From NCBI GenBank assembly GCA_003216435.1, contig QCIW01000001.1:62001-126000 (forward strand): DNA of 64,000 bases, written 5' to 3'. The DNA comes from Prochlorococcus sp. AG-402-N21. GTDB taxonomy: Bacteria; Cyanobacteriota; Cyanobacteriia; PCC-6307; Cyanobiaceae. This document shows, in pieces, positions 1-64,000 of the stretch. Position 1 is the first letter of the stretch; each line of letters starts with the position of its first letter. A model generated the notes under the pieces. That model searched no databases and was not told the origin of the DNA. It saw only the letters and a program-made list of their open reading frames with translations. The translations under genes and the position numbers were made by a program.

Positions 1-1
1 C

Positions 2-415
2 GCGACTGAAATAAAAAGACTGCTCCTGGAAATCTACGAAAACCTAAAAGATCTCTTTCATAGTCTTAAAAATCTCTTTAACTATCTAAAAAAGCTTTTA
101 AATGAAAATAAAAGTGAATCAAAGAAAGAAGCTAGTTCTAGTAACTCAGAAAAAAAGGACAAAAATCTTTCCTCTGAAAACCCTCTCGCATCATCTACCA
201 CTAAAAATATTCAAGATCCCCTTAACCAAGCCCTAGAAAATCCCACTCAAGAAATAAACGCTGTTACTGAAAATATTGAACCACAAAATCTGACCTCTGA
301 TCCCACTCAAGAAATAAACGCTGTTGAGGAAACTTTTCACCCCTCAGACCAAAATGAAAATAAAGAAGTTGTCGATCAACAAGAAAAAATTGATGATCTA
401 AAACCTGATGAATAA
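2..415 (+). CDS. Acidic repeat-containing hypothetical protein, 5' end outside window
   Basis: The frame is open from base 2 to a TAA at 413-415, so this is the C-terminal 137 residues of a longer protein. The first 35 or so residues look like an amphipathic helix (ATEIKRLLLEIYENL, then KNLFNYLKKLL). The rest is Ser/Glu/Asp/Asn-rich and probably disordered. A 25-base exact direct repeat at 241-265 and 301-325 encodes PTQEINAV twice, 20 residues apart. I recognise no family. The helix-then-acidic-tail plan is loosely like the protein at 10022-10438, but I cannot claim homology. Confidence 0.6.
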   Translation, partial: ATEIKRLLLEIYENLKDLFHSLKNLFNYLKKLLNENKSESKKEASSSNSEKKDKNLSSENPLASSTTKNIQDPLNQALENPTQEINAVTENIEPQNLTSDPTQEINAVEETFHPSDQNENKEVVDQQEKIDDLKPDE

Positions 416-504
416 AATTCATTAGACACGAAATTCTGAACAAATCAGATTTATGAAGTAGATTAATAAGGTCATAAATAAGAAAAACAATTCTTCTAAA
501 TTAA

Positions 505-732
505 ATGGTTGAACTAACATTATTGGCTTTATTAAACTCGATTGGTGATAACTTCTGTAAGTATCGAGCAGAAGGGAATGATAGCTATAAATCATTACTT
601 CTTTCTTACAGTGATGCAAGTGAAAAGTATGGAGTTAATGAAGTGAAAGGCGTAATAGAAAAATCAAGTAACTTATCAGTTGCAGCCGTTGCGGTAGCGG
701 TTACAAAATGTCCTCAACATTTATCAAATTAG
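505..732 (+). CDS. Small hypothetical protein, 75 aa
   Basis: This ATG-started ORF encodes 75 residues. The first half is mixed helix (LTLLALLNSIGDNF) and the C-terminus has an Ala/Val run (SVAAVAVAVTKC). There is no clear membrane segment, signal peptide or known motif. It lies between two other small genes and converges with the minus-strand ORF downstream. An overlapping antisense ORF at 422-619 looks like a shadow. I do not recognise the family. Confidence 0.5.
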   Translation: MVELTLLALLNSIGDNFCKYRAEGNDSYKSLLLSYSDASEKYGVNEVKGVIEKSSNLSVAAVAVAVTKCPQHLSN

Positions 733-753
733 TTAAAATAAAGTTATTTATTT

Positions 754-1011
754 CTACTTTTGACTAGTAATCTCTTCACCATAGATCCATCTTTTTATAT
801 ATCGCTTCCTATATTTGCTATCAAATGGATCAATTAGGAAATTGGTTAATTTTTCTTCTAATTTCTCGATTTTTTTAGGTTTTATACATAACTGATCCTC
901 AATAAGAGGATTCTCGTCATTTCGAGATTCAGGGGGATATTCTAATGAATTCGAAGTGCCTTCAACAGAAGCTACTTTATCTTCCATAAATCTATCCATG
1001 AAAATTACCAT
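754..1011 (-). CDS. Small charged hypothetical protein, about 81-85 aa
   Basis: This is a soluble, highly charged protein. Its middle is acidic and Pro-rich (EYPPESRNDENPLIEDQ) and its C-terminal half is basic (KPKKIEKLEEKL, then KYRKRYIKRW). Two in-frame ATGs, at 1009-1011 and 997-999, could be the start; the second gives MDRFMEDK. No family recognised. It converges with the ORF ending at 732 and diverges from the membrane microprotein at 1100. Confidence 0.5.
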   Translation of the reverse strand: MVIFMDRFMEDKVASVEGTSNSLEYPPESRNDENPLIEDQLCIKPKKIEKLEEKLTNFLIDPFDSKYRKRYIKRWIYGEEITSQK

Positions 1012-1099
1012 TTAACTTTTATCACATTGCGCTGCTTTTAGAGCTAATTGCTTTGCAAGGTTAAATTTTCTAGCTATTAATAGAAGTAGTAAAAAATCA

Positions 1100-1210
1100 A
1101 TGAACTGGGAATATCTAATTGTTCCAACACTAGGGGTAGTGTTATGTCCATTTGCTCTAGCTTATTTCTGGGATCTTATAAGTAAATCAACCAGAAAAAG
1201 ATTTATCTGA
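1100..1210 (+). CDS. Single-helix membrane microprotein, 36 aa
   Basis: ATG at 1100 and TGA at 1208-1210 give 36 residues: MNWEY, one hydrophobic helix (about residues 6-26, containing VPTLGVVLCPFALAYF), then a basic tail KSTRKRFI. This is the layout of many cyanobacterial thylakoid or plasma-membrane microproteins, with the positive tail probably cytoplasmic. I do not recognise a named subunit. The ORF could be fortuitous, but the helix and basic end argue for a gene. Confidence 0.4.
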   Translation: MNWEYLIVPTLGVVLCPFALAYFWDLISKSTRKRFI

Positions 1211-1689
1211 ACACGTCTTCTTATAGCTTATTAAATCAAAGTTTATATTAAAAGGCCTAGAAGTTAAAACAAAGATTTCTAAGAAGCTTATTCTGAGTAT
1301 GAATTCCCACATTTACATTTACCACCTTTCCATTTAGAGCATTTCTCTCTCTTACATTTTTCTTTCTAGGTTTATTCGTAATTTTCAACAATTACAAGAT
1401 GAATTTTTTCCTATAATTATATCTTCAATTAGATTCTATTGTATTTAAACTAAATAGTTTATTTAAATCAATATTAAAGGCTTCCTAATCAAGAAATAAT
1501 TAAAATTTAATTATTTAGAATTTCATTAAAAGAACCACCTAAAATCAATGCAAAACTCTTATTTGAAACTACATATTAAGCAATTAACATAAAAACTTAA
1601 ATTTCAAAAAAAAACCTCGTCCTAAGACGAGGTTTGAGAAACTATTTAAATCAATAGAATTGATCTAGCTGCTTTGTAAAAATATTCTC
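1211..1689. other. Intergenic stretch: Cys-rich ORF fragment and pcb terminator
   Basis: This 479-base gap is AT-rich. It holds a minus-strand, start-less, cysteine-rich reading frame at 1288-1365 (see findings) and the terminator of the first pcb gene at 1606-1635. I see no RNA gene or complete CDS. Confidence 0.6.
1606..1635 (-). terminator. Intrinsic terminator of pcb gene 1
   Basis: Bases 1613-1634 form a perfect 8-bp stem (AACCTCGT / ACGAGGTT) with a 6-base loop. A run of nine A on the plus strand is the U-tract for minus-strand transcription. It lies about 55 bases after the pcb stop codon. Confidence 0.85.
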
Positions 1690-2748
1690 TTAAGCAGTAG
1701 TGGTACCTGTCACATTACCAAGAGCATTAGCAACTCGTCTGAAATCAAATCCCATTGCACGCAATGCATGCCAAATATGACCTTGGATAAAGAAAAATCC
1801 AAAATAATAATGGACGTTAGTTATTGCGGCCCTAGTTGAATGTCCCCAAAATGCTGTGCTATCAGAAAGATCACCTGTATCTATCCAATAAGGGGAAATT
1901 CCAAATTTAAAAGCAAGAGGTTCTCCATAGAAGGTCTCAGGATAAACAGTTGTATTAGTTGCACACCAGAAAGCAGCAACTATTGCCATCCAACCAATAC
2001 CTGCAAGAGACCAAGACAATACTGCCTCCGAACCAAGCAAGCCGGCACCTTTAAATTTGTCATACTCACCAAATTGGCGGGTAGCTATATGCCAAGCACC
2101 ACCACTAATTTCCAAGAAGGCTAGGAAAGCATGTCCTTCCATAACTTCTTCCAAGCTATCAATTTTGAGGAAATCATATTGATGAGCGTATATACGCCCA
2201 AAATCTCCATAGCCAGGGAAAACTTGACGAACTTCACCAAGAGCAGGGTCATAAATTCCATGCCATCTTGCCCATTCAACAAACCAAATACATGCAACAC
2301 CTAAAAAGATGAGATGGTGTCCTAAAACAAAAGTTAGTTTGTCTGGGCTATTCCATTCGATTTTGAACTTTTTAGTCGTAGGAATGGGTCCATCATCAAG
2401 ATCCGCATTAAACAATAGCGAATGAGACAAGGCTCCACCTGCATAGACCAAGGAAGCAATCAAATGAATAATGGCAATTGAAGCAACATTTTCTCCAGTC
2501 CATACTCCAGCCTGATCGAAGCCAACTCCGATTGAGGCTAAATGAGCTAGAAAAATGGAGCTTTGATGGCCCATTGAAATAGAAGGGTCAAAGCGAGCAA
2601 GCTCCCATAGGGTGCTAGCTCCTGCCGCGAAAGCAATCAGGCCTGTGTGAGCGACGTGCGCTGCAATGAATTTGCCTGAGCGATTGGTGACCCGAGAATT
2701 ACCAGCCCACCATCCATAGGTGACGTCTGGGTTTCCATAGGTCTGCAT
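1690..2748 (-). CDS. pcb: Pcb divinyl-chlorophyll a/b antenna protein, paralogue 1 (352 aa)
   Basis: Pcb proteins are the thylakoid light-harvesting antenna of Prochlorococcus. They are six-helix relatives of PsbC and IsiA without the large lumenal loop, and bind divinyl chlorophylls around PSII or PSI. Family hallmarks here are the start MQTYGNPDVTYGWWAGN, paired His in membrane helices (AAHVAHTGLIAF; LGHHLIFLG), the NTTVYPETFYGEPL segment and the final helix FFFIQGHIWHALRAMGFDF. Length 352 is normal. It is the most divergent of the three copies in its inter-helix loops (DDGPIPTTKK). It has its own terminator, so is probably monocistronic. I cannot tell whether it serves PSI or PSII. Confidence 0.95.
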   Translation of the reverse strand: MQTYGNPDVTYGWWAGNSRVTNRSGKFIAAHVAHTGLIAFAAGASTLWELARFDPSISMGHQSSIFLAHLASIGVGFDQAGVWTGENVASIAIIHLIASLVYAGGALSHSLLFNADLDDGPIPTTKKFKIEWNSPDKLTFVLGHHLIFLGVACIWFVEWARWHGIYDPALGEVRQVFPGYGDFGRIYAHQYDFLKIDSLEEVMEGHAFLAFLEISGGAWHIATRQFGEYDKFKGAGLLGSEAVLSWSLAGIGWMAIVAAFWCATNTTVYPETFYGEPLAFKFGISPYWIDTGDLSDSTAFWGHSTRAAITNVHYYFGFFFIQGHIWHALRAMGFDFRRVANALGNVTGTTTA

Positions 2749-3053
2749 AATTTAAGAGTGCAAGACAGCAATACGTAGATAACACTACACGTATTTCGGG
2801 CTCGAAAGGGAAAGCTGTTGAATAACCGTAATTGACTGCGGCATAAGGGTTTTGACCTTAGGCACTCAAGATCATTAATAACACAGTCAAACATCCCAAT
2901 AAAGATAGCCTTTTCGGGTGTTTCAAAGAAGTTCTATTAAATTAAAACTTCGGGAAACCTGTCTAACAATTGAAACAAAAAACCCCGTCAAGATGACGAG
3001 GTTTTAGTCTTTTGAATAAAAATTCTAGATGAAATAAATTCAATCTAGGGGAA
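2749..3053. other. Intergenic region upstream of pcb gene 1
   Basis: This stretch of about 300 bases holds the leader and promoter region of the first pcb gene and, at its far end, the terminator of the second (2976-3005). The ORF overlapping its left part (2637-2894, minus) is mostly a shadow of the pcb N-terminus. I see no Shine-Dalgarno before the ATG; the sequence just upstream (CTCTTAAATT) matches that before pcb gene 2. Confidence 0.6.
2976..3005 (-). terminator. Intrinsic terminator of pcb gene 2
   Basis: The hairpin arms AACCCCGTCA and TGACGAGGTT at 2981-3003 pair with one mismatch around AGA. A run of A on the plus strand (2977-2982) gives the U-tract for minus-strand transcription. 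Confidence 0.8.
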
Positions 3054-4124
3054 TTAACCGTTGAGGCTTACTGTTGAATCTCCAAAATTGGATATGGCTC
3101 TGCTAACTCGCTTGAAGTCAAAGCCCATTGAGCGAATTGCATGCCATAGATGTCCTTGAATAAAGAAGAATCCAAAGTAGTAATGAACATTTACTAAGGC
3201 TGCTCTAGTTGTATGGCCCCAGAAGGATGTTCCTCCTTCAACAGTGTCAACCCAATATGGAGCTACTCCAAACTTGAAAGTAAGGACTTCTCCATAGAAG
3301 GACTCAGGATAAACAGTTGTATTAGTTGCACACCAGAAAGCTGCAACTATTGCCATCCAGCCGATACCTGCAAGGGAGAAAGATAGAACAGACTCAGCAG
3401 ATAGAACGTTCTTGCCTTTGAATTCAGTGTATTGACCAAGCAATCCAGAACCCATTTTGGTTGCAATGTGATGAGCACCACCTGCAATTTGAGCAAAGGC
3501 TAGGAATGCATGACCTCCCATTACATCTTCAAGACTATCGATGCTAATGAAATCAAATTGATGATTCCATATAGATGCAAGATTCAAGTTGTACTCAACC
3601 TGACGAACTGCATCTAAAGAAGGATCATAAATTCCATGAATCCTTGCCCATTCAACAAACCAAATATTGGCTATTCCAAAAAGGATTAAGTGATGACCAA
3701 GGATAAAAGTCAAGTTATCTGGGTTATCCCATTCAAGCTTGAACTTCCTTGCCTGTTTAATAGGACTATCTTGCATATCTCCCTCAAACTTGACGGAGTG
3801 CAAAAGTCCACCTCCTCCATAAACCATAGAACCAATGAGGTGAACAATGGCGATAGAGGCAACACCTGCCCCAGTCCACGCTCCAGCCTCATCAAATCCA
3901 ATACCAATAGAAGCCAAATGAGCTAAAAATATTGAGCTCTGATGTCCCATTGGCAAGGAGGGATCAAAACGTGCAAGCTCCCATAGGGTGGCAGCTCCAG
4001 CGGCAAAAGCTATTAAGCCAGTGTGTGCAGCGTGTGCAGCAATAAACTTACCTGAGCGATAAGTGACCCCAGCATTTCCAGCCCACCACCCATAGGTGAC
4101 GTCTGGATTTCCATAGGTCTGCAT
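3054..4124 (-). CDS. pcb: Pcb divinyl-chlorophyll a/b antenna protein, paralogue 2 (356 aa)
   Basis: This is the second tandem antenna gene. It has the same signature start (MQTYGNPDVTYGWWAGN), six predicted helices, His pairs for chlorophyll ligation (AAHAAHTGLIAF; LGHHLILFG; GGAHHIATK), the conserved CATNTTVYPESFYGE stretch and the final FFFIQGHLWHAIRSMGFDF helix. It is closer to paralogue 3 than to paralogue 1: both share VYGGGGLLHS and VRQVEYNLNL/VRQVNYNLDL-type segments. The C-terminus (SNFGDSTVSLNG) is unique to this copy. It is flanked by a terminator and a 436-base upstream gap, so is probably its own transcription unit. Confidence 0.95.
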   Translation of the reverse strand: MQTYGNPDVTYGWWAGNAGVTYRSGKFIAAHAAHTGLIAFAAGAATLWELARFDPSLPMGHQSSIFLAHLASIGIGFDEAGAWTGAGVASIAIVHLIGSMVYGGGGLLHSVKFEGDMQDSPIKQARKFKLEWDNPDNLTFILGHHLILFGIANIWFVEWARIHGIYDPSLDAVRQVEYNLNLASIWNHQFDFISIDSLEDVMGGHAFLAFAQIAGGAHHIATKMGSGLLGQYTEFKGKNVLSAESVLSFSLAGIGWMAIVAAFWCATNTTVYPESFYGEVLTFKFGVAPYWVDTVEGGTSFWGHTTRAALVNVHYYFGFFFIQGHLWHAIRSMGFDFKRVSRAISNFGDSTVSLNG

Positions 4125-4561
4125 AATTTAAGAGAACGAGCAACAAAACCTTCTGCAGATTACAAGCGTCTCAATTGATATGGTTGGAATAGTTAGAGGT
4201 CTTTATTTAGTTCATATAAAAAATTTATCTGAAATACAAAATTTTCATATTACCCAAAAAGATTTTACAAAACCTGCCAAAGGAATTCAAAGTCCTTCTC
4301 TATTCTTAAATCCATTGCCACATAAGGGATTTAATTGGCTGGAAGAAAATTATTTTAATAACTCAACGAAAATAAGTAGATCTTTTAATGGCCTTAGAAA
4401 GTCCAAAAAAATCTTCTTAAGCTTTTAAGTGAAAAATTTATTTCCAATAATTGAAACAAAAACTCTTGCGATTTCCTCACAAAAAAGCCTCACCTAAATG
4501 GTGAGGCTTACAAAAAAAACGAAGTTTCTAAGTCCTAATGAAAGATCTAATCTAATCAAAC
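4125..4561. other. Intergenic region between pcb genes 2 and 3
   Basis: This 437-base gap holds the upstream region of pcb gene 2 and the pcb gene 3 terminator at 4480-4512. A plus-strand ORF at 4180-4428 (82 codons) lies inside it but has no recognisable domain and sits antisense to the pcb transcription direction. I treat it as unsupported. Confidence 0.55.
4480..4512 (-). terminator. Intrinsic terminator of pcb gene 3
   Basis: A perfect 10-bp stem (AAGCCTCACC / GGTGAGGCTT) with a TAAAT loop spans 4485-4509. Six A on the plus strand supply the U-tract for the minus-strand transcript. Confidence 0.85.
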
Positions 4562-5650
4562 CTAAGAATCAAGACGAAACTCTGAACTATCCGAAGAGCC
4601 AATAGCACCACGAACCTTGCTGAAATCAAATCCCAATGCTCTAAGTGAATGCCATAGATGTCCTTGGATAAAGAAGAAACCTAGGTAGTAATGAACATTA
4701 GTAAGAGCTGCACGAGTCGTATGCCCCCAAAATGCCGCACCACTTCCCGAAAGATCTACAGTATCTACCCAATAAGGAGATACAGCGAACTTCAACTGAA
4801 GAGGTTCACCATAAAAGGCTTCTGGATAAACAGTGGTATTAGTTGCGCACCAGAAAGCTGCAACTATCGCCATCCAGCCAATACCTGCAAGAGAGAAGGA
4901 AAGTATTGCTTCAGCACCGAGGAGTTCGGAGCCTTTGAACTTACTCCAAGAACCAAGTCTCTTGTTCTCCCAAGGAGTTGAGCCAGCAACAACATGCAAT
5001 GCACCACCAGTAATTTCGATAAACGCCAAGAATGCATGGCCTCCCATTACATCTTCAAGACTATCGATACTTAAAAAGTCAAACTGGCGTGACCAAATCA
5101 TAGATAGGTCCAGGTTGTAATTAACCTGGCGAACCGCACCTATAGCAGGGTCATAAATTCCATGAATTCTTGCCCATTCAACAAACCAGGCACAAGCAAC
5201 ACCAAACAAAATCAAATGGTGGCCAAGAATGAAGGTTTGGTTGTCTGGATTATTCCATTCCAATTTGAACTTTCTAGCTTGAGCAACATTGGATTCCTGC
5301 ATATCGCCAGGGAAAAGAAGTGAGTGCAAGAGACCACCTCCTCCATAAACCATTGACGCAACAAGGTGAACTATGGCTATGGAGGCAACTCCTGCCCCAG
5401 TCCATACTCCAGCGTCATCAAATCCAATACCAATTGATGCCAAATGTGCGAGGAATATTGAACTCTGATGTCCCATTGGCACAGTGGGATCAAAGCGAGC
5501 AAGCTCCCATAGGGTTGCTCCACCAGCCGCAAACGAAATCAGGCCTGTATGAGCTGCATGTGCTGCAATGAATTTGCCTGAGCGGTTGGTGACCCCAGAA
5601 TTACCAGCCCACCACCCATAGGTGACATCTGGATTTCCATAGGTCTGCAT
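4562..5650 (-). CDS. pcb: Pcb divinyl-chlorophyll a/b antenna protein, paralogue 3 (362 aa)
   Basis: This is the third and first-placed (most upstream) tandem antenna gene. It shares the MQTYGNPDVTYGWWAGN start, His-rich membrane helices, CATNTTVYPEAFYGEP and FFFIQGHLWHSLRALGFDF with its neighbours. It is the longest of the three because of a larger fifth loop (VVAGSTPWENKRLGSWSKF) and an acidic tail (GSSDSSEFRLDS). Such loop and tail differences are where Pcb paralogues vary and may decide which photosystem they dock to; that is inference. No Shine-Dalgarno precedes the ATG. It diverges from the small gene at 5848. Confidence 0.95.
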   Translation of the reverse strand: MQTYGNPDVTYGWWAGNSGVTNRSGKFIAAHAAHTGLISFAAGGATLWELARFDPTVPMGHQSSIFLAHLASIGIGFDDAGVWTGAGVASIAIVHLVASMVYGGGGLLHSLLFPGDMQESNVAQARKFKLEWNNPDNQTFILGHHLILFGVACAWFVEWARIHGIYDPAIGAVRQVNYNLDLSMIWSRQFDFLSIDSLEDVMGGHAFLAFIEITGGALHVVAGSTPWENKRLGSWSKFKGSELLGAEAILSFSLAGIGWMAIVAAFWCATNTTVYPEAFYGEPLQLKFAVSPYWVDTVDLSGSGAAFWGHTTRAALTNVHYYLGFFFIQGHLWHSLRALGFDFSKVRGAIGSSDSSEFRLDS

Positions 5651-5847
5651 ATTGTTAGGAGAAAAAGTGGGAAAACCTTTTGAACTCTACTAGCGACTTA
5701 ATTCAAAAGCTAAAAATAGTTAAAGGTCTTTATTTATTTGTTTTCAATTTAGCCAATAAACATATTTGCTTTTTAAAGCTCATGTAATATCGTTGCACGC
5801 GGGTTTGGCATAGTGGCCACCTGGGTTATCTATAGCAATCCAACTAA

Positions 5848-6039
5848 ATGATTGATTTAACGCACCTTCTTGATTTCGCGACACAACTTCCTCACCCTTC
5901 TGACATTGGTTTAATAAAACCATCAGGGGGCCTCAATTTAGGGGCAGCATTATGCGGACTTGGAGCATTTTTCGGAATGATCCAATTTTTTTATTACTCT
6001 GATGATTCCAAGCGTATAGATCCTTGGGCAAAAAAATAA
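5848..6039 (+). CDS. Single-helix membrane microprotein, 63 aa (paired with 6189-6332)
   Basis: ATG start, 63 residues. After a 27-residue N-terminus comes one hydrophobic helix beginning GGLNLGAALCGLGAFF and ending QFFYY, then a charged tail (SDDSKRIDPWAKK). Over 27 ungapped positions from GGLN it matches the minus-strand microprotein at 6189-6332 at 12 residues, including GG-x-N, AA, G, A, QF-x-YY and D. A strong terminator follows at once, so it is a complete transcription unit. I do not recognise a named photosystem subunit, though the size and helix fit one. Confidence 0.75.
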   Translation: MIDLTHLLDFATQLPHPSDIGLIKPSGGLNLGAALCGLGAFFGMIQFFYYSDDSKRIDPWAKK

Positions 6040-6060
6040 TTACGAGTTTTATTTAAAAGA

Positions 6061-6091
6061 AAAAGGCGGGGCTAAGGCCCCGCCTTTTTTA
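6061..6091 (+). terminator. Strong GC-rich intrinsic terminator
   Basis: The sequence AAAGGCGGGGC TAAG GCCCCGCCTTT forms a near-perfect 11-bp stem followed by six T. It lies 22 bases after the stop of the 63-aa gene. The preceding A-run means it may also stop minus-strand transcription. Confidence 0.9.
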
Positions 6092-6188
6092 TTTTCTGAT
6101 ATCGCAAATCAAATAAATAGAGTTGTTTCCTCTTCAAAATCAGAAGCTGTAAATAAAATACTGAAACAAATTTAGGCTAAGGATACAT

Positions 6189-6332
6189 TCAATCCTTTGT
6201 TGGGTCGTTGGCATCTAGACCGTAATAAACAAATTGAGTGACCTGAACAAGAGCTAAAACACCGAAGGCAGCAGCAATTCCATTAAAGCCACCAATTGTG
6301 ATTGTTCCCAATAAGGTTGTTGCGTGAATCAT
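6189..6332 (-). CDS. Single-helix membrane microprotein, 47 aa (paired with 5848-6039)
   Basis: ATG at 6330-6332, TGA at 6189-6191. After a short N-terminus (MIHATTLLGTITI) it has GGFNGIAAAFGVLALV, QFVYY and an acidic end (DANDPTKD). The helix aligns without gaps to the converging 63-aa protein, with the QF-x-YY motif exactly 19 residues after the GG in both. The two genes are tail to tail around the terminator at 6061-6091. An AT-rich TATATATT lies upstream as a possible -10. Function unknown; a small thylakoid subunit is the natural guess. Confidence 0.7.
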   Translation of the reverse strand: MIHATTLLGTITIGGFNGIAAAFGVLALVQVTQFVYYGLDANDPTKD

Positions 6333-6655
6333 TGGCACAAATATATACGCCTATAAATAAACCCTAAAAGAAACCAAAAAAGTAAAAAAAACACAATCTC
6401 GTAGCACGTTGAAAAAAAATTCACCCCGAAAGGAGGGAATTTATATCAAAATTTCAATTAAGAGCTATCAAGCTATTCTCTGATCATATTTCAGCTATGG
6501 AAAAGCGAAAATCAAACCTAAAATTAATAGTTTTTAAATTGAAGGAATTTGATATCTAACTCAAATTCTCTTTTTTGGCGAAAATATGATTTCAATAAAA
6601 GGAATAAAATCAACATGAAAAATTTGAAGGATTTCATTCATAACTAGTAATCCAA
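6333..6655. other. AT-rich intergenic gap
   Basis: This stretch of about 320 bases holds only the upstream region of the 47-aa microprotein and the end of the next gene. A GGAGGG sequence at 6431-6437 is not followed by an ORF of useful length. I see nothing else. Confidence 0.5.
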
Positions 6656-7072
6656 TTAATCAAGTCCTTGAAAAAGCTCTTTATGAACAACGAGAGTGTC
6701 ATAAGGACAAGTGCCTGCATCTGGGGTTAAAGGTTCTCCATCAACATTCATAGCAGTACTACAAAGAAGATCTCCATCCCAACGAACACCATATTTACTA
6801 ATAGATTTGGACCATCTCCTCACAGCTTCAAAATGATCTGGGATTTTTTCTCCGATTTTCCTACAGCTCACACAAAGCAAAGATAAAACTGGAGGCTTAG
6901 GAGAAAGACGCAAATCCCTCATCAATATCGGTTGAGTAAAAATCCCGATATGGCGAATGTATTCTATTAATTCAAGCTCATTTTCAGACAATTCTGCCGA
7001 ATTCAAGGCTTTCTCAAATTCTCTTAAAGGAGTAATAGGCCTTGGCTCGATTCCCATTATCTTTATACCCAA
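6656..7072 (-). CDS. Conserved-looking hypothetical protein, 138 aa
   Basis: This is a soluble protein of 138 residues with no signal peptide or membrane helix. It contains a CVSC pair (about residues 67-70) and two further Cys (LLCSTAMN, AGTCPYDT), which might bind a metal or form redox pairs; that is inference. Met6 is an alternative start. It is separated by short gaps from two other minus-strand small genes upstream. I do not recognise the family. Confidence 0.65.
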   Translation of the reverse strand: MGIKIMGIEPRPITPLREFEKALNSAELSENELELIEYIRHIGIFTQPILMRDLRLSPKPPVLSLLCVSCRKIGEKIPDHFEAVRRWSKSISKYGVRWDGDLLCSTAMNVDGEPLTPDAGTCPYDTLVVHKELFQGLD

Positions 7073-7151
7073 AGAAAAACTATCTAAATAATGAAAATAT
7101 TAGTCCAAAAATAAAGCCTATAAAAAACTTGAAATTTATTAAGAGGTAAAG

Positions 7152-7352
7152 CTAATTTTTTTCTTCAACCGAATCTTTATTTTCTTTCATCTTCTCTATA
7201 GGCCATCTTGCCTTTAGGTTCAATGGATTCAGAGGATTAACCTCTATCTTTTTGCCTTCTATAACAGATATACACACTTTAAATACCGTGCCACCAACCA
7301 CCAATAGAAGAAGGAGCCTAATGAATTCAAAAAAATTACTGAAATAATCCAT
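7152..7352 (-). CDS. Small single-helix membrane protein, 66 aa
   Basis: The N-terminal half contains one strong helix (FFEFIRLLLLLVVGGTVFKVCI). The C-terminal half is polar and basic to acidic (KKIEVNPLNPLNLKARWPIEKM, then KENKDSVEEKN). It sits downstream of a two-gene unit on the same strand (7392-7775), so the three may form an operon of small membrane proteins. No family recognised. Confidence 0.55.
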   Translation of the reverse strand: MDYFSNFFEFIRLLLLLVVGGTVFKVCISVIEGKKIEVNPLNPLNLKARWPIEKMKENKDSVEEKN

Positions 7353-7391
7353 GTATAAATTTTAGATCCTTAACTATAAAGGAATGAAATA

Positions 7392-7544
7392 TCAATCACT
7401 ACCTTTATCATCTTTAGAGTCAGGCTCAGGTCTTACCCATTTCTTTTCCCTGGGAACCTTTTTTGACAATTTCCTAAGTCCAATGGCTATAAGGATCCCA
7501 AATGCAAGAGTCCAAAAAAGAGGTATTAGAAGATCGTTCTCCAT
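7392..7544 (-). CDS. Small membrane protein, 50 aa, directly after the 76-aa gene
   Basis: ATG at 7542-7544 follows immediately after the TAA of the upstream gene (7545-7547), with no intervening base. The protein is MENDLLIPLFWTLAFGILIAIG, one helix, then a basic stretch (LRKLSKKVPREKKW) and an acidic tail. Zero spacing suggests translational coupling with the 76-aa gene. Function unknown. Confidence 0.6.
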   Translation of the reverse strand: MENDLLIPLFWTLAFGILIAIGLRKLSKKVPREKKWVRPEPDSKDDKGSD

Positions 7545-7775
7545 TTAAGGAGCCTTAACTGATTTGACTACTGGAGATGAAATCTCTTCCAACTCTGGAG
7601 GCAGTTCCAATCCAAAACCTTCCAATAATTGCTTCAAAAGTAAGCGATTATCAAGATCTTTACTTGGCGCTTTTAAATACTTTCTAGTAACAAAAGCTGC
7701 CACTATTAAGAACGTGGATATAAGAGCAACTATTGGCCAAAGAAACAAGCGAAGTTGAGTTATCAAACTTTCCAT
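7545..7775 (-). CDS. Small membrane protein, 76 aa
   Basis: The N-terminal part is one hydrophobic helix (RLFLWPIVALISTFLIVAAFV). It is followed by a cytoplasmic-looking helical region rich in Leu and Glu (KQLLEGFGLELPPELEEI). It is the first gene of an apparent two- or three-gene unit of small membrane proteins. No domain recognised. Confidence 0.6.
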   Translation of the reverse strand: MESLITQLRLFLWPIVALISTFLIVAAFVTRKYLKAPSKDLDNRLLLKQLLEGFGLELPPELEEISSPVVKSVKAP

Positions 7776-7973
7776 CGAAGATGGGTTAAACCTTATATAT
7801 TTATCTTTCCACCATCCAATAAAAAATCCAACAAAAGTTAATAAATGATTGCTTATCGCAGAAAACAGTAAAAGAGGAAATAGAAAGACTTAATCTAGTG
7901 AGTCAAATTACTTAGACGGGCTCGGAAAATAATATATCTACAATAAAAGAAGGAAACGTAACTATAGCAATAT

Positions 7974-8177
7974 CTAATTATTAGAAGAGTATTTATTAAA
8001 ATAAAAAGTAGAGGAAATAAATAAAAATGTAAATCCTAAGAATAAAGTTGTAAACAATACACCAAAGAAACATGCCAAAGAGTAATCTAAATTAAAATAC
8101 TCAGATCCCTTTAAGAAAGAATCAACCAAATGAGAACTCATAATAAAATAAATAATTAGAGCTATGTTAATATGCAT
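7974..8177 (-). CDS. Small hydrophobic membrane protein, about 55-67 aa
   Basis: Two hydrophobic stretches are visible: INIALIIYFIMSS at the N-terminus, and YSLACFFGVLFTTLFLGFTF in the second half. The ATG 36 bases downstream (MSSHLVDSF) is an alternative start that would leave a single helix. No family recognised; base composition is typical of the region. Confidence 0.4.
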   Translation of the reverse strand: MHINIALIIYFIMSSHLVDSFLKGSEYFNLDYSLACFFGVLFTTLFLGFTFLFISSTFYFNKYSSNN

Positions 8178-8289
8178 TAAAAATCCAGGAGTTAATAGTT
8201 ATCCTTTAAAAGGAAATAATATACATATTGAATGCTCATATATCACCATTAGACGTAATCACTATTAACAATAGATCTATTAAATATCT

Positions 8290-8655
8290 TCATCTACAAG
8301 ATTTGGACAATTGGTCCCATTTCTGAATTAGCTTCTTTAACTTTAATATATCTTCTTCCTTTTCATTTAGTATAAAAGATCTCATCAGATAATTACTAGC
8401 AGTTAATCCATATTGACTTGCTTTTCTTTGGCTAATACAGGCATTTATCTTATCTCCTGATTTTAGATATTTCTCTGCTTGGACAAGATAGAAGCTTGCT
8501 AGATCATTATTATAATTCCATTCTTCAAGCAATTTATTATTATTTTCAATTACTTCTGCTTTTAAACTAAAATTAAACAAGGTAAAAATAATCAATAAGA
8601 TTGAACTTATAAGCTTAAATAATGATAAAAACTTGAATTTAATTTTACAAGTCAA
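8290..8655 (-). CDS. Secreted hypothetical protein with signal peptide, 121 aa
   Basis: A basic N-terminus (MTCKIKFKF) and a hydrophobic core (LISSILLIIFTLFNF) ending SLKAEV make a plausible Sec signal peptide, cleaved near residue 33. The mature part is helical, with features of a single TPR-like hairpin (NDLASFYLVQAEKYLKSGDK) and two Cys (ACISQ; SKSCR) that could form a disulfide. Function unknown. Confidence 0.6.
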   Translation of the reverse strand: MTCKIKFKFLSLFKLISSILLIIFTLFNFSLKAEVIENNNKLLEEWNYNNDLASFYLVQAEKYLKSGDKINACISQRKASQYGLTASNYLMRSFILNEKEEDILKLKKLIQKWDQLSKSCR

Positions 8656-8746
8656 TTTAATTTTAGAATTTTATATATAAATTATACTTACCGTCAGCAA
8701 GAATTCCTATTAGAATTAATCAAAATACACTAGGTCAAAGAATCAA

Positions 8747-9052
8747 GTGAAAGAACTTTTAAAAAATCAAACTCTTGCAAACTCTTCTATCTGGGTAGCT
8801 AGTCTTCTAAATTTTATACCTGGACTTGGAACTGGATATATCTACCAAAGAAGGTGGAGGGCTTATTGGGCCACAAATATAGTCTCGATTGGCTGGATAA
8901 CAATTAGTACCTATAAAGAGCTTAACTATGATCAGATTGATCCTATTGCTTTTCAAGGCGATTTAATGAGATTTTCAGGTCTATTTTTTATATCTATTTT
9001 TACTTGTATAGAGGCATGGTTTGCCTGCAATCGAACAAGAAGCAAATTGTGA
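8747..9052 (+). CDS. TM2-like small membrane protein, 101 aa
   Basis: GTG start at 8747. The motif NFIPGLGTGYIYQRRWRAYW at about residues 22-41, followed by a second hydrophobic segment (ATNIVSIGWITIS) and a third (FFISIFTCIEAWFA), resembles the PGxGxxYxxRRWRA-type motif of TM2-like small membrane proteins. Such proteins have no assigned reaction. It is a single gene between two minus-strand genes. Confidence 0.7.
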   Translation: MKELLKNQTLANSSIWVASLLNFIPGLGTGYIYQRRWRAYWATNIVSIGWITISTYKELNYDQIDPIAFQGDLMRFSGLFFISIFTCIEAWFACNRTRSKL

Positions 9053-9089
9053 AAGCAATCCTTTATTTTAAAGTTTATAGATAAAAAGT

Positions 9090-9767
9090 TTAATAGATTT
9101 TCTCTAATTGATTAAAACTAAATTTTTGTTTGTCAACAACATTATTTTCTTCATCTTCTGTGTGAATTGATCTACTTGATAAAACCCATATATCAGATTG
9201 AGGAAGAGGCGTAAATTTATCGCGAAAAATATTTTTTGGTTTTATAGCTTTCCCAGAGGAAGGGTCCAAATATTGACTTGTATATTTTCTACTTAAATAA
9301 CCATGGCCTGTATCCTCTATTTCCTGAGTGAATATATTAATTAAACTTCCATGAATATTTCTATAAACCATCTTTATTACGTTTTCCTTTATCCGGTATC
9401 TATCACCTTTATTCTTTCCACCTACAATTACCTCCATACCAATATCGTTGATATCTCCAACTGTAAATGTATTCCCAGCGTGTGTTTTCTCAAAAGAACG
9501 CCTAACTCGATGAATTGCTACTTCCCATAATTGAGAGGTAATCGCTTTATGAATTAACGGGTCATTAATATTTAGTACATTAACTTTCAAGTCAGATGAC
9601 AAAATGAAATTACCACTGACAGAAGCATCACCTTCACTCCATGTACAAGTTCCTTTATATCCTTGAAAATCTGGCTTCCAAGTATAGCGATTCTCATAAG
9701 CCTTCTGGAAATGATCCCTGCAATTACTCCCTGATACGAGAGAATGCTCAAAATTATTAGTTAGCAT
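9090..9767 (-). CDS. DUF3386 family protein, 225 aa
   Basis: DUF3386 is a cyanobacterial family of unknown function. The diagnostic N-terminal stretch (FQKAYENRYTWKPDFQGYKG) is clear at about residues 20-39, and the following beta-rich body (GDASVSGNFILSSDLKVNV) fits. Length near 220 is normal. There is no signal peptide or membrane helix, so it is probably cytoplasmic or peripheral. It converges with the TM2-like gene. Confidence 0.75.
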   Translation of the reverse strand: MLTNNFEHSLVSGSNCRDHFQKAYENRYTWKPDFQGYKGTCTWSEGDASVSGNFILSSDLKVNVLNINDPLIHKAITSQLWEVAIHRVRRSFEKTHAGNTFTVGDINDIGMEVIVGGKNKGDRYRIKENVIKMVYRNIHGSLINIFTQEIEDTGHGYLSRKYTSQYLDPSSGKAIKPKNIFRDKFTPLPQSDIWVLSSRSIHTEDEENNVVDKQKFSFNQLEKIY

Positions 9768-10021
9768 CCCTAAATAGTGAATAAAGGCTCTTTAAGGATC
9801 TTACTCGCCTTTAAATCTTAATTGCTTACATCAAGATATAAATCATTAAATACTTTTGTTCATCTATTAATCGTTTGATATTTCGAGCAAGTCAATATAT
9901 CTGATGCCATGGTATTTGCTTATCAACAAAAAAACTTATTTCGCAATGTTATAAAGAATCAATTCAATATGCCTGATTTGTATCGTTAAGTGTAGTTACG
10001 ACCTCAATGCTCTTGTCTTAG

Positions 10022-10438
10022 GTGAATGTTTTAGCGAAGCTTCGTGAGCAATGTTTATTAATGATGTTTACCCTTTTTTGTTTGTTTTCACTATCTATAG
10101 GTACTTTAACTTTGATTGCCTTAAGGAATAATGGAGTTCATAAGCCTGAACTAAAAAATACCTTAAATTCAATGGGATCTAATTTCAAAGCCTTACTAGG
10201 TAATCTCAAAACACTTCTCACCCTGCTAATCAAAGATCTCTTTAACAACAGCTCTATATCAGAAAATTCCCCTCTAAATATCAAGCAAGATGCAGGATCA
10301 AACATAATCTCAGAAATTCAACCAAAGGTTCTTGATATTGAATCAAGCAATAGCAATGATGACCAAGATTCAAGAATATCTGAGTTCTGTCCTGAAGTTA
10401 TGCAATTAATCGAAGAAGAAGAAGAAAAAGCCGCTTAG
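10022..10438 (+). CDS. Single-pass membrane protein with acidic tail, 138 aa
   Basis: GTG start at 10022 (MNVLAKLREQ). It has one hydrophobic segment (CLLMMFTLFCLFSLSIGTL), an amphipathic Leu/Lys helix (FKALLGNLKTLLTLLIKDLF), then a long Ser/Asp/Glu-rich tail ending EEEEEKAA. The tail looks disordered. In-frame ATGs at residues 14-15 fall inside the helix and are less likely starts. Its stop overlaps that of the converging 51-aa gene by 2 bases. No family recognised. Confidence 0.55.
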   Translation: MNVLAKLREQCLLMMFTLFCLFSLSIGTLTLIALRNNGVHKPELKNTLNSMGSNFKALLGNLKTLLTLLIKDLFNNSSISENSPLNIKQDAGSNIISEIQPKVLDIESSNSNDDQDSRISEFCPEVMQLIEEEEEKAA

Positions 10439-10590
10439 GAATATTTTATATAATCATGAATAGAAGGTACGTATTTATATCCAAGATAAGTAAGTAAAAA
10501 TAGCGAGTTAAGAGCCAAGAAAACAAAGAATTGGATTTTCAGAAAAGTTTTACTCACCTGAGGGTTATCACTTTTAATGTCTACTCTCAT
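10435..10590 (-). CDS. Single-helix membrane microprotein, 51 aa
   Basis: ATG at 10588-10590, TAA at 10435-10437. A polar N-terminus (MRVDIKSDNPQVSKTFLK) leads to one hydrophobic helix (FFVFLALNSLFLLTYLGY) and a short tail (KYVPSIHDYIKYS). The stop codon overlaps the stop of the plus-strand gene, a tight convergent arrangement. Unknown function. Confidence 0.5.
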   Translation of the reverse strand: MRVDIKSDNPQVSKTFLKIQFFVFLALNSLFLLTYLGYKYVPSIHDYIKYS

Positions 10591-10849
10591 GAATTTGAAT
10601 ATTTAGAGTCAATTCCATTTTGTAGTGAATTATCATTAAAAACACAAATATTGATTTTTCTACTTGTATTTATCAATGTAAATAAACATACGTAATGACT
10701 AGCTTCTACCAATCCCACAATCAATATTTACAGACAAAGGACTTCAAGCCTGTAAACCTGCAAAATTACTAGTCCTTCAATATCTTAATGATCACTTAAG
10801 ATATATATCCTGAATTAAAGATAGGAAGTGATGTTAATTTCTGAGGACT

Positions 10850-11170
10850 TTGAAAAGGATTAGCGTGATTTCATCCTTAAATCTTTGTTCAGTTCTGGAA
10901 AACTATTGTTATTCAAAAAGACTTTCTGACAAAGAATTGGATTTCCTAGATAGGTGTTGGCTTGACTCTTTAAATACTTTTCACTACAACAGATTTCCAA
11001 ATATTGCTCCAGCTATTGTTTGTGATGAAGCGGGAATTGAACGAGGGAGCTACTGGATAACTTGTAACGCCGCTATCCTTGATCGACTTCGGCCAGTTGA
11101 GTCAGGGAAATCAAGACGTGCAAGAATTTTTGACGCTCTTTTCCAATCTGGTCTAGCTGTAACGAGCTAA
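10850..11170 (+). CDS. Hypothetical protein, 101-106 aa
   Basis: The start is TTG at 10850, or GTG at 10865 giving MISSLNLCSVLENY. The protein is soluble and mixed, with an acidic helix (LSDKELDFLDRCWLD) and a conserved-looking C-terminal half (CDEAGIERGSYWITCNAAILDRL). I recognise no domain. It stands alone between divergent and convergent small genes. Confidence 0.55.
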   Translation: MKRISVISSLNLCSVLENYCYSKRLSDKELDFLDRCWLDSLNTFHYNRFPNIAPAIVCDEAGIERGSYWITCNAAILDRLRPVESGKSRRARIFDALFQSGLAVTS

Positions 11171-11222
11171 TTTCATTTTTAACAAAAAATTTTCTAAACT
11201 TACAAACTCTAAGGCCTATTAG

Positions 11223-11405
11223 TTAATCAAATCGATTAGAAATAGCATTTCCATCGGACCATAAACTTTTTGTTTCAATTCGACCTCTAAGCAAAAGCAC
11301 AGGGAGACTAACCAAAATTGCAAGAGCTAATAGGGCAAAAAGGTCTGTTGTGAATCGACTTATACCCCATTCAGAAGAGGCTAGAGCGAAAAGATTCGAT
11401 ACCAT
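11223..11405 (-). CDS. Single-helix membrane protein, 60 aa
   Basis: ATG start; the N-terminus MVSNLFALASSEWGISRFTT is followed by one helix (LFALLALAILVSLPVLLL) and a polar tail (RGRIETKSLWSDGNAISNRFD). The Pro inside the helix and basic residues after it resemble small cyanobacterial thylakoid proteins, but I cannot name it. The stop overlaps no neighbour. Confidence 0.6.
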   Translation of the reverse strand: MVSNLFALASSEWGISRFTTDLFALLALAILVSLPVLLLRGRIETKSLWSDGNAISNRFD

Positions 11406-11636
11406 TCGTAGGAGGGCTGCTATAACAACGATAACCTCTTCTTGTAAAAAACAATCAGGCTGTTTGTAAAAATTATCTCGTTTTTTGATATTGAGCTATC
11501 AATGCTCCGCTCTATGAGACCAGCAAATTCCTATAATAATGGAAATAATTCTATTTCTGTTTTTAAATTCCAAAAATTAGATCAAAATACTTATACGCTT
11601 AATCAATAGAACCTTCTTCATTTTAAAAGTTAATTA

Positions 11637-11930
11637 TTACTTTGAAGTATGTATAATTGAATCAAATTTAATTTTTAGAAAAAGAATAAATACATTTAAA
11701 ATAAAGGTTATTGAATTTGCAATGACAATCGGAAATGATCTAATATTTAATCCGTATAAAATCCAGCATAAGACACCAGCCAAAAATAGGGACAACATAA
11801 AATAAGAAACATCTTCTGCTGACTTAGTTCTCCAGGTCTTTATAAGCTGTGGAAGGAATGCCAAAGTAGTTAAAACTGCTGCACAATACCCAAAAATCTC
11901 AATATTTAATACTCTTATTAAATCAATCAT
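11637..11930 (-). CDS. SemiSWEET-type sugar transporter, 97 aa
   Basis: SemiSWEETs are three-helix proteins that dimerise into a sugar uniporter (PQ-loop/MtN3 family). Length 97, three hydrophobic segments and the PQ pair at residues 27-28 (LAFLPQLIKTWRTKSAEDVS) are diagnostic. So is the second helix (YFMLSLFLAGVLCWILYGL) followed by PIVIANSITFILN. Substrate unknown; family members move glucose or sucrose. It is a single gene with no sugar-metabolism neighbour. Confidence 0.85.
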   Translation of the reverse strand: MIDLIRVLNIEIFGYCAAVLTTLAFLPQLIKTWRTKSAEDVSYFMLSLFLAGVLCWILYGLNIRSFPIVIANSITFILNVFILFLKIKFDSIIHTSK

Positions 11931-12035
11931 TACCGTTTACTTAATACTCTCTAAAATAAAGGTCGAGTTAAACATTATTTGCAAATTAGTTTTGGGGATT
12001 TGTTCAGATATCAATTATTTGAATCCTGGAAATAT

Positions 12036-12434
12036 TTAATTCTCTGCAAATAGATCATTAGTAAGTAAAAACCCCTTAAAGTCGGCTATGCCTTCTTGAC
12101 CATATAAACCTAAAGGACTTCCACACTTATCGATTATCTTATTAGCTATTTGATCTTGTAAATCATCAATATCACTTTTACTAAAAATATTCTTCTTTGA
12201 TATTTCCTTTTGAACTTCTCCGATTGAAAATTTTATAGCACTTTCTTTAGATATACCAAAACCTAATGAATTACAGAAATTTTTGCTAATTTTATTAGAC
12301 AATTTTATATTAGACCTTAAAGCCTTATCTATTGGTATATTCTCTGCGAATACTGGATGAGTAAATTGGACAGGAAAAAGATTAATTATGACTAATGCCA
12401 ATAATAAAAGGTAGTTGATCTTAGAAAAATCCAA
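12036..12434 (-). CDS. Secreted hypothetical protein, 132 aa
   Basis: An N-terminal signal peptide is clear: hydrophobic core YLLLLALVIINLFPVQF and a cleavage-like site near VFAEN (residues 28-32). The mature part is about 100 residues, helical and Lys/Ile-rich, with two Cys (KNFCNSLGF; DKCGSPLG) that might form a disulfide in the periplasm or thylakoid lumen. No domain recognised. Confidence 0.65.
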   Translation of the reverse strand: MDFSKINYLLLLALVIINLFPVQFTHPVFAENIPIDKALRSNIKLSNKISKNFCNSLGFGISKESAIKFSIGEVQKEISKKNIFSKSDIDDLQDQIANKIIDKCGSPLGLYGQEGIADFKGFLLTNDLFAEN

Positions 12435-12728
12435 TTGTAGGGAAAGATCTGGATAACTATGTGCTTTTATATTTTAAAGGCTTAAAGGCTTTTAAGATAT
12501 AGAGATTTAAAACTCAAATATGAAAGTTTATAAAACAGAGCTTTTTGGTTATCGATTGATGAGAAATTCTATGCTGCTTTAGGTTTTAAAGCTTGTCTTT
12601 AGGGGGGTAAACGCAAGCAAACTGAATGCGAGTTAAATATAGAAACCAAAATTTAGGTTTTGATTAAAGATAAAAAATGTCAGCTCCTAAAAAGTTTGTT
12701 ATCTTTTTTGATGTATATAATTTTGTAA

Positions 12729-12974
12729 ATGGCGACAAAGCGCGAAAAGTATCCTGAAAAATGTCCTTGGGATGGTGGTCCAGATCAAAAGTTAGCCAAA
12801 GAAGAAGAATGGGTAATGCGAAATGGAATTGAAACCGTTGTTTTCAGCAAAAACAAACTCGATGAAAATTACTTCATTATCAGAACGCCACAAAATGAAG
12901 AAACAATCTTAGCGTTTAGGGCCCGTCTTCTTTTTCAGAAGTTATTAGACAAAGGTTTTAAGCTACAGGAATAA
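12729..12974 (+). CDS. Conserved-looking hypothetical protein, 81 aa
   Basis: ATG start (MATKREKYPEKCPWDGGPDQ). A small, soluble, charged protein with one Cys near the N-terminus and an alpha/beta-like body (NYFIIRTPQNEETILAFRAR). No membrane helix or signal. The even codon pattern and absence of strong overlapping ORFs support a real gene; family unknown. Confidence 0.65.
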   Translation: MATKREKYPEKCPWDGGPDQKLAKEEEWVMRNGIETVVFSKNKLDENYFIIRTPQNEETILAFRARLLFQKLLDKGFKLQE

Positions 12975-13054
12975 AATATCACTGTAGTTATTTCTAGCTC
13001 TAGCTATTAAAAGAATATGTATCAAGTAAAAATAGAAATACAACTTAATTAGGT

Positions 13055-13447
13055 TCAGAAAAAATCTAAGGGAAAAGGTCCAAAAGTATCAGCTTGCTGA
13101 TCGAATTGATTATTTTGGCAACCCAAGAGAATTCCTTCTCCTAGTCCATATTCTATTCTTATGTGTACATCACCTGTTTTCTGATTTGCCTTAAGAAATA
13201 CAGGTCCGTCTCTATTTTCGCTAGAAGCTAGCTTCATAGTTTCCCAGGCAAAATAAACCTCTATGTTTCTCAAAGTTTTTATTGCTTTCGACTCAGAAGA
13301 AGCCATAATCCCAACTGTAAACCAATCAGCCGTATTAATATTTATTTTAAGCTCTTCTTGCAATAATCTAATTTGATTGATATCTAAAATTGGAGCTGTC
13401 CGAAGAGCATTTAAATCCTTCAAACAATTGATATTGTATGAACTCAT
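13055..13447 (-). CDS. DUF1824 family protein, 130 aa
   Basis: DUF1824 is a cyanobacterial family of unknown function. Family-like features are the N-terminal helix (QIRLLQEELKININTADWFT), the segment VGIMASSESKAIKTLRNIE at about residues 45-63, and the late Gly-rich motif YGLGEGILLGCQN. Length 130 is normal. It is soluble and alone. I am fairly but not fully sure of the family. Confidence 0.65.
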   Translation of the reverse strand: MSSYNINCLKDLNALRTAPILDINQIRLLQEELKININTADWFTVGIMASSESKAIKTLRNIEVYFAWETMKLASSENRDGPVFLKANQKTGDVHIRIEYGLGEGILLGCQNNQFDQQADTFGPFPLDFF

Positions 13448-13579
13448 GAAAAATTTATCTCATCATATAGATTATTTCATAGAGAGCAGATTAGTTATTA
13501 TGTAATTTAATTATGATATAAAAATATAAGAATTTAAAACTTTAATACCGAAAATATTACACCTTGGTTGGAACTATTG

Positions 13580-13795
13580 TTAATTATATTCACCGGGAAC
13601 ATCATTTTTTCGGACTGTAACTTTACCCACCTTTTTACCAGAAAACCTTAATAGCTCATCTCCTGAGAATTCGAAGCCGAGTTTTAATGCAATTTGCGCT
13701 ACATCGTCTGCGGTAGAGGAGGATAACACTTCATTTTTTAATGCTGGTTCTGATTGCATCTTTTTTAAAAATTTTCTTAATTGATCTATAGACAT
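13580..13795 (-). CDS. Nif11-type leader-like protein, 71 aa, no core peptide
   Basis: The Nif11 domain is the leader of many cyanobacterial RiPP precursors (including prochlorosins) and also occurs alone. The start MSIDQLRKFLKKMQSEPALK, the A-DDVAQIALKLGFEFSGDEL helix pair, and length 71 fit it. It lacks the GG/GA cleavage site and a Cys/Ser/Thr-rich core: after the domain come only FSGKKVGKVTVRKNDVPGEYN and a stop, with no Cys anywhere. No lanthipeptide synthetase or peptidase transporter is in the window. It may be a stand-alone Nif11 protein of unknown function. Confidence 0.75.
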   Translation of the reverse strand: MSIDQLRKFLKKMQSEPALKNEVLSSSTADDVAQIALKLGFEFSGDELLRFSGKKVGKVTVRKNDVPGEYN

Positions 13796-14005
13796 AAATA
13801 GAAAGTAAGCTTAAAAGATTTGGTCGAAATAAAAAATCAGAATAATCCTTTTTTGAAAAACAGATTTGGAATGTGGCGATCATAGCAAATAAAGGATTAT
13901 TTTAAGCTGAAATTTATATGCCTTCATATGAAGGATACTAATAAATATATATTTTGCTTTTTAGATAAACTAAATATGCAATTATTAATACAAAAATAAA
14001 ATATC

Positions 14006-14173
14006 CTAATTCTGCGCCATATAAAAACCAGCTACATTGTTGAGCATCTCAATTACAACTTGATTTGAGCATTTTGTTTTTTCTTGGAGAGTCATACAAG
14101 CCTCTTTGATGTTGACAAATGCATCTTCACATATTTCTGCCAATTGCTCTTCAGATAAATTTGATGAGGACAT
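14006..14173 (-). CDS. Small helical hypothetical protein, 55 aa
   Basis: I prefer the ATG at 14171-14173 (MSSSNLSEEQLAEICEDAF) to the upstream one at 14209, because the 12 extra residues are hydrophobic and unlike the rest. The protein is soluble and helical, with two or three Cys (EICED, EACMT, KCSNQ). It lies between the Nif11 gene and the free IF2_N gene on the same strand. No family recognised. Confidence 0.55.
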   Translation of the reverse strand: MSSSNLSEEQLAEICEDAFVNIKEACMTLQEKTKCSNQVVIEMLNNVAGFYMAQN

Positions 14174-14276
14174 TTGAACTAAAAAACTGAAAGTAGAATA
14201 ACAAACCATATGAATATGATCTATATAAGAATAAATAAATATTCCATAAAGATTTATTCAAGTCAGATTTGAGACC

Positions 14277-14441
14277 TCACTTATTCCTTTCCTCATAGTA
14301 ATCTGTTACCCTCTTTGCATCCAAAAGGCTTAAAGAGCTAATTCTTGAAGTGACAGGAAGATCAAGAATGGTGCAGACCGCAATCACATCAGATGTGTCT
14401 ACATTTAAAGCTTTTGCCAGCTCATTAACTCTTATTTTCAT
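14277..14441 (-). CDS. Stand-alone IF-2 N-terminal domain (IF2_N) protein, 54 aa
   Basis: ATG at 14439-14441, TGA at 14277-14279. The sequence MKIRVNELAKALNVDTSDVI, then CTILDLPVTSRISSL and a final helix LLDAKRVTDYYEERNK, matches the small helical domain found at the N-terminus of bacterial translation initiation factor IF-2. In IF-2 it precedes the linker and GTPase domain; here nothing follows. Neighbouring DNA in this strand shows no GTPase continuation, so it is not simply a truncated infB start. Role unknown. Confidence 0.75.
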   Translation of the reverse strand: MKIRVNELAKALNVDTSDVIAVCTILDLPVTSRISSLSLLDAKRVTDYYEERNK

Positions 14442-14578
14442 TAATTTTATTTCTTGAATAAAGCTAAATTAAAATAAATTAAATACATAAGCATGATTAA
14501 ATTAAAACAATTAATAAAATAGAAGAAATGTTCAAATACATCTCAATAAAGAGTATCCTTTTAAAATAAGATAGGTGA

Positions 14579-16483
14579 ATGGCTCTAATTAGTCTTATTG
14601 ATGCTGCCAAAGACTTTGGCCTCAAAAATCTCTTTGAGGGAATTGATCTCCATATTAATAATAAAGAAAGACTTGGCCTAATAGGTCCAAATGGAGCTGG
14701 TAAATCAACTCTTCTAAAAATTCTGGCTGGTGTTGAGCCTCTTCTTCATGGGAAAAGAGAAAGTGCCCCTTCACTGAGAATAAAACTTGTTGAGCAAGAT
14801 AGTTTTCTTGGGAAAACCCAATCAATTCTTGAATCAGTACTAGAAGGATGTGGTGATAAAAAAGATCTATTAATTGAATTCAGATCAGTTAGTGAAGATA
14901 TTTCCAATAATGAAAAAAATCCTCAACTTCTTAAAAAATTAGGATTGATAAGCGAAAAGATGGATATTGCTAATGCATGGAACTTGGAGCAACAATGTGA
15001 AGAGGTTCTTAGGAGACTAGGAATAAAAGAACTTAACAAGCCTGTAAAAGAACTATCAGGCGGGTATCGAAAGAGGGTTGCACTGGCCTCTGCTCTAGTT
15101 GGCAGTCCAGATGTTTTGCTTCTTGACGAACCTACTAATCACTTAGATGCTTCAGCTGTGGAATGGTTGCAAAGCTGGCTAGCAAAATTCAATGGTGCAC
15201 TTGTTTTAGTCACTCATGATAGATATGTATTGGATCGTGTAACAACAAGAATGATCGAGGTTAATAATGGGCAAATACGCAAATATGGAGGTAATTATGC
15301 AGACTTTTTAAAACAAAAATTAGCTCAAGAAGAATCAGAAATTGCGTCAAATAGAAAGTTTAAAGGTTTATTGAGAAAGGAACTCGCCTGGTTAAAACAA
15401 GGACCTAAAGCTAGAAGCACCAAGCAGAAGGCTCGTATCCAAAGAATTACAAAAATGCAAAGCAATTCAATAATTAATCGCGAGGATAAACCTGAGTTTA
15501 TAGATTTAACTTCTCGTATTGGAAAAATAGCAATCGAAGCGGAAGATCTTCAATTAAGAAAAACTAGAAATAATCAGAGTGAAATCTTATTTGATAGCTT
15601 TAGTTACAATTTTAGTCCCGAAGATCGAGTTGGAATCATTGGTAGAAATGGTTGTGGGAAATCAACACTTCTTGATATTATTGCTGGCAGGAAAAAGCCT
15701 TTTAGAGGTAAAGTCCGCATTGGGGAAACAGTGAAGATAGGGTATTTAGATCAACATAATCAAGACTTAATAAATCAGCATGGTTTAGAAAGAAAAGTGA
15801 TAGAGTTTATAGAAGAAGAAGCTTATCGAATAAAAATTAAAGGTATTGAGTATAATTCTTCGAAACTATTAGAACGTTTTTTATTTACTCCAAAACAACA
15901 ACATAGTCCAATATCAAAGCTCTCTGGTGGGGAGAAAAGAAGATTATCTATCTGCAGAATGCTTATCAAAGGACCAAACGTATTACTTCTAGATGAGCCA
16001 ACAAATGATCTAGATATAGAAACGTTAAATATATTAGAAGAGTTTATAAATAGCTTCAAAGGTTGTGTGGTTATCGTATCTCATGATCGATACTTTCTTG
16101 ATAGAACAGTAAATAGAATTTTCAATATCGAGGAAGAGAAAGTCACTAGGTTTGAAGGCAATTACACAGATTTTCTTGAAAAGAAAAAAATTAAAGAAAC
16201 CAATATTAAGACTAAACTAAATTCAATTAAAAATTCACCTAAAAAAACAAAGTTATCGATCAATCAAAATAAATTAAGAAAAAGAAGCTTTAAAGAAAAT
16301 ATAGAACTAAAGAATTTAACTGAAAATCTAATTGTATTAGAAGATGAAAAGAAATCACTAGAGCAATGTATCTCCAATAACAAAGGAAATACAACAAATC
16401 TAAGTAAAGATTTAGCTCATATAATCGAGTTAATTAATAGTTCAGAAGAGAGGTGGTTAGAATTAAGTGATATCGAGCCATGA
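14579..16483 (+). CDS. ABC-F family ATPase (Uup/Etta-type ribosome-associated), 634 aa
   Basis: ABC-F proteins are soluble twin-ATPase factors that act on ribosomes or nucleic acid, not transporters. The first domain has Walker A GPNGAGKS (residues 36-43), signature LSGGYRKR and Walker B LLLDEPTNHLD. The second has GRNGCGKS (about 354), LSGGEKRR and LLLDEPTNDLD. The linker between them is basic and helical (LRKELAWLKQGPKARSTKQK), and a Lys-rich coiled-coil extends past residue 560, as in Uup. There are no membrane segments. It is a single gene, ATG-started. Confidence 0.93.
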   Translation: MALISLIDAAKDFGLKNLFEGIDLHINNKERLGLIGPNGAGKSTLLKILAGVEPLLHGKRESAPSLRIKLVEQDSFLGKTQSILESVLEGCGDKKDLLIEFRSVSEDISNNEKNPQLLKKLGLISEKMDIANAWNLEQQCEEVLRRLGIKELNKPVKELSGGYRKRVALASALVGSPDVLLLDEPTNHLDASAVEWLQSWLAKFNGALVLVTHDRYVLDRVTTRMIEVNNGQIRKYGGNYADFLKQKLAQEESEIASNRKFKGLLRKELAWLKQGPKARSTKQKARIQRITKMQSNSIINREDKPEFIDLTSRIGKIAIEAEDLQLRKTRNNQSEILFDSFSYNFSPEDRVGIIGRNGCGKSTLLDIIAGRKKPFRGKVRIGETVKIGYLDQHNQDLINQHGLERKVIEFIEEEAYRIKIKGIEYNSSKLLERFLFTPKQQHSPISKLSGGEKRRLSICRMLIKGPNVLLLDEPTNDLDIETLNILEEFINSFKGCVVIVSHDRYFLDRTVNRIFNIEEEKVTRFEGNYTDFLEKKKIKETNIKTKLNSIKNSPKKTKLSINQNKLRKRSFKENIELKNLTENLIVLEDEKKSLEQCISNNKGNTTNLSKDLAHIIELINSSEERWLELSDIEP

Positions 16484-16500
16484 TTTATAGTGATCAGATT

Positions 16501-16725
16501 TTAAAAACTTCTGCAGTTATCTATATTAGATTCATTAATTATTCTGGTTGGAAATTTCTTTAATTGCCTCCATACAGCTGCAATTAACAAAGCAATAAAT
16601 GCAAGTACTGGCAATGAGCCAATTAATTTCATTGTCAGAGGATCTACTGGGATTGAACTATAGGCCTTAAAAGGTAAACTAACTAAATCACTTAAGGGTG
16701 AACCAAAAGAAGCAATTATTTGCAT
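16501..16725 (-). CDS. Small membrane protein, 74 aa
   Basis: After an N-terminus with PLSDLVSLPFKAYSSIPVDP comes one helix (LIGSLPVLAFIALLIAAVW), then a basic tail (RQLKKFPTRI). The plan resembles small thylakoid proteins with a lumenal N-terminus. No named subunit recognised. It converges with the ABC-F gene, with 17 bases between stops. Confidence 0.55.
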   Translation of the reverse strand: MQIIASFGSPLSDLVSLPFKAYSSIPVDPLTMKLIGSLPVLAFIALLIAAVWRQLKKFPTRIINESNIDNCRSF

Positions 16726-16799
16726 TGGAAATTATTTCTAATAAAAAAATACTATCTCTAGATGAGCCTTAAAGGCAATAATGCTAAGTATAAGATGAT

Positions 16800-16919
16800 T
16801 CAAGATGGGATAGCTGAAAATACTTGCAAGTGATTAATTTTTATCAGCCTTGTCCCCATTACTTGCCAGAAAATAATTAGGCAAGGAAAAATTACTATTA
16901 ATCCAAAAAGTATTTCCAC
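16800..16919 (-). CDS. Possible single-helix microprotein, 39 aa
   Basis: GTG at 16917-16919, TGA at 16800-16802. MEILFGLIVIFPCLIIFW forms a helix at the very N-terminus, followed by QVMGTRLIKINHLQVFSAIPS. It lies just upstream of the 74-aa membrane protein on the same strand, so they may be co-transcribed. The evidence is an open frame with a credible helix only; it could be fortuitous. Confidence 0.35.
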   Translation of the reverse strand: MEILFGLIVIFPCLIIFWQVMGTRLIKINHLQVFSAIPS

Positions 16920-17009
16920 ATTACTTAGAATATAGAAAAAATTAGATTGGATTTTAAATAAAAAAATAAGAAAATATTTATTTTAACAAATTAAATCTCT
17001 ATAGATATC

Positions 17010-17675
17010 TTACCAAGGAAGTATTTCTCCATTAGAATGCCAAAATGTACCGGAGTTTGTAATATTTAATAAGTCTATTCTTTTTAATAAACCAAGCACA
17101 GATTCTTGTGTACTTATTCCTTGAGAGGTAAATCCTGTCATTCCTGTACTAACAAGTCCAGGGTGTAAAATAGCAACTGATATTCCTTTATGCGCAAGGT
17201 CGATTGAAAGTGATTTTCCTGCCATACAAAGTGACACTTTAGACATTCTATATCCATAAGAACCTCCACTTGTATTATCTTCAATAGAGCCCATTCTACT
17301 TGTCATAAGTATAATTTTTGATCCTTGGACTAAGTTTCCAATCATTGCGCGCGTAAAACATAATGGACTTAAAGCATTAACTTCAAATTGTCTAAGAATA
17401 CTTTCAGGATCTAGATCAGAAATAGAGTTGCTTTCGTATATTCCAGCATTATGAATCAAAACATCAATTTTTTCTCCTTTAATCTTGTTAATAAGATTAA
17501 TAACCGAATTACCAGAGCTTATATCCACTCCTGTCTCAACCCTAACTGGTAAATCATCAAGGTCAGGAGAAGAGTTTCTACAAGTAGCTATCACTTGCTC
17601 ACCCCTATCTGCAAGCTGTTTGCAATATTCAAGACCTATTCCACGATTGGATCCTGTTATGAGATAAGTTGCCAA
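17010..17675 (-). CDS. Short-chain dehydrogenase/reductase (SDR), 221 aa
   Basis: This is a Rossmann-fold NAD(P)-dependent oxidoreductase. The nucleotide-binding motif TGSNRGIG is at residues 7-14, the NAG motif (LIHNAGIY) near 76, the catalytic Ser in LMTSRMGS, and YxxxK as YRMSK. PG follows the active site (LHPGLVSTGM). It lacks a long substrate loop, like the short C-factor/CsgA-type SDRs. Substrate unknown. An ATG starts it 8 residues before the motif, the usual distance. Confidence 0.9.
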   Translation of the reverse strand: MATYLITGSNRGIGLEYCKQLADRGEQVIATCRNSSPDLDDLPVRVETGVDISSGNSVINLINKIKGEKIDVLIHNAGIYESNSISDLDPESILRQFEVNALSPLCFTRAMIGNLVQGSKIILMTSRMGSIEDNTSGGSYGYRMSKVSLCMAGKSLSIDLAHKGISVAILHPGLVSTGMTGFTSQGISTQESVLGLLKRIDLLNITNSGTFWHSNGEILPW

Positions 17676-17783
17676 AAAAACTATTGCATGTAAAAAGAAA
17701 CTTAATGCCTGATTTTGAGGAATCTTGTATTTTTATATTATTCTCTAAAAGGCTTCATATTTTGAAAAATATGTGAATAATTA

Positions 17784-18527
17784 CTATTTACGATATGCCA
17801 AGATATATCTATTGCCTGGTATAGGTTCTATCAAAACAGTATCATCTTTCAAAATCTTAGATGCTTCTTCAATATCTCCTTCAACTTTAATTAACTTATT
17901 AATAATACCAGTAAAACTTGCATCTCCTCCTGTAGTACTTGCAAGAATAGTTAAAGGTTGAAACCTTTGTAAAATTTCCGGCAAAACAGTCTTTCCCTGA
18001 ATGAAATTACCAGCAAGAGGTAATTTGAGATTTACGACAGGAGTAATTACAGCATCAATTTTGCAGGAAGGTATATTTATATCAAGAAATCCATGAGGCT
18101 CAATATATAAAGAACCACACTCATGTTTAAGTAAATATCCATTTTCCAAGGTAGGAACAGAGGCACCAGCAGTAGCTTCTATTTCAAGGTCGACATATTT
18201 ATGTTTCTCTCCAGGAGATAATTCAAGAATTGAGCTGAAGCCTATATTTTTGACAACCTTAGATGCTGATTTTGAACAAATTACTGGAATTGTCCGGGAT
18301 AAAATCTTAAGTGAAGGTGGATGAGCATGATCAGCTAGTCCTTGGGTTAACAAAATAAGATTGATTCCTTCAGGAGGTTCTACTTCCTTTTTTAAAATAC
18401 CTTCTATCAACCAAGGGCCAGGAGGAAAAACAAGGTTTCCGGTAAGCCATGGATCAATCAAAATACGTAAATCCCCTATTTCCAGGAACCATCCACTAGA
18501 ACCAAAATAAGTAGCCGAAAAAGTCAT
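17784..18527 (-). CDS. Metallo-beta-lactamase-fold hydrolase-like protein, 247 aa
   Basis: The N-terminal half follows the MBL fold (TYFGSSGWFLEIGDLRILID as strands, then PW for the usual DP). The metal motif is degenerate: where HxHxDH is expected it reads TQGLADHAHPP, keeping only the Asp-His. Later ligands (PHGFLD) are partly present. Cyanobacterial and plant relatives with the same LTQG-DHxH form exist, so it may bind metal differently or not at all. It diverges from the aldo/keto reductase with only 51 bases between starts. Confidence 0.8.
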   Translation of the reverse strand: MTFSATYFGSSGWFLEIGDLRILIDPWLTGNLVFPPGPWLIEGILKKEVEPPEGINLILLTQGLADHAHPPSLKILSRTIPVICSKSASKVVKNIGFSSILELSPGEKHKYVDLEIEATAGASVPTLENGYLLKHECGSLYIEPHGFLDINIPSCKIDAVITPVVNLKLPLAGNFIQGKTVLPEILQRFQPLTILASTTGGDASFTGIINKLIKVEGDIEEASKILKDDTVLIEPIPGNRYILAYRK

Positions 18528-18578
18528 TTATAGAAACTTTTGTTTAACTATTGAGTAAATTACAAAAAAACATTTTAA

Positions 18579-19538
18579 ATGCCCTCAATAGGATTTGGAA
18601 CATGGGCTTGGGGAAATAAATTTCTTTGGGGATATGAACCAGAGAAGTACGACCATATCTTGAAAAACACTTTTGAAAAAGCAATTTTTAGTGGTTTAAG
18701 TTTTATTGATACTGCAGACTCTTATGGAACCGGTCGGCTAAATGGTAGAAGTGAAGAACTTTTAGGATTTTTTTTTAAAAATCTACCTCAATCAAAATTA
18801 AATAAAATTACACTTGCAACAAAATTAGCTCCATATCCGTGGAGAGTTGGAAGGCAAGGGTTTAAATCAGCCTTTGACGCAAGTAAAAAAAGACTTAACG
18901 GCAAACTCGACAGAGTACAACTTCATTGGAGTACGTCTCGTTATGCTCCCTGGCAAGAAGAGCAGTTGATAAATGGGTTAGGTGACCTTGTAGAGGATGG
19001 TCTTGTCTCAGAAATTGGAGTATCAAATATGGGACCAGAGCGATTGAAATCGATGCATAATCGTTTAAAACTAAGGGGGCTGAAATTAAAGAGTCTACAA
19101 ATTCAATTTTCTTTATTATCTCCCTCATTAAATAAAATTTTTAAGACTATAGATACCTGCAAAAATCTAGATATTGAACTTATAGCATATAGCCCACTTG
19201 CTCTTGGGGTTCTTGCTATTCCGCCTGAAGTCGAACCTATGTCTATGACATTACCAAGAAAAACAATTTTCAATCGTCTTTTACCATCCAGCCAAAAATT
19301 GCGAAGTTGCATGAAATCAATTGCAAAAAAAAGAGGGGTAAGTCAATCACAAGTAGCTCTAAATTGGTGCAGATCTTATGGGGCAATGCCAATAGTAGGT
19401 ATCCGTGACCCTTTACAAGCTATAGATGCCGCTGCCGCATTAAACTGGCAACTATCTCCAACCGAGAAAAAAGAATTAACGCTGCTTAGTAAGGACTGTG
19501 ATGCAAAAATGCCTAATAATCCTTTTCAGAGTAGATAA
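18579..19538 (+). CDS. Aldo/keto reductase, 319 aa
   Basis: This is an NADPH-dependent carbonyl reductase of the AKR (TIM-barrel) family. Visible motifs are the N-terminal GFGTWAWGNKF and the catalytic tetrad: Asp and Tyr in FIDTADSYGTG, Lys in ATKLAP, His in VQLHWS. The late VGIRDPLQAIDAAAALNW is the cofactor-binding end. Length is normal. Substrate unknown; family members reduce aldehydes and sugar-derived carbonyls. It shares a short divergent promoter region with the MBL-fold gene. Confidence 0.9.
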   Translation: MPSIGFGTWAWGNKFLWGYEPEKYDHILKNTFEKAIFSGLSFIDTADSYGTGRLNGRSEELLGFFFKNLPQSKLNKITLATKLAPYPWRVGRQGFKSAFDASKKRLNGKLDRVQLHWSTSRYAPWQEEQLINGLGDLVEDGLVSEIGVSNMGPERLKSMHNRLKLRGLKLKSLQIQFSLLSPSLNKIFKTIDTCKNLDIELIAYSPLALGVLAIPPEVEPMSMTLPRKTIFNRLLPSSQKLRSCMKSIAKKRGVSQSQVALNWCRSYGAMPIVGIRDPLQAIDAAAALNWQLSPTEKKELTLLSKDCDAKMPNNPFQSR

Positions 19539-19605
19539 AATTCAATTTAATAAATCAAGTAATTTTTAAACCCAGATCGCACTTTTTTCCTTTTATCAAT
19601 ATAAA

Positions 19606-19677
19606 AGCGGATGACCAGAATTGAACTGGCGACATTCAGCTTGGGAAGCTGACGTTCTACCGCTGAACTACATCCGC
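19606..19677 (-). tRNA. tRNA-Gly (CCC)
   Basis: Read on the minus strand the 72-base sequence folds as a cloverleaf. The acceptor is GCGGATG / CATCCGC, the D arm has GTTCAGCGGTAGAAC, and the anticodon stem TCAGC / GCTGA carries loop TTCCCAA. The T arm GCCAG TTCAATT CTGGT and discriminator U follow. The anticodon at loop positions 34-36 is CCC, so it reads GGG glycine codons. CCA is not encoded. Confidence 0.95.
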
Positions 19678-19771
19678 ACAACATTAGTATAGCCAAATAA
19701 AATATAATCTATTTAATTACAATAGAAAAAATAATCTATTTACTATATATTTAACTGCCGAAAGTAAACTT

Positions 19772-20011
19772 ATGTATATGATAGAAATAAAAACAAAAAT
19801 GAGCTATCTAGAAGAAGATGAATCAATGCCTGCCTTCATTTCTGATATTAAAGCCTATTCAAGCATACAGTTTGAATATCATTCACAACATAGTGCTGCA
19901 ATTAGAGAGCTTGAAGCGCAAAACCATCTATTAACTCAAAGAATTAATGAATTAGAAATAAAACTAAACCTAATTATAAAAGGATCAAAACAAAGCAAAA
20001 TAAATAAATAA
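19772..20011 (+). CDS. Coiled-coil small protein, 70-79 aa
   Basis: The start is ATG at 19772 or, more likely, 19799 (MSYLEEDESMPAF). The second half is a coiled coil with heptad-like Leu/Ile spacing (AAIRELEAQNHLLTQRINEL, then EIKLNLIIKG). The tail is Lys-rich. It is soluble and lies between the tRNA and the GPx gene. Function unknown. Confidence 0.55.
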   Translation: MYMIEIKTKMSYLEEDESMPAFISDIKAYSSIQFEYHSQHSAAIRELEAQNHLLTQRINELEIKLNLIIKGSKQSKINK

Positions 20012-20052
20012 ATTTAAATCTTTTATCTCTAATCGGGATCTTAAGGTGTGTT

Positions 20053-20532
20053 CTAAGAATCCAAAGCAACTTCGATTGCTGTTATTAACTCTTCGCTTTC
20101 CGGAAGGATTCCTGGCTCAAATCTAGCCATTACATTTCCATCTTTCCCTATTAAAAATTTTGCAAAATTCCAACTTACATCTCCTGCTGGCTCTGCCTTA
20201 TTGAGAGTGGTGTAAGGCTCTGTAGTTGCTCCCTTAGCATGGACTTTGTTGAAAATTTCAAAATCAGCTCCATATTTTAAAGCGCAGAAATCCTTGATTT
20301 CATCTATTGAACCAGGTTCTTGGCCAGCAAAATCATTGCAAGGAAATCCAAGTACAAAAAAACCTCTATTTTTGTATTTTTTTTGTAAATTCTGTAAACC
20401 TGCGTATTGAGGTGTATTACCACAACGACTGGCAACATTAACAATCAATAAAACGTTGTTGGCATAATCTCCTAAGCTTTTCTGTTGACCATTTGAAGTT
20501 TCTACAACGGTTTTGGAGACGTTGACTAGCAT
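20053..20532 (-). CDS. Glutathione peroxidase-family thiol peroxidase, 159 aa
   Basis: These enzymes reduce lipid or hydrogen peroxides using glutathione, thioredoxin or NADPH-linked donors. The catalytic Cys37 sits in NVASRCGNTPQY, Gln71 in FAGQEPG, and Trp121-Asn122 in SWNFAKFLI; these complete the tetrad. The usual FPCNQF reads FPCNDF. It uses Cys, not selenocysteine. Cyanobacterial relatives are monomeric antioxidant enzymes, which fits a phototroph. ATG start, length normal. Confidence 0.92.
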   Translation of the reverse strand: MLVNVSKTVVETSNGQQKSLGDYANNVLLIVNVASRCGNTPQYAGLQNLQKKYKNRGFFVLGFPCNDFAGQEPGSIDEIKDFCALKYGADFEIFNKVHAKGATTEPYTTLNKAEPAGDVSWNFAKFLIGKDGNVMARFEPGILPESEELITAIEVALDS

Positions 20533-20877
20533 GAATGAACTAAATATTCGATTATAAATTTTACTCTATTGCTGAGAGAATCTAAATCAATAAGATATTT
20601 TCATATAAAAGGAACTGAGATGAGAATCTAACGTCAAATCAGGTTGCTTTTATCGAAATTAAGACAGATCGATCTTTAAGTATAAAGTATGATCTATTTA
20701 TCTTTGGTTGTTAATTATTAATAATAAGATCTGGTTGTAGCTAGATATTAATTATTGTTCTTGAATAATTAACATGATTAACCTTAAAAAATCCTAAAAA
20801 AGATTGAAAGATTGGCTTAAAAGGATTTAATTCCATTGTTTTGATTATAGAAATTGTAAGTGGAATGGATATTTTAT
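20533..20877. other. AT-rich gap between GPx and an hli gene
   Basis: In these 345 bases I see no ORF with coding character and no clear hairpin. The region separates two minus-strand genes and must contain the GPx promoter. Confidence 0.5.
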
Positions 20878-20985
20878 TTACAAAAACCCAGGGATTATTT
20901 GCCCTGTATAGGCGTAAGCGCCTAAAGCAGCAAACATACCTAACATTGCAAACCGACCATTCAGTAATTCAGCTTTTTGATTCAT
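20878..20985 (-). CDS. hli: High-light-inducible protein (Hli/Scp), 35 aa
   Basis: Hli proteins are single-helix relatives of plant LHC proteins that bind chlorophyll and carotenoid and dissipate excess light energy. The chlorophyll-binding signature ELLNGRFAMLGM is intact, with the conserved Glu, Asn and Arg. The end TGQIIPGFL is typical of Prochlorococcus Hli. ATG at 20983-20985 follows a promoter block shared with other hli genes in the window (21030-21062). Confidence 0.93.
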   Translation of the reverse strand: MNQKAELLNGRFAMLGMFAALGAYAYTGQIIPGFL

Positions 20986-21342
20986 TTGTTTAACCTTAGA
21001 AAGTATCGAACGGACTACCAGTTTTAGCCCATTAAGAAATATAACACACTTTGTTACCGATTGTAAAGGTTGTTTTCGTCTTTTTTCTTTATTTACGAAA
21101 CTCTTAACTTAGTATAACCTTACACAGCAACCAATTTTCGGAGATTTAAGTAATATATTTTTCTTTTCTAGATACTTATATGTATAGTAAGTATGGTTCG
21201 ATATAAGTATTTATAGCCTCTTTTTGGTTGATGATTTTCCTCTAATACAATATATGGCTAACAATTAGACGGATGCTTGTATATTTTTACTGTTTAGCCA
21301 CACTCTAGGTAAAAAATTACTACGATAGTAGAAAAAACTGAT
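20986..21342. other. Divergent regulatory region between hli and a 57-aa gene
   Basis: These 357 bases hold the hli leader and HLR1-like promoter near 21030-21062, and the upstream region of the plus-strand 57-aa gene. The rest is AT-rich with no ORF I would call. Confidence 0.55.
21030..21062 (-). promoter_or_regulatory. Putative light-responsive hli promoter (HLR1-like)
   Basis: On the minus strand GTGTGTTATATTTCTTAAT lies 45-65 bases before the hli ATG. The block GTTATATTTCTT also occurs before the hli operon (34572-34583), and GTTACATTTCTT before the hli at 27961. GTTATATT resembles half of the HLR1 element, (G/T)TTACA(T/A)(T/A), known to bind RpaB; it also overlaps a plausible -10. Confidence 0.5.
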
Positions 21343-21516
21343 ATGAATGAACTTCAGTCAGCTGTAGATACTTTTCCATTCTGGAAAGCTATCTTATGGT
21401 GTTTCTACCCAATGTCTATTCTTATATTATTGGAATTATTTGCTAGCAGTTTCAACGATGATGACGATCAAGATGGTGGGAAAATGATACCTGTTTATCA
21501 AGGTTCATATAACTAG
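21343..21516 (+). CDS. Conserved-looking single-pass membrane protein, 57 aa
   Basis: ATG at 21343, TAG at 21514-21516. After a short N-terminus (MNELQSAVDTFPFWK) there is one helix (AILWCFYPMSILILLELF). A strongly acidic patch (NDDDDQDGG) and a tail (KMIPVYQGSYN) follow. It lies 14 bases before the peroxiredoxin gene, so the two may be co-transcribed. No named function. Confidence 0.7.
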   Translation: MNELQSAVDTFPFWKAILWCFYPMSILILLELFASSFNDDDDQDGGKMIPVYQGSYN

Positions 21517-21530
21517 AAGAATATCTACTA

Positions 21531-21989
21531 ATGCCATTAAAAGTTGCAGATAAATTACCAGAGTTTTCTCTTGTCGATCAGTTCGGTAAGCTTCGAACTA
21601 ATAAAGAAGTAGAAGGCAAGACTTTTGTGTTGTTTTTTTATCCTAAAGATGATACTCCGGGATGTACTATTGAAGCATGTGGTTTCAGAGATAAATACGA
21701 TTTATTTAAAATCCTTGGCGCTGAAGTATGGGGTATTAGTAATGGGGACAGTAGAAGTCATCTTGAATTTGCCAATAAGAATAATCTTCAATATCCATTA
21801 TTATGTGACTCAAATAATAAACTAAGAAGAGAATTTGGTGTCCCTAAATATCTCGGTTTAATAGAAGGAAGAGTCACTTATATTGTGGACTCGAAAGGTA
21901 TAGTAAGACATATTTTCGAAGATCTACTTAATGGGCCAGCTCATATAAAAGAAGCTCTAAGAGTACTAAAAGAACTCCAATTGAAATAA
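21531..21989 (+). CDS. Peroxiredoxin Q / BCP
   Basis: PrxQ/BCP enzymes are thiol peroxidases that detoxify H2O2 and organic peroxides with thioredoxin as donor. The motif YPKDDTPGCTIEACGFRD carries peroxidatic Cys45 and resolving Cys50 in the C-x4-C spacing of this subfamily. The downstream thioredoxin-fold Arg and GVPKYLGLIEGRVTYIVD strand fit. Length 152 is normal. It probably draws electrons from the NTRC or thioredoxin system. Confidence 0.94.
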   Translation: MPLKVADKLPEFSLVDQFGKLRTNKEVEGKTFVLFFYPKDDTPGCTIEACGFRDKYDLFKILGAEVWGISNGDSRSHLEFANKNNLQYPLLCDSNNKLRREFGVPKYLGLIEGRVTYIVDSKGIVRHIFEDLLNGPAHIKEALRVLKELQLK

Positions 21990-22019
21990 CTTAAGAAGAA
22001 TTAAAGTTCTAACTAATAA

Positions 22020-22472
22020 TTAAAAGGTTATACAAATTTTCTTGTCTTCTGGTGTTAAGAATATCTTTTCTACTATCTGACCATTTTTAATAATTATTTG
22101 TTGGATACTTGAATTTTCAGGAACATGAGGTGATTCTACGTTTAATAATTCCTTTGAGAGTAAGTCTTCTATTGTATTAATATCAGATTGCTCTGGATCT
22201 TTCTCAATTTTCTGTACATCTGGCTCAGCAGAAACTTCTGCTGCTACTATCTGTTCCTCATTGGTTAGATCATTTGCCAACTCTAAAATATGGTCTTTGT
22301 AAAAGCGTTCGTGAAATCTTGAGAAGTTTTTCTTAGGCTGCTTATCATCTTGAACTTTATTAAAGTGATTAGTTGAATGAAATTTGGTAAATAGCCTTTT
22401 ATTTAAAGAAGAAATCTTTGAAATAGAATTAAACTTGCTAATGAATTTAGAAATGTATTTCCTTAAGGACAT
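22020..22472 (-). CDS. Hypothetical protein, basic N-terminus and acidic body, 150 aa
   Basis: The first 55 residues are Lys/Ser/Phe-rich (SLRKYISKFISKFNSISK) and the rest is acidic (EEQIVAAEVSAEPDVQKIEK). It ends in a beta-like segment (IQQIIIKNGQIVEKIFLTPE). No signal, membrane helix or known domain. It converges with the peroxiredoxin gene, with 30 bases between stops. The compositional split suggests an RNA-, DNA- or membrane-surface-binding N-terminus, as inference only. Confidence 0.55.
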   Translation of the reverse strand: MSLRKYISKFISKFNSISKISSLNKRLFTKFHSTNHFNKVQDDKQPKKNFSRFHERFYKDHILELANDLTNEEQIVAAEVSAEPDVQKIEKDPEQSDINTIEDLLSKELLNVESPHVPENSSIQQIIIKNGQIVEKIFLTPEDKKICITF

Positions 22473-22625
22473 TGAAATTACTATAGTTGATAAATAGAAA
22501 GTATCAGTTCTAGAATTAATTTCAATTATATTGTTATATTGTATCTAAAATCAACCATTTAAAGTTGTCGGATAAGAGTAATAATTTTGGATTAAACATG
22601 TAGAAATAAAACAGATTGTAGTAAA

Positions 22626-22763
22626 TTAATCTATTTTTTTTACAAGCCAATTTTCTCTATATTTTTTTTCCTTTTTCCAAATTAAAGAGTAAATAGCCTC
22701 TAATGATCCTGGTCTAATAGGGAGCTTGCAGCTCAAAATTGGATTTAATGAAAGGCGTTTCAT
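22626..22763 (-). CDS. Small basic hypothetical protein, 45 aa
   Basis: ATG at 22761-22763 is preceded at 4 bases by GGAG, a rare good ribosome-binding site here. The product begins MKRLSLNPILSCKLPIRPGS and continues through SLIWKKEKKYRENWLVKKID. It is Lys/Arg-rich, with Trp residues and one Cys. It overlaps a longer minus-strand ORF (22714-22923) in another frame, which lacks an RBS and looks less protein-like. Function unknown. Confidence 0.5.
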   Translation of the reverse strand: MKRLSLNPILSCKLPIRPGSLEAIYSLIWKKEKKYRENWLVKKID

Positions 22764-23132
22764 AATTCTCCACCCAATTGGACATTTGAGATAAGGAAAC
22801 CAATATTTTCACAAAAGTCTCTTTTGAAGTAGGGATATGAAGTAGAGACTTAATTAAATTATAGATATATTTCAGTCTAAATACATGAGTTTTATGGCTC
22901 AGGTATTTATCACTGGAGTTCAAGCTTTTATAATTAATAAGATCACTAGGAATAAATACGCTTAATTTTTGTTTTATACATTGTAAGTAAATATACGCAG
23001 TATGAAAGGCAAATGGAAAAAAAAGTAATGAGTATTATGTGTAATGTATTCATGTATAAAATTAGAGATAAATAAATTTTGCCATTATTTTTTTTTATCG
23101 CTTCAATTCTTTACCTTTATTAATTTAATATC
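22764..23132. other. AT-rich gap before the amidotransferase gene
   Basis: These 369 bases contain an unsupported minus-strand frame (22714-22923) and the upstream region of the GATase gene. I see no terminator or RNA. Confidence 0.45.
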
Positions 23133-23867
23133 GTGCGCCTATTAATCATTCAGCATATTAAAAGAGAAGGTCCAGGGTTGTTTTTACAAGTTGCATCTGA
23201 TCTTGGGATGGAAGTAACTTTCTCTCATCTATACCTAAACGATCCTCTCCCAAAGCCAAACAAAAAAGATGTAGTTTTAATAATGGGAGGGCCGATGGGT
23301 ATCAATGATTTATCAAACCCTTTGTACCCATGGCTAAAGCAAGAAGTAAAACTCATAAATTATTGCCTATTAAACCAAATAGGTTTAATAGGCATTTGTC
23401 TTGGTGCTCAACTTTTAGCAAATGCTGCTGGTGGAACAGTGGAAATCCTAAAGAGAGGGTATCCACCGAAAGCAATACCTGAAATAGGTTGGGGTACGAT
23501 CACCGCTTCTTGCAATCCTAAAAAAGAAAAAATTTTCTCACATTTAACTTTTCCATTAGAAGTTTTACATTGGCATGGAGATCGCATTATTCTCCCCCTT
23601 CAAGCTAAATTATTAGCCAGTAGTGAACGATGTAGAGAACAATTTTTTCGTATTGGACCTATGGCATACGGCCTTCAATGTCATATAGAAACAGATAAAT
23701 TAATGGTTGATCAATGGATTAAAGAAGATATTGAATTTATTGCAAATGGTTTGGGCCTTATGGCCAAGGATACATTAAAAAAACAAGAGGCTCTATTTAG
23801 CAATAAAAGTAGAAAATCTCGGCTGAAATTAATCTTTGGCCTAATGAAGATTCTCACAGAAGTCTAA
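23133..23867 (+). CDS. Class I glutamine amidotransferase-like protein, 244 aa
   Basis: This resembles the GATase domain of GMP synthase but stands alone. The nucleophile elbow GICLGAQLLA holds the Cys (near residue 90), the catalytic His-x-Glu appears as LQCHIET, and GGPMGINDLSNPLYPWL is typical of the GuaA-like stand-alone group. The start is GTG at 23133 (MRLLIIQHIKREGPG). The glutaminase partner and product are unknown. Length is normal for the group. Confidence 0.88.
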   Translation: MRLLIIQHIKREGPGLFLQVASDLGMEVTFSHLYLNDPLPKPNKKDVVLIMGGPMGINDLSNPLYPWLKQEVKLINYCLLNQIGLIGICLGAQLLANAAGGTVEILKRGYPPKAIPEIGWGTITASCNPKKEKIFSHLTFPLEVLHWHGDRIILPLQAKLLASSERCREQFFRIGPMAYGLQCHIETDKLMVDQWIKEDIEFIANGLGLMAKDTLKKQEALFSNKSRKSRLKLIFGLMKILTEV

Positions 23868-23880
23868 CTTGGAGTTAATT

Positions 23881-24006
23881 CTAATTAAAGAAGCCATTAG
23901 TAGCTAAAAACCATCCCATAATTATTATCGGACCTAATCCAAATAACAATATAATCAATTTTTGAACTCTGGGACTAGTTTCTTCTTCTTTTCTTAATTT
24001 AGGCAT
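23881..24006 (-). CDS. Single-helix membrane microprotein, 41 aa
   Basis: ATG at 24004-24006, TAG at 23881-23883. A charged N-terminus (MPKLRKEEETSPRVQK) precedes one helix (LIILLFGLGPIIIMGWFLA) and a short end (TNGFFN). It converges with the amidotransferase gene. The layout is that of a small photosystem, cytochrome or NDH subunit, but I cannot match it to one. Confidence 0.6.
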   Translation of the reverse strand: MPKLRKEEETSPRVQKLIILLFGLGPIIIMGWFLATNGFFN

Positions 24007-24181
24007 TTTTAAAATTTTGAATGAATTCAATATAGCTAACTAAAGGATGAGAAAATAAATATTATATTTAAAATCACCTAATTTTGATTAAAAAATAATC
24101 TCTATAAGCATTAAAATCTCAATAGATCAGATGGATATTCAAATAAATTGCTGAGAAATAAAATTAATTGCGTAATATTTC

Positions 24182-25360
24182 CTATAATTTGTACCATAAG
24201 TATCTCTCATTATCTTTATCCGCTTTTACCGCAATACAATTAGCAGCAACATTCCATAAAGCCTTATAAATAGGTGTTGGATTATAGAGGTAAACTTTCG
24301 GGAAAGCTTTCTTAATAGCTAGGGTTGCTTCCTTTGCATGATAGTGAGGAATAGTGGGAGCTATATGATGAATTACATGAGTAGAACCGATATGGTGGTG
24401 AAGAAAATCAATAATCCTTCCATATGGACGATCTATTGATAAAAATGCTCCTCTAATAAAGGAGAACTCAGAACCACCAAGATGGGGAACATCAGTATCT
24501 GTATGGTGAAGCCATGTATATATAACTAACCAACAATTAACCACTAACAATGGTCCTATATACATCAAGAAAATTGAGGTGAATCCAAATCGATTCAATA
24601 AAGATAAAAGGCAAATAATTGCAATACCCACACCAAAATCAGAAATCCAAACCTTTTTGGCCCAAATAGAAGGCCATAATTTTTCCGAGAATGGTTTTAC
24701 AGGCCAGAAATGATTAGAAACACCATATCGAGGCCCACCTGTCGCCCCCGCTAATAAATAGGCAGGCCAGCCAATTACAAGGTGTATTAAGAGTTGAATT
24801 ATTCCGTATTGTGTTTTCCCTAATGTTCTAGATAGCGCCAATTCCTTATCACCTCCTACTTTTTCCCCTCGTGGATTATCTCCCATAACTAAAGGCACAT
24901 GTGTCTCTCCATCTGTTATGTGATTAGTGAATCGATGGTGAATTGCATGAGAGCGTTGCCAAGAAAAATATGGAACCAAGAGAAATGAGTGCAATATATA
25001 TCCAACAATTGTCTCGAGTCTTCGATTATTAGAAAAAGCGCCATGCCCACATTCATGAGCTAAAACCCAAAATCCCATAGCTGTCGTCCCAGAAATAAAT
25101 ATATAAAGGATCCATACTGGGAACATTGCCTTTGTCTGAGGAATATAGAAACCAATCGCGACAACAAGTATTTGAATTAATAATGATTGCAATAAATATG
25201 AAAGAGAAGTGAAAGTATTTATATCAACGCACCTGTCAGGAAGTATATTTTTTATTTCTCGCATCGTAGGAATATCTTCCATACTGATATCTAAAGCCTT
25301 CCCTTTAAGGCCAGAAAATCGAACATCTTTAGGCATATCTGAACGTGGAATAATTGTCAA
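24182..25360 (-). CDS. desA: Membrane fatty-acid desaturase, delta-12 (DesA-type), 392 aa
   Basis: Acyl-lipid desaturases insert double bonds into membrane-lipid fatty acids using ferredoxin and a di-iron centre. All three His boxes are present: HECGHGAF near residues 102-109, HAIHHRFTNH near 138-147, and HVIHHIAPTIPHYH near 325-340. Hydrophobic segments lie between them. The box sequences and length match the omega-6/delta-12 group better than delta-9. It would help set membrane fluidity in the cold or under light stress. Single gene. Confidence 0.88.
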   Translation of the reverse strand: MTIIPRSDMPKDVRFSGLKGKALDISMEDIPTMREIKNILPDRCVDINTFTSLSYLLQSLLIQILVVAIGFYIPQTKAMFPVWILYIFISGTTAMGFWVLAHECGHGAFSNNRRLETIVGYILHSFLLVPYFSWQRSHAIHHRFTNHITDGETHVPLVMGDNPRGEKVGGDKELALSRTLGKTQYGIIQLLIHLVIGWPAYLLAGATGGPRYGVSNHFWPVKPFSEKLWPSIWAKKVWISDFGVGIAIICLLSLLNRFGFTSIFLMYIGPLLVVNCWLVIYTWLHHTDTDVPHLGGSEFSFIRGAFLSIDRPYGRIIDFLHHHIGSTHVIHHIAPTIPHYHAKEATLAIKKAFPKVYLYNPTPIYKALWNVAANCIAVKADKDNERYLWYKL

Positions 25361-25789
25361 GATTCGTACTTTTAGTTATAGAGATTAAATTGCAAGAAAC
25401 ATTGCAAATAAAAGGATTTAGTTATAATTTTAGCCAATAAGTAATTTAATTTATTTTATATTAGTAGATATTAGAGAAAAAAAAAGGAAGTAGTGAATTT
25501 TAATCAAATTTGATCAGTGTTTGAAGAACTAAGAATTTAAAAAATCTTGAGATTCAAAGAATAATTTAAGGATCTTATTCAAAATGGAGCTAAGGCAACA
25601 CAAGTAAAGACCTGATTCTGCTATGTTTTGCATGAAGGATAGCATCGATCTAACCTAATTTTTCCCTACCTCTAATGGGATGGAAATCTTATAGGCCAAC
25701 TAAATAAGAAGATTTGATATCTAAACAGAATCATTGATCAATAAGTTTGTATGCTCCTTAAGTTATCGATTCTAAGCCCTAGGAATTTC
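25361..25789. other. AT-rich gap upstream of a microprotein gene
   Basis: These 429 bases separate divergent genes (desA leftward, the 46-aa gene rightward). I see no ORF longer than a few codons with coding character and no clear terminator. Both promoters must lie here. Confidence 0.5.
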
Positions 25790-25930
25790 ATGTCTTCACT
25801 CGTATTTGCAACATTCGCCCTTGGAGAGTTCAGCACCTCTGCGATCTTCTGCGGAGTAGCATCTCTAGTTCTCTTTGGGATTGTTGGCGTAATTGCCGGT
25901 CCTAATCTGGAGAAGTTCGAAGAGGAATAA
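25790..25930 (+). CDS. Single-helix membrane microprotein, 46 aa (paralogue of 27606-27752)
   Basis: ATG at 25790 is preceded by AGGA; TAA is at 25928-25930. The protein has a short N-terminus (MSSLVFATFALGEFSTSA) and one helix (IFCGVASLVLFGIVGVIAG). The end is acidic (PNLEKFEEE). It aligns without gaps with the minus-strand microprotein at 27606-27752 at 16 of 25 positions, including GVAS, VLF, IVGV and GP. The antisense ORF covering it (25738-26001) is therefore a shadow. Function unknown. Confidence 0.7.
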   Translation: MSSLVFATFALGEFSTSAIFCGVASLVLFGIVGVIAGPNLEKFEEE

Positions 25931-26147
25931 AGCTCAAACAACTCAGCAATATTTTCTGCGGGCAAAAAAGGTCTGAGTTTCCCTAGATCTTTCTTGCCCA
26001 ATAATTATTTGCGTGAAATTTCATATAAATTTATTTTTTCAGTAAATACCTTTAGGAAGATTATCTAAAATCAAAATAAATTTATGCGCAATTAAACTTA
26101 CAGTATCAATGTATTTTGCCGATAAAAACTAATCCAACCAGGATAAA

Positions 26148-27392
26148 TTAAACCTTTAACTCTTTTGCAACAGATTTACCAGCTATCCAAGCACTAGTCC
26201 AACAATGTTGAAAATTAAATCCTCCTGTCAATCCATCAACATTTAAAATCTCACCTGCAAAATATAATCCTTTACATAAACGACTTTCCATTGTTTTGAA
26301 TTGAACCTCTTTCAGATCAACTCCTCCTGCTGTAACGAACTCCTCACCATAAGGTCCTTTGCCAACAACTAAAATAGAGTTTCTATACAAAAAATTAGCT
26401 AGTATATTTTCTTGACTTTTAGACAAACTAGACCATTTTAAATTTGCAGGTATATTTATCTGCATTAGTATTATCGACCATAATCTTTTAGGTATTTCGT
26501 CAAATGGTTGAACATTGATTATTAATTTTCTTGCCTGCTGAATTCGAAAATTTATAAGCGATCTATGAATTGATTCCTTGCTTTTATTAACCCATCTAAT
26601 CAGTAATTGAGCCTTATATTTGGATTCATGTAATTTACGGGCTGCAAAAGCTGATAATTTCAATACTGCGGGTCCACTTATGCCTTGATGCGTAATTAAG
26701 ATTCTACCTTCTTCCTCAAATGAACTATCTTGAATTAAAAGTCTCAATTTTACATTGTTAATAGCTGTCCCTGAACATTCCTTAAACGAAGGATTTGGAA
26801 ATTTAAAGCTAAAGAGAGAAGGAACAGCAGAAATTAAATTGTGACCTAAATTACTCGCAAGTTTTTTACCACTAGCATCTCCACCTGTAGCAAGCAATAT
26901 TTTTCTTGCATGAAAAATATTCTCATCTTTGGATTTCAAAAGAAATCCCTTATTTCCTAAGTAAGTTATATCTTTAATTGGCATTTGAGAAGTAAAGATA
27001 ACTCCTGCTCTTTTGGCTGCCTTTTTCAAACAAACTATAACTTCATTAGATGAATTTGATTTTGGGAAAAGTCTGCCATCTTTTTCAGCAACAAGCTCCA
27101 ATCCTCGTTCTTCGAACCAAGAAAGAGCATCCCCAGATGCAAAATTAGAAAATGCTCCTATCAGAGCTGTTTGACCACGAGGATAATTAACAGCCAAGTC
27201 TTTAGGAACCCAGCATGCATTAGTTACGTTACATCGACCTCCACCACTAATTCGAACTTTTTCCAAAAAACGTCCTGTCTTCTCGAATATGACAACACTT
27301 CTAACACCATCTTCTGCGGCTTTAATAGCAGCCATAAAACCTGCTGCACCTCCTCCAATAACAACAAAATCTATTTCGCGCTTAAGGTCCAC
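26148..27392 (-). CDS. HI0933/BaiN-type NAD(P)/FAD-dependent oxidoreductase, 414 aa
   Basis: This flavoprotein family has an N-terminal FAD Rossmann motif (VVIGGGAAGFMAAI, residues 11-24) and a second signature RISGGGRCNVTNA near residue 48-60. It ends with GGVDLKEV and GLYFAGEILNVDGLTGGFNFQ. The conserved CNVTN block separates this family from other flavoproteins. Some members reduce steroid-like substrates in anaerobes, but the cyanobacterial role is unknown. It is alone, minus strand, ATG start. Confidence 0.9.
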   Translation of the reverse strand: MDLKREIDFVVIGGGAAGFMAAIKAAEDGVRSVVIFEKTGRFLEKVRISGGGRCNVTNACWVPKDLAVNYPRGQTALIGAFSNFASGDALSWFEERGLELVAEKDGRLFPKSNSSNEVIVCLKKAAKRAGVIFTSQMPIKDITYLGNKGFLLKSKDENIFHARKILLATGGDASGKKLASNLGHNLISAVPSLFSFKFPNPSFKECSGTAINNVKLRLLIQDSSFEEEGRILITHQGISGPAVLKLSAFAARKLHESKYKAQLLIRWVNKSKESIHRSLINFRIQQARKLIINVQPFDEIPKRLWSIILMQINIPANLKWSSLSKSQENILANFLYRNSILVVGKGPYGEEFVTAGGVDLKEVQFKTMESRLCKGLYFAGEILNVDGLTGGFNFQHCWTSAWIAGKSVAKELKV

Positions 27393-27545
27393 TTTTAATT
27401 CTTTTCTAGAAGAAAAAAGACTATAAATTAGCCTATATAGAGATTAATTCTAAAGAATAATTTATTCATTCTTCCTGGGATAGAGATAGTTCATCAAAAA
27501 ATCTGTAGCTTTTTAAAAAATTAAATTTGATTTAATTAACAAATA

Positions 27546-27576
27546 AAAAGCCTCCTGAAAAATGAAGGAGGCTTTA
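27546..27576 (-). terminator. Intrinsic terminator of the 48-aa microprotein gene
   Basis: The stem AAGCCTCCT / AGGAGGCTT (27548-27574) with an 8-base loop is followed on the minus strand by a T-rich tract (TTTTTATTT). It lies about 30 bases after the stop of the 27606-27752 gene. Confidence 0.8.
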
Positions 27577-27605
27577 GAACATATTTCATTTTTAGAGGTC
27601 GTGGA

Positions 27606-27752
27606 CTATTTTTTTACCTCTGGAGCATTCATTCCATCATAATCAGGTCCGACCATTACACCCACTATTGCGAAAAGAACAATAGAGGCAACGCCTACCA
27701 AAATAGCGGTAGGGGCTGGGGTACTAGTTAATCCAGCAAAGTGAATCAGCAT
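27606..27752 (-). CDS. Single-helix membrane microprotein, 48 aa (paralogue of 25790-25930)
   Basis: ATG at 27750-27752, TAG at 27606-27608. The N-terminus is MLIHFAGLTSTPAP, then one helix (TAILVGVASIVLFAIVGVM) and the tail VGPDYDGMNAPEVKK. It shares 16 of 25 residues with the microprotein 1.8 kb away on the other strand, in the same helix register. It has its own terminator. The size and Gly/Ala-rich helix suggest a small subunit of a thylakoid complex, but I cannot identify which. Confidence 0.75.
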   Translation of the reverse strand: MLIHFAGLTSTPAPTAILVGVASIVLFAIVGVMVGPDYDGMNAPEVKK

Positions 27753-27920
27753 AAAAAGGAAAAATTCAACAGCAAACGTAACTCTATAGGCAAGTAAAAA
27801 AATAGAATTTATTGATTTTGTAATTGGGATGTAACCAATGATCTAATAAATCACCTGAAAACCTCAAATATCCAATTAATCCCGAGAAGTGGCGGGCCTA
27901 GCAAAAATAAATTCCTTTAC

Positions 27921-27952
27921 ATCTCGCAATAAATGGGTTACATTTCTTAATA
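27921..27952 (+). promoter_or_regulatory. Putative light-responsive hli promoter (HLR1-like)
   Basis: The sequence CGCAATAAATGGGTTACATT, then TCTTAATAAG, nearly matches the block before the hli operon (CGCAATAAATTGTGTTATATTTC at 34559-34581). GTTACATT is a perfect HLR1 half site. The block lies within the first 20 codons of the longest ORF here, so transcription probably starts near 27950 and translation at 27961 or 27988. Confidence 0.5.
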
Positions 27953-27960
27953 AGTCAAAC

Positions 27961-28206
27961 ATGGCTGTAAAATTACAAGACTTCGAAATGACAACTTCTA
28001 GTATCAACAAACCTGACGGATCAGTAATTAGCGAGTATGGCAAGCAAAATATGTTTGCGACAGAAGTATCTATGCAAGTAGAAGAAAATTACACAAACCA
28101 CCCTGAAGAGGCCGAAAAGGCAAATGGAAGATGGGCCATGATCGGATTCATAGCTCTTATTGGCGCTTATCTCTGCACTGGTCAATTGATACCAGGTATT
28201 TTCTGA
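27961..28206 (+). CDS. hli: High-light-inducible protein with polar N-terminus, 81 aa
   Basis: The C-terminal half is an intact Hli helix (EEAEKANGRWAMIGFIALIG, then TGQLIPGIF). The Glu, Asn and Arg bind chlorophyll and lock the helix dimer. Before it lies a 45-residue polar segment containing DGSVISEYGKQNMFATE. The frame is open back to GTG at 27889, but that stretch overlaps the promoter block at 27921-27952. I therefore prefer the ATG at 27961; the ATG at 27988 (MTTSSINKPDG) is the other good choice. Likely thylakoid, photoprotective. Confidence 0.88.
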   Translation: MAVKLQDFEMTTSSINKPDGSVISEYGKQNMFATEVSMQVEENYTNHPEEAEKANGRWAMIGFIALIGAYLCTGQLIPGIF

Positions 28207-28428
28207 CAATTAAATTAACTTAAAGATGATTTTAAATTACTTTTATAGTAAATTATCAATAATATTTTTGATCAAATTATAAAGATGTCTCTTGATAATA
28301 ATTTATACATATTAGAATATATTTAAACATCTAATAATAAATAACTTATTATAAATATAAAAAATCAATACTATAGATTGAATAATCAGAAGAAGTCACA
28401 CCAATCAATTACTTAACACATTAAAGAC

Positions 28429-28461
28429 AAAAAAAAACCTGCTAATGCAGGCCTTTTTTTT
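28429..28461 (-). terminator. Intrinsic terminator, usable in both directions
   Basis: Stem CCTGC / GCAGG with loop TAAT (28438-28451) is flanked by runs of A on one side and T on the other. On the minus strand it ends the Yfr2-like RNA; on the plus strand it could back up the hli gene more than 220 bases upstream. Confidence 0.85.
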
Positions 28462-28518
28462 GAGATCTGGGGCAAGTGTAGCCATGTTTCCACTGCCTGG
28501 AGGACCTCTACTCCTCAC
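28430..28518 (-). ncRNA. Yfr2-like small RNA, about 89 nt
   Basis: On the minus strand a promoter-like pair TTGCAG - 17 bases - CAATAT (28548-28553 and 28525-28530) precedes a short sequence with no ORF. It contains GGCAGTGGAAACATGGC and TACACTTGCC, and then an intrinsic terminator. The GGAAACA core in a stem loop (GGCA-GTG / CAC-TTGCC) and a length near 90 nt match what I recall of the Yfr2 family of abundant picocyanobacterial small RNAs. The family call is from memory of its motif; the promoter-terminator unit is visible. Confidence 0.6.
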
Positions 28519-28629
28519 AAAACAATATTGATTTATCCTCAGCGATTCTGCAACAGCCTGTTGTGCTGTAAGAGAACTGGCACATGCATATAGCCTGAAT
28601 CATTGTCCCGAAAACAGACGCCAAAATAG

Positions 28630-28664
28630 ATAAAAAAAAAGACCTTGCGAAAAACGCAGGGCCT
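28630..28664 (-). terminator. Intrinsic terminator with 9-T tract
   Basis: The stem pairs 28655-28663 with 28641-28649, with one mismatch and one G-U and a five-base loop. Nine T follow on the minus strand. It has no CDS upstream that could need it, which points to a non-coding transcript. Confidence 0.8.
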
Positions 28665-28675
28665 GGGTGATGGGG
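28630..28675 (-). ncRNA. Possible very short terminator-ended RNA, about 46 nt
   Basis: On the minus strand a promoter-like pair TTGCTT - 17 bases - TAGAAA (28705-28710 and 28682-28687) is followed by GATCCCCATCACCCAG and a GC-rich hairpin (GGCCCTGCG / CGCAAGGTC) with nine T. Nothing in between codes. It may be an independent small RNA or an attenuated leader. Confidence 0.4.
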
Positions 28676-28816
28676 ATCTTATTTCTAAACGATATAAATA
28701 ATAAAAGCAACCCCTATTTATAGTGCCTGAATCGATAAAGAATGCGCTACAGGTAGTGGCAAGAAAGAACAAAAGAAATAAAGTGGAAAACTATATCGTT
28801 TTAGGAGAGAAAACTA

Positions 28817-29032
28817 ATGAAAGAACTAGCTAAAGAAACAAAGTGGCTATCGATCGGTATCGCACCAAGAGGAGTTATAGCAATAGGAATTGTGCCAATG
28901 GGAGTTGTCGCAATTGGAGGAGTTTCTATGGGTGTAATTTCGGTAGGTGCTGTAGGAATGGGTTTAATCAACGCTTGTCTTGTTGGATGCGGACTCCTTA
29001 TTACAGGAGTCAGAGTAATGGGAATATCCTGA
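28817..29032 (+). CDS. Gly-rich 10-residue repeat protein, 71 aa
   Basis: After MKELAKETKWLSIG the sequence falls into ten-residue units: IAPRGVIAIG, IVPMGVVAIG, GVSMGVISVG, AVGMGLINAC, LVGCGLLITG, then VRVMGIS. Each has the pattern x-x-x-M/R-G-V/L-hydrophobic-A/S-I/V-G. RBS-like GGAG lies at 28804-28807. The repeat is hydrophobic and Gly-spaced, so it may be a short beta-solenoid or a membrane-lying element. I know of similar Gly-repeat proteins of unknown function. ATG start; the overlapping frame at 28843 is a shadow. Confidence 0.7.
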   Translation: MKELAKETKWLSIGIAPRGVIAIGIVPMGVVAIGGVSMGVISVGAVGMGLINACLVGCGLLITGVRVMGIS

Positions 29033-29243
29033 TTATTCTAAAAAGCCTTGGGAGACTGCAAATCAATTTATATATATTTTATTTCTAAAATTTGACTTAT
29101 CTGAATCTAAATAAAACTAAGGGAATATTTTGCTAAAAAAAAGCTAACTAGCACTAGTAATTTTACCTAAAATACTTAATTAAAATTGGTTGACACCAGA
29201 GCAATTTAACAAGATAATACATTTGTACTAATTAGATAGCGCT

Positions 29244-29489
29244 GTGCCTACCGGATGGTTACTTGCTCCGAACGGGAAGTGGCTTCTTCTCTTCCGAAGA
29301 GATCCCGTCTCCTTAAACAATCTGCCTATTTTTTATACAGAAAAATGGCAAGCCTCTTCTTATGGAACTCCTGCGAAATTCCAGAATCGAAGGGCAGCCC
29401 CTTTGCAAGAAACTATTGAAACCTGGAATGAACTACTTCAAAGTGGTTGGATAAATATAAGTAATAAGTTAGGAGGTGAGATTGAATGA
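29244..29489 (+). CDS. Conserved-looking hypothetical protein, 81 aa
   Basis: GTG start at 29244 (MPTGWLLAPNGKWLLLFRRD). It is soluble, Trp-rich and compact, with a C-terminal amphipathic helix (LQETIETWNELLQSGWINI). The stop TGA overlaps the ATG of the next gene (ATGA), so the two are translationally coupled. No named domain. The residue pattern (many W, aromatic and basic) suggests a conserved cyanobacterial fold. Confidence 0.65.
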   Translation: MPTGWLLAPNGKWLLLFRRDPVSLNNLPIFYTEKWQASSYGTPAKFQNRRAAPLQETIETWNELLQSGWINISNKLGGEIE

Positions 29490-29671
29490 ATAAATCTGAT
29501 CTAGCTTTACTTATTGCAAAAAAAATAACCAAAGGACAATCGAAGATACAGAGCTTCAATTCTTATGAATGCATTAAAAGTTATTTTAATGTGATTTCTT
29601 TGGCAGAATCGAAGCAAATCGCTCTCCAATACGGAATAAAAATTAGTAATGATAATTATATTTCGGAATGA
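29486..29671 (+). CDS. Small hypothetical protein coupled to the 81-aa gene, 61 aa
   Basis: The ATG overlaps the upstream stop by 4 bases, and GGAGGTGAG lies a few bases before it, a very good ribosome-binding site. The product is helical and soluble (SDLALLIAKKITKGQSK). Coupled translation suggests the two proteins act together. Function unknown. Confidence 0.6.
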   Translation: MNKSDLALLIAKKITKGQSKIQSFNSYECIKSYFNVISLAESKQIALQYGIKISNDNYISE

Positions 29672-29840
29672 AATGAACGAACTATTTCTACTAATGATTA
29701 TTTCTCTAATTTTAAATTATAGAAAAAGAAGATTTCCTTGATTATATACATCAATATAATTCAGCTTAAGTTTCAATTATATTATTTGTGATTTAATAAT
29801 GAATTAGATAATTTTTATACTATATATTTAATAGAATTCA

Positions 29841-30053
29841 TTAATTAAATTTCTTGTAACCGTTGAATGCTATGTAGGAGGTTCCTATTCCTGAAACAAT
29901 TAATTTTATAATTCCGAAAGTGAGGCCTAAGTATAGAACTGGCCAAAGAGCGAAACAGCCTATTATCAAAAGTAACCCACCGATACCAAAATTCTGTAGT
30001 TTCTTTTTAAGGACTACAGCGGTGTCAAGAAGATCTTCTTTAAAATCGTCCAT
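29841..30053 (-). CDS. Two-helix small membrane protein, 70 aa
   Basis: A charged amphipathic N-terminus (MDDFKEDLLDTAVVLKKKLQ) leads to two hydrophobic segments, GIGGLLLIIGCFALWPVLYL and FGIIKLIVSGIGTSYIAF, with a short basic end. No family recognised. It stands between convergent and co-directional small genes with no visible terminator. Confidence 0.6.
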   Translation of the reverse strand: MDDFKEDLLDTAVVLKKKLQNFGIGGLLLIIGCFALWPVLYLGLTFGIIKLIVSGIGTSYIAFNGYKKFN

Positions 30054-30216
30054 ATGTAAAATACTTAAATTTCACACTTGTATAATGCAACCTTTAGAGC
30101 TTTCCCGCCAGGTATAACATAGAAATATCTAAATATAGTTAAAAAAACAGCCAGAAGAATTCTATCTAAAATCATAAATACTCTATATAGTTAAAAAATT
30201 AATACCAAGGAAATAG

Positions 30217-30444
30217 TCAAGCAGCTACATTAGTTTCTGAGTTAATCAGACCTACCCTCATTCTTTGTTCTAATTTTGGTCCATAAGATTCGATACCCCA
30301 GATTTCTACGAAGGATCCTTCTGGAGCCATTAAAGTGAATATTTCCTTTGGGAAAATGACTCTTTCTATAAAAAAATTTTTTTCACCAATGCACTTAAAT
30401 ACAACCATCCCAGAGGTTTTGTTCTCGTAAATAAAATCTACCAT
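30217..30444 (-). CDS. DUF1830-like protein, 75 aa
   Basis: DUF1830 is a small cyanobacterial family of unknown function. The pattern YENKTSGMVVFKCIG, then FFIERVIFPKEIFTLMAPEG, matches the family core (N-x-T near the start, ERVVFPxE in the middle). The rest is beta-rich with an acidic WGIESYGPKLEQR segment. Length 75 fits. I am fairly confident of the family, with no role known. Confidence 0.65.
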   Translation of the reverse strand: MVDFIYENKTSGMVVFKCIGEKNFFIERVIFPKEIFTLMAPEGSFVEIWGIESYGPKLEQRMRVGLINSETNVAA

Positions 30445-30724
30445 TTGAGAAATAAATCAAATCCATTAAAACAATTATCTTTCAAATTTTGTGTATTCTG
30501 CTATACAAATTAGAAAAGAAATGTAAATACAAGGCAGCAATTAAGCTTTAAGCCGTAATAATTATTTATTATCTCGCAATAATTTATATATTACTATTAT
30601 ATTCTTGATACTTTTACTCCCGAATTGAAATAAAAAAGTTGTCTAGATTGAAATAAATAAGTTTTGAAGTAAATCACCCTCTAAAATAAAACTCTTAAGA
30701 ACTTAATTAAAAAGACTCAAAACC

Positions 30725-31771
30725 ATGAGAAGTTTTTTGGCAGGCCTGATAGGAGCTTCAATGCTATTGACTGGTTGTACAACTAAAAACGAAGGGCCAA
30801 AATCAAGGCTTGACTTAATAAAGCAAAGAAATGAGATGGTCTGTGGAGTGAGTGGCAAAATTCCGGGTTTCAGCTTTCTGAAAAGTAATGGTACTTATAA
30901 AGGTATTGATGTAGATATATGCAAAGCGTTTGCTGCCGCTTTTGTAGGAAGTCCTTCAAAGGTGCAATATCGAACATTAACTGCAGCAGAAAGGTTTACG
31001 GCTATTAGGACAGGAGAAATTGATCTTTTATCCAGAAATACAACTTTCAATTTGAGTAGAGATTCTATAAATGGTAATAGCCTTACTTTTGCACCCGTTA
31101 TATTCCATGATGGTCAAGGGCTACTGGTAAAGAAAAATTCTGGAATCACAAGTATTAAAGATCTAGCTGGCCAAGCAGTTTGTGTAGGTTCTGGCACCAC
31201 CACAGAGCAAAATATAAATGATGCTTTTGAAGCTATTTCCCTCCCATATACTCCTATTAAGTATCAAGACTTAAATCAAGTAGTTGCAGGTTATTTGCAA
31301 GGTCGCTGTGCAGCCATGACATCCGACCGTTCTCAACTGGCCGCTGCGAGATCTGGTTTTAAAAATCCCAAGAATCATATTATTCTTCAAGAAACTCTTA
31401 GTAAAGAACCGCTTGCTCCAGCATCAATAGGAGGAGATCAAAAGCTTAGTGATGCTATGAGATGGGTAATTTTTTCTCTTATCACTGCGGAAGAAAAAGG
31501 AATCACAAAAGATAACATCAACAAAAAAGTCGAAATTGCACAAAATAACCCTCAATTAAAACAATTAAGAAGATTTCTTGGGGTAGAAGGCGATCTTGGA
31601 GAAAAAATAGGGCTTGATAATGATTTTGTTATTCGAGTGATTAATGCTACTGGCAATTATGGAGAAATCTATAACCGTCATCTTGGACCAAATAGTGATG
31701 TTCCAATCCCCAGAGGATTAAATAAACTTTATACTCAAGGAGGTTTACACATATCTCCCCCTTTTAATTAA
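30725..31771 (+). CDS. Amino-acid ABC transporter substrate-binding lipoprotein, 348 aa
   Basis: This periplasmic binding protein is the first gene of a four-gene uptake system. The lipobox LTGC puts the lipidated Cys at residue 18. The SBP_bac_3 fold is shown by the GIDVDICKAFAAAFVG stretch, TAAERFTAIRTGEIDLLSRN and LAGQAVCVGSGTTTEQN. It is close to general L-amino-acid (AapJ/NatF-type) binding proteins. It should bind neutral and acidic amino acids, but the exact range cannot be read from sequence. The permease follows after 29 bases. Confidence 0.9.
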   Translation: MRSFLAGLIGASMLLTGCTTKNEGPKSRLDLIKQRNEMVCGVSGKIPGFSFLKSNGTYKGIDVDICKAFAAAFVGSPSKVQYRTLTAAERFTAIRTGEIDLLSRNTTFNLSRDSINGNSLTFAPVIFHDGQGLLVKKNSGITSIKDLAGQAVCVGSGTTTEQNINDAFEAISLPYTPIKYQDLNQVVAGYLQGRCAAMTSDRSQLAAARSGFKNPKNHIILQETLSKEPLAPASIGGDQKLSDAMRWVIFSLITAEEKGITKDNINKKVEIAQNNPQLKQLRRFLGVEGDLGEKIGLDNDFVIRVINATGNYGEIYNRHLGPNSDVPIPRGLNKLYTQGGLHISPPFN

Positions 31772-31800
31772 TAAGGGTATAACTAAGTAAGAATCTGAAA

Positions 31801-32700
31801 ATGAAAGGTTTAAGGAGCCTATATATACAAGTTGGTATCGGGTTAGTATTATTTATACTATTTGCAGTATTAATAAACAATTTATCGATTAATTTAATTA
31901 GAACTAATTTGAATTTTAGCTTTAAATGGTTATATCGGCCAGCAAGCTTTGCCTTAGCAGAGCACCCCTTACCATATTCGCCCTCAGATAGCTATGCATG
32001 GGCTTTATTTATAGGATGGCTAAATAGTTTGAAAGTTATTTTTATTTCATTGATTATATCTACATTAATTGGATTTATAACAGGAATCGCAAGAACAGGA
32101 AGAAATCCCCTGCTAAAAATAATCGCAGCTAGTTATATAACATTAATAAGGCAAACCCCTCTTTTATTACAACTTATGTTTTGGTACTTTGTAGGCTTTT
32201 TAAGTATCAAAGGAACACTTATTTTCCCAAATGAAAGAATATTAGTTTTATCTAATCAAGGAATAAAAATATTTGGGGATATAAATCTAACTGCAGAGTA
32301 TTCTTCATTAGTGATTGGTTTGACAGTTTTCACAGGAGCCTATATAGCTGAGGTTGTTCGGGGTGGAATAAATTCTGTTCCAAGAGGACAATGGGAAGCA
32401 TTTAGAAGTGTTGGATTGAATGAGAATTCAGGCGTTCTAAAGATAATTATCCCTCAAGCATTGCCTGCTATTCTTCCAGGTCTAACAAGTCAATATCTAA
32501 ACCTTGCTAAAAACAGCACATTGGCGATTGCTGTTGGATATGCTGACATTTATGCCATAAGTGATACGATAATAAATCAAACAGGGAGAGCTATTGAAGG
32601 CTTTATTTTACTTCTCCTTAGTTTTTTATTTTTGAATCTTATTATTAGCCTTATGATGGATTTTTTTAATGAAATAATTACTAAATATCAAAAAGTCTGA
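31801..32700 (+). CDS. Amino-acid ABC transporter permease 1, 299 aa
   Basis: This is a HisM/AapQ-type inner-membrane permease (NatG-like). Several hydrophobic helices are visible. The EAA loop contact with the ATPase is WEAFRSVGLNENSGVLKIII near residue 200 (E-A-F-x-S-x-G), and helix-1 TLIRQTPLLLQLMFWYF is typical. The stop TGA overlaps the next start ATG by one base (TGATG), so translation is coupled. Part of the amino-acid importer. Confidence 0.9.
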   Translation: MKGLRSLYIQVGIGLVLFILFAVLINNLSINLIRTNLNFSFKWLYRPASFALAEHPLPYSPSDSYAWALFIGWLNSLKVIFISLIISTLIGFITGIARTGRNPLLKIIAASYITLIRQTPLLLQLMFWYFVGFLSIKGTLIFPNERILVLSNQGIKIFGDINLTAEYSSLVIGLTVFTGAYIAEVVRGGINSVPRGQWEAFRSVGLNENSGVLKIIIPQALPAILPGLTSQYLNLAKNSTLAIAVGYADIYAISDTIINQTGRAIEGFILLLLSFLFLNLIISLMMDFFNEIITKYQKV

Positions 32701-33731
32701 TGGCCATATTATTAATGAAAAAAATTAATAAATTAATAAATAATGTCAAACGAACTATGTTTACAAGTTCATTAGACACTTTCATAAGTTTATTTATTAC
32801 ATCAATTTTATTTGTTTGTACAGTAAAGTTATCAAAATGGTTTTTTCTAAAAGCAAATTGGACAGTTGTCGAGGAAAATATTCCTTTATTTTTATTTGGT
32901 GTTTTTCCTGCTGATCAAAGATGGAGACCCAGCTTATGGCTAATAATTCTAATAAGTCTTGTCGTTCTAACTCTTTTCACTCCAAGTTGGTCATTCTTTA
33001 GGAAATTACTTCCGTTTGCATGGATTGCTGTTATACCAATTGGCATTGCACTTCTAGCAGGAGGTATAGGTTTATCTCCAGTAGCAAGTAGATATTGGGG
33101 AGGCTTGACTCTTACAATATTTTTAATGATGTCAAGTCTATTTTTAGCTTTCCCATTTGGAATAATTCTTGCTTTTGGAAGACAAAGTAAATTACAATTA
33201 ATTAAATATTTCTGTTCAATATATATAGAGACATTGAGAGCAATACCTTTAATATCAATTCTGTTTTTTGGCCAGCTATTAATCCCTTTATTTTTACCAG
33301 TAGAAATTGAAATCAATCGTGTATTAAGATCAATTATTGCCTTCACTTTGTTTGTTTCAGCATATATAGCAGAAGATATACGCGGAGGTCTTCAAGCTAT
33401 CCCAAAAAGTCAAATAGAAGCAGCAAAATCTCTTGGATTTAATACTTTTCAGATTACTAGGTTCATACTTCTTCCTCAGGTACTACAAATAGCATTACCT
33501 GCTCTAACAAATCAAGCAGTAGGACTGCTCCAAAATACATCTTTAATGTCAATCTTAGGCTTAGTAGAATTACTTGGGATTAGCAGAAGTCTTCTTGCAA
33601 ATCCTAAATTTATTGGTCAATACATGGAAGTATATGTATGGCTTGCTGCTATCTATTGGTTTATATGCACGATTATGGCTCTTGTCGCTCAGAATATCGA
33701 GCGGAAAACAACTTTAGTAAAACTAATTTAA
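32700..33731 (+). CDS. Amino-acid ABC transporter permease 2, 343 aa
   Basis: This is the second membrane subunit (AapM/NatH-like), longer than the first because of an extra N-terminal stretch of about 60 residues before the core. The EAA loop is IEAAKSLGFNTFQITRFIL. The permease core IYIETLRAIPLISILFFGQL and ALPALTNQAVGLLQNTSLMS fit the HisM family. It overlaps the first permease by one base and precedes the ATPase by five. Heterodimer with permease 1 is expected. Confidence 0.9.
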   Translation: MAILLMKKINKLINNVKRTMFTSSLDTFISLFITSILFVCTVKLSKWFFLKANWTVVEENIPLFLFGVFPADQRWRPSLWLIILISLVVLTLFTPSWSFFRKLLPFAWIAVIPIGIALLAGGIGLSPVASRYWGGLTLTIFLMMSSLFLAFPFGIILAFGRQSKLQLIKYFCSIYIETLRAIPLISILFFGQLLIPLFLPVEIEINRVLRSIIAFTLFVSAYIAEDIRGGLQAIPKSQIEAAKSLGFNTFQITRFILLPQVLQIALPALTNQAVGLLQNTSLMSILGLVELLGISRSLLANPKFIGQYMEVYVWLAAIYWFICTIMALVAQNIERKTTLVKLI

Positions 33732-33736
33732 GCTAA

Positions 33737-34483
33737 ATGATAAATCCTATTGTAAGTGCAAATGAATTAGTAAAAACCTATTCAAAGGGATTAATTGCTC
33801 TAAATAATATATCTATGGTCGTAAACAAGAAGGAAGTCCTTGTGGTAATGGGGCCCTCTGGTTCTGGTAAAAGCACTCTAATAAGAACATTTAATGGCCT
33901 TGAAAGTTTTGATTCAGGAGAGCTTGAGGTTGTAGGAATTACGATTGGAACAGATCCAGAGGATCGCAAAGTCCGCGAAATTCGAAAAAGAGTAGGGATG
34001 GTATTCCAGCAATTTAATTTATTTCCACACTTATCAATCCTTGAAAACATCACACTTGCTCCAATACAAGTACAGAGAAAGAATCGTATAGAAGCAGAAG
34101 ATCATGCAATGGAATTACTTTCTCAAATGGGGATAGAAAAACAAGCAAAAAAATATCCTATTCAACTTAGTGGAGGCGAACAGCAAAGGGTAGCTATAGC
34201 AAGATCCTTAGCAGTAAATCCTGAATTACTCTTATTCGATGAACCCACAAGCGCTTTGGATCCCGAGAGAGTAAATGAAGTTTTAGATGCAATGAGAAAA
34301 CTGGCTCAAGATGGGATGACAATGGTTGTAGTAACTCATGAAGTGAGCTTTGCAAAGGAAGTTGCAGACAGAGTAGTTTTCATGGATTCCGGGAAAATAA
34401 TAGAAACATCATCCCCAAATGTGTTTTTTAATAATGCTAAGGAAGAGCGAAGTAGAAAATTTCTTAATCAAATAATTAAGTAG
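33737..34483 (+). CDS. Amino-acid ABC transporter ATP-binding protein, 248 aa
   Basis: This is the energising subunit of the importer (AapP/GlnQ-type, BgtA-like in cyanobacteria). Walker A is GPSGSGKS at residues 39-46, the Q loop is in MVFQQFNLFPHLSILEN, the signature is LSGGEQQRVAIARSLA, Walker B is LLLFDEPTSALD, and the H loop is VVVTHEVSFA. It closes the four-gene operon with the binding protein and two permeases. Amino-acid uptake of this kind is common in marine picocyanobacteria. Confidence 0.93.
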   Translation: MINPIVSANELVKTYSKGLIALNNISMVVNKKEVLVVMGPSGSGKSTLIRTFNGLESFDSGELEVVGITIGTDPEDRKVREIRKRVGMVFQQFNLFPHLSILENITLAPIQVQRKNRIEAEDHAMELLSQMGIEKQAKKYPIQLSGGEQQRVAIARSLAVNPELLLFDEPTSALDPERVNEVLDAMRKLAQDGMTMVVVTHEVSFAKEVADRVVFMDSGKIIETSSPNVFFNNAKEERSRKFLNQIIK

Positions 34484-34555
34484 ATGAAAAGTGAAGAGAG
34501 AACTCTAGATAGCGAGAAAATACTTACCAGGGGGAGGCACTCAAAGCACTTCACA

Positions 34556-34590
34556 CTTCGCAATAAATTGTGTTATATTTCTTTACATCC
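34556..34590 (+). promoter_or_regulatory. Putative light-responsive promoter of the hli operon (HLR1-like)
   Basis: The block CGCAATAAATTGTGTTATAT, then TTCTTTACATCC, is shared with the other hli genes. GTTATATT - TC - TTTACATC (34572-34589) reads as two (G/T)TTACA(T/A)(T/A) repeats two bases apart, each with one mismatch, which is the HLR1 layout bound by RpaB. It lies about 16 bases before the first ATG. Confidence 0.55.
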
Positions 34591-34604
34591 ATCGCTTCCT
34601 CTTT

Positions 34605-34724
34605 ATGGATCGATCAAATTTCTCAGTGCTGGAAAAGGCTTTAGGTAGACCATCAATGATGTTCTTCATGTTCCTTTTTTGCACCTATCTAGTTACTGGT
34701 CAAATTCTTCCAGGTTGGTTCTGA
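34605..34724 (+). CDS. hli: Hli-like single-helix protein, 39 aa (operon gene 1)
   Basis: ATG at 34605 (MDRSNFSVLEKALGRPSMMF), stop TGA at 34722-34724. It has the Hli ending (LVTGQILPGWF), but the chlorophyll-binding core is altered. Where others have E-x-x-NGR-xAMxG, it has EKALGRPSMMF, keeping Glu and Arg but not Asn. This variant Hli type often leads such clusters. Its stop overlaps the next ATG by one base (TGATG). Confidence 0.85.
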   Translation: MDRSNFSVLEKALGRPSMMFFMFLFCTYLVTGQILPGWF

Positions 34725-34867
34725 TGAAAAATTCCCCAATCACCCGTCGTATTGACCCTGACAAAATTACTGCCGAAAAGCTTAATGGGAGGGCAGCTCT
34801 ACTTGGTGTTATTGCTCTTCTAGGTGCTTATTCAACAACAGGACAAATTATTCCTGGATATCTTTAA
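34724..34867 (+). CDS. hli: High-light-inducible protein, 47 aa (operon gene 2)
   Basis: The ATG at 34724 overlaps the preceding stop by one base. A 17-residue polar N-terminus (MKNSPITRRIDPDKITA) precedes the intact motif EKLNGRAALLGV, then IALLGAYSTTGQIIPGYL. It is predicted to sit in the thylakoid membrane and bind chlorophyll as a homo- or heterodimer with the other Hli proteins here. Confidence 0.93.
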   Translation: MKNSPITRRIDPDKITAEKLNGRAALLGVIALLGAYSTTGQIIPGYL

Positions 34868-34893
34868 ATTTAAAACTTTAAAAACTATTTATC

Positions 34894-35001
34894 ATGACTC
34901 CTGAAGCTGAAAGATTTAATGGCTGGGCCGCAATGATTGGCTTCCTTGCTGCATTTGGTTCTTATGCCACAACAGGGCAAATTATACCTGGTATTTTTTA
35001 A
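34894..35001 (+). CDS. hli: High-light-inducible protein, 35 aa (operon gene 3)
   Basis: ATG at 34894 (MTPEAERFNGWAAMIGFLAA). The core has the Glu and Asn but Trp replaces the usual Arg after NG (NGW for NGR). This substitution changes a residue that pairs across the helix dimer, so it may prefer a hetero-partner; that is inference. It ends TGQIIPGIF. The next gene overlaps it by one base. Confidence 0.92.
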   Translation: MTPEAERFNGWAAMIGFLAAFGSYATTGQIIPGIF

Positions 35002-35120
35002 TGGAAAATACTTTCTGGAATGTAGCCGAAAAAACTAATGGAAGGCTTGCAATGATTGGCTTATTTGCACTAGTAATCAACTATGGCTTTTTCGGTTGGG
35101 TTATACCTGGGATTCTCTAG
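35001..35120 (+). CDS. hli: High-light-inducible protein, 39 aa (operon gene 4)
   Basis: The ATG overlaps the previous TAA by one base (TAATG). The product has an aromatic N-terminus (MENTFWNVAEKTNGRLAMIG) with an intact NGR motif. The ending is divergent (NYGFFGWVIPGIL), lacking the TGQ found in the others. The stop TAG is at 35118-35120. It closes the four-gene cluster. Confidence 0.92.
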   Translation: MENTFWNVAEKTNGRLAMIGLFALVINYGFFGWVIPGIL

Positions 35121-35215
35121 GGGTACACCCTCTAACCTAAAAAGTTGGAGATTATCTAAGCTTTTTGAGAAGTTACTAATTAAAGCTAAAATTTTAACCT
35201 TAAGACAAAAATAAG

Positions 35216-35908
35216 TTATAAGTTTATTGATTCATAAGGAATATTTAATAATCTACTATTCCTCATTGTAACCAGGTAAGTGCTCCTATTATCTCCAAAA
35301 TTCAAACTGCAAAAAGGCTTTCCATTCTTAAGATGTAATGCAGAACTACCCTGAATTCCTATACATGAATTGATAGTTCCTTCTTTAATTAAATTCTCAA
35401 CATAGGGCCTTCGAGAAGCCTCTTCATCATAATGAGGACAAGATATACCATTAACAAAATTTAAACAGTTAAGAATAGACAAATTATTTTTATAAGAATC
35501 TGTAATACCTTTCTCAAACCAACATATTGCTCCAGCACTTACCCCACTCATCACTTTCCCCGAATTATAAGCCTTTTTCAAAATCAAATCAAAGCCCCAT
35601 TCCTTCCAAACTGCAAGCATACTTTTAGTATTACCTCCTCCTACATAAATAACATCCTGAGTATGAATCTGCTCTTCTAAATCTATAGTTCTTTTAAAAA
35701 AATCTATATGACTTGGGTTACACTGAAGTTTAGAAAATGACTTATAAAAATTTAATTTGTAAATATCATTATCGCCAGTTGCAGTTGGTATAAAGCATAT
35801 ATTTGGCTTTTCTGATTTAGAAAGATTGAGTATATATTTCTCAATCTTTAAATTCTCTGCTGACCTTCCAAATCCTCCACCTCCAATTGCTACAATGTTT
35901 TTATCCAT
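35216..35908 (-). CDS. Peptidase S51 family (dipeptidase E-like), 230 aa
   Basis: S51 serine peptidases include dipeptidase E (Asp-X) and cyanophycinase. The nucleophile Ser is in GVSAGAICWF near residue 125, the GGGN loop in YVGGGNTKSML, and the N-terminus IVAIGGGGFG is typical. Length 230 fits dipeptidase E rather than cyanophycinase. It may recycle Asp dipeptides; there is no cyanophycin synthetase in the window. Minus strand, ATG start. Confidence 0.85.
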   Translation of the reverse strand: MDKNIVAIGGGGFGRSAENLKIEKYILNLSKSEKPNICFIPTATGDNDIYKLNFYKSFSKLQCNPSHIDFFKRTIDLEEQIHTQDVIYVGGGNTKSMLAVWKEWGFDLILKKAYNSGKVMSGVSAGAICWFEKGITDSYKNNLSILNCLNFVNGISCPHYDEEASRRPYVENLIKEGTINSCIGIQGSSALHLKNGKPFCSLNFGDNRSTYLVTMRNSRLLNIPYESINL

Positions 35909-36104
35909 AATTTACTAGTTTTTAATTAAATTCATAATAAAACATCACCTTAATTAAAAACTCTTGATCATCCAAAAAATAATCTATTATATATTAGACA
36001 AATTACCGATCAAGTTTAGTATTTGCAATATATTTACCCATATTTTTGAAGGTTAGACAAGCTACTTATATCTAAACTTTAAAAGCGTTGCTGCGACTAG
36101 TATA

Positions 36105-37196
36105 TTAAACATTAAATAAGAACTCCATAATATCTCCTTCTTTAACAAGATATTCTTTCCCTTCACTTCTCAACCAGCCCTTATTTTTTGCTTCCACCAA
36201 AGAACCTGCAAGAATAAATTTTTCATAATCTATTGTTTGAGCTCTTATAAATCCTCTTTCGAAATCTGTGTGAATAACACCCGCGGCTTGTGGTGCAGTT
36301 TGTCCTGCTTTAATTGTCCATGCTCTTGTTTCTTTCTCTCCAGTCGTAAAGTAAGTTCTTAACCCTAATAATTTATATGTTGCTTTAATCAAAGTTTCCA
36401 ATCCTGCTTCTTTAATACCTAAGCCTTCTAAATAATCTATTCTCTCCAAATCACCTAATTCTACCAACTCTGATTCGACTTGTGCTGAAATTCTTATTAT
36501 TTCAGAGGATTCTTTAGCTGCTATTTTTGCCACCTCGTCTGAGTAATTATTACCTTTACATAAATCTTCTTCACTTAAGTTAGTTGCATAAATGATTGGT
36601 TTATTAGTTAATAATCCAAGAGGTTTAATCAAGTCATACTCTTCAATACTTAAATTTATATTCTTTGCCATACCCCCTTTCTCAATTTCTAAATATAATT
36701 TTTCCAATACCGAGTCTTCCAAAAGAGATTCGTCATTTGTTCTCAAACTTTTTTTTAATCTATCTCGCCTTTTTTCTATTTGAGCCAAATCTGATAATCC
36801 TAATTCTAAGTTAATGATTTCAATATCTCTTATTGGTTCTACAGATCCCGAGACATGAATCACATCTGGATCTTCAAAACATCGCACAACATGGACAATT
36901 GCATCAACTTCTCGAATATTTGCTAAAAATTTATTTCCCAACCCTTCGCCTTGACTTGCACCTTCCACTAAGCCCGCAATGTCTACAAATTCTATTCTTG
37001 TAGGAATTATTTCTTTACTTGAGCTGATATCTCCTAATATCTTTAATCGTTGATCAGGCACAGTCACTGAACCAACGTTTGGCTCAATGGTACAAAAAGG
37101 GAAATTAGCAGCTTGAGCTTGGGCATTCGCTACAAGAGCATTAAAAAGAGTTGATTTACCAACGTTTGGAAGACCTACGATTCCAGCCTTAAGCAT
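36105..37196 (-). CDS. ychF: YchF/OLA1 redox-regulated ATPase, 363 aa
   Basis: YchF is a universally conserved Obg-family P-loop protein that hydrolyses ATP and associates with ribosomes and the proteasome or stress responses. The N-terminal G1 is GLPNVGKST (residues 8-16), with G3 in [19 protein letters not shown]. The C-terminal TGS/DUF933 domain is marked by [20 protein letters not shown] and [13 protein letters not shown]. It is a housekeeping gene, diverging from the adaptor gene at 37341. Confidence 0.96.
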
Positions 37197-37340
37197 CTTT
37201 GAAATTAATTCTCGTATAATGGAGCAAATACTTTTTCAATTCTCGAAAAACGAAAATAAAATCAAGATTGCTCCTTCTACTTGCAAGAATAAAACATCTC
37301 ACTAAAACCGCTCCCAAAATTTGTTTATCCCAGTAAGAAA

Positions 37341-38420
37341 ATGATTTTCAATTCTAAACTGAAGAAGAGAAAACTAATAAGCTTCTCTGCAGTATTTCTT
37401 GTCCTAGCAGGTGGGTTGGTTTGGAAACTAGAAGTCAACCAAAATAAAAAAAAAGATTTAAGCAGCTTCACAACATTTGCTGAGAGTGGTTCACTTCCTG
37501 GCTTAATAACCGTCAGCGGCGAACTAGCCTCAGAAAAAAGTGTCAATATAAGTCCTAATAAACAAGGCATTTTATTAGAAATATATGTTGATTCAGGAGA
37601 CAAAGTTATTAAGGGTCAGTTAATTGCAAAAATGAGAAATAATGACATTTTATATCGCTTAAATGAGTTGAGAGCTGATTATGAGAAGAATGAAGCTAAC
37701 TACAATCGTAGAAAATCTCTTTATAAAGAAGGAGCAATTAGTAGGGAAAGCTATGAGCAATATAAAAATCTATTTATAACAAGTGAAGCTCGCCTTAAGC
37801 AATTAGAAATAGAAAAAAATGAGCTTAAAATATTAGCCCCATTCGAAGGAATTATTACTAATCGGTTCGCAGTCCCAGGGTCTTTTGTCACTCCAACAAC
37901 AGCAGCGAGGACATCTACAGAAGGAGGTGGTTCAAGCAGTTCAATTGTGGAACTTTCTCAAGGGCTCGAAATTATTGCAAAAGTTCCAGAAAGCGATATC
38001 GGAAGAATTGCACTTGGTCAGGATGCCGACATTAGAGTAGATGCTTTCCCAGACAAACGTTTCAAAGCAACTGTCAAAGAAATTTCACCAAGAGCAATCA
38101 GAAATAATAATGTCACCTCATTTGAAGTGACATTGTCACTTATCTCTACACAAACTCCTTTAAGAATTGGAATGACAGCTGATATTGAATTTAAAACTGG
38201 AAAAACCTCTATAAACACTTTGGTTCCAACAGTGGCCATTGTCACAAGGAATGGCGTCCCTGGCTTACTTTTGGTTGGAGAGAAGAATCAACCCGAATTT
38301 ACAAAAATAGAACTCGGGCCAAGTAGCGGAAGTCAAACATCAGTCCTTAAAGGTGTAAACCCTGGCGATCAAATATTTATTGATCTGCCACCATGGGCTA
38401 AACAACGCAAAAAACAATAA
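37341..38420 (+). CDS. HlyD/RND periplasmic adaptor protein, 359 aa
   Basis: This membrane fusion protein joins an inner-membrane pump to an outer-membrane channel. An N-terminal helix (LISFSAVFLVLAGGLVWKLE) anchors it. The biotinyl-lipoyl-like motif appears as NKQGILLEIYVDSGDKVIKG, then a coiled-coil hairpin (YNRRKSLYKEGAISRESYEQ), then beta-barrel segments (PESDIGRIALGQDADIRVDA). The pump itself is not in the window. polA follows 21 bases downstream, an unusual pairing. Confidence 0.88.
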   Translation: MIFNSKLKKRKLISFSAVFLVLAGGLVWKLEVNQNKKKDLSSFTTFAESGSLPGLITVSGELASEKSVNISPNKQGILLEIYVDSGDKVIKGQLIAKMRNNDILYRLNELRADYEKNEANYNRRKSLYKEGAISRESYEQYKNLFITSEARLKQLEIEKNELKILAPFEGIITNRFAVPGSFVTPTTAARTSTEGGGSSSSIVELSQGLEIIAKVPESDIGRIALGQDADIRVDAFPDKRFKATVKEISPRAIRNNNVTSFEVTLSLISTQTPLRIGMTADIEFKTGKTSINTLVPTVAIVTRNGVPGLLLVGEKNQPEFTKIELGPSSGSQTSVLKGVNPGDQIFIDLPPWAKQRKKQ

Positions 38421-38441
38421 AACTGGGACTCCCGATTTTCA

Positions 38442-41351
38442 ATGTCAGAAGAATCTAAAAAACCGATTTTGCTTCTTGTCGATGGTCATTCTTTGGCCTT
38501 TAGAAGCTTTTATGCTCTCAGCAAAGGTGGAGAAGGTGGTCTGGCTACTAAGGAAGGCATCCCAACAAGCGTTACATATGGGTTTTTAAAAAGTCTTTTA
38601 GATAATTGCAAAGCGCTTGGACCTCAAGGAATAACTATTGCATTTGATACTGCTGAACCAACATTTCGCCATAAAGCAGATCCAAATTACAAAGCAAATA
38701 GAGATGTGGCACCTGAGATTTTTTTTCAAGATCTCGCGCAGCTTCAAAAAATCCTTAAAAAGGACCTAAATATTTCTATATGCACAGCACCAGGATATGA
38801 AGCAGATGATGTACTTGGTACATTAGCGAATCAAAGTTATAAAGAAGGATGGAAAGTCCGCATTCTAACTGGTGATAGAGATCTTTTTCAATTGGTTGAT
38901 GACGATAAAGATATAGCAGTGATGTATATGGGAGGGGGGCCATATTCCAGAAGCGGAAGTCCTCTGCTCATAAATGAATCAGCTGTTAATGAAAAACTAG
39001 GAGTCAATCCAGAAAAAGTTGTTGATTTAAAAGCATTAACTGGAGACAGTTCAGATAACATTCCAGGAGTAAAAGGTGTTGGTCCAAAAACAGCAATTAA
39101 TTTATTAAAAGAGAATGGGGATTTAGACGGGATTTATTCTTCTTTATCAGAACTAGAAAAGAAAGGAGACAAAGCAACAAAAGGGTGCTTAAAAGGTGCT
39201 CTTAAGGTAAAATTAAAGAATGATAAAGACAATGCGTACCTTTCCAGAGAACTTGCAAAAATAATTTTAGAAGTCCCCATAGATGAAAAACCCAAAAGTA
39301 AACTAATAGAAATCAACGTTGAAAGATTAAAGAAATCTCTTCTAGATCTTGAATTAAATAGTCTAGTTAGACAAATACCATTATTTGAAGCAACATTTTC
39401 AGCAGAGGGATTCCAAAGTAGTATTCAATCTCAAAAAGCTACTAAAACAGAAACTAACATACCTAAAATAGATCCAAAAATAATAAATAAGTTATCTGAT
39501 TTAAATTCCCTCTTACAAAAGCTAATGACATTTAAGGCATTAGATATGCCAGTAGCAATTGACACAGAGACAACAAGTTTAAATCCATTCCAAGCAGAGC
39601 TCGTGGGTATTGGTTTTTGCTGGGGTTTAATGGAAAAAGATATGGCATATATCCCAATTGGACATAAAAGTGAAGATGGCCTTTTAAGTCCTGAAATCAA
39701 AAGTCAATTAAAGTTAGACATAGTTATAAATACATTATCAGATTGGTTAAACAGCAATAATCATCCAAAAGTACTTCAAAATGCAAAATACGACAGATTA
39801 ATTCTGCTTCGACATGGAATTAATCTTCAAGGAGTAGTAATGGATACCTTACTAGCAGATTATATACTTGATGCAAACTCAAAACATAGTTTAGAAGAAA
39901 TTTCAAATAGAGAGTTTGGTTTTACACCAAAAAAGTTTAACGAAGTTGTGAGCAAAGGTAAAAACTTCTCAGACGTATCTATAAAAGAAGCCAGTCAATA
40001 TTGTGGCATGGATGTTTATTTAACAAAACGTATATACATACTCTTAAAGAAAAAACTTCAAGAAAGAGGATCTGAACTCTTAAACCTCTTAGAAAAGGTA
40101 GAACAACCACTAGAGAAAGTACTTTCTTATATGGAAATTACAGGTATAAGAATAGACACTTCTTACCTGAAAGAGTTATCCAAAGAACTAAAAATTAATC
40201 TTAATTCTTTAGAGTCTGATATTTATAAGCAAGCAGGAATAATATTTAATGTAAACTCTCCAAAACAATTAGCTGAACTATTATTTAATAAATTAGGACT
40301 TGATAAAAAAAAGTCAAGGAAAACAAAAACGGGTTGGAGTACAGATGCAGCTGTTTTAGAGAAATTGAGCTCTGATCATAAGATCATTCCTCAACTAATA
40401 GAACATAGAACTATAAGTAAACTTGTTAGTACATATGTCGATGCACTACCTCAACTAATTGAATCAGAAACTCTTAGAGTACATACAGATTTCAACCAAG
40501 CGGTAACAGCAACGGGAAGACTAAGTAGTAGTAACCCAAACTTGCAAAATATCCCAATTCGCACTGAGTTCAGCAGAAGGATAAGGAAAGCCTTTCTGCC
40601 CAAAGAAAATTGGAAATTACTTAGCGCTGATTATTCCCAAATTGAGCTTAGAATTCTTGCGCATCTTTCCCAAGAAGAGATCCTTCAAAATGCATTTAAA
40701 GAACAAATTGATATTCACACTTTCACCGCCAAACTATTACTAGAAAAAGATTCAATCAATTCAGAAGAGAGACGCTTAGGAAAAACAATAAACTTTGGAG
40801 TCATCTATGGAATGGGAGTACAACGTTTTGCTCGTTCTACAGGGAGGTCACAAGAAGAAGCTAAGGTTTTCCTTTTGCGCTACAAACAAAGATATCCAAA
40901 TGTATTTAATTTCTTAGAAAATCAAGAGAAGTTGGCCTTGACTAGAGGTTATGTATCCACCTTATTAGGAAGAAGACGCTACTTTCACTTTGATAAAAAT
41001 GGATTAGGGAGACTAAAAGGGAGAAAAATCGAAGATATAGATCTAAAAGCTGCCCGCAGAGCAGGAATAGAAGCTCAGCAGCTTAGGGCAGCTGCCAATG
41101 CACCAATCCAAGGTTCAAGTGCTGACATTATTAAAGTCGCTATGGTACAACTTGATCAGAAATTAAAAGAAAATTCCTTGCCTGCAAATCTGTTGCTGCA
41201 AGTTCATGATGAACTAGTACTCGAAGTTCATCCAGATGCGCTGAATGATGTAAAAAAAATAGTAGTAACTACAATGGAAAACGCTTTAAAACTTACTGTT
41301 CCTCTTCTTGTAGATACTGGTATTGGAGATAATTGGATGGATTGCAAATAA
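38442..41351 (+). CDS. polA: DNA polymerase I, 969 aa
   Basis: This enzyme fills gaps, removes RNA primers and repairs DNA. The 5'-nuclease domain starts ILLLVDGHSLAFRSFYALSK and includes AFDTAEPTFRHKAD. The 3'-5' exonuclease looks intact: Asp-Thr-Glu in AIDTETTSLN (374-376), N-AKYD in motif II, YCGMD in motif III. Polymerase motif A (LSADYSQIELRILAH) is near 728, B includes KTINFGVIYGM, and C is QVHDELVLEVH near 920. Length is full. ATG start. Confidence 0.97.
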   Translation: MSEESKKPILLLVDGHSLAFRSFYALSKGGEGGLATKEGIPTSVTYGFLKSLLDNCKALGPQGITIAFDTAEPTFRHKADPNYKANRDVAPEIFFQDLAQLQKILKKDLNISICTAPGYEADDVLGTLANQSYKEGWKVRILTGDRDLFQLVDDDKDIAVMYMGGGPYSRSGSPLLINESAVNEKLGVNPEKVVDLKALTGDSSDNIPGVKGVGPKTAINLLKENGDLDGIYSSLSELEKKGDKATKGCLKGALKVKLKNDKDNAYLSRELAKIILEVPIDEKPKSKLIEINVERLKKSLLDLELNSLVRQIPLFEATFSAEGFQSSIQSQKATKTETNIPKIDPKIINKLSDLNSLLQKLMTFKALDMPVAIDTETTSLNPFQAELVGIGFCWGLMEKDMAYIPIGHKSEDGLLSPEIKSQLKLDIVINTLSDWLNSNNHPKVLQNAKYDRLILLRHGINLQGVVMDTLLADYILDANSKHSLEEISNREFGFTPKKFNEVVSKGKNFSDVSIKEASQYCGMDVYLTKRIYILLKKKLQERGSELLNLLEKVEQPLEKVLSYMEITGIRIDTSYLKELSKELKINLNSLESDIYKQAGIIFNVNSPKQLAELLFNKLGLDKKKSRKTKTGWSTDAAVLEKLSSDHKIIPQLIEHRTISKLVSTYVDALPQLIESETLRVHTDFNQAVTATGRLSSSNPNLQNIPIRTEFSRRIRKAFLPKENWKLLSADYSQIELRILAHLSQEEILQNAFKEQIDIHTFTAKLLLEKDSINSEERRLGKTINFGVIYGMGVQRFARSTGRSQEEAKVFLLRYKQRYPNVFNFLENQEKLALTRGYVSTLLGRRRYFHFDKNGLGRLKGRKIEDIDLKAARRAGIEAQQLRAAANAPIQGSSADIIKVAMVQLDQKLKENSLPANLLLQVHDELVLEVHPDALNDVKKIVVTTMENALKLTVPLLVDTGIGDNWMDCK

Positions 41352-41394
41352 TAATGGTAGTTTTAATTTCTTAAGCTTATTAAGCTCATAATTC

Positions 41395-41574
41395 TCATGA
41401 ATTTTCAGTTATCCATTCTTTAATTATTGAATCAGCATCCTTTAATTTATTTTCAACGCGAAGTCTCTGTATTTGCTTGATGATTGAAAAATTCATACAA
41501 ATTGCAATTGGAATAGCTTTTAATGAAGAAAATTCCTTTGGATCAAGCTCAGAGTAATCTGTTTTTCCTTTCAT
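41395..41574 (-). CDS. Small hypothetical protein, 59 aa
   Basis: ATG at 41572-41574, TGA at 41395-41397. The sequence MKGKTDYSELDPKEFSSLKA, then a helical C-terminal half rich in Lys/Arg (IIKQIQRLRVENKLKDADS), suggests a small soluble protein with one Cys-Met pair (ICMNF). It converges with polA, with 43 bases between stops. No family recognised. Confidence 0.6.
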   Translation of the reverse strand: MKGKTDYSELDPKEFSSLKAIPIAICMNFSIIKQIQRLRVENKLKDADSIIKEWITENS

Positions 41575-41765
41575 GTGACTAAAAAGAAGAGTTAATTTTC
41601 GCAGATAGCTAATTGATGTTGATTTTGCATGCTTGTGATAAAACTAAGAATAATACAAAAGAGGCCTTTTAAAGAGGCAATAGCAGAAATAGTCCACTCA
41701 AAATTAAGATTAATAGGAATTTCTACTTGGTTTTCAGTGAATTGAAGTCACAATCTTGAAAAAAC

Positions 41766-42350
41766 CTAATTAATAATTTCCAAAGGCATATCGATCGAAT
41801 TTAATTTCCAATGAAAAATGCCCTCTCTTGACCAAATAGTTTTAATAGGTTTGCTAAATCTCTGAATTTCTGTGGCGATAACAAATCTATTAAAACTTGA
41901 ATAATAAAAATTAATTCTAGGCTCAACCATATCCTGATTATCTCTATTTAACGTGTTCCCCATAGCATCAGTTCTTGATAATTTACCAGTTTCTATCAAT
42001 AAAAATAATCCTTTTGGGCTAATAGTAGCATCTACTATCTTTTCTATAAAGACATTTGCGACTGGATTTAATAATAGATAACCAAATTCTGACAATATTT
42101 CTGAAGAGATATTTTTCCTTAAATTATAATCAATATTTGACTTTAATTGATATTTGAAGCTCGACCTAACAGAAGGGAAATTAATATATTTTTTAGCCTC
42201 AGAAATTTTGCCATCCTCAACTGAGGACTTGAATAAAAATATGGCAATATAAGGAGAGGAATAAAAATAACCAGCCAATAAAAGTAATAAAGGAAGTAAT
42301 ACCTTAGACAAAAAAATACTATTTTGATTATTATTAGGAATGAATTTCAT
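41766..42350 (-). CDS. DUF2939-family protein, 194 aa
   Basis: I prefer the ATG at 42348-42350 (MKFIPNNNQNS) to the upstream one at 42398, whose extra 16 residues are hydrophobic and not needed. DUF2939 features are YFYSSPYIAIFLFKSSVEDG, then DFP-like INFPSVRSSFKYQLK. One N-terminal helix anchors it (VLLPLLLLLAGYFY). The rest probably lies in the periplasm. Function unknown. Confidence 0.7.
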   Translation of the reverse strand: MKFIPNNNQNSIFLSKVLLPLLLLLAGYFYSSPYIAIFLFKSSVEDGKISEAKKYINFPSVRSSFKYQLKSNIDYNLRKNISSEILSEFGYLLLNPVANVFIEKIVDATISPKGLFLLIETGKLSRTDAMGNTLNRDNQDMVEPRINFYYSSFNRFVIATEIQRFSKPIKTIWSREGIFHWKLNSIDMPLEIIN

Positions 42351-42609
42351 TTCAATAATTATAAAACCTACAAAACAAAAAGAGAGCAATTCATTCAATC
42401 ATCTTAATTTAGACATTGTGAAATATCACTTTAGAGGAAGCTCTTGAGGTAGGCAATTGACATCTAGAGCGAAAATGCCAATTCCAATTAAGTTTTAAAA
42501 GACAAGCTTTTATTATTATTCTTTTTTTGACGTCTTGCAATGGGCATTAAGGCTGATTGCATTCTCAACCAAAAAAGACAATGATAATTGCAGAACTAGG
42601 AGGTGCCAA

Positions 42610-42736
42610 ATGACGGTCGACACTCCACCTGAGTATTTACTAGAAGCAAACTGACTTCTGGTCCCTGCTCCAACATTCTCAAAAACAAAGTGGGCTTACG
42701 TCTGATGAGACAATTATCAAGACCTTCATCATATAG
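42610..42736 (+). pseudogene. Strong-SD mini-ORF broken by UGA-C, continuing in +1 frame
   Basis: AGGAGG at 42598-42603 precedes ATG 42610. The 14-codon frame MTVDTPPEYLLEAN ends in TGA (42652-42654) followed by C. Shifting +1 at that TGA gives a protein-like continuation, DFWSLLQHSQKQSGLTSDET, then IIKTFII and TAG at 42734-42736. Either a single-base insertion destroyed a 42-codon gene, or it is a programmed +1 frameshift. I do not recognise the product. Confidence 0.35.
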
Positions 42737-42819
42737 ATGAGTCTGTTTTGCCAAGGATCAATGATTTAGGTGCGGCAAAACCTATGTGCGTCAACTCAGT
42801 CGTTACTCTTCTGCATCGT

Positions 42820-42952
42820 CCTAGGTGCCCTTACAGAGAACCAGCCCTACTACTAGAAACATGGCCCCAGGTGCCAATTGCCAGAATCTTCGGCCTTTAA
42901 TTCCTGATTTTTCAAATAAAAAAGAGGTGCTTATAGCACCTCTTTTTTATTT
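42820..42952 (+). ncRNA. Probable Yfr2-like small RNA
   Basis: No CDS fits here. The sequence GGTGCCCTTACAGAGAACC, CTACTACTAGAAACATGGC and CCCAGGTGCC, ended by a strong terminator, resembles the minus-strand RNA at 28430-28518 through its AAACATGGC core. I could not place the 5' end or a clear promoter. The family call rests on this short motif and the terminator-ended non-coding layout. Confidence 0.45.
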
Positions 42953-42955
42953 GAA
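42911..42955 (+). terminator. Perfect 20-bp palindromic terminator, usable in both directions
   Basis: Arms 42911-42930 and 42936-42955 are exact inverse complements of 20 bases (TTCAAATAAAAAAGAGGTGC on the left), with loop TTATA. Each strand reads a GC hairpin followed by TTTTTTAT. Confidence 0.9.
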
Positions 42956-43068
42956 CTCTATGTCGAAATTAACTACATTGCTTTTTGCAATATTTATTAA
43001 GTATCAATGCGCAAAACGCATAAAGCAAGAATTTTGATGTATTAATTATATGCTTTCAATTTTAATCA

Positions 43069-43185
43069 ATGAATTCTTTTGCAATCTTGTGTGGAATACT
43101 AGGTTCCGCCCTTTATCTTGTTTATTTCATTGGAGGAAAAAGCGATAATGATGGACAAGGAGTAAATTTACCTGCTAAGAAGTAA
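43069..43185 (+). CDS. Single-helix membrane microprotein, 38 aa
   Basis: ATG at 43069, TAA at 43183-43185. One helix near the N-terminus (FAILCGILGSALYLVYFIGG) is followed by a polar end (KSDNDGQGVNLPAKK). It follows the palindromic terminator by about 114 bases. This is a common layout for small thylakoid subunits, but I cannot assign it. Confidence 0.6.
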   Translation: MNSFAILCGILGSALYLVYFIGGKSDNDGQGVNLPAKK

Positions 43186-43550
43186 TCCTTTTTTACAAAT
43201 AGCTTTCCTCTATCTATTCTTTCTCTATAAACCAAATATATTAATTGTCATTTTATAAATGATTATATATAGTAATCAATAAATCTTTTAAAGACTATTT
43301 AACTATGTTTATGTAGATTTTTATAAGAGAAAAAATCATTGCGCATCTAGTAAAGCTCCTTATATGAGCAAAACAAGACTTATTTATTTCGTTAAGATTA
43401 AGCCAATTCCATTACTATAAGCCCTTAAAGTAATTTCTATTGATTTTTGGTTAGTTTATTAATGACCAAATCTATTAAATCTCAATCTATTATCATGTTA
43501 TTGCAAGGAAATCATTAAGTCGGAAACTCCACATTTATCCTGTTAATCAA
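43186..43550. other. AT-rich gap before cysS
   Basis: These 365 bases show only very short ORFs (for example an 18-codon one at 43364) with no features. The cysS promoter should be here; I see no T-box or other riboswitch. Confidence 0.5.
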
Positions 43551-45056
43551 GTGTCGCTGCGACTTACTAACACACTCACCGGAAAAGTAGAAAATTTCCG
43601 TTCGATTTTGCCTAACAAGGTAAGTATTTACTGCTGCGGAGTAACTGTTTACGACTTATGTCATCTTGGACATGCAAGAAGTTACATAGTTTGGGATGTA
43701 TTGAGGCGCCTACTTATTTGGCAAGGTTACAAAGTAATTTTTGTTCAGAATTTTACTGATATAGACGACAAAATTATCAAACGAGCTGAGGAAGAAAAAA
43801 TCTCTATGGAGGAAGTTAGCGAAAAAAATATAAATGCTTTCTTCAAGGATATGGATGCTATTGGAATCTTACGTCCAGATCGAATGCCAAGGGCAACAAA
43901 AAGTCTTAACTCAATACGTAGAATAATAGAGGAGTTAGAACAAAAAGGAGCGGCATATTCTATAGATGGAGATGTTTATTTTGCGGTAAAAAAATTTGAG
44001 TCTTATGGAAAATTAAGCGGGAGAAATCTAGAAGAACAGCAAAAAAATGCTGCAGGGAGAATAGACCTTAATCAAGAATCTAAAAAAATAAGCCCATTTG
44101 ACTTTGCATTATGGAAAAAGGCTAAAAGCGGGGAACCAAGTTTTAATTCTCCATGGGGACTAGGAAGACCTGGGTGGCACATTGAATGCTCTGCAATGGC
44201 AAGAGAAGAGTTGGGCGAAACAATTGATATTCATCTAGGTGGCTCTGATCTGATTTTCCCGCATCATGAAAACGAAATTGCGCAATCCGAGACTGCTAAT
44301 GGGAAAGAACTAGCAAATTATTGGCTTCATAACGGGATGGTGAATGTTAGCGGACAGAAAATGAGTAAATCACTGGGAAATTTCACAACTATTCGAGCTC
44401 TTCTAAATAGTGGTATTTCAGCGATGACATTGAGATTATTTGTTTTACAAGCAAATTACCGAAAACCTCTTGATTTTACTCAAGAAGCTTTGGAAGCAGC
44501 CGCCAAAGGATGGGAAGGAATTAATTCAGCTCTTTCAATAGGCTTCAATTATTCAAATTTAATGCATTGGCCAAAAGAACAGAAAATAAAAGATAAGGCT
44601 ATTTATAAAAAATTGAAATTTAATGACAATGAATTTTCAGATCTATACCAAAGATTCAACGACTCAATGAATGATGATTTAAATACTTCTAGTGCTCTTG
44701 CAGTAATTTTTGAATTAGCTCGGCCTCTTCGCGCATTATCAAACAAAATAAAAAGAGGTTCTTTTAAAAGTGTCCCAGAATCAGAAAATAAAAAATTATA
44801 TTCTCGTTGGCTAATACTTTATGAATTAACTAATGTTTTAGGTTTAAAAGCCGAGGCAGAAGATGATGATGAGGAAGCTCTAAACAAACAAAAAAACATT
44901 AACAAAAATGAGATTGAATCGGCAATAAGGGAGAGGCTTTTAGCCAAAAAAGAAAAGAACTTTAAACTAGCTGACCAAATAAGAGAAAACCTTAGATCTA
45001 AAGGAATAGAATTAATAGACAAACCCAACGGAGAAACTGATTGGCTTCTCAAGTAG
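43551..45056 (+). CDS. cysS: Cysteinyl-tRNA synthetase, 501 aa
   Basis: CysS charges tRNA-Cys. The HIGH motif is HLGH (residues 38-41 in [12 protein letters not shown]) and KMSKS is KMSKSLGN near residue 270. Zinc-binding residues are expected at [10 protein letters not shown] and [10 protein letters not shown], as in class I CysRS. A helical C-terminal end includes [23 protein letters not shown] start at 43551 ([14 protein letters not shown]). Length is normal. Confidence 0.96.
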
Positions 45057-45101
45057 ATTTATACTTTTTAAGTTTGATTTGTTAATTAAGCTAATAATTC
45101 C

Positions 45102-46415
45102 TTAGATAAGATCAATAATGCTAATTATCAATCCAAATGCAATTACTGGAGGAGAAACCCATCTAAGCATGAACTTTAGATATCTTCTAACTCTTTGATT
45201 TGAATTACAACCTGCCAAATCCTCGTCATATTTTCGTGGCACAACCCAACCAAGTAAAATTGAAATAAGCAAGCCACCTAAAATCAATAGGACATTAAAT
45301 ATTGAATCCATACTACCTAAGAAATCTAAAGAGATTGCTGAAGGAATGCCAATAACAAAAACGATTAAAGTTGCCATCCAAACTGCTTTATGCCTTCTCC
45401 AGCCGAATTGTTCCATCAATGAAGAAACAGGTACTTCAAGTAAGGAAATAGATGAAGTTATTGCCGCAATAAAGGCAAGGCCAAAGAAAAGAGCAGCTAA
45501 TAGTCTGCCAAATACTCCAAGATTTGCAAAACCAGTAGGTAGAGCAATGAACAAAGATCCTATTGTGGATGCACCAACAGCATCTTTTAATCCAAAACTC
45601 ATCACTATTGGGAAGGTAATCATTCCAGCAAGCAGACCTACAGCTGTATCAAAAGAGGCCACAGTCAAAGCTTCTTTTGGTAATTTATTATTTTTAGAAA
45701 GATAGGAAGAATAAGCAACCATAATTCCAATGCCAAGACTTAACGAAAAGAATGCCTGAGTAAAAGCATTTCTAATAGTTGTCTTATCCAATAATTGGGA
45801 TGGTTCCCATCGGAAAAGGAATGAGGTATATCCATCCCATGCCCCTGAAAGAGTTGACGCCCAAATAGCCAAAATCAAAAGCAATGCAAAAAGCAAGGGC
45901 ATGCACCAACGAGTTAATCTCTCAATGCCGCCTCTTACACCTCCTGCTACGACCAGAGCTGTGAGAGCAAGACTCAAAATTTGACCTATAAAAACACTTT
46001 TGCCACTACTAATTTTTTCAAAGAAATCCCCAGCCTGGTTCATATCAATGGGCAGTCCAATAAATAAAGAATGGAAGAATGTATCAGCAGTCCATCCCAT
46101 TATTACTGCATAAAAAGAAAGTATTCCGCAGGACGCAATTGCAAAAAGCCATCCCAAGGGCTTCCAACTATCTCCAGCTGCTTTAACAGGAGCAATAAAA
46201 GGACTACTAGCAGTACTTCGGCCTAAAACCATTTCTCCAACAAGAACAGGCAAGCAAACAATCAAAACCACTAATACATAAAGAAGAAGAAAAGCTAAAC
46301 CTCCTCCCTGGGATGACCTGTATGCAAATCCCCAAAGATTGCCAAGCCCAACAGCACTACCTGCAGCAGCTAATACAAAGCCAAAACTTGACTGCCATTT
46401 TTCTCTTTGATCCAT
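45102..46415 (-). CDS. Sodium-dependent transporter, NSS/SNF family, 437 aa
   Basis: These LeuT-fold carriers couple Na+ to uptake of amino acids or similar solutes. The N-terminal signature GFVLAAAGSAVGLGNLWGF is intact, with the Gly-x-Gly unwound helix 1. About 11 helices are visible. The substrate is unknown. It converges with cysS (45 bases apart) and is divergent from dxr, with a 89-base gap that includes a small hairpin near 46430. Confidence 0.92.
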   Translation of the reverse strand: MDQREKWQSSFGFVLAAAGSAVGLGNLWGFAYRSSQGGGLAFLLLYVLVVLIVCLPVLVGEMVLGRSTASSPFIAPVKAAGDSWKPLGWLFAIASCGILSFYAVIMGWTADTFFHSLFIGLPIDMNQAGDFFEKISSGKSVFIGQILSLALTALVVAGGVRGGIERLTRWCMPLLFALLLILAIWASTLSGAWDGYTSFLFRWEPSQLLDKTTIRNAFTQAFFSLSLGIGIMVAYSSYLSKNNKLPKEALTVASFDTAVGLLAGMITFPIVMSFGLKDAVGASTIGSLFIALPTGFANLGVFGRLLAALFFGLAFIAAITSSISLLEVPVSSLMEQFGWRRHKAVWMATLIVFVIGIPSAISLDFLGSMDSIFNVLLILGGLLISILLGWVVPRKYDEDLAGCNSNQRVRRYLKFMLRWVSPPVIAFGLIISIIDLI

Positions 46416-46504
46416 AAAAAACCTTAAAGTCCAGAATAATCTGGAGATAATCTTTTACGGGTTATACCTCCTAATGGGAGACTAGTCATAACTGCCTTCA
46501 CAAT

Positions 46505-47725
46505 GTGAAAGCCATAAGCATTCTTGGCTCAACTGGTTCAATAGGAACCCAAACACTAGAAATTGCTGAAGAGTTTCCGAATCAATTTAATGTTGTCGCG
46601 CTAGCGGCAGGTTCGAACTTAGATCTTTTAGTAGAACAAATCGATAAACACAAACCTGAAGTGGTCTCTATTTCAGATGAGGAGTTAATACCCCAACTAA
46701 AATCCAGATTAAATCAAAGACTAAAAGGTAAACCAGCAAAAGAATTTCCAAAGTTAGTCGGAGGGCCTGATGGAGTGAATACAGTTGCATCCTGGGACCA
46801 CTCAGATCTTGTTGTAACAGGGATTGTTGGCTGTGCAGGACTCCTTCCAACACTTGCAGCAATAAAAGCCGGGAAAGACCTTGCACTAGCCAACAAAGAG
46901 ACCCTTATTGCAGCAGGCCCTGTTGTTTTACCTGAACTAAAGAAAAGTGGAAGCAGACTTTTACCTGCAGATTCTGAACACTCTGCGATTTTTCAGTGCT
47001 TACAAGGAACACCTTGGTCTGAAAATGCCCGACTGTCTACGGGTGTTCCAACTCCTGGATTTCGAAATATCCATTTAACAGCTTCAGGCGGGGCATTTAG
47101 AGACTGGTCTGTAGAGGAGCTAAAGAGAGCAACAGTAAAAGATGCAACAAGTCATCCAAATTGGAGTATGGGTCGCAAAATAACAGTCGATTCAGCGACA
47201 CTAATGAATAAAGGACTCGAAGTAATTGAAGCGCATTATTTATTTGGACTAGATTACGACCAAATTGAAATCGTAATTCACCCTCAAAGCATCATTCATT
47301 CAATGGTAGAACTAGAAGACTCATCAATACTTGCTCAACTTGGATGGCCAGACATGAAATTACCAATTCTATATTGTATGAGTTGGCCCAAAAGATTTAA
47401 AACACCTTGGAAGAGACTTAATCTTGCAGAAGTTGGCGAATTAACTTTCAAATCTCCAGATACAAATAAATATCCATGCATGGAACTAGCTTATTCAGCA
47501 GGAAAGGCTGGGGGGACTATGCCTGCAGTCTTAAATGCTGCTAATGAAGAAGTTGTTTCTCAATTTCTAAAAGAAAATATTCACTTTTTAGATATTCCTA
47601 AAATAATAGAGACTATTTGTGAGAAACATAAGAATGAAAATAAAAAAGACCCAAATCTTGATGATATTCTTCTTGTAGATAGTTGGGCCCGAAAAGAAGT
47701 TTGTGCAGAAATAAAAAAATATTAA
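46505..47725 (+). CDS. dxr: 1-deoxy-D-xylulose 5-phosphate reductoisomerase, 406 aa
   Basis: DXR makes 2-C-methyl-D-erythritol 4-phosphate in the MEP isoprenoid route that feeds chlorophyll and carotenoid synthesis. The NADPH motif is [10 protein letters not shown] at residues 8-17. Active-site parts are [26 protein letters not shown] and [10 protein letters not shown], with the metal site Asp-x-Glu in the DSEH stretch. Catalytic loop [20 protein letters not shown] is present. The start is GTG at 46505 ([11 protein letters not shown]). Confidence 0.97.
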
Positions 47726-47760
47726 AAATAAATTAATTGCGGTTCAAATAAAATTTGAAT

Positions 47761-48894
47761 TTAATATTTCTTAGATGCAATACTTGTTAACCATTCAACA
47801 ACCAATTTATCACCCCAACATCCATTCTTTCCATGAAATCCATTATGGCCACCTTTCTTTGAAAGAACAACTTTAAAAAACTTATCTCTATTAGTTTCTT
47901 TAATGTTGTTTAACAATAATTCGGCTGATTTATAAGGAACCCAAGGATCATCTAAAGATTGAATAAAAAGAGATTCGGGTATCAATTTACTTTCTCGCAA
48001 GATTCTGCTTAAAGGGGAAGCTCGTTCATAATAATCATCTACATCTTTGTATCCCCAACGTGGAGCTGTGATTACAGAATCAAAATCTCGAATAGAAGTA
48101 ATTGCTCTTTTATCTCCTTCATTAAGTCTCAAAAGACATTTCTTTTCATAATCTTTAACTCCGAATGGATCTGCAAGTGTTTGGCGAATGAGTCTATGCA
48201 ATAGCCATTTTTGATAAATTCGATTTCTAGGTCGCTCTATAGAGGAACTACATTCAGCAAGATCCAAAGGACTGCTTAAACAAACAAGTCCATCTAAAAT
48301 TAATTTTTTAGGACTCAAGTAATCTTTATTTTCTAAATTATCTAAACAAGCATTTAACAACATAGTTCCACCTAGAGATATGCCAACTCCAAACAAAGGA
48401 AGAAAATCTTTTGACGCTATGTCTTCTTGTCTTAAAAGATCACATAATTTTCGCGCATAATTAATTGCAGGGATCAAATCACTGTTACATCTAGCCGAAT
48501 ATGTTCCCCCTGCAAGATCCCGCCCTGGGTCCGCTCCTCGCAAATTCAATCTCAAAACAGCAAAACCTGCATTAACTAAAGACAGACCCATTCTTCGCAA
48601 GCCTTGCCTTCGACTTGAACCACCAAGCCCATGAAGTAAAAGAACTAAGCCTTGAATTTGCTTTGATTTAACTGGACGATCTAAAACTGCAAGTAAATGA
48701 CCTCCTTCATAATCCCCACTAGGCATTTTTGGGATAGGTATTTCAATCCTTTCTCCAGTGTCCTTAGGTAATTTCTCTGAAACAAAACTATCTCTTAGTG
48801 TTTGTAGGTCACCACCAATCCAAGGGAAACGTTGATAAAAAGGTTCTAGAAAAATGTGGCCCTGAAAAATGGAATTAAAATCAACCTCTTCCAC
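47761..48894 (-). CDS. Alpha/beta-fold hydrolase, YheT/EMB8-like, 377 aa
   Basis: The nucleophile elbow is GVGISLGGTML (G-x-S-x-G), the oxyanion loop LLLHGLGGSSRRQGLRR, with late Asp (LDDPWVP) and His (GGHNGFHG). This pattern and length match the YheT/EMB8 carboxylesterase-like group; substrate unknown. Its start overlaps the pntB end by 14 bases (48881-48894), so it may be translated from the pnt transcript. Confidence 0.88.
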   Translation of the reverse strand: MEEVDFNSIFQGHIFLEPFYQRFPWIGGDLQTLRDSFVSEKLPKDTGERIEIPIPKMPSGDYEGGHLLAVLDRPVKSKQIQGLVLLLHGLGGSSRRQGLRRMGLSLVNAGFAVLRLNLRGADPGRDLAGGTYSARCNSDLIPAINYARKLCDLLRQEDIASKDFLPLFGVGISLGGTMLLNACLDNLENKDYLSPKKLILDGLVCLSSPLDLAECSSSIERPRNRIYQKWLLHRLIRQTLADPFGVKDYEKKCLLRLNEGDKRAITSIRDFDSVITAPRWGYKDVDDYYERASPLSRILRESKLIPESLFIQSLDDPWVPYKSAELLLNNIKETNRDKFFKVVLSKKGGHNGFHGKNGCWGDKLVVEWLTSIASKKY

Positions 48895-50323
48895 CTATAC
48901 CTAACTCCTTCAGCTCAACTAAAAGATCTCCCAAAACTTTCTTGGCATCACCAAAAAGCATTGAGGTATTTGGTAAATCAAATAAATCATTTTTAATTCC
49001 TGAATAACCAGCACTCATTCCTCTTTTAACGACAAAAACTGTTCTTGCTTCTTGAACATCAAGAACTGGCATCCCATAAAGAGGCGAAGTGGAATCAGTT
49101 TTAGCCTGAGGATTCACAACATCATTAGCACCGAGAATTAATACAACATCTGTTGCAGGGAACTCTGGATTTATTATTTCCATTTCCTTTAACTGTTCAT
49201 ATGGGACATCAGCTTCTGCAAGTAATACATTCATATGGCCAGGCATTCTTCCTGCAACTGGATGAATTGCATAAGCAACCTCAATACCACTATTTTCTAA
49301 TACTTTTGCAACTTCCCTAAGTGTGTGCTGAGCCTGCGCAACTGCTAATCCATATCCAGGAACAATTACCACTCTCTCAGCAGCTTCTAGAGTTAAAGCA
49401 CATTCCTCAACACTGCAACTCGTGATATTTGTATATTCAGCTTTTCCATTGGTTGATGAAACATTAGAAGATGCGCCAAGTGCACCTCCAAATAATACTG
49501 AAATCAAAGATCTATTCATTCCCTTACACATAACTTGAGTAAGGATTAGTCCTGCAGCTCCAACCATTGCTCCAGCAACTATCAAGAGTTGACTCTTAAC
49601 AACAAATCCCGCTGCTGCTGCTGCAACTCCTGAATAACTATTAAGCAAAGATATAACTACAGGCATATCTGCTCCACCTATTGGAAGTGTTACTCCCACG
49701 CCAAGTAAACCAGAGCCAATAATCAATAACCAAAGGCCATTATTTCCACCTAATAAAAATTCTAAAATTGCTATCAAACATATTATTGAAAATGCAATAT
49801 TCACAGCATGGCGAACTTTACTTTGTGTCCAAGGTGGAGTAGAGAGCCAACCTTGTAACTTTGCCATAGCAACTATTGAACCAGTAAAGGTAATAGAACC
49901 AACAAAGACAGAAACAACTATGGAGATCAATTTAACTATTTCAACACCAGATAATTCACTTAAGTTTTCCCCTCTAAAAAGAGCTACTCCAAGAGCTACC
50001 AACAATGAAGACATCCCACCACAGCCATTAAAAAGAGCCACAGTCTCTGGCATGGCTGTCATTGGGACTCGTTGAGCCGTAAAAATCCCAAGCAACCCAC
50101 CAACAAATGATCCTATTAATATCCAAAGCCAGGCATCTAGTCGAATACCTCCATTAGCAATTGAGTTAACCAAAACTCCAACGACAGCAAGACTCATAGC
50201 GATAGCTGCCAAACGATTAGCCTCTCTCGCTGATCGAACTTTTGATAAACCTTTGATACCGAAAGCAAGAAGGAAAACTGCTATTAGCTCAATTGCAGGT
50301 TTTAGGATTAAAGAAATATTCAT
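48881..50323 (-). CDS. pntB: NAD(P) transhydrogenase subunit beta
   Basis: PntB is the membrane and NADP-binding half of the proton-translocating transhydrogenase, which interconverts NADH and NADPH. The N-terminal part holds about nine helices (Gly/Ala/Ile-rich), and the C-terminal domain III has GYGLAVAQAQHTLREVAKVL and AIHPVAGRMPGHMNVLLAEA (NADP-binding). Late VLILGANDVVNPQA and RTVFVVKRGMSAGYSGI are typical. Length 480 is normal. It is third in the pntAA-pntAB-pntB order. Confidence 0.96.
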   Translation of the reverse strand: MNISLILKPAIELIAVFLLAFGIKGLSKVRSAREANRLAAIAMSLAVVGVLVNSIANGGIRLDAWLWILIGSFVGGLLGIFTAQRVPMTAMPETVALFNGCGGMSSLLVALGVALFRGENLSELSGVEIVKLISIVVSVFVGSITFTGSIVAMAKLQGWLSTPPWTQSKVRHAVNIAFSIICLIAILEFLLGGNNGLWLLIIGSGLLGVGVTLPIGGADMPVVISLLNSYSGVAAAAAGFVVKSQLLIVAGAMVGAAGLILTQVMCKGMNRSLISVLFGGALGASSNVSSTNGKAEYTNITSCSVEECALTLEAAERVVIVPGYGLAVAQAQHTLREVAKVLENSGIEVAYAIHPVAGRMPGHMNVLLAEADVPYEQLKEMEIINPEFPATDVVLILGANDVVNPQAKTDSTSPLYGMPVLDVQEARTVFVVKRGMSAGYSGIKNDLFDLPNTSMLFGDAKKVLGDLLVELKELGIGGRG

Positions 50324-50334
50324 TAAAATCTCTC

Positions 50335-50628
50335 CTATTTGCGCAAAGGCTTGCGACTAAACATGGCTAACATCCTGTCCGTGACAAGGAATCCACCAAT
50401 TACATTAAAAAGTGCAAAGCCAAGTGATATTGATCCCATAACTAATAGAGGGATATTGTCACCTGCATCAATTATCAAAGTTAGTGCTGCAAGCATTGTT
50501 ATCCCTGAGATAGCATTTGCTCCACTCATAAGAGGAGTATGCAAAGTGGGTGGGACTTTACCTATTAATTCCAACCCTAAAAGGCTTCCAAGGAGTAGCA
50601 CCCAAAGTGCTTCTGTTAAAAACGACAT
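50335..50628 (-). CDS. pntAB: NAD(P) transhydrogenase subunit alpha, membrane part
   Basis: This short 97-residue protein is the membrane part of the alpha subunit, separate from the NAD domain as in many cyanobacteria. It has three hydrophobic segments (LLGSLLGLELIG; AISGITMLAALTLIID; MGSISLGFALFNVIGGFLV) and a conserved VPPTLHTPLMSGANA loop. The ATG overlaps the pntAA stop by one base (TAATG) and pntB starts 11 bases after it. Confidence 0.95.
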   Translation of the reverse strand: MSFLTEALWVLLLGSLLGLELIGKVPPTLHTPLMSGANAISGITMLAALTLIIDAGDNIPLLVMGSISLGFALFNVIGGFLVTDRMLAMFSRKPLRK

Positions 50629-51770
50629 TAATCATCACCTCCAAGGGAAAAAACTTTGGGGTATCTAATAACACCATCCTGGCTAACCAGACACCCATTA
50701 ATTAACTCATCATCAGTATTAAGGATTAACTCTCCATTTGTAATCAAAGGATTTATAAGAGCTAACAAATTCCTTGCATAAAGAGCACTCGCATGATTAG
50801 GAACTGAACAAGGTAAATCAGATGCTCCAATCAATCTGACGCCTTTTCTTATAACTGTTTCTCTAGACTTAGTATTAGAACAATTTCCTCCTTGATCAAC
50901 AGCAAGATCAACAATTACCGAACCAGGTCGCATTTGATCAAGCATGTCATCATCAATAAGTCGAGGTGCTTTTTTACCAGGAACTTGTGCTGTACAAATA
51001 GCAACATCAGCATCTGCTAAATGATTTGTCAGTTGCTCCCTTTGAGCTTGCAGAAAATCAGAAGAAACTTGGCCTGCATATCCACCAGATTCAATAGGCT
51101 TTTCAGTTATTTCAGGGGGGTCTATGAATCTTCCTCCCAAAGATTCCACTTGCTCTTTAACTGCTGGCCTAATATCACTTACATAAACAACAGCACCAAG
51201 TCTTTTTGCAGTTGCAATTGCTTGAAGCCCAGCAACACCAGCACCTAAAACAACAATTTTCGCAGGTTGAACAGTTCCTGCGGCAGTCATCAACATAGGA
51301 AAATATCTATCCAAAGCACTTGCAGCAAGAAGAACTGCTTTATAACCAGCGACATTTGCTTGAGAAGAAAGAGCATCTGAGGACTGAGCTCGGCTAATTC
51401 TTGGCAGAAGTTCTAACGCAATAGCTGATAGTTCACCTGATTTCAATGAACTTGCTAGGGATTCCTTACCGTATGGAGCCAAAAGACCTACAACAAGCGT
51501 CCCAGATTTAAGTTTTTCCAAGCACTCTTTTTTAGGTTCTTGCACACATAAAACAACATCGGAATCACTCCAGCTTTGCTCATTATCAGAGTCGACTAAT
51601 TCTGCCCCAACTTCGCCATAAGCCTTATCTGAGAAACCCGCTAAATTTCCAGCTCCCTTTTCCACTAAGACACTCATACCTAGTGAGAGAAATTTTTTAG
51701 CTGTTTCAGGAGTAACAGCGACACGAGTTTCTCTAGGGGAGGATTCCAGAGGAACAAAAATTCTAGCCAA
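50628..51770 (-). CDS. pntAA: NAD(P) transhydrogenase subunit alpha, NAD-binding part
   Basis: This is the soluble domain I of the transhydrogenase, related to alanine dehydrogenase. The Rossmann motif is VLGAGVAGLQAIATAKRLGA near residue 175. Earlier ESSPRETRVAVTPETAKKFL and late VIVDLAVDQGGNCSNT are signature pieces. Length 380 is normal for the split alpha subunit. It is first in the operon, diverging from the gene at 51908 with a 137-base promoter region. Confidence 0.96.
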   Translation of the reverse strand: MARIFVPLESSPRETRVAVTPETAKKFLSLGMSVLVEKGAGNLAGFSDKAYGEVGAELVDSDNEQSWSDSDVVLCVQEPKKECLEKLKSGTLVVGLLAPYGKESLASSLKSGELSAIALELLPRISRAQSSDALSSQANVAGYKAVLLAASALDRYFPMLMTAAGTVQPAKIVVLGAGVAGLQAIATAKRLGAVVYVSDIRPAVKEQVESLGGRFIDPPEITEKPIESGGYAGQVSSDFLQAQREQLTNHLADADVAICTAQVPGKKAPRLIDDDMLDQMRPGSVIVDLAVDQGGNCSNTKSRETVIRKGVRLIGASDLPCSVPNHASALYARNLLALINPLITNGELILNTDDELINGCLVSQDGVIRYPKVFSLGGDD

Positions 51771-51907
51771 AGCGAAAAACTTATCTTCGTTAATTTGAAG
51801 ATAACAGGCAAAAAAGATTTTAATCCTTTCAACTTTCCTGAAGAAAGGTTTTCCTAATAAAGATTTTTGGCTATGAATAAAGTATGTAATTTAAATCGAT
51901 CAATTAA

Positions 51908-52486
51908 ATGAGCCTCACCGCGATCGAATGTCCAGATGGTGTATGTCATAGCCATCACGGTGGGCATGCTGTCCCAAGAACAGCAATGCAGAAAAATCTT
52001 CAAAGTCATGGTCGAGAATGGTGCGAGCGACTAGCAGAAAGAATCTATGAAATGTCTGTAGATACTTACTCTCAAACAGTAATGCCAAGTCTTCATGGCT
52101 CGGGTTGGCAAAGAAAGCATCTTGACTGGGAATTTAAATTAGCAAACCATGATTCCGAGCCAGATGAAGCTCTAGTTGAAGGAATCATCAATGCAACTGA
52201 AAGTTTTCTGCGCAGCAGCGAAGTACACCGTTTATTCATTCAAGAATTAGTCCAAGGAACTTTTGCAGAAGCAACAAATGATCAATTACGTTCATTAGCT
52301 GTGAAAAAGTTAATAGATAATGAATTAATAAGAATAATTGAAGAAAAAAAAGAAGATATATTAGATCGCCTTGCCGAAGATCTTCTAGATGATGCAAACG
52401 GGGAGTTTGAATTAGCACGTAAAGCAGCTAATGAAGGAATTGAGGAAGTTGAGCGGTTACTTCTCAATCATACCGAGGCCGTTTAA
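51908..52486 (+). CDS. Conserved-looking protein with Cys/His-rich N-terminus, 192 aa
   Basis: The N-terminus ECPDGVCHSHHGGHAVPRT has a C-x4-C and four nearby His, which could bind a metal. The remaining 160 residues are soluble, helical and acidic, with repeated Leu/Glu (LIRIIEEKKEDILDRLAEDL). Length and helix content do not point to a named enzyme. ATG start. It lies opposite the transhydrogenase genes and shares their divergent upstream region. Confidence 0.7.
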   Translation: MSLTAIECPDGVCHSHHGGHAVPRTAMQKNLQSHGREWCERLAERIYEMSVDTYSQTVMPSLHGSGWQRKHLDWEFKLANHDSEPDEALVEGIINATESFLRSSEVHRLFIQELVQGTFAEATNDQLRSLAVKKLIDNELIRIIEEKKEDILDRLAEDLLDDANGEFELARKAANEGIEEVERLLLNHTEAV

Positions 52487-52641
52487 ATTAAAGAATTTAC
52501 TTAGAGTTCACCAGGTGATTCGATCTGGAATATAAGCTATTTACAGAAAAACTAAATAATAAAGAAAAAGTAAAATCCTTAAGGAAATATACTTTTTTGT
52601 TCATAAATCAAGTTTGTACTAAATAAAACCATTTTCTGGAC

Positions 52642-52674
52642 CCTTTACGTGTAAAGGTAGTAGCCCCATTGGGG
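52642..52674 (+). promoter_or_regulatory. Twin hairpins in the leader of the 52683 gene
   Basis: Two adjacent inverted repeats lie just before the start: CCTTTAC GT GTAAAGG (52642-52657) and CCCC ATT GGGG (52664-52674). No T-tract follows, so they are not a terminator. They could shape access to the start codon. Confidence 0.45.
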
Positions 52675-52682
52675 TGATACAA

Positions 52683-52928
52683 ATGGAACCTTCTCTTAAA
52701 AGACGAGTAAGTATTGCTAGCTCATGGGCCTCTAATAGAGTTTCAGTTCTAGATAATTTCGAGAGATATGAAGATAGCTACGCAATTACCCAGGAGTTTA
52801 GAGAATGGATAGTTTGCTTAAATCAGCATCCTGAACAATTAGAAAATTCTGTTCTTAAATTCCCTCATTCCTTTGTTGCTTCTCAGTCGAAGAATTCAAT
52901 TGACTCAGATGAACTTCTCGAGCTCTAA
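52683..52928 (+). CDS. Small hypothetical protein, 81 aa
   Basis: I use the ATG at 52683 (MEPSLKRRVSIASSWASNRV) instead of the GTG at 52674, because the GTG overlaps the second leader hairpin. The protein is soluble, with a basic N-terminus and acidic C-terminus (NSIDSDELLEL). The central part (FREWIVCLNQHPEQLE) looks helical. No family recognised. NTRC follows about 130 bases downstream. Confidence 0.6.
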   Translation: MEPSLKRRVSIASSWASNRVSVLDNFERYEDSYAITQEFREWIVCLNQHPEQLENSVLKFPHSFVASQSKNSIDSDELLEL

Positions 52929-53059
52929 ACTAATTGATTATTTCTTGAATTAATAGGGTCAGGTCAAATTAATAGAATGTAATTGCGAAAGTTTCACATT
53001 CAAAAAATTTTTCTTATCATAGATTTTTACTATCTTCTGCTTCTAGCTACATCATTTAC

Positions 53060-54433
53060 ATGTCTGAATCAATTGAAAATATAGTAATAGTGGGATCAGG
53101 ACCTGCAGGTTATACAGCAGCTATTTATGCAGCAAGGGCAAATCTTCAACCAATTCTTATTACAGGTTTTCAAAAAGGTGGGATCCCAGGTGGTCAACTA
53201 ATGACGACAACATTTGTTGAAAATTTCCCAGGGTTTCCAGATGGGATAATGGGACCTGAGTTGATGGACTTACTAAAATCTCAAGCAATTCGATGGGGTA
53301 CAAAACTTATCGAATCGGATGCAGACATTATCGATATAAATAAACATCCATTTTGTATAAAAACATCTGATTCATCTAGTAAAAAAATAAAAACAAACTC
53401 ATTAGTTATTGCTACAGGAGCTAGCGCAAATAAACTAAATCTTCCCAGTGAAAGTAAATTCTGGAGCAAAGGAATTAGTGCTTGCGCTATTTGCGATGGT
53501 GCTACGCCGCAATTTCGAAAAGAAGAACTGGCTGTTGTTGGAGGGGGAGACTCTGCATGCGAAGAGGCTGTTTACCTGACTAAATATGGCAGTCATGTGC
53601 ATCTCTTAGTCAGGTCTAACAAACTTCGAGCAAGTGCAGCCATGGCTGACCGAGTCTTATTAAACAAAGATATAACAATTCATTTTTCAACAGAATTAAT
53701 TGATATTCAAGGTGAAGGATGGCTTCAAACATTAAAAGTCAAGAGATTAGGTTCAAGAAATCATGAAGATATCCAAGTAAAAGGTCTTTTCTATGCAATT
53801 GGTCATACCCCAAATACTGAAATATTAAAAAATCAATTGGAATTAAATAAGCATGGATACATAGTCACAAAGCCTGGTAGACCTGAAACATCAATAGAAG
53901 GTGTTTTCGCAGCTGGTGATGTTGCAGATTCAGAATGGAGACAAGGAGTTACAGCAGCAGCCAGTGGCTGTAAGGCTGCCTTGGCTGCTGAAAAATGGCT
54001 TAGCAAAAACAATCTTGCTTCTCTAATACATCGGGATTTAGCAGAACCGGCTTCCACTCCCAAAAATATTCCAACTGAAATATCTGATCAAAACAACTTC
54101 AAATCCGATGCTATCTGGCAAAAAGGAAGCTATGCATTAAGGAAGCTTTATCACGAAAGTGAAATTCCTCTTTTAGTTATTTACACATCGCCAAATTGCG
54201 GTCCTTGCCATGTTCTAAAACCTCAAATAAAAAGGGTTTTAAAAGAATTAGAAGGAAAGGCTCAAGCAGTGGAAATAGATATCGAAATTGATCCAAATAT
54301 TGCAGAGCAAGCAAAAGTAAACGGAACACCCACGGTACAACTCTTCCAATTAAAAGAACTCAAAGAGGAATGGAAAGGAGTTAAACAAAGAAGTGATTTC
54401 AAAAACTCAATATTAAAGCTAATTAATCAATAG
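53060..54433 (+). CDS. trxB: NTRC-type NADPH thioredoxin reductase-thioredoxin fusion, 457 aa
   Basis: The first 310 residues are a thioredoxin reductase. They show FAD motif VGSGPAGYTAA (11-21), redox pair CAICD (Cys142, Cys145), NADPH motif VVGGGDSACEEA and late AAGDVADSEWRQ. After a linker of about 40 residues comes a thioredoxin domain with active site NCGPC (Cys380, Cys383) and late GTPTVQLF. In plants and cyanobacteria NTRC uses NADPH to keep peroxiredoxins and other thiol targets reduced, so PrxQ at 21531 is a likely partner. Confidence 0.95.
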   Translation: MSESIENIVIVGSGPAGYTAAIYAARANLQPILITGFQKGGIPGGQLMTTTFVENFPGFPDGIMGPELMDLLKSQAIRWGTKLIESDADIIDINKHPFCIKTSDSSSKKIKTNSLVIATGASANKLNLPSESKFWSKGISACAICDGATPQFRKEELAVVGGGDSACEEAVYLTKYGSHVHLLVRSNKLRASAAMADRVLLNKDITIHFSTELIDIQGEGWLQTLKVKRLGSRNHEDIQVKGLFYAIGHTPNTEILKNQLELNKHGYIVTKPGRPETSIEGVFAAGDVADSEWRQGVTAAASGCKAALAAEKWLSKNNLASLIHRDLAEPASTPKNIPTEISDQNNFKSDAIWQKGSYALRKLYHESEIPLLVIYTSPNCGPCHVLKPQIKRVLKELEGKAQAVEIDIEIDPNIAEQAKVNGTPTVQLFQLKELKEEWKGVKQRSDFKNSILKLINQ

Positions 54434-54438
54434 ATTTT

Positions 54439-54711
54439 TTATCTTCGTCTTGAACCCCCAGGGCGATTACCACCTGGCCTATTTCCAGAAGAAGCTCCTG
54501 CATTTCTTTCCCTATAAGTAATTCTTCCTCTTGTTAAATCATAAGGACTGATTTCTACAAGAACTTTATCGCCTGCTAATAGTTTGATTCTAAACTTTGT
54601 AAGCTTTCCAGCAGCTCTGCACAAACACTGATGACCTTCTGGTTGTTCAAGGGTTACTAAATAAAAACCATTGCCTTGCTCCTTTTCTATAACTCCCGAT
54701 GTCTCAATCAT
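54439..54711 (-). CDS. infA: Translation initiation factor IF-1 with Gly/Arg tail, 90 aa
   Basis: IF-1 occupies the ribosomal A site during initiation. The OB-fold core is MIETSGVIEKEQGNGFYLVT, LCRAAGKLTKFRIKLLAGDK and SPYDLTRGRITYRER. The core ends near residue 72, where most bacterial IF-1 stop; 18 further residues follow (AGASSGNRPGGNRPGGSRRR), a repeated RPGGN-like tail with basic end. It converges with NTRC (5 bases between stops). ATG start. Confidence 0.95.
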   Translation of the reverse strand: MIETSGVIEKEQGNGFYLVTLEQPEGHQCLCRAAGKLTKFRIKLLAGDKVLVEISPYDLTRGRITYRERNAGASSGNRPGGNRPGGSRRR

Positions 54712-54782
54712 TTTTTTAAAGGCCCTTAAATCAGTTGATATATTAATTTAATCTACACTAATTTAATTGATTAAAAATAAAA

Positions 54783-55016
54783 CTAGCGAAAAACTGATCT
54801 CAGCTCTCTAACTGTCTGTAATTGCCCGTAATAATAATTCGCGGTGGCTCTTCTTTCAATATCTTGAAGATCATCAAAAGCCTGAAAACCTATATTCCTC
54901 CATAACTCGTTGCCACAAGCTTTATCAAGCTCATTAGTTGCTTCATCAGCCAGATTATCTAATCTGCGGGTTAAATTTTTTACTTGGGAGATAGACACAG
55001 AAAAAGTCGCAAACAA
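54783..55016 (-). CDS. Conserved-looking helical hypothetical protein, 77 aa
   Basis: The protein is helical, with SQVKNLTRRLDNLADEATNE, then WRNIGFQAFDDLQDIERRAT and YYYGQLQTVRELRSVFR. No membrane segment. It begins 45 bases after the ycf39 stop on the same strand, so they may be co-transcribed. No named domain recognised. ATG start. Confidence 0.65.
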   Translation of the reverse strand: MFATFSVSISQVKNLTRRLDNLADEATNELDKACGNELWRNIGFQAFDDLQDIERRATANYYYGQLQTVRELRSVFR

Positions 55017-55060
55017 GTTAATAGTACAAACTAACTATCAAGATGCAACTATTTCAATTT

Positions 55061-56035
55061 TTATATTGGAAATTTTTTTGTTTCTTCTTTATCAAGATCT
55101 GCTCCCATTTCGCGAAGCCTCTTAAGAATCACGTCGTAATACTCCTTGATATAACTTTCCATTGTTGTAGTTTCTGAAGGATTCAATCCAAATGCTGAAT
55201 AAGTTTTGTCCATAGGCGCATCCAAACTTATTCCACTTCCACTTACTTCTGAGAAGGACAAACGTTCAGCAACATTTAAGGTTGACTGGAAGAAAGAAAT
55301 TAATGACTGAGCAGCTGAAATAACAATCGGAGATACTCTCCAAACTCTCGCTTTTCTATCGCAGAAATTTTCACATAACTGCACAAGTTCATCCGCTTTC
55401 CAAGCTTTAGGTCCTACGACAGGGAAACTTTTTCGAATAGTTTTAGGACTATTTAAAGCAGCGACAGCAAAGCGAGCCATATCCTGAGTATTCATGTAGG
55501 CAATCTCCCCTGGCTTACCACTAATCCACACAGGCTGACTATCCAAAATTGGAATAGCGAATTGACCTATAACACCTTGCATAAATGCTGCGCCTTGGAT
55601 AATTGTGTAATCCATTTCTGATTCAACCAAAAGGCGTTCTGTGCAGTATTTAATGTCCATTAAAGGAACATTTCTATATTTTTCTGCTGCCAACAAAGAA
55701 AGAAATACCACTCTTTTTACACCTAGCTCATCGCAACATCTATACAAATTCAACTTACCCTCCCAATCAACTTCATAAACACTCCTTGGATCATCTGGAC
55801 GACTAGTTGCAGCATCAATTACTGCATCTACTCCTTGTAGAGAGTTTTTAAGATCCGAAGGACTTAATAAGTCACCTTCTGTTAGTTCACACCCCCATTC
55901 CTGAAGAAATGATGCGTTTCTAGGTCGTCGAACCATGCACCTAACTTTGTAACCAGAGTCGATGGCAGTTCTTGCGATCTGCCTTCCGAGGGTGCCGGTT
56001 CCTCCAAAAACTAGAACCTGCATAGGAGATTTCAT
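55061..56035 (-). CDS. ycf39: Ycf39 PSII assembly factor (NmrA-like atypical SDR), 324 aa
   Basis: Ycf39 acts early in photosystem II assembly, and with Hli proteins it helps deliver chlorophyll to D1/D2. The N-terminal Rossmann motif is FGGTGTLGRQIARTA (residues 10-24; Met5 is the alternative start). VFLSLLAAEKYRNVPLMDIK and ERLLVESEMDYTIIQGAAFM are family signatures. The active-site Tyr/Lys of true SDRs is changed, as in this group. Six Hli genes in the window make this partnership plausible. Confidence 0.9.
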   Translation of the reverse strand: MKSPMQVLVFGGTGTLGRQIARTAIDSGYKVRCMVRRPRNASFLQEWGCELTEGDLLSPSDLKNSLQGVDAVIDAATSRPDDPRSVYEVDWEGKLNLYRCCDELGVKRVVFLSLLAAEKYRNVPLMDIKYCTERLLVESEMDYTIIQGAAFMQGVIGQFAIPILDSQPVWISGKPGEIAYMNTQDMARFAVAALNSPKTIRKSFPVVGPKAWKADELVQLCENFCDRKARVWRVSPIVISAAQSLISFFQSTLNVAERLSFSEVSGSGISLDAPMDKTYSAFGLNPSETTTMESYIKEYYDVILKRLREMGADLDKEETKKFPI

Positions 56036-56080
56036 TATCTTGAAATGAGCCTAAATGGATGAATTAAAAAATGTGAGAAA

Positions 56081-56179
56081 TTAATCCCCTTGAAGTTTTA
56101 ACAACAGTGCTCCACCTAAAAGGCCTACTGGGATAAGAACCCAGAATACTGCTGCAATTCCAAAAATCTCTGATGCCAT
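56081..56179 (-). CDS. petM: Cytochrome b6f complex subunit 7 (PetM), 32 aa
   Basis: PetM is one of the four small single-helix subunits of cytochrome b6f. The sequence [20 protein letters not shown] and [12 protein letters not shown] fits its length, Glu at position 4 and helix. ATG at 56177-56179, TAA at 56081-56083. It sits just upstream of ycf39 on the same strand. Confidence 0.9.
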
Positions 56180-56323
56180 TGATATAGTTTAAATTATAAG
56201 AATATTAAAACCTCTTAATTCAATTATTCAAAAAACATCTGAAAAATAAGCAAAAAAAACTTTAAAGAAAGCAAAAATCTTCCTAATCTTCTTTTTACGA
56301 CTCAAAACGCTCTATATAAATAA

Positions 56324-57307
56324 TTGAATCAATTCTCTTTACAAGACACTAACCAAAATATTTCTCCAAGAGGAGCCGATTGGGGTAGTCAGAATTTGTG
56401 GACATGGGAAGGTTTTTCTTGTCATTGGAGAATGATTGGAAATCCTTTAGATCAGCCTATTGTTTTAATACATGGATTTGGTGCTAGCTCTTCTCATTGG
56501 AGGCATAATGCCAAAGACTTCGCCGAATCAGGATTTTGTGTATACGGCCTCGACTTAATAGGCTTTGGGCAATCAGAGCAACCTTCTACAAAAAAAATTC
56601 GTTCTCTTGATAATGAATTTTGGGCAAAGCAACTAGTTAGTTTCTTAGAGACAATAGTTCTTACAAATAAATTCAGCAAAGCAATCCTGGTAGGGAACTC
56701 ACTTGGGGGGCTTGTTGCAATCACTGCGATTGCTCGTCGAGAAGACTTAATAAGAACTGTGATCGCATCACCATTACCTGATCCAGCATTAGTTCGCAAA
56801 CCAGGAAAATTTCAATCAAAAATAATCTCAATTATAAAAACTGCATTAGTAAAAATATTTTTCCGCCTACTTCCTCTAGAGATCATCGTTCCTTTAATAG
56901 CTAGAACAAAATTAATAAAAATTTTTCTAGGTTTTGCATATTCTCGAAATATCTCATCTGATCGCGAACTAGAGAAAATAATTAGAGACCCCGCAAAAAA
57001 AAGTACTGCAGCCAGAGCTTTAAGAGCAATGTGTATAGGAATGACGCTTCGTCCTACCTATTCAACTGCACCAGAATTATTGAAAAGACTTACCAAAAAG
57101 TCGCAAAAACCAAAAATTTTACTTATATGGGGAAGAGAAGACAAACTAGTACCTCTTTCTATAGGGAAAAATCTGTTAGAAGAGCATCCTTGGCTTAAAT
57201 TATTAATTGTAGATAATTCAGGGCATTGCCCACATGATGAATCTCCAAATTATTTCAATCAATCTGTTCTGAATTGGTTGGAGTTTAATTTAAAAGCAAA
57301 TAGCTAA
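56324..57307 (+). CDS. Alpha/beta-fold hydrolase, 327 aa
   Basis: The nucleophile elbow is GNSLGG near residue 125. The oxyanion loop is [16 protein letters not shown] near 47-62, and the late Asp (WGREDKLVP) and His (NSGHCPHDE) complete the triad. Similar cyanobacterial enzymes resemble pheophytinase- or haloalkane-dehalogenase-like members of the family; substrate unknown. The start is TTG at 56324. ilvH follows within 6 bases, so they are co-transcribed. Confidence 0.9.
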
Positions 57308-57312
57308 AAAGC

Positions 57313-57843
57313 ATGAAACATACTCTTTCTGTGCTAGTAGAAGATGAGTCTGGAGCTCTCAGTAGAATTGCAGGCCTTTTTGCTCGAAGAGGATTCAATA
57401 TAGATAGTCTGGCTGTTGGACCAGCAGAAGCCGTAGGAATTTCAAGATTAACAATGGTCGTAGAAGGAGATAATGAAACTCTCCAACAAATGTCAAAGCA
57501 ATTAGACAAATTAATAAATGTTCTCGATGTAGCAGATCTCTCTAGTTTGCCGGCTGTGGAAAGAGAGTTAATGTTGTTAAAAGTCTCTGCTAGTAATGAA
57601 GATCGAGGGAAAATATTAGATTTAGTTCAAGTCTTCAGAGCAAAGGTAGTAGATGTATCAGACGAAGCATTAATTCTTGAAGTGGTAGGAGACCCTGGAA
57701 AACTTGTTGCAATTCAAAAATTATTGGCCCCTTATGGAATCCTTGAAATTGCAAGAACAGGTAATGTTGCTCTAAAAAGAGCATCTGGAGTAAATACAGA
57801 AATGTTAAAAATCAACTCAACCTGTGGGAGAGTACCAACCTAA
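57313..57843 (+). CDS. ilvH: Acetolactate synthase small subunit, 176 aa
   Basis: IlvH is the regulatory subunit that binds valine and activates acetolactate synthase in branched-chain amino acid synthesis. The N-terminal ACT domain is [35 protein letters not shown] and [10 protein letters not shown], with a C-terminal domain with [18 protein letters not shown] and [18 protein letters not shown] start; the hydrolase lies just upstream. Confidence 0.96.
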
Positions 57844-57852
57844 GTAGAAGAT

Positions 57853-58560
57853 TTACAATTTAGATTTTAAGTTCTGACTTTTAATGTGAATAATTTTTTC
57901 AATGAAGTCGCCTTCATTTATTAAATCAAGAATTTCTATTCCATTTATTATGTCGCCAAAAACAGCATATCTTCCATCCAAAATTGGCAATGATTTTAGA
58001 GAGAAAAAGAACTGAGAATTAGCAGAATTAATATTTTCAGATCTTGCCATAGATAAGGATCCTTTTTTATGCTTATGCTCTATTTGAGATATTAATTTTG
58101 TATCTATTATTTTTTTCCCATATCTCGGTAAATCCTCGTTTTTTAATTTTATCTCAAGAGGTATGGAGCGTAATTTTTGAAAATTAATTTCATTAGAATT
58201 TTTTGAAACTTTTTTTTCTTCTTCTAGTAAATTATATTTATAATTAGGCTTTCCGCCTTGAATAAAAAATGGCAAAGGTTCTCTAATTACTCTATGAAAA
58301 TTAGTTTGATCATAAATCCCCTTATTAATAAGTCCTAAAAAATTCCCAACAGTCAATGGTGCCGATTCTGCATGAAGCTCTATTCTCATAGTCCCTTTAT
58401 TTGTATAAATGTCTATAAATTGTTTGCCACTAACACAAGAAACTGCGAAATTATTACATATAGCTGCAACTGAATGTTTAGCCTTATTGCTACAACCATT
58501 AATAAAAGTAATAGAGAAGAGGAAAAATATTAAATAAACTAGTTTTTTCTTTAATAGCAT
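57853..58560 (-). CDS. Cyclophilin-type peptidyl-prolyl isomerase lipoprotein, 235 aa
   Basis: An N-terminal signal (LVYLIFFLFSITFINGC) puts the lipidated Cys at residue 23, so it is probably an exported lipoprotein. The cyclophilin fold starts with IDIYTNKGTMRIELHAESAP and contains TNFHRVIREPLPFFIQGG, then SLSMARSENINSANSQFFFS and GRYAVFGDIINGIEIL. Active-site Arg and Phe/Gln of FHRV and QFFFS are present. It would assist folding outside the cytoplasm. It converges with ilvH. Confidence 0.9.
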   Translation of the reverse strand: MLLKKKLVYLIFFLFSITFINGCSNKAKHSVAAICNNFAVSCVSGKQFIDIYTNKGTMRIELHAESAPLTVGNFLGLINKGIYDQTNFHRVIREPLPFFIQGGKPNYKYNLLEEEKKVSKNSNEINFQKLRSIPLEIKLKNEDLPRYGKKIIDTKLISQIEHKHKKGSLSMARSENINSANSQFFFSLKSLPILDGRYAVFGDIINGIEILDLINEGDFIEKIIHIKSQNLKSKL

Positions 58561-58599
58561 TGATAAAAAATATTTGGGAATTTCTTAAAATTTTTCCTT

Positions 58600-59172
58600 T
58601 TAAATACCTTCAAGGTTTACACCCAAAAACCTAGCTAATTCGGCTCCTTCCTCTTCCAATTCTAAAAGTGGTGGAGGCGATCCTACCTTAGAAATAGGCA
58701 AATCTTTTCGGCCCTGAAGCCTTAAACAAATTCTTCTTCTTGAATTAAAGCCTTCTCTAGCGTCTAATTTAACTGCCTTTATATCTTTTAAAGGGACCTC
58801 AATTTTAATTTCCTTCAAAAATCCTTGCCGAGAAAGAACCAAAATCCCCGTATCTTTATTAAAGGAATTTTTCCCAGAACCAAAATCAATCGCAATTAAC
58901 CGCCAAAGATAAATGGCCAAAATAGAAGCTGCTACTCCGTAAAGGCCCATAACTAAACCTTGGGGAACAAATATCAAGGTTGAAGGGCGTCCTAAAGGTA
59001 ATAGATCCTTCCCAAAATAACTTGAAATAGAAGCAAGCAAGAAACCAACACCCCCAATAGTTATAGCCGAACTAACTATGTAATTGGAGATTTTTTTAGA
59101 GCCTTTGATTTGTTGCTCAAAAAGATTTTGAGAAAATTCTTGTTGGAGAACCTCCTTTAGATCATCAGTCAT
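58600..59172 (-). CDS. ycf4: Photosystem I assembly protein Ycf4, 190 aa
   Basis: Ycf4 is a thylakoid scaffold for photosystem I assembly. After the N-terminal [20 protein letters not shown] there are two hydrophobic segments ([34 protein letters not shown]). A soluble end with [20 protein letters not shown] and [20 protein letters not shown] follows. Length is normal. It diverges from psbD; the two promoters share the intergenic gap. Confidence 0.94.
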
Positions 59173-59349
59173 AAATTCTCATATGTGTCCATAATTCTCT
59201 AATAGAGTGGGTCCTTAACGATTTCCACCTATTTGAAATACAAGATATCAATACAAGCAATTTCATTTCATATATATGCAATATTCCCCAAATATCACAA
59301 TAGCCTTGTTAAACTCGCCCAGTATCCCAAAGCTCAGCAACGTTCACTC

Positions 59350-60426
59350 ATGACGATCGCTGTTGGAAGCGCACCAGAGAGAGGATGGTTTGACCTCCTC
59401 GACGACTGGATAAAGCGTGACCGATTCGTATTTATTGGTTGGTCTGGTCTCCTTCTATTCCCTTGCGCCTTCTTGGCAATAGGTGGATGGTTTGTAGGCA
59501 CAACCTTCGTTACCTCCTGGTACACACATGGTGTTGCCAGCTCCTATTTAGAAGGATGTAATTTCCTTACCGCCGCTGTAAGTACCCCTGGAGACGCCAT
59601 GGGTCACAGCCTTCTATTCCTTTGGGGCCCTGAAGCCCAAGGCAGCTTAGTTAGATGGTTCCAACTAGGTGGTCTTTGGAATTTTGTGGCTCTTCACGGT
59701 GCTTTTGGCCTTATTGGCTTTATGCTTCGTCAATTTGAAATTGCAAGACTAGTTGGTATTAGGCCATACAACGCTCTTGCATTTTCTGCTGTAATCGCAG
59801 TCTATACAGCTTGTTTTCTTATTTATCCATTAGGCCAACACAGCTGGTTCTTTGCTCCTTCATTTGGAGTTGCAGCTATCTTCAGATTTGTCTTATTCAT
59901 TCAAGGCTTTCACAACATCACTTTGAATCCATTTCACATGATGGGTGTTGGTGGAATACTTGGAGGTGCACTACTTTGTGCAATTCATGGAGCAACGGTT
60001 CAAAACACTCTCTATGAAGATTCAAGTCAATATTCTGAAGGACAAAAGCAAAGCAGTACTTTCAGAGGCTTTGACCCTGTCCAAGAAGAGGAAACCTATT
60101 CCTTTATTACAGCGAACCGCTTTTGGAGCCAAATCTTCGGAATTGCATTCTCTAATAAGCGTTTCCTACACTTCATGATGCTTTTTGTACCTGTTACAGG
60201 TATGTGGGCAGCTTCTATTGGTATCGTTGGACTCGCACTCAACTTGAGAGCATATGACTTTGTTAGCCAGGAAATCCGAGCTGCAGAGGACCCTGAGTTT
60301 GAAACGTTCTACACCAAGAACATTCTTCTAAACGAAGGTATGCGCGCATGGTTGTCTTCCATCGACCAACCACACGAAAATTTTGTATTCCCAGAGGAGG
60401 TACTCCCACGTGGAAACGCCCTTTAA
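59350..60426 (+). CDS. psbD: Photosystem II D2 protein, 358 aa
   Basis: D2 forms the PSII reaction core with D1 and binds P680, pheophytin and QA. I start it at ATG 59350 ([20 protein letters not shown]), which gives the standard length; the longer frame from 59233 is upstream noise. Landmarks include the [13 protein letters not shown] segment (QA side) and [13 protein letters not shown], and the C-terminus ending [12 protein letters not shown]. It overlaps psbC by 17 bases, the cyanobacterial norm. Confidence 0.98.
60391..60400 (+). promoter_or_regulatory. Shine-Dalgarno for psbC inside psbD
   Basis: CCAGAGGAGG at 60391-60400 sits 9 bases before the GTG at 60410 and lies within the last psbD codons. 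It decides psbC initiation at that GTG instead of the upstream ATG at 60383. Confidence 0.85.
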
Positions 60427-61792
60427 TAACCTGTTAAAGGCTCCAAATCAAAGTATTGAAGAAACAGGCTATGCCTGGTACGTAGGTAACGCTCGTTTAA
60501 TCAATCTTTCTGGTCGCCTTCTAGGTGCTCATATTGCTCATGCCGGACTAATAGTTTTCTGGGCAGGAGCAATGATGCTTTTCGAAGTGAGTCACTTCAC
60601 ATTCGATAAGCCAATGTGGGAGCAAGGACTAATTTGCATGCCTCACGTTGCAATGTTTGGCTATGGAATTGGCCCCGGAGGAGAGGTAACTGATATCTTC
60701 CCATTCTTCGCAGCTGGTGTAGTACACCTTATTGCTTCCGCAATTTTAGGCTTTGGAGGAATCTTCCACTCTCTAGCTGGTCCTGAAAAACTAGAAGAGG
60801 CTTTCCCATTTTTCTCCACTGATTGGAGAGACAAAAATCAGATGACCAATATTCTTGGTTTTCACCTGATTGTTCTTGGGGTAGGTTCACTCCTTTGGTC
60901 TATCAACTGGATGTATCTTGGTGGTGCTTATGACACCTGGGCTCCAGGTGGTGGAGAAGTAAGACTAATCAATCCAACACTAGATCCGAGAATAATTTTC
61001 GGTTATCTATTCCAAACTCCATGGGGAGGAGGAGGTTGGATGGTAGGTGTTAACTCAATGGAAGATATCGTAGGTGGACACATCTACGTTGGCGTCATTG
61101 AAATATTAGGAGGATTATTCCATCTCTTTACTCAACCTTTTGGTTGGGCAAGAAGAGCATTCATATGGAATGGAGAAGGTCTTCTTAGCTATGCATTAGG
61201 TGGTATCTGCGTTGCCAGTTTTGTAGCTTCTTGCTTTATCTGGTTTAACAACACAGCTTATCCATCTGAGTTTTATGGCCCTACGAATGCCGAAGCTTCT
61301 CAGGCTCAAAGTTTTACTTTCCTTGTTCGGGACCAACGTATTGGTGCAAATGTAGGAACCACAATGGGACCTACTGGTCTAGGTAAGTACCTTATGAGGT
61401 CACCTACTGGAGAAATTATCTTCGGTGGAGAAACAATGCGTTTCTGGGACTTCCGTGGTCCTTGGCTTGAACCTCTTAGAGGACCTAATGGTTTGAGTCT
61501 TGACAAGATTCAAAATGATATTCAACCTTGGCAAGTTCGCCGAGCTGCTGAATATATGACTCATGCTCCTAATGCTTCTATCAACTCAGTTGGAGGAATC
61601 ATTACTGAGCCAAACGCTGTTAACTTTGTTAACCTTCGCCAATGGCTAGCTGGTGCACAATTCTTCCTAGGATGGTTCACCTTTGTTGGACACCTTTGGC
61701 ATGCAGGCCGTGCAAGAGCTGCTGCGGCTGGCTTTGAGAAAGGTATCGATCGCAAGACAGAACCTGCACTTTCAATGCCTGACTTAGATTAA
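60410..61792 (+). CDS. psbC: Photosystem II CP43 protein, 460 aa
   Basis: CP43 is the inner antenna of PSII and helps ligate the Mn cluster. I start it at GTG 60410 (first residues [20 protein letters not shown]), because a strong Shine-Dalgarno lies before it. Six helices are visible; the large lumenal loop includes [20 protein letters not shown], with the Glu and Arg (GGE-TMRFW) of the Mn-cluster site. It ends ALSMPDLD. The three Pcb proteins are its smaller relatives. A terminator follows. Confidence 0.98.
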
Positions 61793-61828
61793 AACTATCC
61801 TCACTTTGGGATAAAAAACTAAAAGGTT

Positions 61829-61860
61829 AAAAGGCTCTCAAATTTGAGAGCCTTTTTTTA
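61829..61860 (+). terminator. Intrinsic terminator of psbDC
   Basis: A perfect 12-bp inverted repeat (AAGGCTCTCAAA / TTTGAGAGCCTT at 61831-61854) is followed by seven consecutive T. It lies 37 bases after the psbC stop. Confidence 0.9.
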
Positions 61861-61870
61861 ATTTAAAAAA

Positions 61871-62497
61871 TTATTTTTTTATAGAGTCAATCTTTTTCAA
61901 TGAATCTCTTAACCAAGGTAAACTTAAACCTATAACATTGGTATAACAACCCTCGATTTTTTTTATAAACATACTTCCTTTACCTTCCAGAGCAAAACCT
62001 CCAGCACAATTCATAGGTTCTTTAGTTTTAACATACCAAGTTATCTCTTCATTTGTTAAACGATCAAATTCAATTTTTGTACTAATAACATCTGTAAAAA
62101 AACAACTAAAATGATTATCTCTATTCCCATCCTTGCGCAATTGCTTATAAGAAAAATAATAGCCTGTATATAGAATCCCATTGCCAGAAGACATTCTTCG
62201 CCATCTATATAATGCTTCTTCTTCATTAATAGGCTTGCCAAATATTTCCCCTTGGAATTCAAATAAAGAATCACAAGCCAAGATAGCATTGAAATCCTTA
62301 TCATTAACATAATTACTATTTCTAATTTTACTAATCACATTTTCAGCCTTCGCCTTAGCTATCAATTGAACCAAATGATTAATATCAGAATGAATAATTT
62401 TACTTTCATCAATCTCACTAACAATTACTTTATAAGGATATGAAAGCTGGTCAAGAAGATTTTGTCGCGCTTTTGAAGCAGAAGCTAGTATCAACAT
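61871..62497 (-). CDS. maf: Maf/Ham1-type nucleotide pyrophosphatase, 208 aa
   Basis: Maf proteins hydrolyse non-canonical or modified nucleoside triphosphates. The N-terminal LILASASKARQNLLDQLSYP is the Maf signature (S-A-S-x-x-R-x-x-LL), ACDSLFEFQGEIFGKP holds the catalytic Asp (usual DT reads DS), and GCYTNVIGLSLPWL is the conserved end. The 62056-62310 frame is a shadow. It converges with psbC. Confidence 0.9.
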   Translation of the reverse strand: MLILASASKARQNLLDQLSYPYKVIVSEIDESKIIHSDINHLVQLIAKAKAENVISKIRNSNYVNDKDFNAILACDSLFEFQGEIFGKPINEEEALYRWRRMSSGNGILYTGYYFSYKQLRKDGNRDNHFSCFFTDVISTKIEFDRLTNEEITWYVKTKEPMNCAGGFALEGKGSMFIKKIEGCYTNVIGLSLPWLRDSLKKIDSIKK

Positions 62498-62573
62498 ATC
62501 AAATCAATAGTTTAATAAAGTCATTAAAATGAATGGGATTAGGAATAACAAGAAAAAGCCTGAATGAAAAAAA

Positions 62574-62948
62574 ATGGATCTATTAAAGAAAAAAGCAATA
62601 AAACGAGCTATTCAAGCTTTAAGCTGCCTTCCTTTTAATTATAGATTTTATAATGAAGTAAAATCCAAAGGCTTAAATGCAGAGGAAGTACTTCAAAACA
62701 AGCACATTTTCATTAAAAGAGAATCCTTAAGGATTAAAACATCTCAATCTTTAGAATCAGCTTTTAATTGGTTGATAACTGTAGGGGTTTTGAGAAGGGA
62801 AGTGGATGGTCAAGGGCTAACATCAAAAGTTCGCCTTACTCCTTTCGGGCGACAAATACTTGAAAATGATGGAGGATTTATAAATTTTAAACCTAATTAC
62901 CTACACAAAATAATGATTTGCTTTCAACGAAAATTTTTAATCCTATGA
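62574..62948 (+). CDS. Npun_F0494-like hypothetical protein, 124 aa
   Basis: This small protein has a helical N-terminus ([20 protein letters not shown]), a winged-helix-like middle ([20 protein letters not shown]) and a basic end. It resembles a small cyanobacterial family of unknown function (Npun_F0494 type); I am moderately sure. The middle part might bind DNA. Its last bases overlap the cobQ start (ATGA), suggesting coupled translation. Confidence 0.6.
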
Positions 62949-64000
62949 CTTTATTTTGCACAGAAAAAGTGCCTCTAATGATTCTAGGCACTTCAAGTGG
63001 TGCAGGAAAGTCATTATTAACTACCGCAATATGCAGATATCTTTGTCGGATTGGTGAAAACCCTTTGCCATTTAAAGGGCAAAATATGAGTAATAACGCT
63101 TGGATAGATGAAGAGGGAGGGGAAATGGCTTACTCCCAAACAGTTCAAGCCTGGGCTTCACAACTTGTCCCGTCTTGTGCAATGAACCCTATTCTTTTAA
63201 AGCCAAAAGGGGATTGTATTAGTGAAGTTATACATCTGGGTAGAAGTGTTGGTTATGCAAATGCTCAGGATTATTACAATGAATGGTTGGATCCAGGATG
63301 GTCAGCAATTGAAGAGGGAATCAAAAGGCTAATCGCCTCGAAACAAAGTGGAAGATTGATTTTAGAAGGGGCAGGAAGTCCAGTTGAAGTAAATCTTCAG
63401 CACAAAGATCTTACAAATCTTCGACTAGCCAAATTCCTTAATGCTAATTGCATACTTGTCGCCGATATAGAAAGAGGAGGGGTTTTTGCACAAATAATAG
63501 GAACGCTGGCCCTACTCAAACCAGAAGAAAAAAAACTCTTCAAAGGCATCATAATTAATCGTTTCAGAGGAAATCTATCTCTTTTCAATGAAGGTCGTGA
63601 ATGGATTGAAAAACAAACCGGTATTCCAGTCTTGGGTGTTATGCCTTGGATAGAAGAAATTTTCCCGCCAGAAGATTCACTAGATTTGATGGAGAGGAGA
63701 ATAAATAAACCAAATGCCGAAATTGAAGTTGCAATAATCAAATTGCCTTCATTAAGTAACTTCTCGGATTTAGACCCTTTAAATGCTGAGCCGAGTATTA
63801 ACTTACGCTGGATAGAGTTAACAGATAGCATAGGGGCCCCCGATGCTTTAATTATTCCTGGAAGCAAACAGACAATTAAAGATCTACAAAAGCTTAAAGA
63901 AACTGGATTAGCTAATCAAATCAAAGAATATGAGAAAGAGGGAGGCACTATATTTGGAATTTGTGGTGGACTGCAGATGATGGGATCCACTCTGGAAGAC
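62945..64000 (+). CDS. cobQ: Cobyric acid synthase CobQ, N-terminal part (runs off window)
   Basis: CobQ (CbiP) amidates four side chains of adenosyl-cobyrinate a,c-diamide in cobalamin synthesis. ATG 62945 overlaps the previous stop. The dethiobiotin-synthetase-like P-loop is GTSSGAGKS (residues 15-23). [11 protein letters not shown] and [15 protein letters not shown] are family motifs, and the GATase part begins with [12 protein letters not shown], then [14 protein letters not shown], containing the nucleophile Cys. 352 codons are visible; the last part is missing. B12 is needed by picocyanobacteria for methionine synthase and others. Confidence 0.96.

Follow-up and report, generated by a model that had tools for sequence, protein, structure and literature searches.

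The window, by which we mean the whole stretch of 64,000 nucleotides of Prochlorococcus sp. AG-402-N21 DNA that was analysed, carries on its reverse strand a complete ATG-to-TAA open reading frame (ORF) at positions 14277 to 14441, whose 54-residue product is MKIRVNELAKALNVDTSDVIAVCTILDLPVTSRISSLSLLDAKRVTDYYEERNK. By Pfam hmmscan, the sole match of this product was to IF2_N (PF04760), which scored 33.1 bits (E 4.7e-8; cut-off 25.3), with residues 2 to 50 aligned to positions 3 to 51 of the 53-position profile. The original prediction of a complete 54-codon gene with the IF2_N domain alone was therefore borne out by both frame and score, the latter lying above the model's threshold. The host assembly (1.36 Mb, 76% complete) contains three significant IF2_N matches: two lie within infB, a 1194-aa frame on contig C15, and the third is this gene, hereafter the mini gene, annotated as a free-standing, N1-type IF2_N from its Pfam match, orthologues, fold and pN/pS. 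A fourth match, on contig C8, was discarded as chance (E 0.12). The mini gene is not itself a gene for translation initiation factor IF2: it has no G domain, and the host IF2 is encoded elsewhere, on C15. Scans for promoters and terminators returned no signal beyond chance level.

Two genes on the same strand, both downstream of the mini gene, are those that had been placed beside it before, a small Cys-containing protein (14006 to 14209, reverse strand, 67 aa as listed, no family over cut-off) and a Nif11-domain protein of the Nif11-like leader family (13580 to 13795, reverse strand, 71 aa, 56.9 bits). The Cys-containing ORF may in fact start further in, at an ATG near 14173. The same-strand row ends with a DUF1824 protein (13055 to 13447, reverse strand, 130 aa, 119.1 bits). 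The Nif11 gene itself is present, and no modification enzyme or peptidase-exporter of a Nif11 RiPP cluster was found in the flanking ORFs searched. On the other flank, absent from the original prediction, lies a divergent ABC-F ATPase gene (14579 to 16483, forward strand, 634 aa), which passed the NCBIfam ribosomal-protection-like ABC-F model and matched the EttA and Uup models below their cut-offs.

Among 400 genomes of the picocyanobacterial family, small-frame homologues were found in 26 of 59 genera, all of which have small genomes of about 2 Mb or less; larger-genome Synechococcus-like genera gave no match, or infB alone at E ~1e-3. Orthologues of 51 to 66 aa in stand-alone contexts occur in other picocyanobacteria, a pattern that the original prediction had named as support. 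We aligned 25 members and used the alignment as the profile query for wider searches; all 25 match IF2_N, and some relatives fall just below the cut-off (for example L060, 24.6 bits). Across the phylum (292 genomes), the alignment found free-standing copies confined to the picocyanobacterial family, nearly all matches elsewhere lying in long frames of ~800 to 1190 aa, the size of infB, and some in frames of ~1500 aa. In a genome-contig collection 135 stretches matched, and the 80 listed were all named Prochlorococcus or uncultured Synechococcaceae. The same alignment found no match in viral contigs, tblastn found none in phages, and PHROGs gave weak matches, the best to an unnamed family (E 0.0019). 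Single-sequence scans of genome and viral contigs were empty, probably because the family is divergent, and a sequence search against solved structures gave a single chance match. An antisense ORF family, F3, was set aside as mostly reverse-strand overlap.

The mini-gene family is under purifying selection, with pN/pS of 0.17 to 0.22 inside four sub-groups. Measured between the RV.EL motif and the stop codon, 84 of the 87 distinct sequences of the high-light type share one length, and residues R4, E7, C23, S32 and L37 are invariant in the 25-member alignment. Because intact orthologues of this size occur in many genomes with such pN/pS values and invariant residues, the window ORF is not a chance frame; these results show that its product is a real single-domain protein, selectively maintained in Prochlorococcus-type picocyanobacteria. 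In the streamlined genome of Prochlorococcus, the most abundant of all photosynthetic organisms, a conserved 54-codon gene under purifying selection almost certainly has a function. A free-standing IF2_N is a known domain in a new form rather than a new kind of domain. We found no report of such a protein in Prochlorococcus in the open-licence literature, a coverage from which absence is not provable.

IF2 carries two IF2_N copies, N1 and N2, and profile comparisons show that the mini protein descends from the first. Mean hmmsearch scores against the mini family were 27.2 bits for N1 of other cyanobacteria, 18.5 for picocyanobacterial N1 and 6.9 for N2; in hhalign the N1 profiles reached E 9e-10 and 4e-8, as against 1.5e-3 for N2. 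The window protein itself (P0001) scored 38 bits against the N1 profile of other cyanobacteria. A stretch reading LAVC is common to the mini protein and to N1 of cyanobacteria outside the family and is missing from host N1, which suggests an old duplication or transfer. The structure prediction called for in the original prediction agreed: AlphaFold2 returned a beta-alpha-alpha-beta-alpha fold (pLDDT 92), whose best Foldseek matches in the PDB were the Thermus IF2 N domains (TM 0.92, rmsd 0.9 A), with E-values of just 0.007 to 0.012, as expected at 54 residues. That the protein is a maintained single-domain homologue of IF2 N1 is, in our assessment, very likely.

Despite this shared ancestry, the mini protein differs from N1 in several respects. 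Sequence homology, fold and the RxxEL and S..S.L positions are kept, but the protein has no linker, second copy or GTPase, is encoded by a separate gene at other loci, and has its own signature, C-x2-L-x-I-P-A-x-S-x-I-S-x-L. The residues YELS, NKD and KSHSS, conserved across cyanobacterial IF2, are gone, so the mini protein need not bind N1's partner. Most members are acidic or neutral (pI 4.4 to 6.7, with 6 of 25 at 7.8 to 8.8), against 9.2 to 9.5 for host N1, which points to contacts with protein rather than nucleic acid; together with the lack of a basic helix, this low charge disfavours direct DNA or rRNA binding. IF2 N2 (PDB 7UIU, PMC9192638) belongs to the same fold class (TM 0.78) but is a weak sequence match, and on our reading of the alignment its contact residues Ser-Val-Lys become Asn-Val-Asp in the window protein, host N2 also being without the Lys (SVE). 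A second tier of Foldseek matches comprised the MerR-like winged helices RacA, pSK1 Par, gpNu1 and BldC (TM 0.6 to 0.8), with excisionases and AlpA also represented. These MerR/Xis-type proteins are similar in size and topology, but no significant profile match links them to the family (HTH_17 in 1 of 25 members, E 0.06), and the second helix of the mini protein is acidic.

The chromosomal setting of the mini gene depends on the lineage. The high-light type (genus g17), presumably high-light strains to judge from the named Prochlorococcus strains whose records show this locus, has the gene at one locus. Of the 110 loci, 108 have dusA and an oppositely oriented DUF2470 gene, and 106 have a gene for a 79-aa secreted protein. 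The high-light strain MIT 9314 is among the carriers, the mini gene lying between the secreted-protein gene and DUF2470. In high-light genomes this 78- to 79-aa predicted secreted protein (L042:7782-8018 and homologues) lies just upstream of the mini gene, and its C-terminus, FGDEQTFPFVAGLGKNAAH, is fully conserved. Gene loss was considered for eleven high-light genomes without a mini gene and dropped: the adjacent DUF2470 and dusA are missing too, so the whole locus is absent or unassembled. The window genus, g1, and genus g56 share related but rearranged surroundings, with homologues of the Cys-containing protein and Nif11 and further shared neighbours. Homologues of the Cys-containing protein adjoin the mini gene in g1 and lie near it in g56, where both this protein (EDAFVNIKEAC..KC) and the Nif11 gene stay close by in rearranged order (L045/L046).

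In group L (g10, g39 and others), the mini gene is convergent with a gene for a Lys-rich histone-H1-like protein, and in most cases the two overlap by a few bases. This pair is present at L066:7269-7914 and 12335-13004, is duplicated in G051, and occurs also in L054, L055, L064, L068, L071, L072, L077, L084, L088, L096 and L097. The window's genome has one copy of the histone-H1-like gene, at a site not linked to the mini gene, and a search of two high-light genomes gave no match to it.

Group M (g6, g13, g19-21, g28, g31, g36, g43, g53 and g58) carries the mini gene in islands, with several copies and fragments per genome; since these copies are related, counts from group M are not independent. 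In L051, L058, L059 and L074, the mini gene shares 4 bp (ATGA) with an intact 406-aa gene before it, start overlapping stop. The C-terminal R-H..GH..Y pattern identifies the 406-aa protein as a tyrosine recombinase, its Pfam Phage_integrase match being weak (15.6 bits, and 24.6 for a relative, against a cut-off of 27.1). These four recombinases (L059:618-1838, L058:7686-8906, L074:3434-4654 and L051:7884-9104) are 98 to 100% identical as proteins across four genera, which argues for recent transfer between lineages, and each is preceded by a 47-bp 3' fragment of tRNA-Pro ~160 bp upstream. Elsewhere just the 3' end of the 406-aa gene is left (L048, L052, L060 and L062) or it is broken (L090), and two further, diverged recombinases, type b (L049, L222) and type c (L073, L218, L219), have the mini gene after their 3' ends. 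In six loci, L048, L049, L052, L060, L062 and L090, an intact mini gene stands beside a truncated or decayed recombinase, which suggests retention independent of the recombinase, with the caveat that 54 codons are a small target.

Within group M, DNA identity begins exactly at the ATG of the mini gene where upstream sequences differ, and the first 46 bp of the gene with the common downstream sequence GGCATTAACCTATGAGATAAAAAACGC follow four different upstream sequences. Such 46-bp fragments lie at L218:284-329, L219:347-392, L220:2638-2683, L221:3920-3965 and L222:5044-5089; the four upstream sequences are the 3' ends of three recombinases and the 5' half of a tRNA-Pro. Both patterns point to cassettes reshuffled around the 5' end of the mini gene, for which homologous recombination between island copies would suffice. 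The identity from the ATG onwards had raised the mini gene as an integration site, an idea we dropped for tRNA-Pro, the better attachment-site candidate because its 3' fragments lie upstream of the recombinases. One island, in G059, holds a full tRNA-Pro(TGG), two 3' fragments and two mini copies. Group M copies, whose neighbouring tyrosine recombinases have tRNA 3' fragments at their flank, in this respect resemble tycheposons, integrase-linked integrative elements of Prochlorococcus (Hackl et al. 2023, as described through PMC10187409). These recombinases are, however, only putatively tycheposon integrases, and the window copy has no adjacent recombinase or tRNA fragment: its nearest tRNA is a tRNA-Gly 5 kb off, and no recombinase match was found in its own genome.

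We tentatively favour a host protein-interaction module derived from IF2 N1, which probably tunes initiation and which integrative elements carry as well. On this view a cyanobacterial infB would have undergone duplication of its 5' end, and the duplicated domain would have shed the GTPase and the N1 surface signature to become a small adaptor. Its partner would most likely be a protein of the initiation machinery, whether IF2, the 30S subunit or a 30S-bound factor, the most economical role given that N1 is the parent; the mini protein would tune initiation not as a copy of N1 but as its diverged decoy or co-factor. The gene is inherited at a fixed host locus in the high-light type, in a related chromosomal region in g1 and g56, and beside a tRNA-Pro-flanked integrase in group M, and both the fixed high-light locus and retention after recombinase decay favour a host role. 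The translation-side mechanism in particular is plausible but doubtful. Translation-related neighbours (ABC-F in the window, dusA in the high-light type) differ by lineage and may be incidental.

The repeated association with recombinases suggests a DNA-side role at least in group M, and it is the main reason to consider an element-borne protein that controls site-specific recombination, like an RDF or excisionase or an integrase regulator, translationally coupled to the integrase, with the high-light, g1 and g56 copies as its domesticated descendants. The ATGA overlap with an intact recombinase in four genera, the remnants before the mini gene in others, its position after two further diverged recombinases, the tRNA-Pro fragment upstream and the multiple copies per genome all fit, and the IF2_N fold resembles the MerR/Xis-type winged helices of the second Foldseek tier. 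In L111, moreover, a small basic HTH_17-like protein fills the same slot after a related integrase. Yet that protein has a pI of 9.6, against 4.4 to 6.7 for most mini proteins, whose second helix (TDDLLAVC) has no basic residue, unlike that of a basic DNA-binding winged helix. Most related recombinases have no mini gene, the high-light, g1 (window), g56 and group L loci have no recombinase directly upstream, mini genes outlast decayed recombinases, and phages gave no significant match. We regard recombination control as rather unlikely, and a direct recombination role as less likely than the initiation-side host module. An IF2-N1-derived protein could alternatively be a translationally coupled integrase partner, common to at least three diverged recombinases in picocyanobacteria, through which the movement of elements would depend on translation or growth state; this too is unlikely.

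The general idea of the original prediction, a free copy that competes with or modulates IF2, is compatible with these data but weakened by descent from N1, the lost signature residues and the low charge. Its strict form, in which a close N1 mimic competes directly with IF2 for its binding site, has the same fold and domain of origin in its favour, but with the N1 surface signature and basic charge gone it seems quite unlikely. A part in promoting subunit joining is reported for the N-domain of IF2 (PMC9192638), and N2 touches 16S helix h16 in the 70S initiation complex (Basu et al. 2022, PMC9192638). N2 is the sole IF2_N copy for which we found a described ribosome contact, and since the mini protein is N1-type and least like N2, that contact is no evidence for it. 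A small protein of the mobile-passenger or addiction type, held in place by local linkage and partnered in each lineage with its neighbour, would suit group L, where an acidic mini protein is encoded opposite a Lys-rich histone-like one and the pair is duplicated in G051; given that the histone-like gene is unlinked in the window's genome and unmatched in two high-light genomes, and that convergent orientation does not suggest a toxin-antitoxin pair, we consider this improbable. Least probable by far is that the ORF is spurious or decaying, left over from a duplication of infB. The ORF is very short and some group M copies are fragments, individually relics, but length, start and frame are conserved in ~110 high-light loci, and pN/pS in the four sub-groups rules this reading out for the family as a whole.

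To our knowledge, the role of N1 inside IF2 is poorly understood. The mini gene is a natural dissection in which evolution has isolated N1 as a separate protein, making that role testable, and its repeated adjacency to integrases in some lineages hints that a domain of an initiation factor may be connected with mobile DNA. In E. coli, a form of IF2 acts at recombination intermediates in Mu transposition and in the restart of replication, and cells without IF2-1, the isoform that bears N1, recover differently from DNA damage (PMC3334882). This offers a thematic parallel to mini genes beside recombinases, and not evidence, as the E. coli case involves the full GTPase-containing IF2 and another recombinase class, with no free N1 protein described. 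Were the integrase-partner reading true, IF2 would be tied to DNA mobility a second time, independently of the Mu case. The L111 protein (83 aa, below the Pfam cut-off), encoded 2 bp downstream of the recombinase stop, is a candidate excisionase for such elements. In some cyanobacteria of family f7 (G522, G558, G429, G578 and G644), a second IF2_N-like match lies in a ~1500-aa frame, which may be another IF2_N-containing protein.
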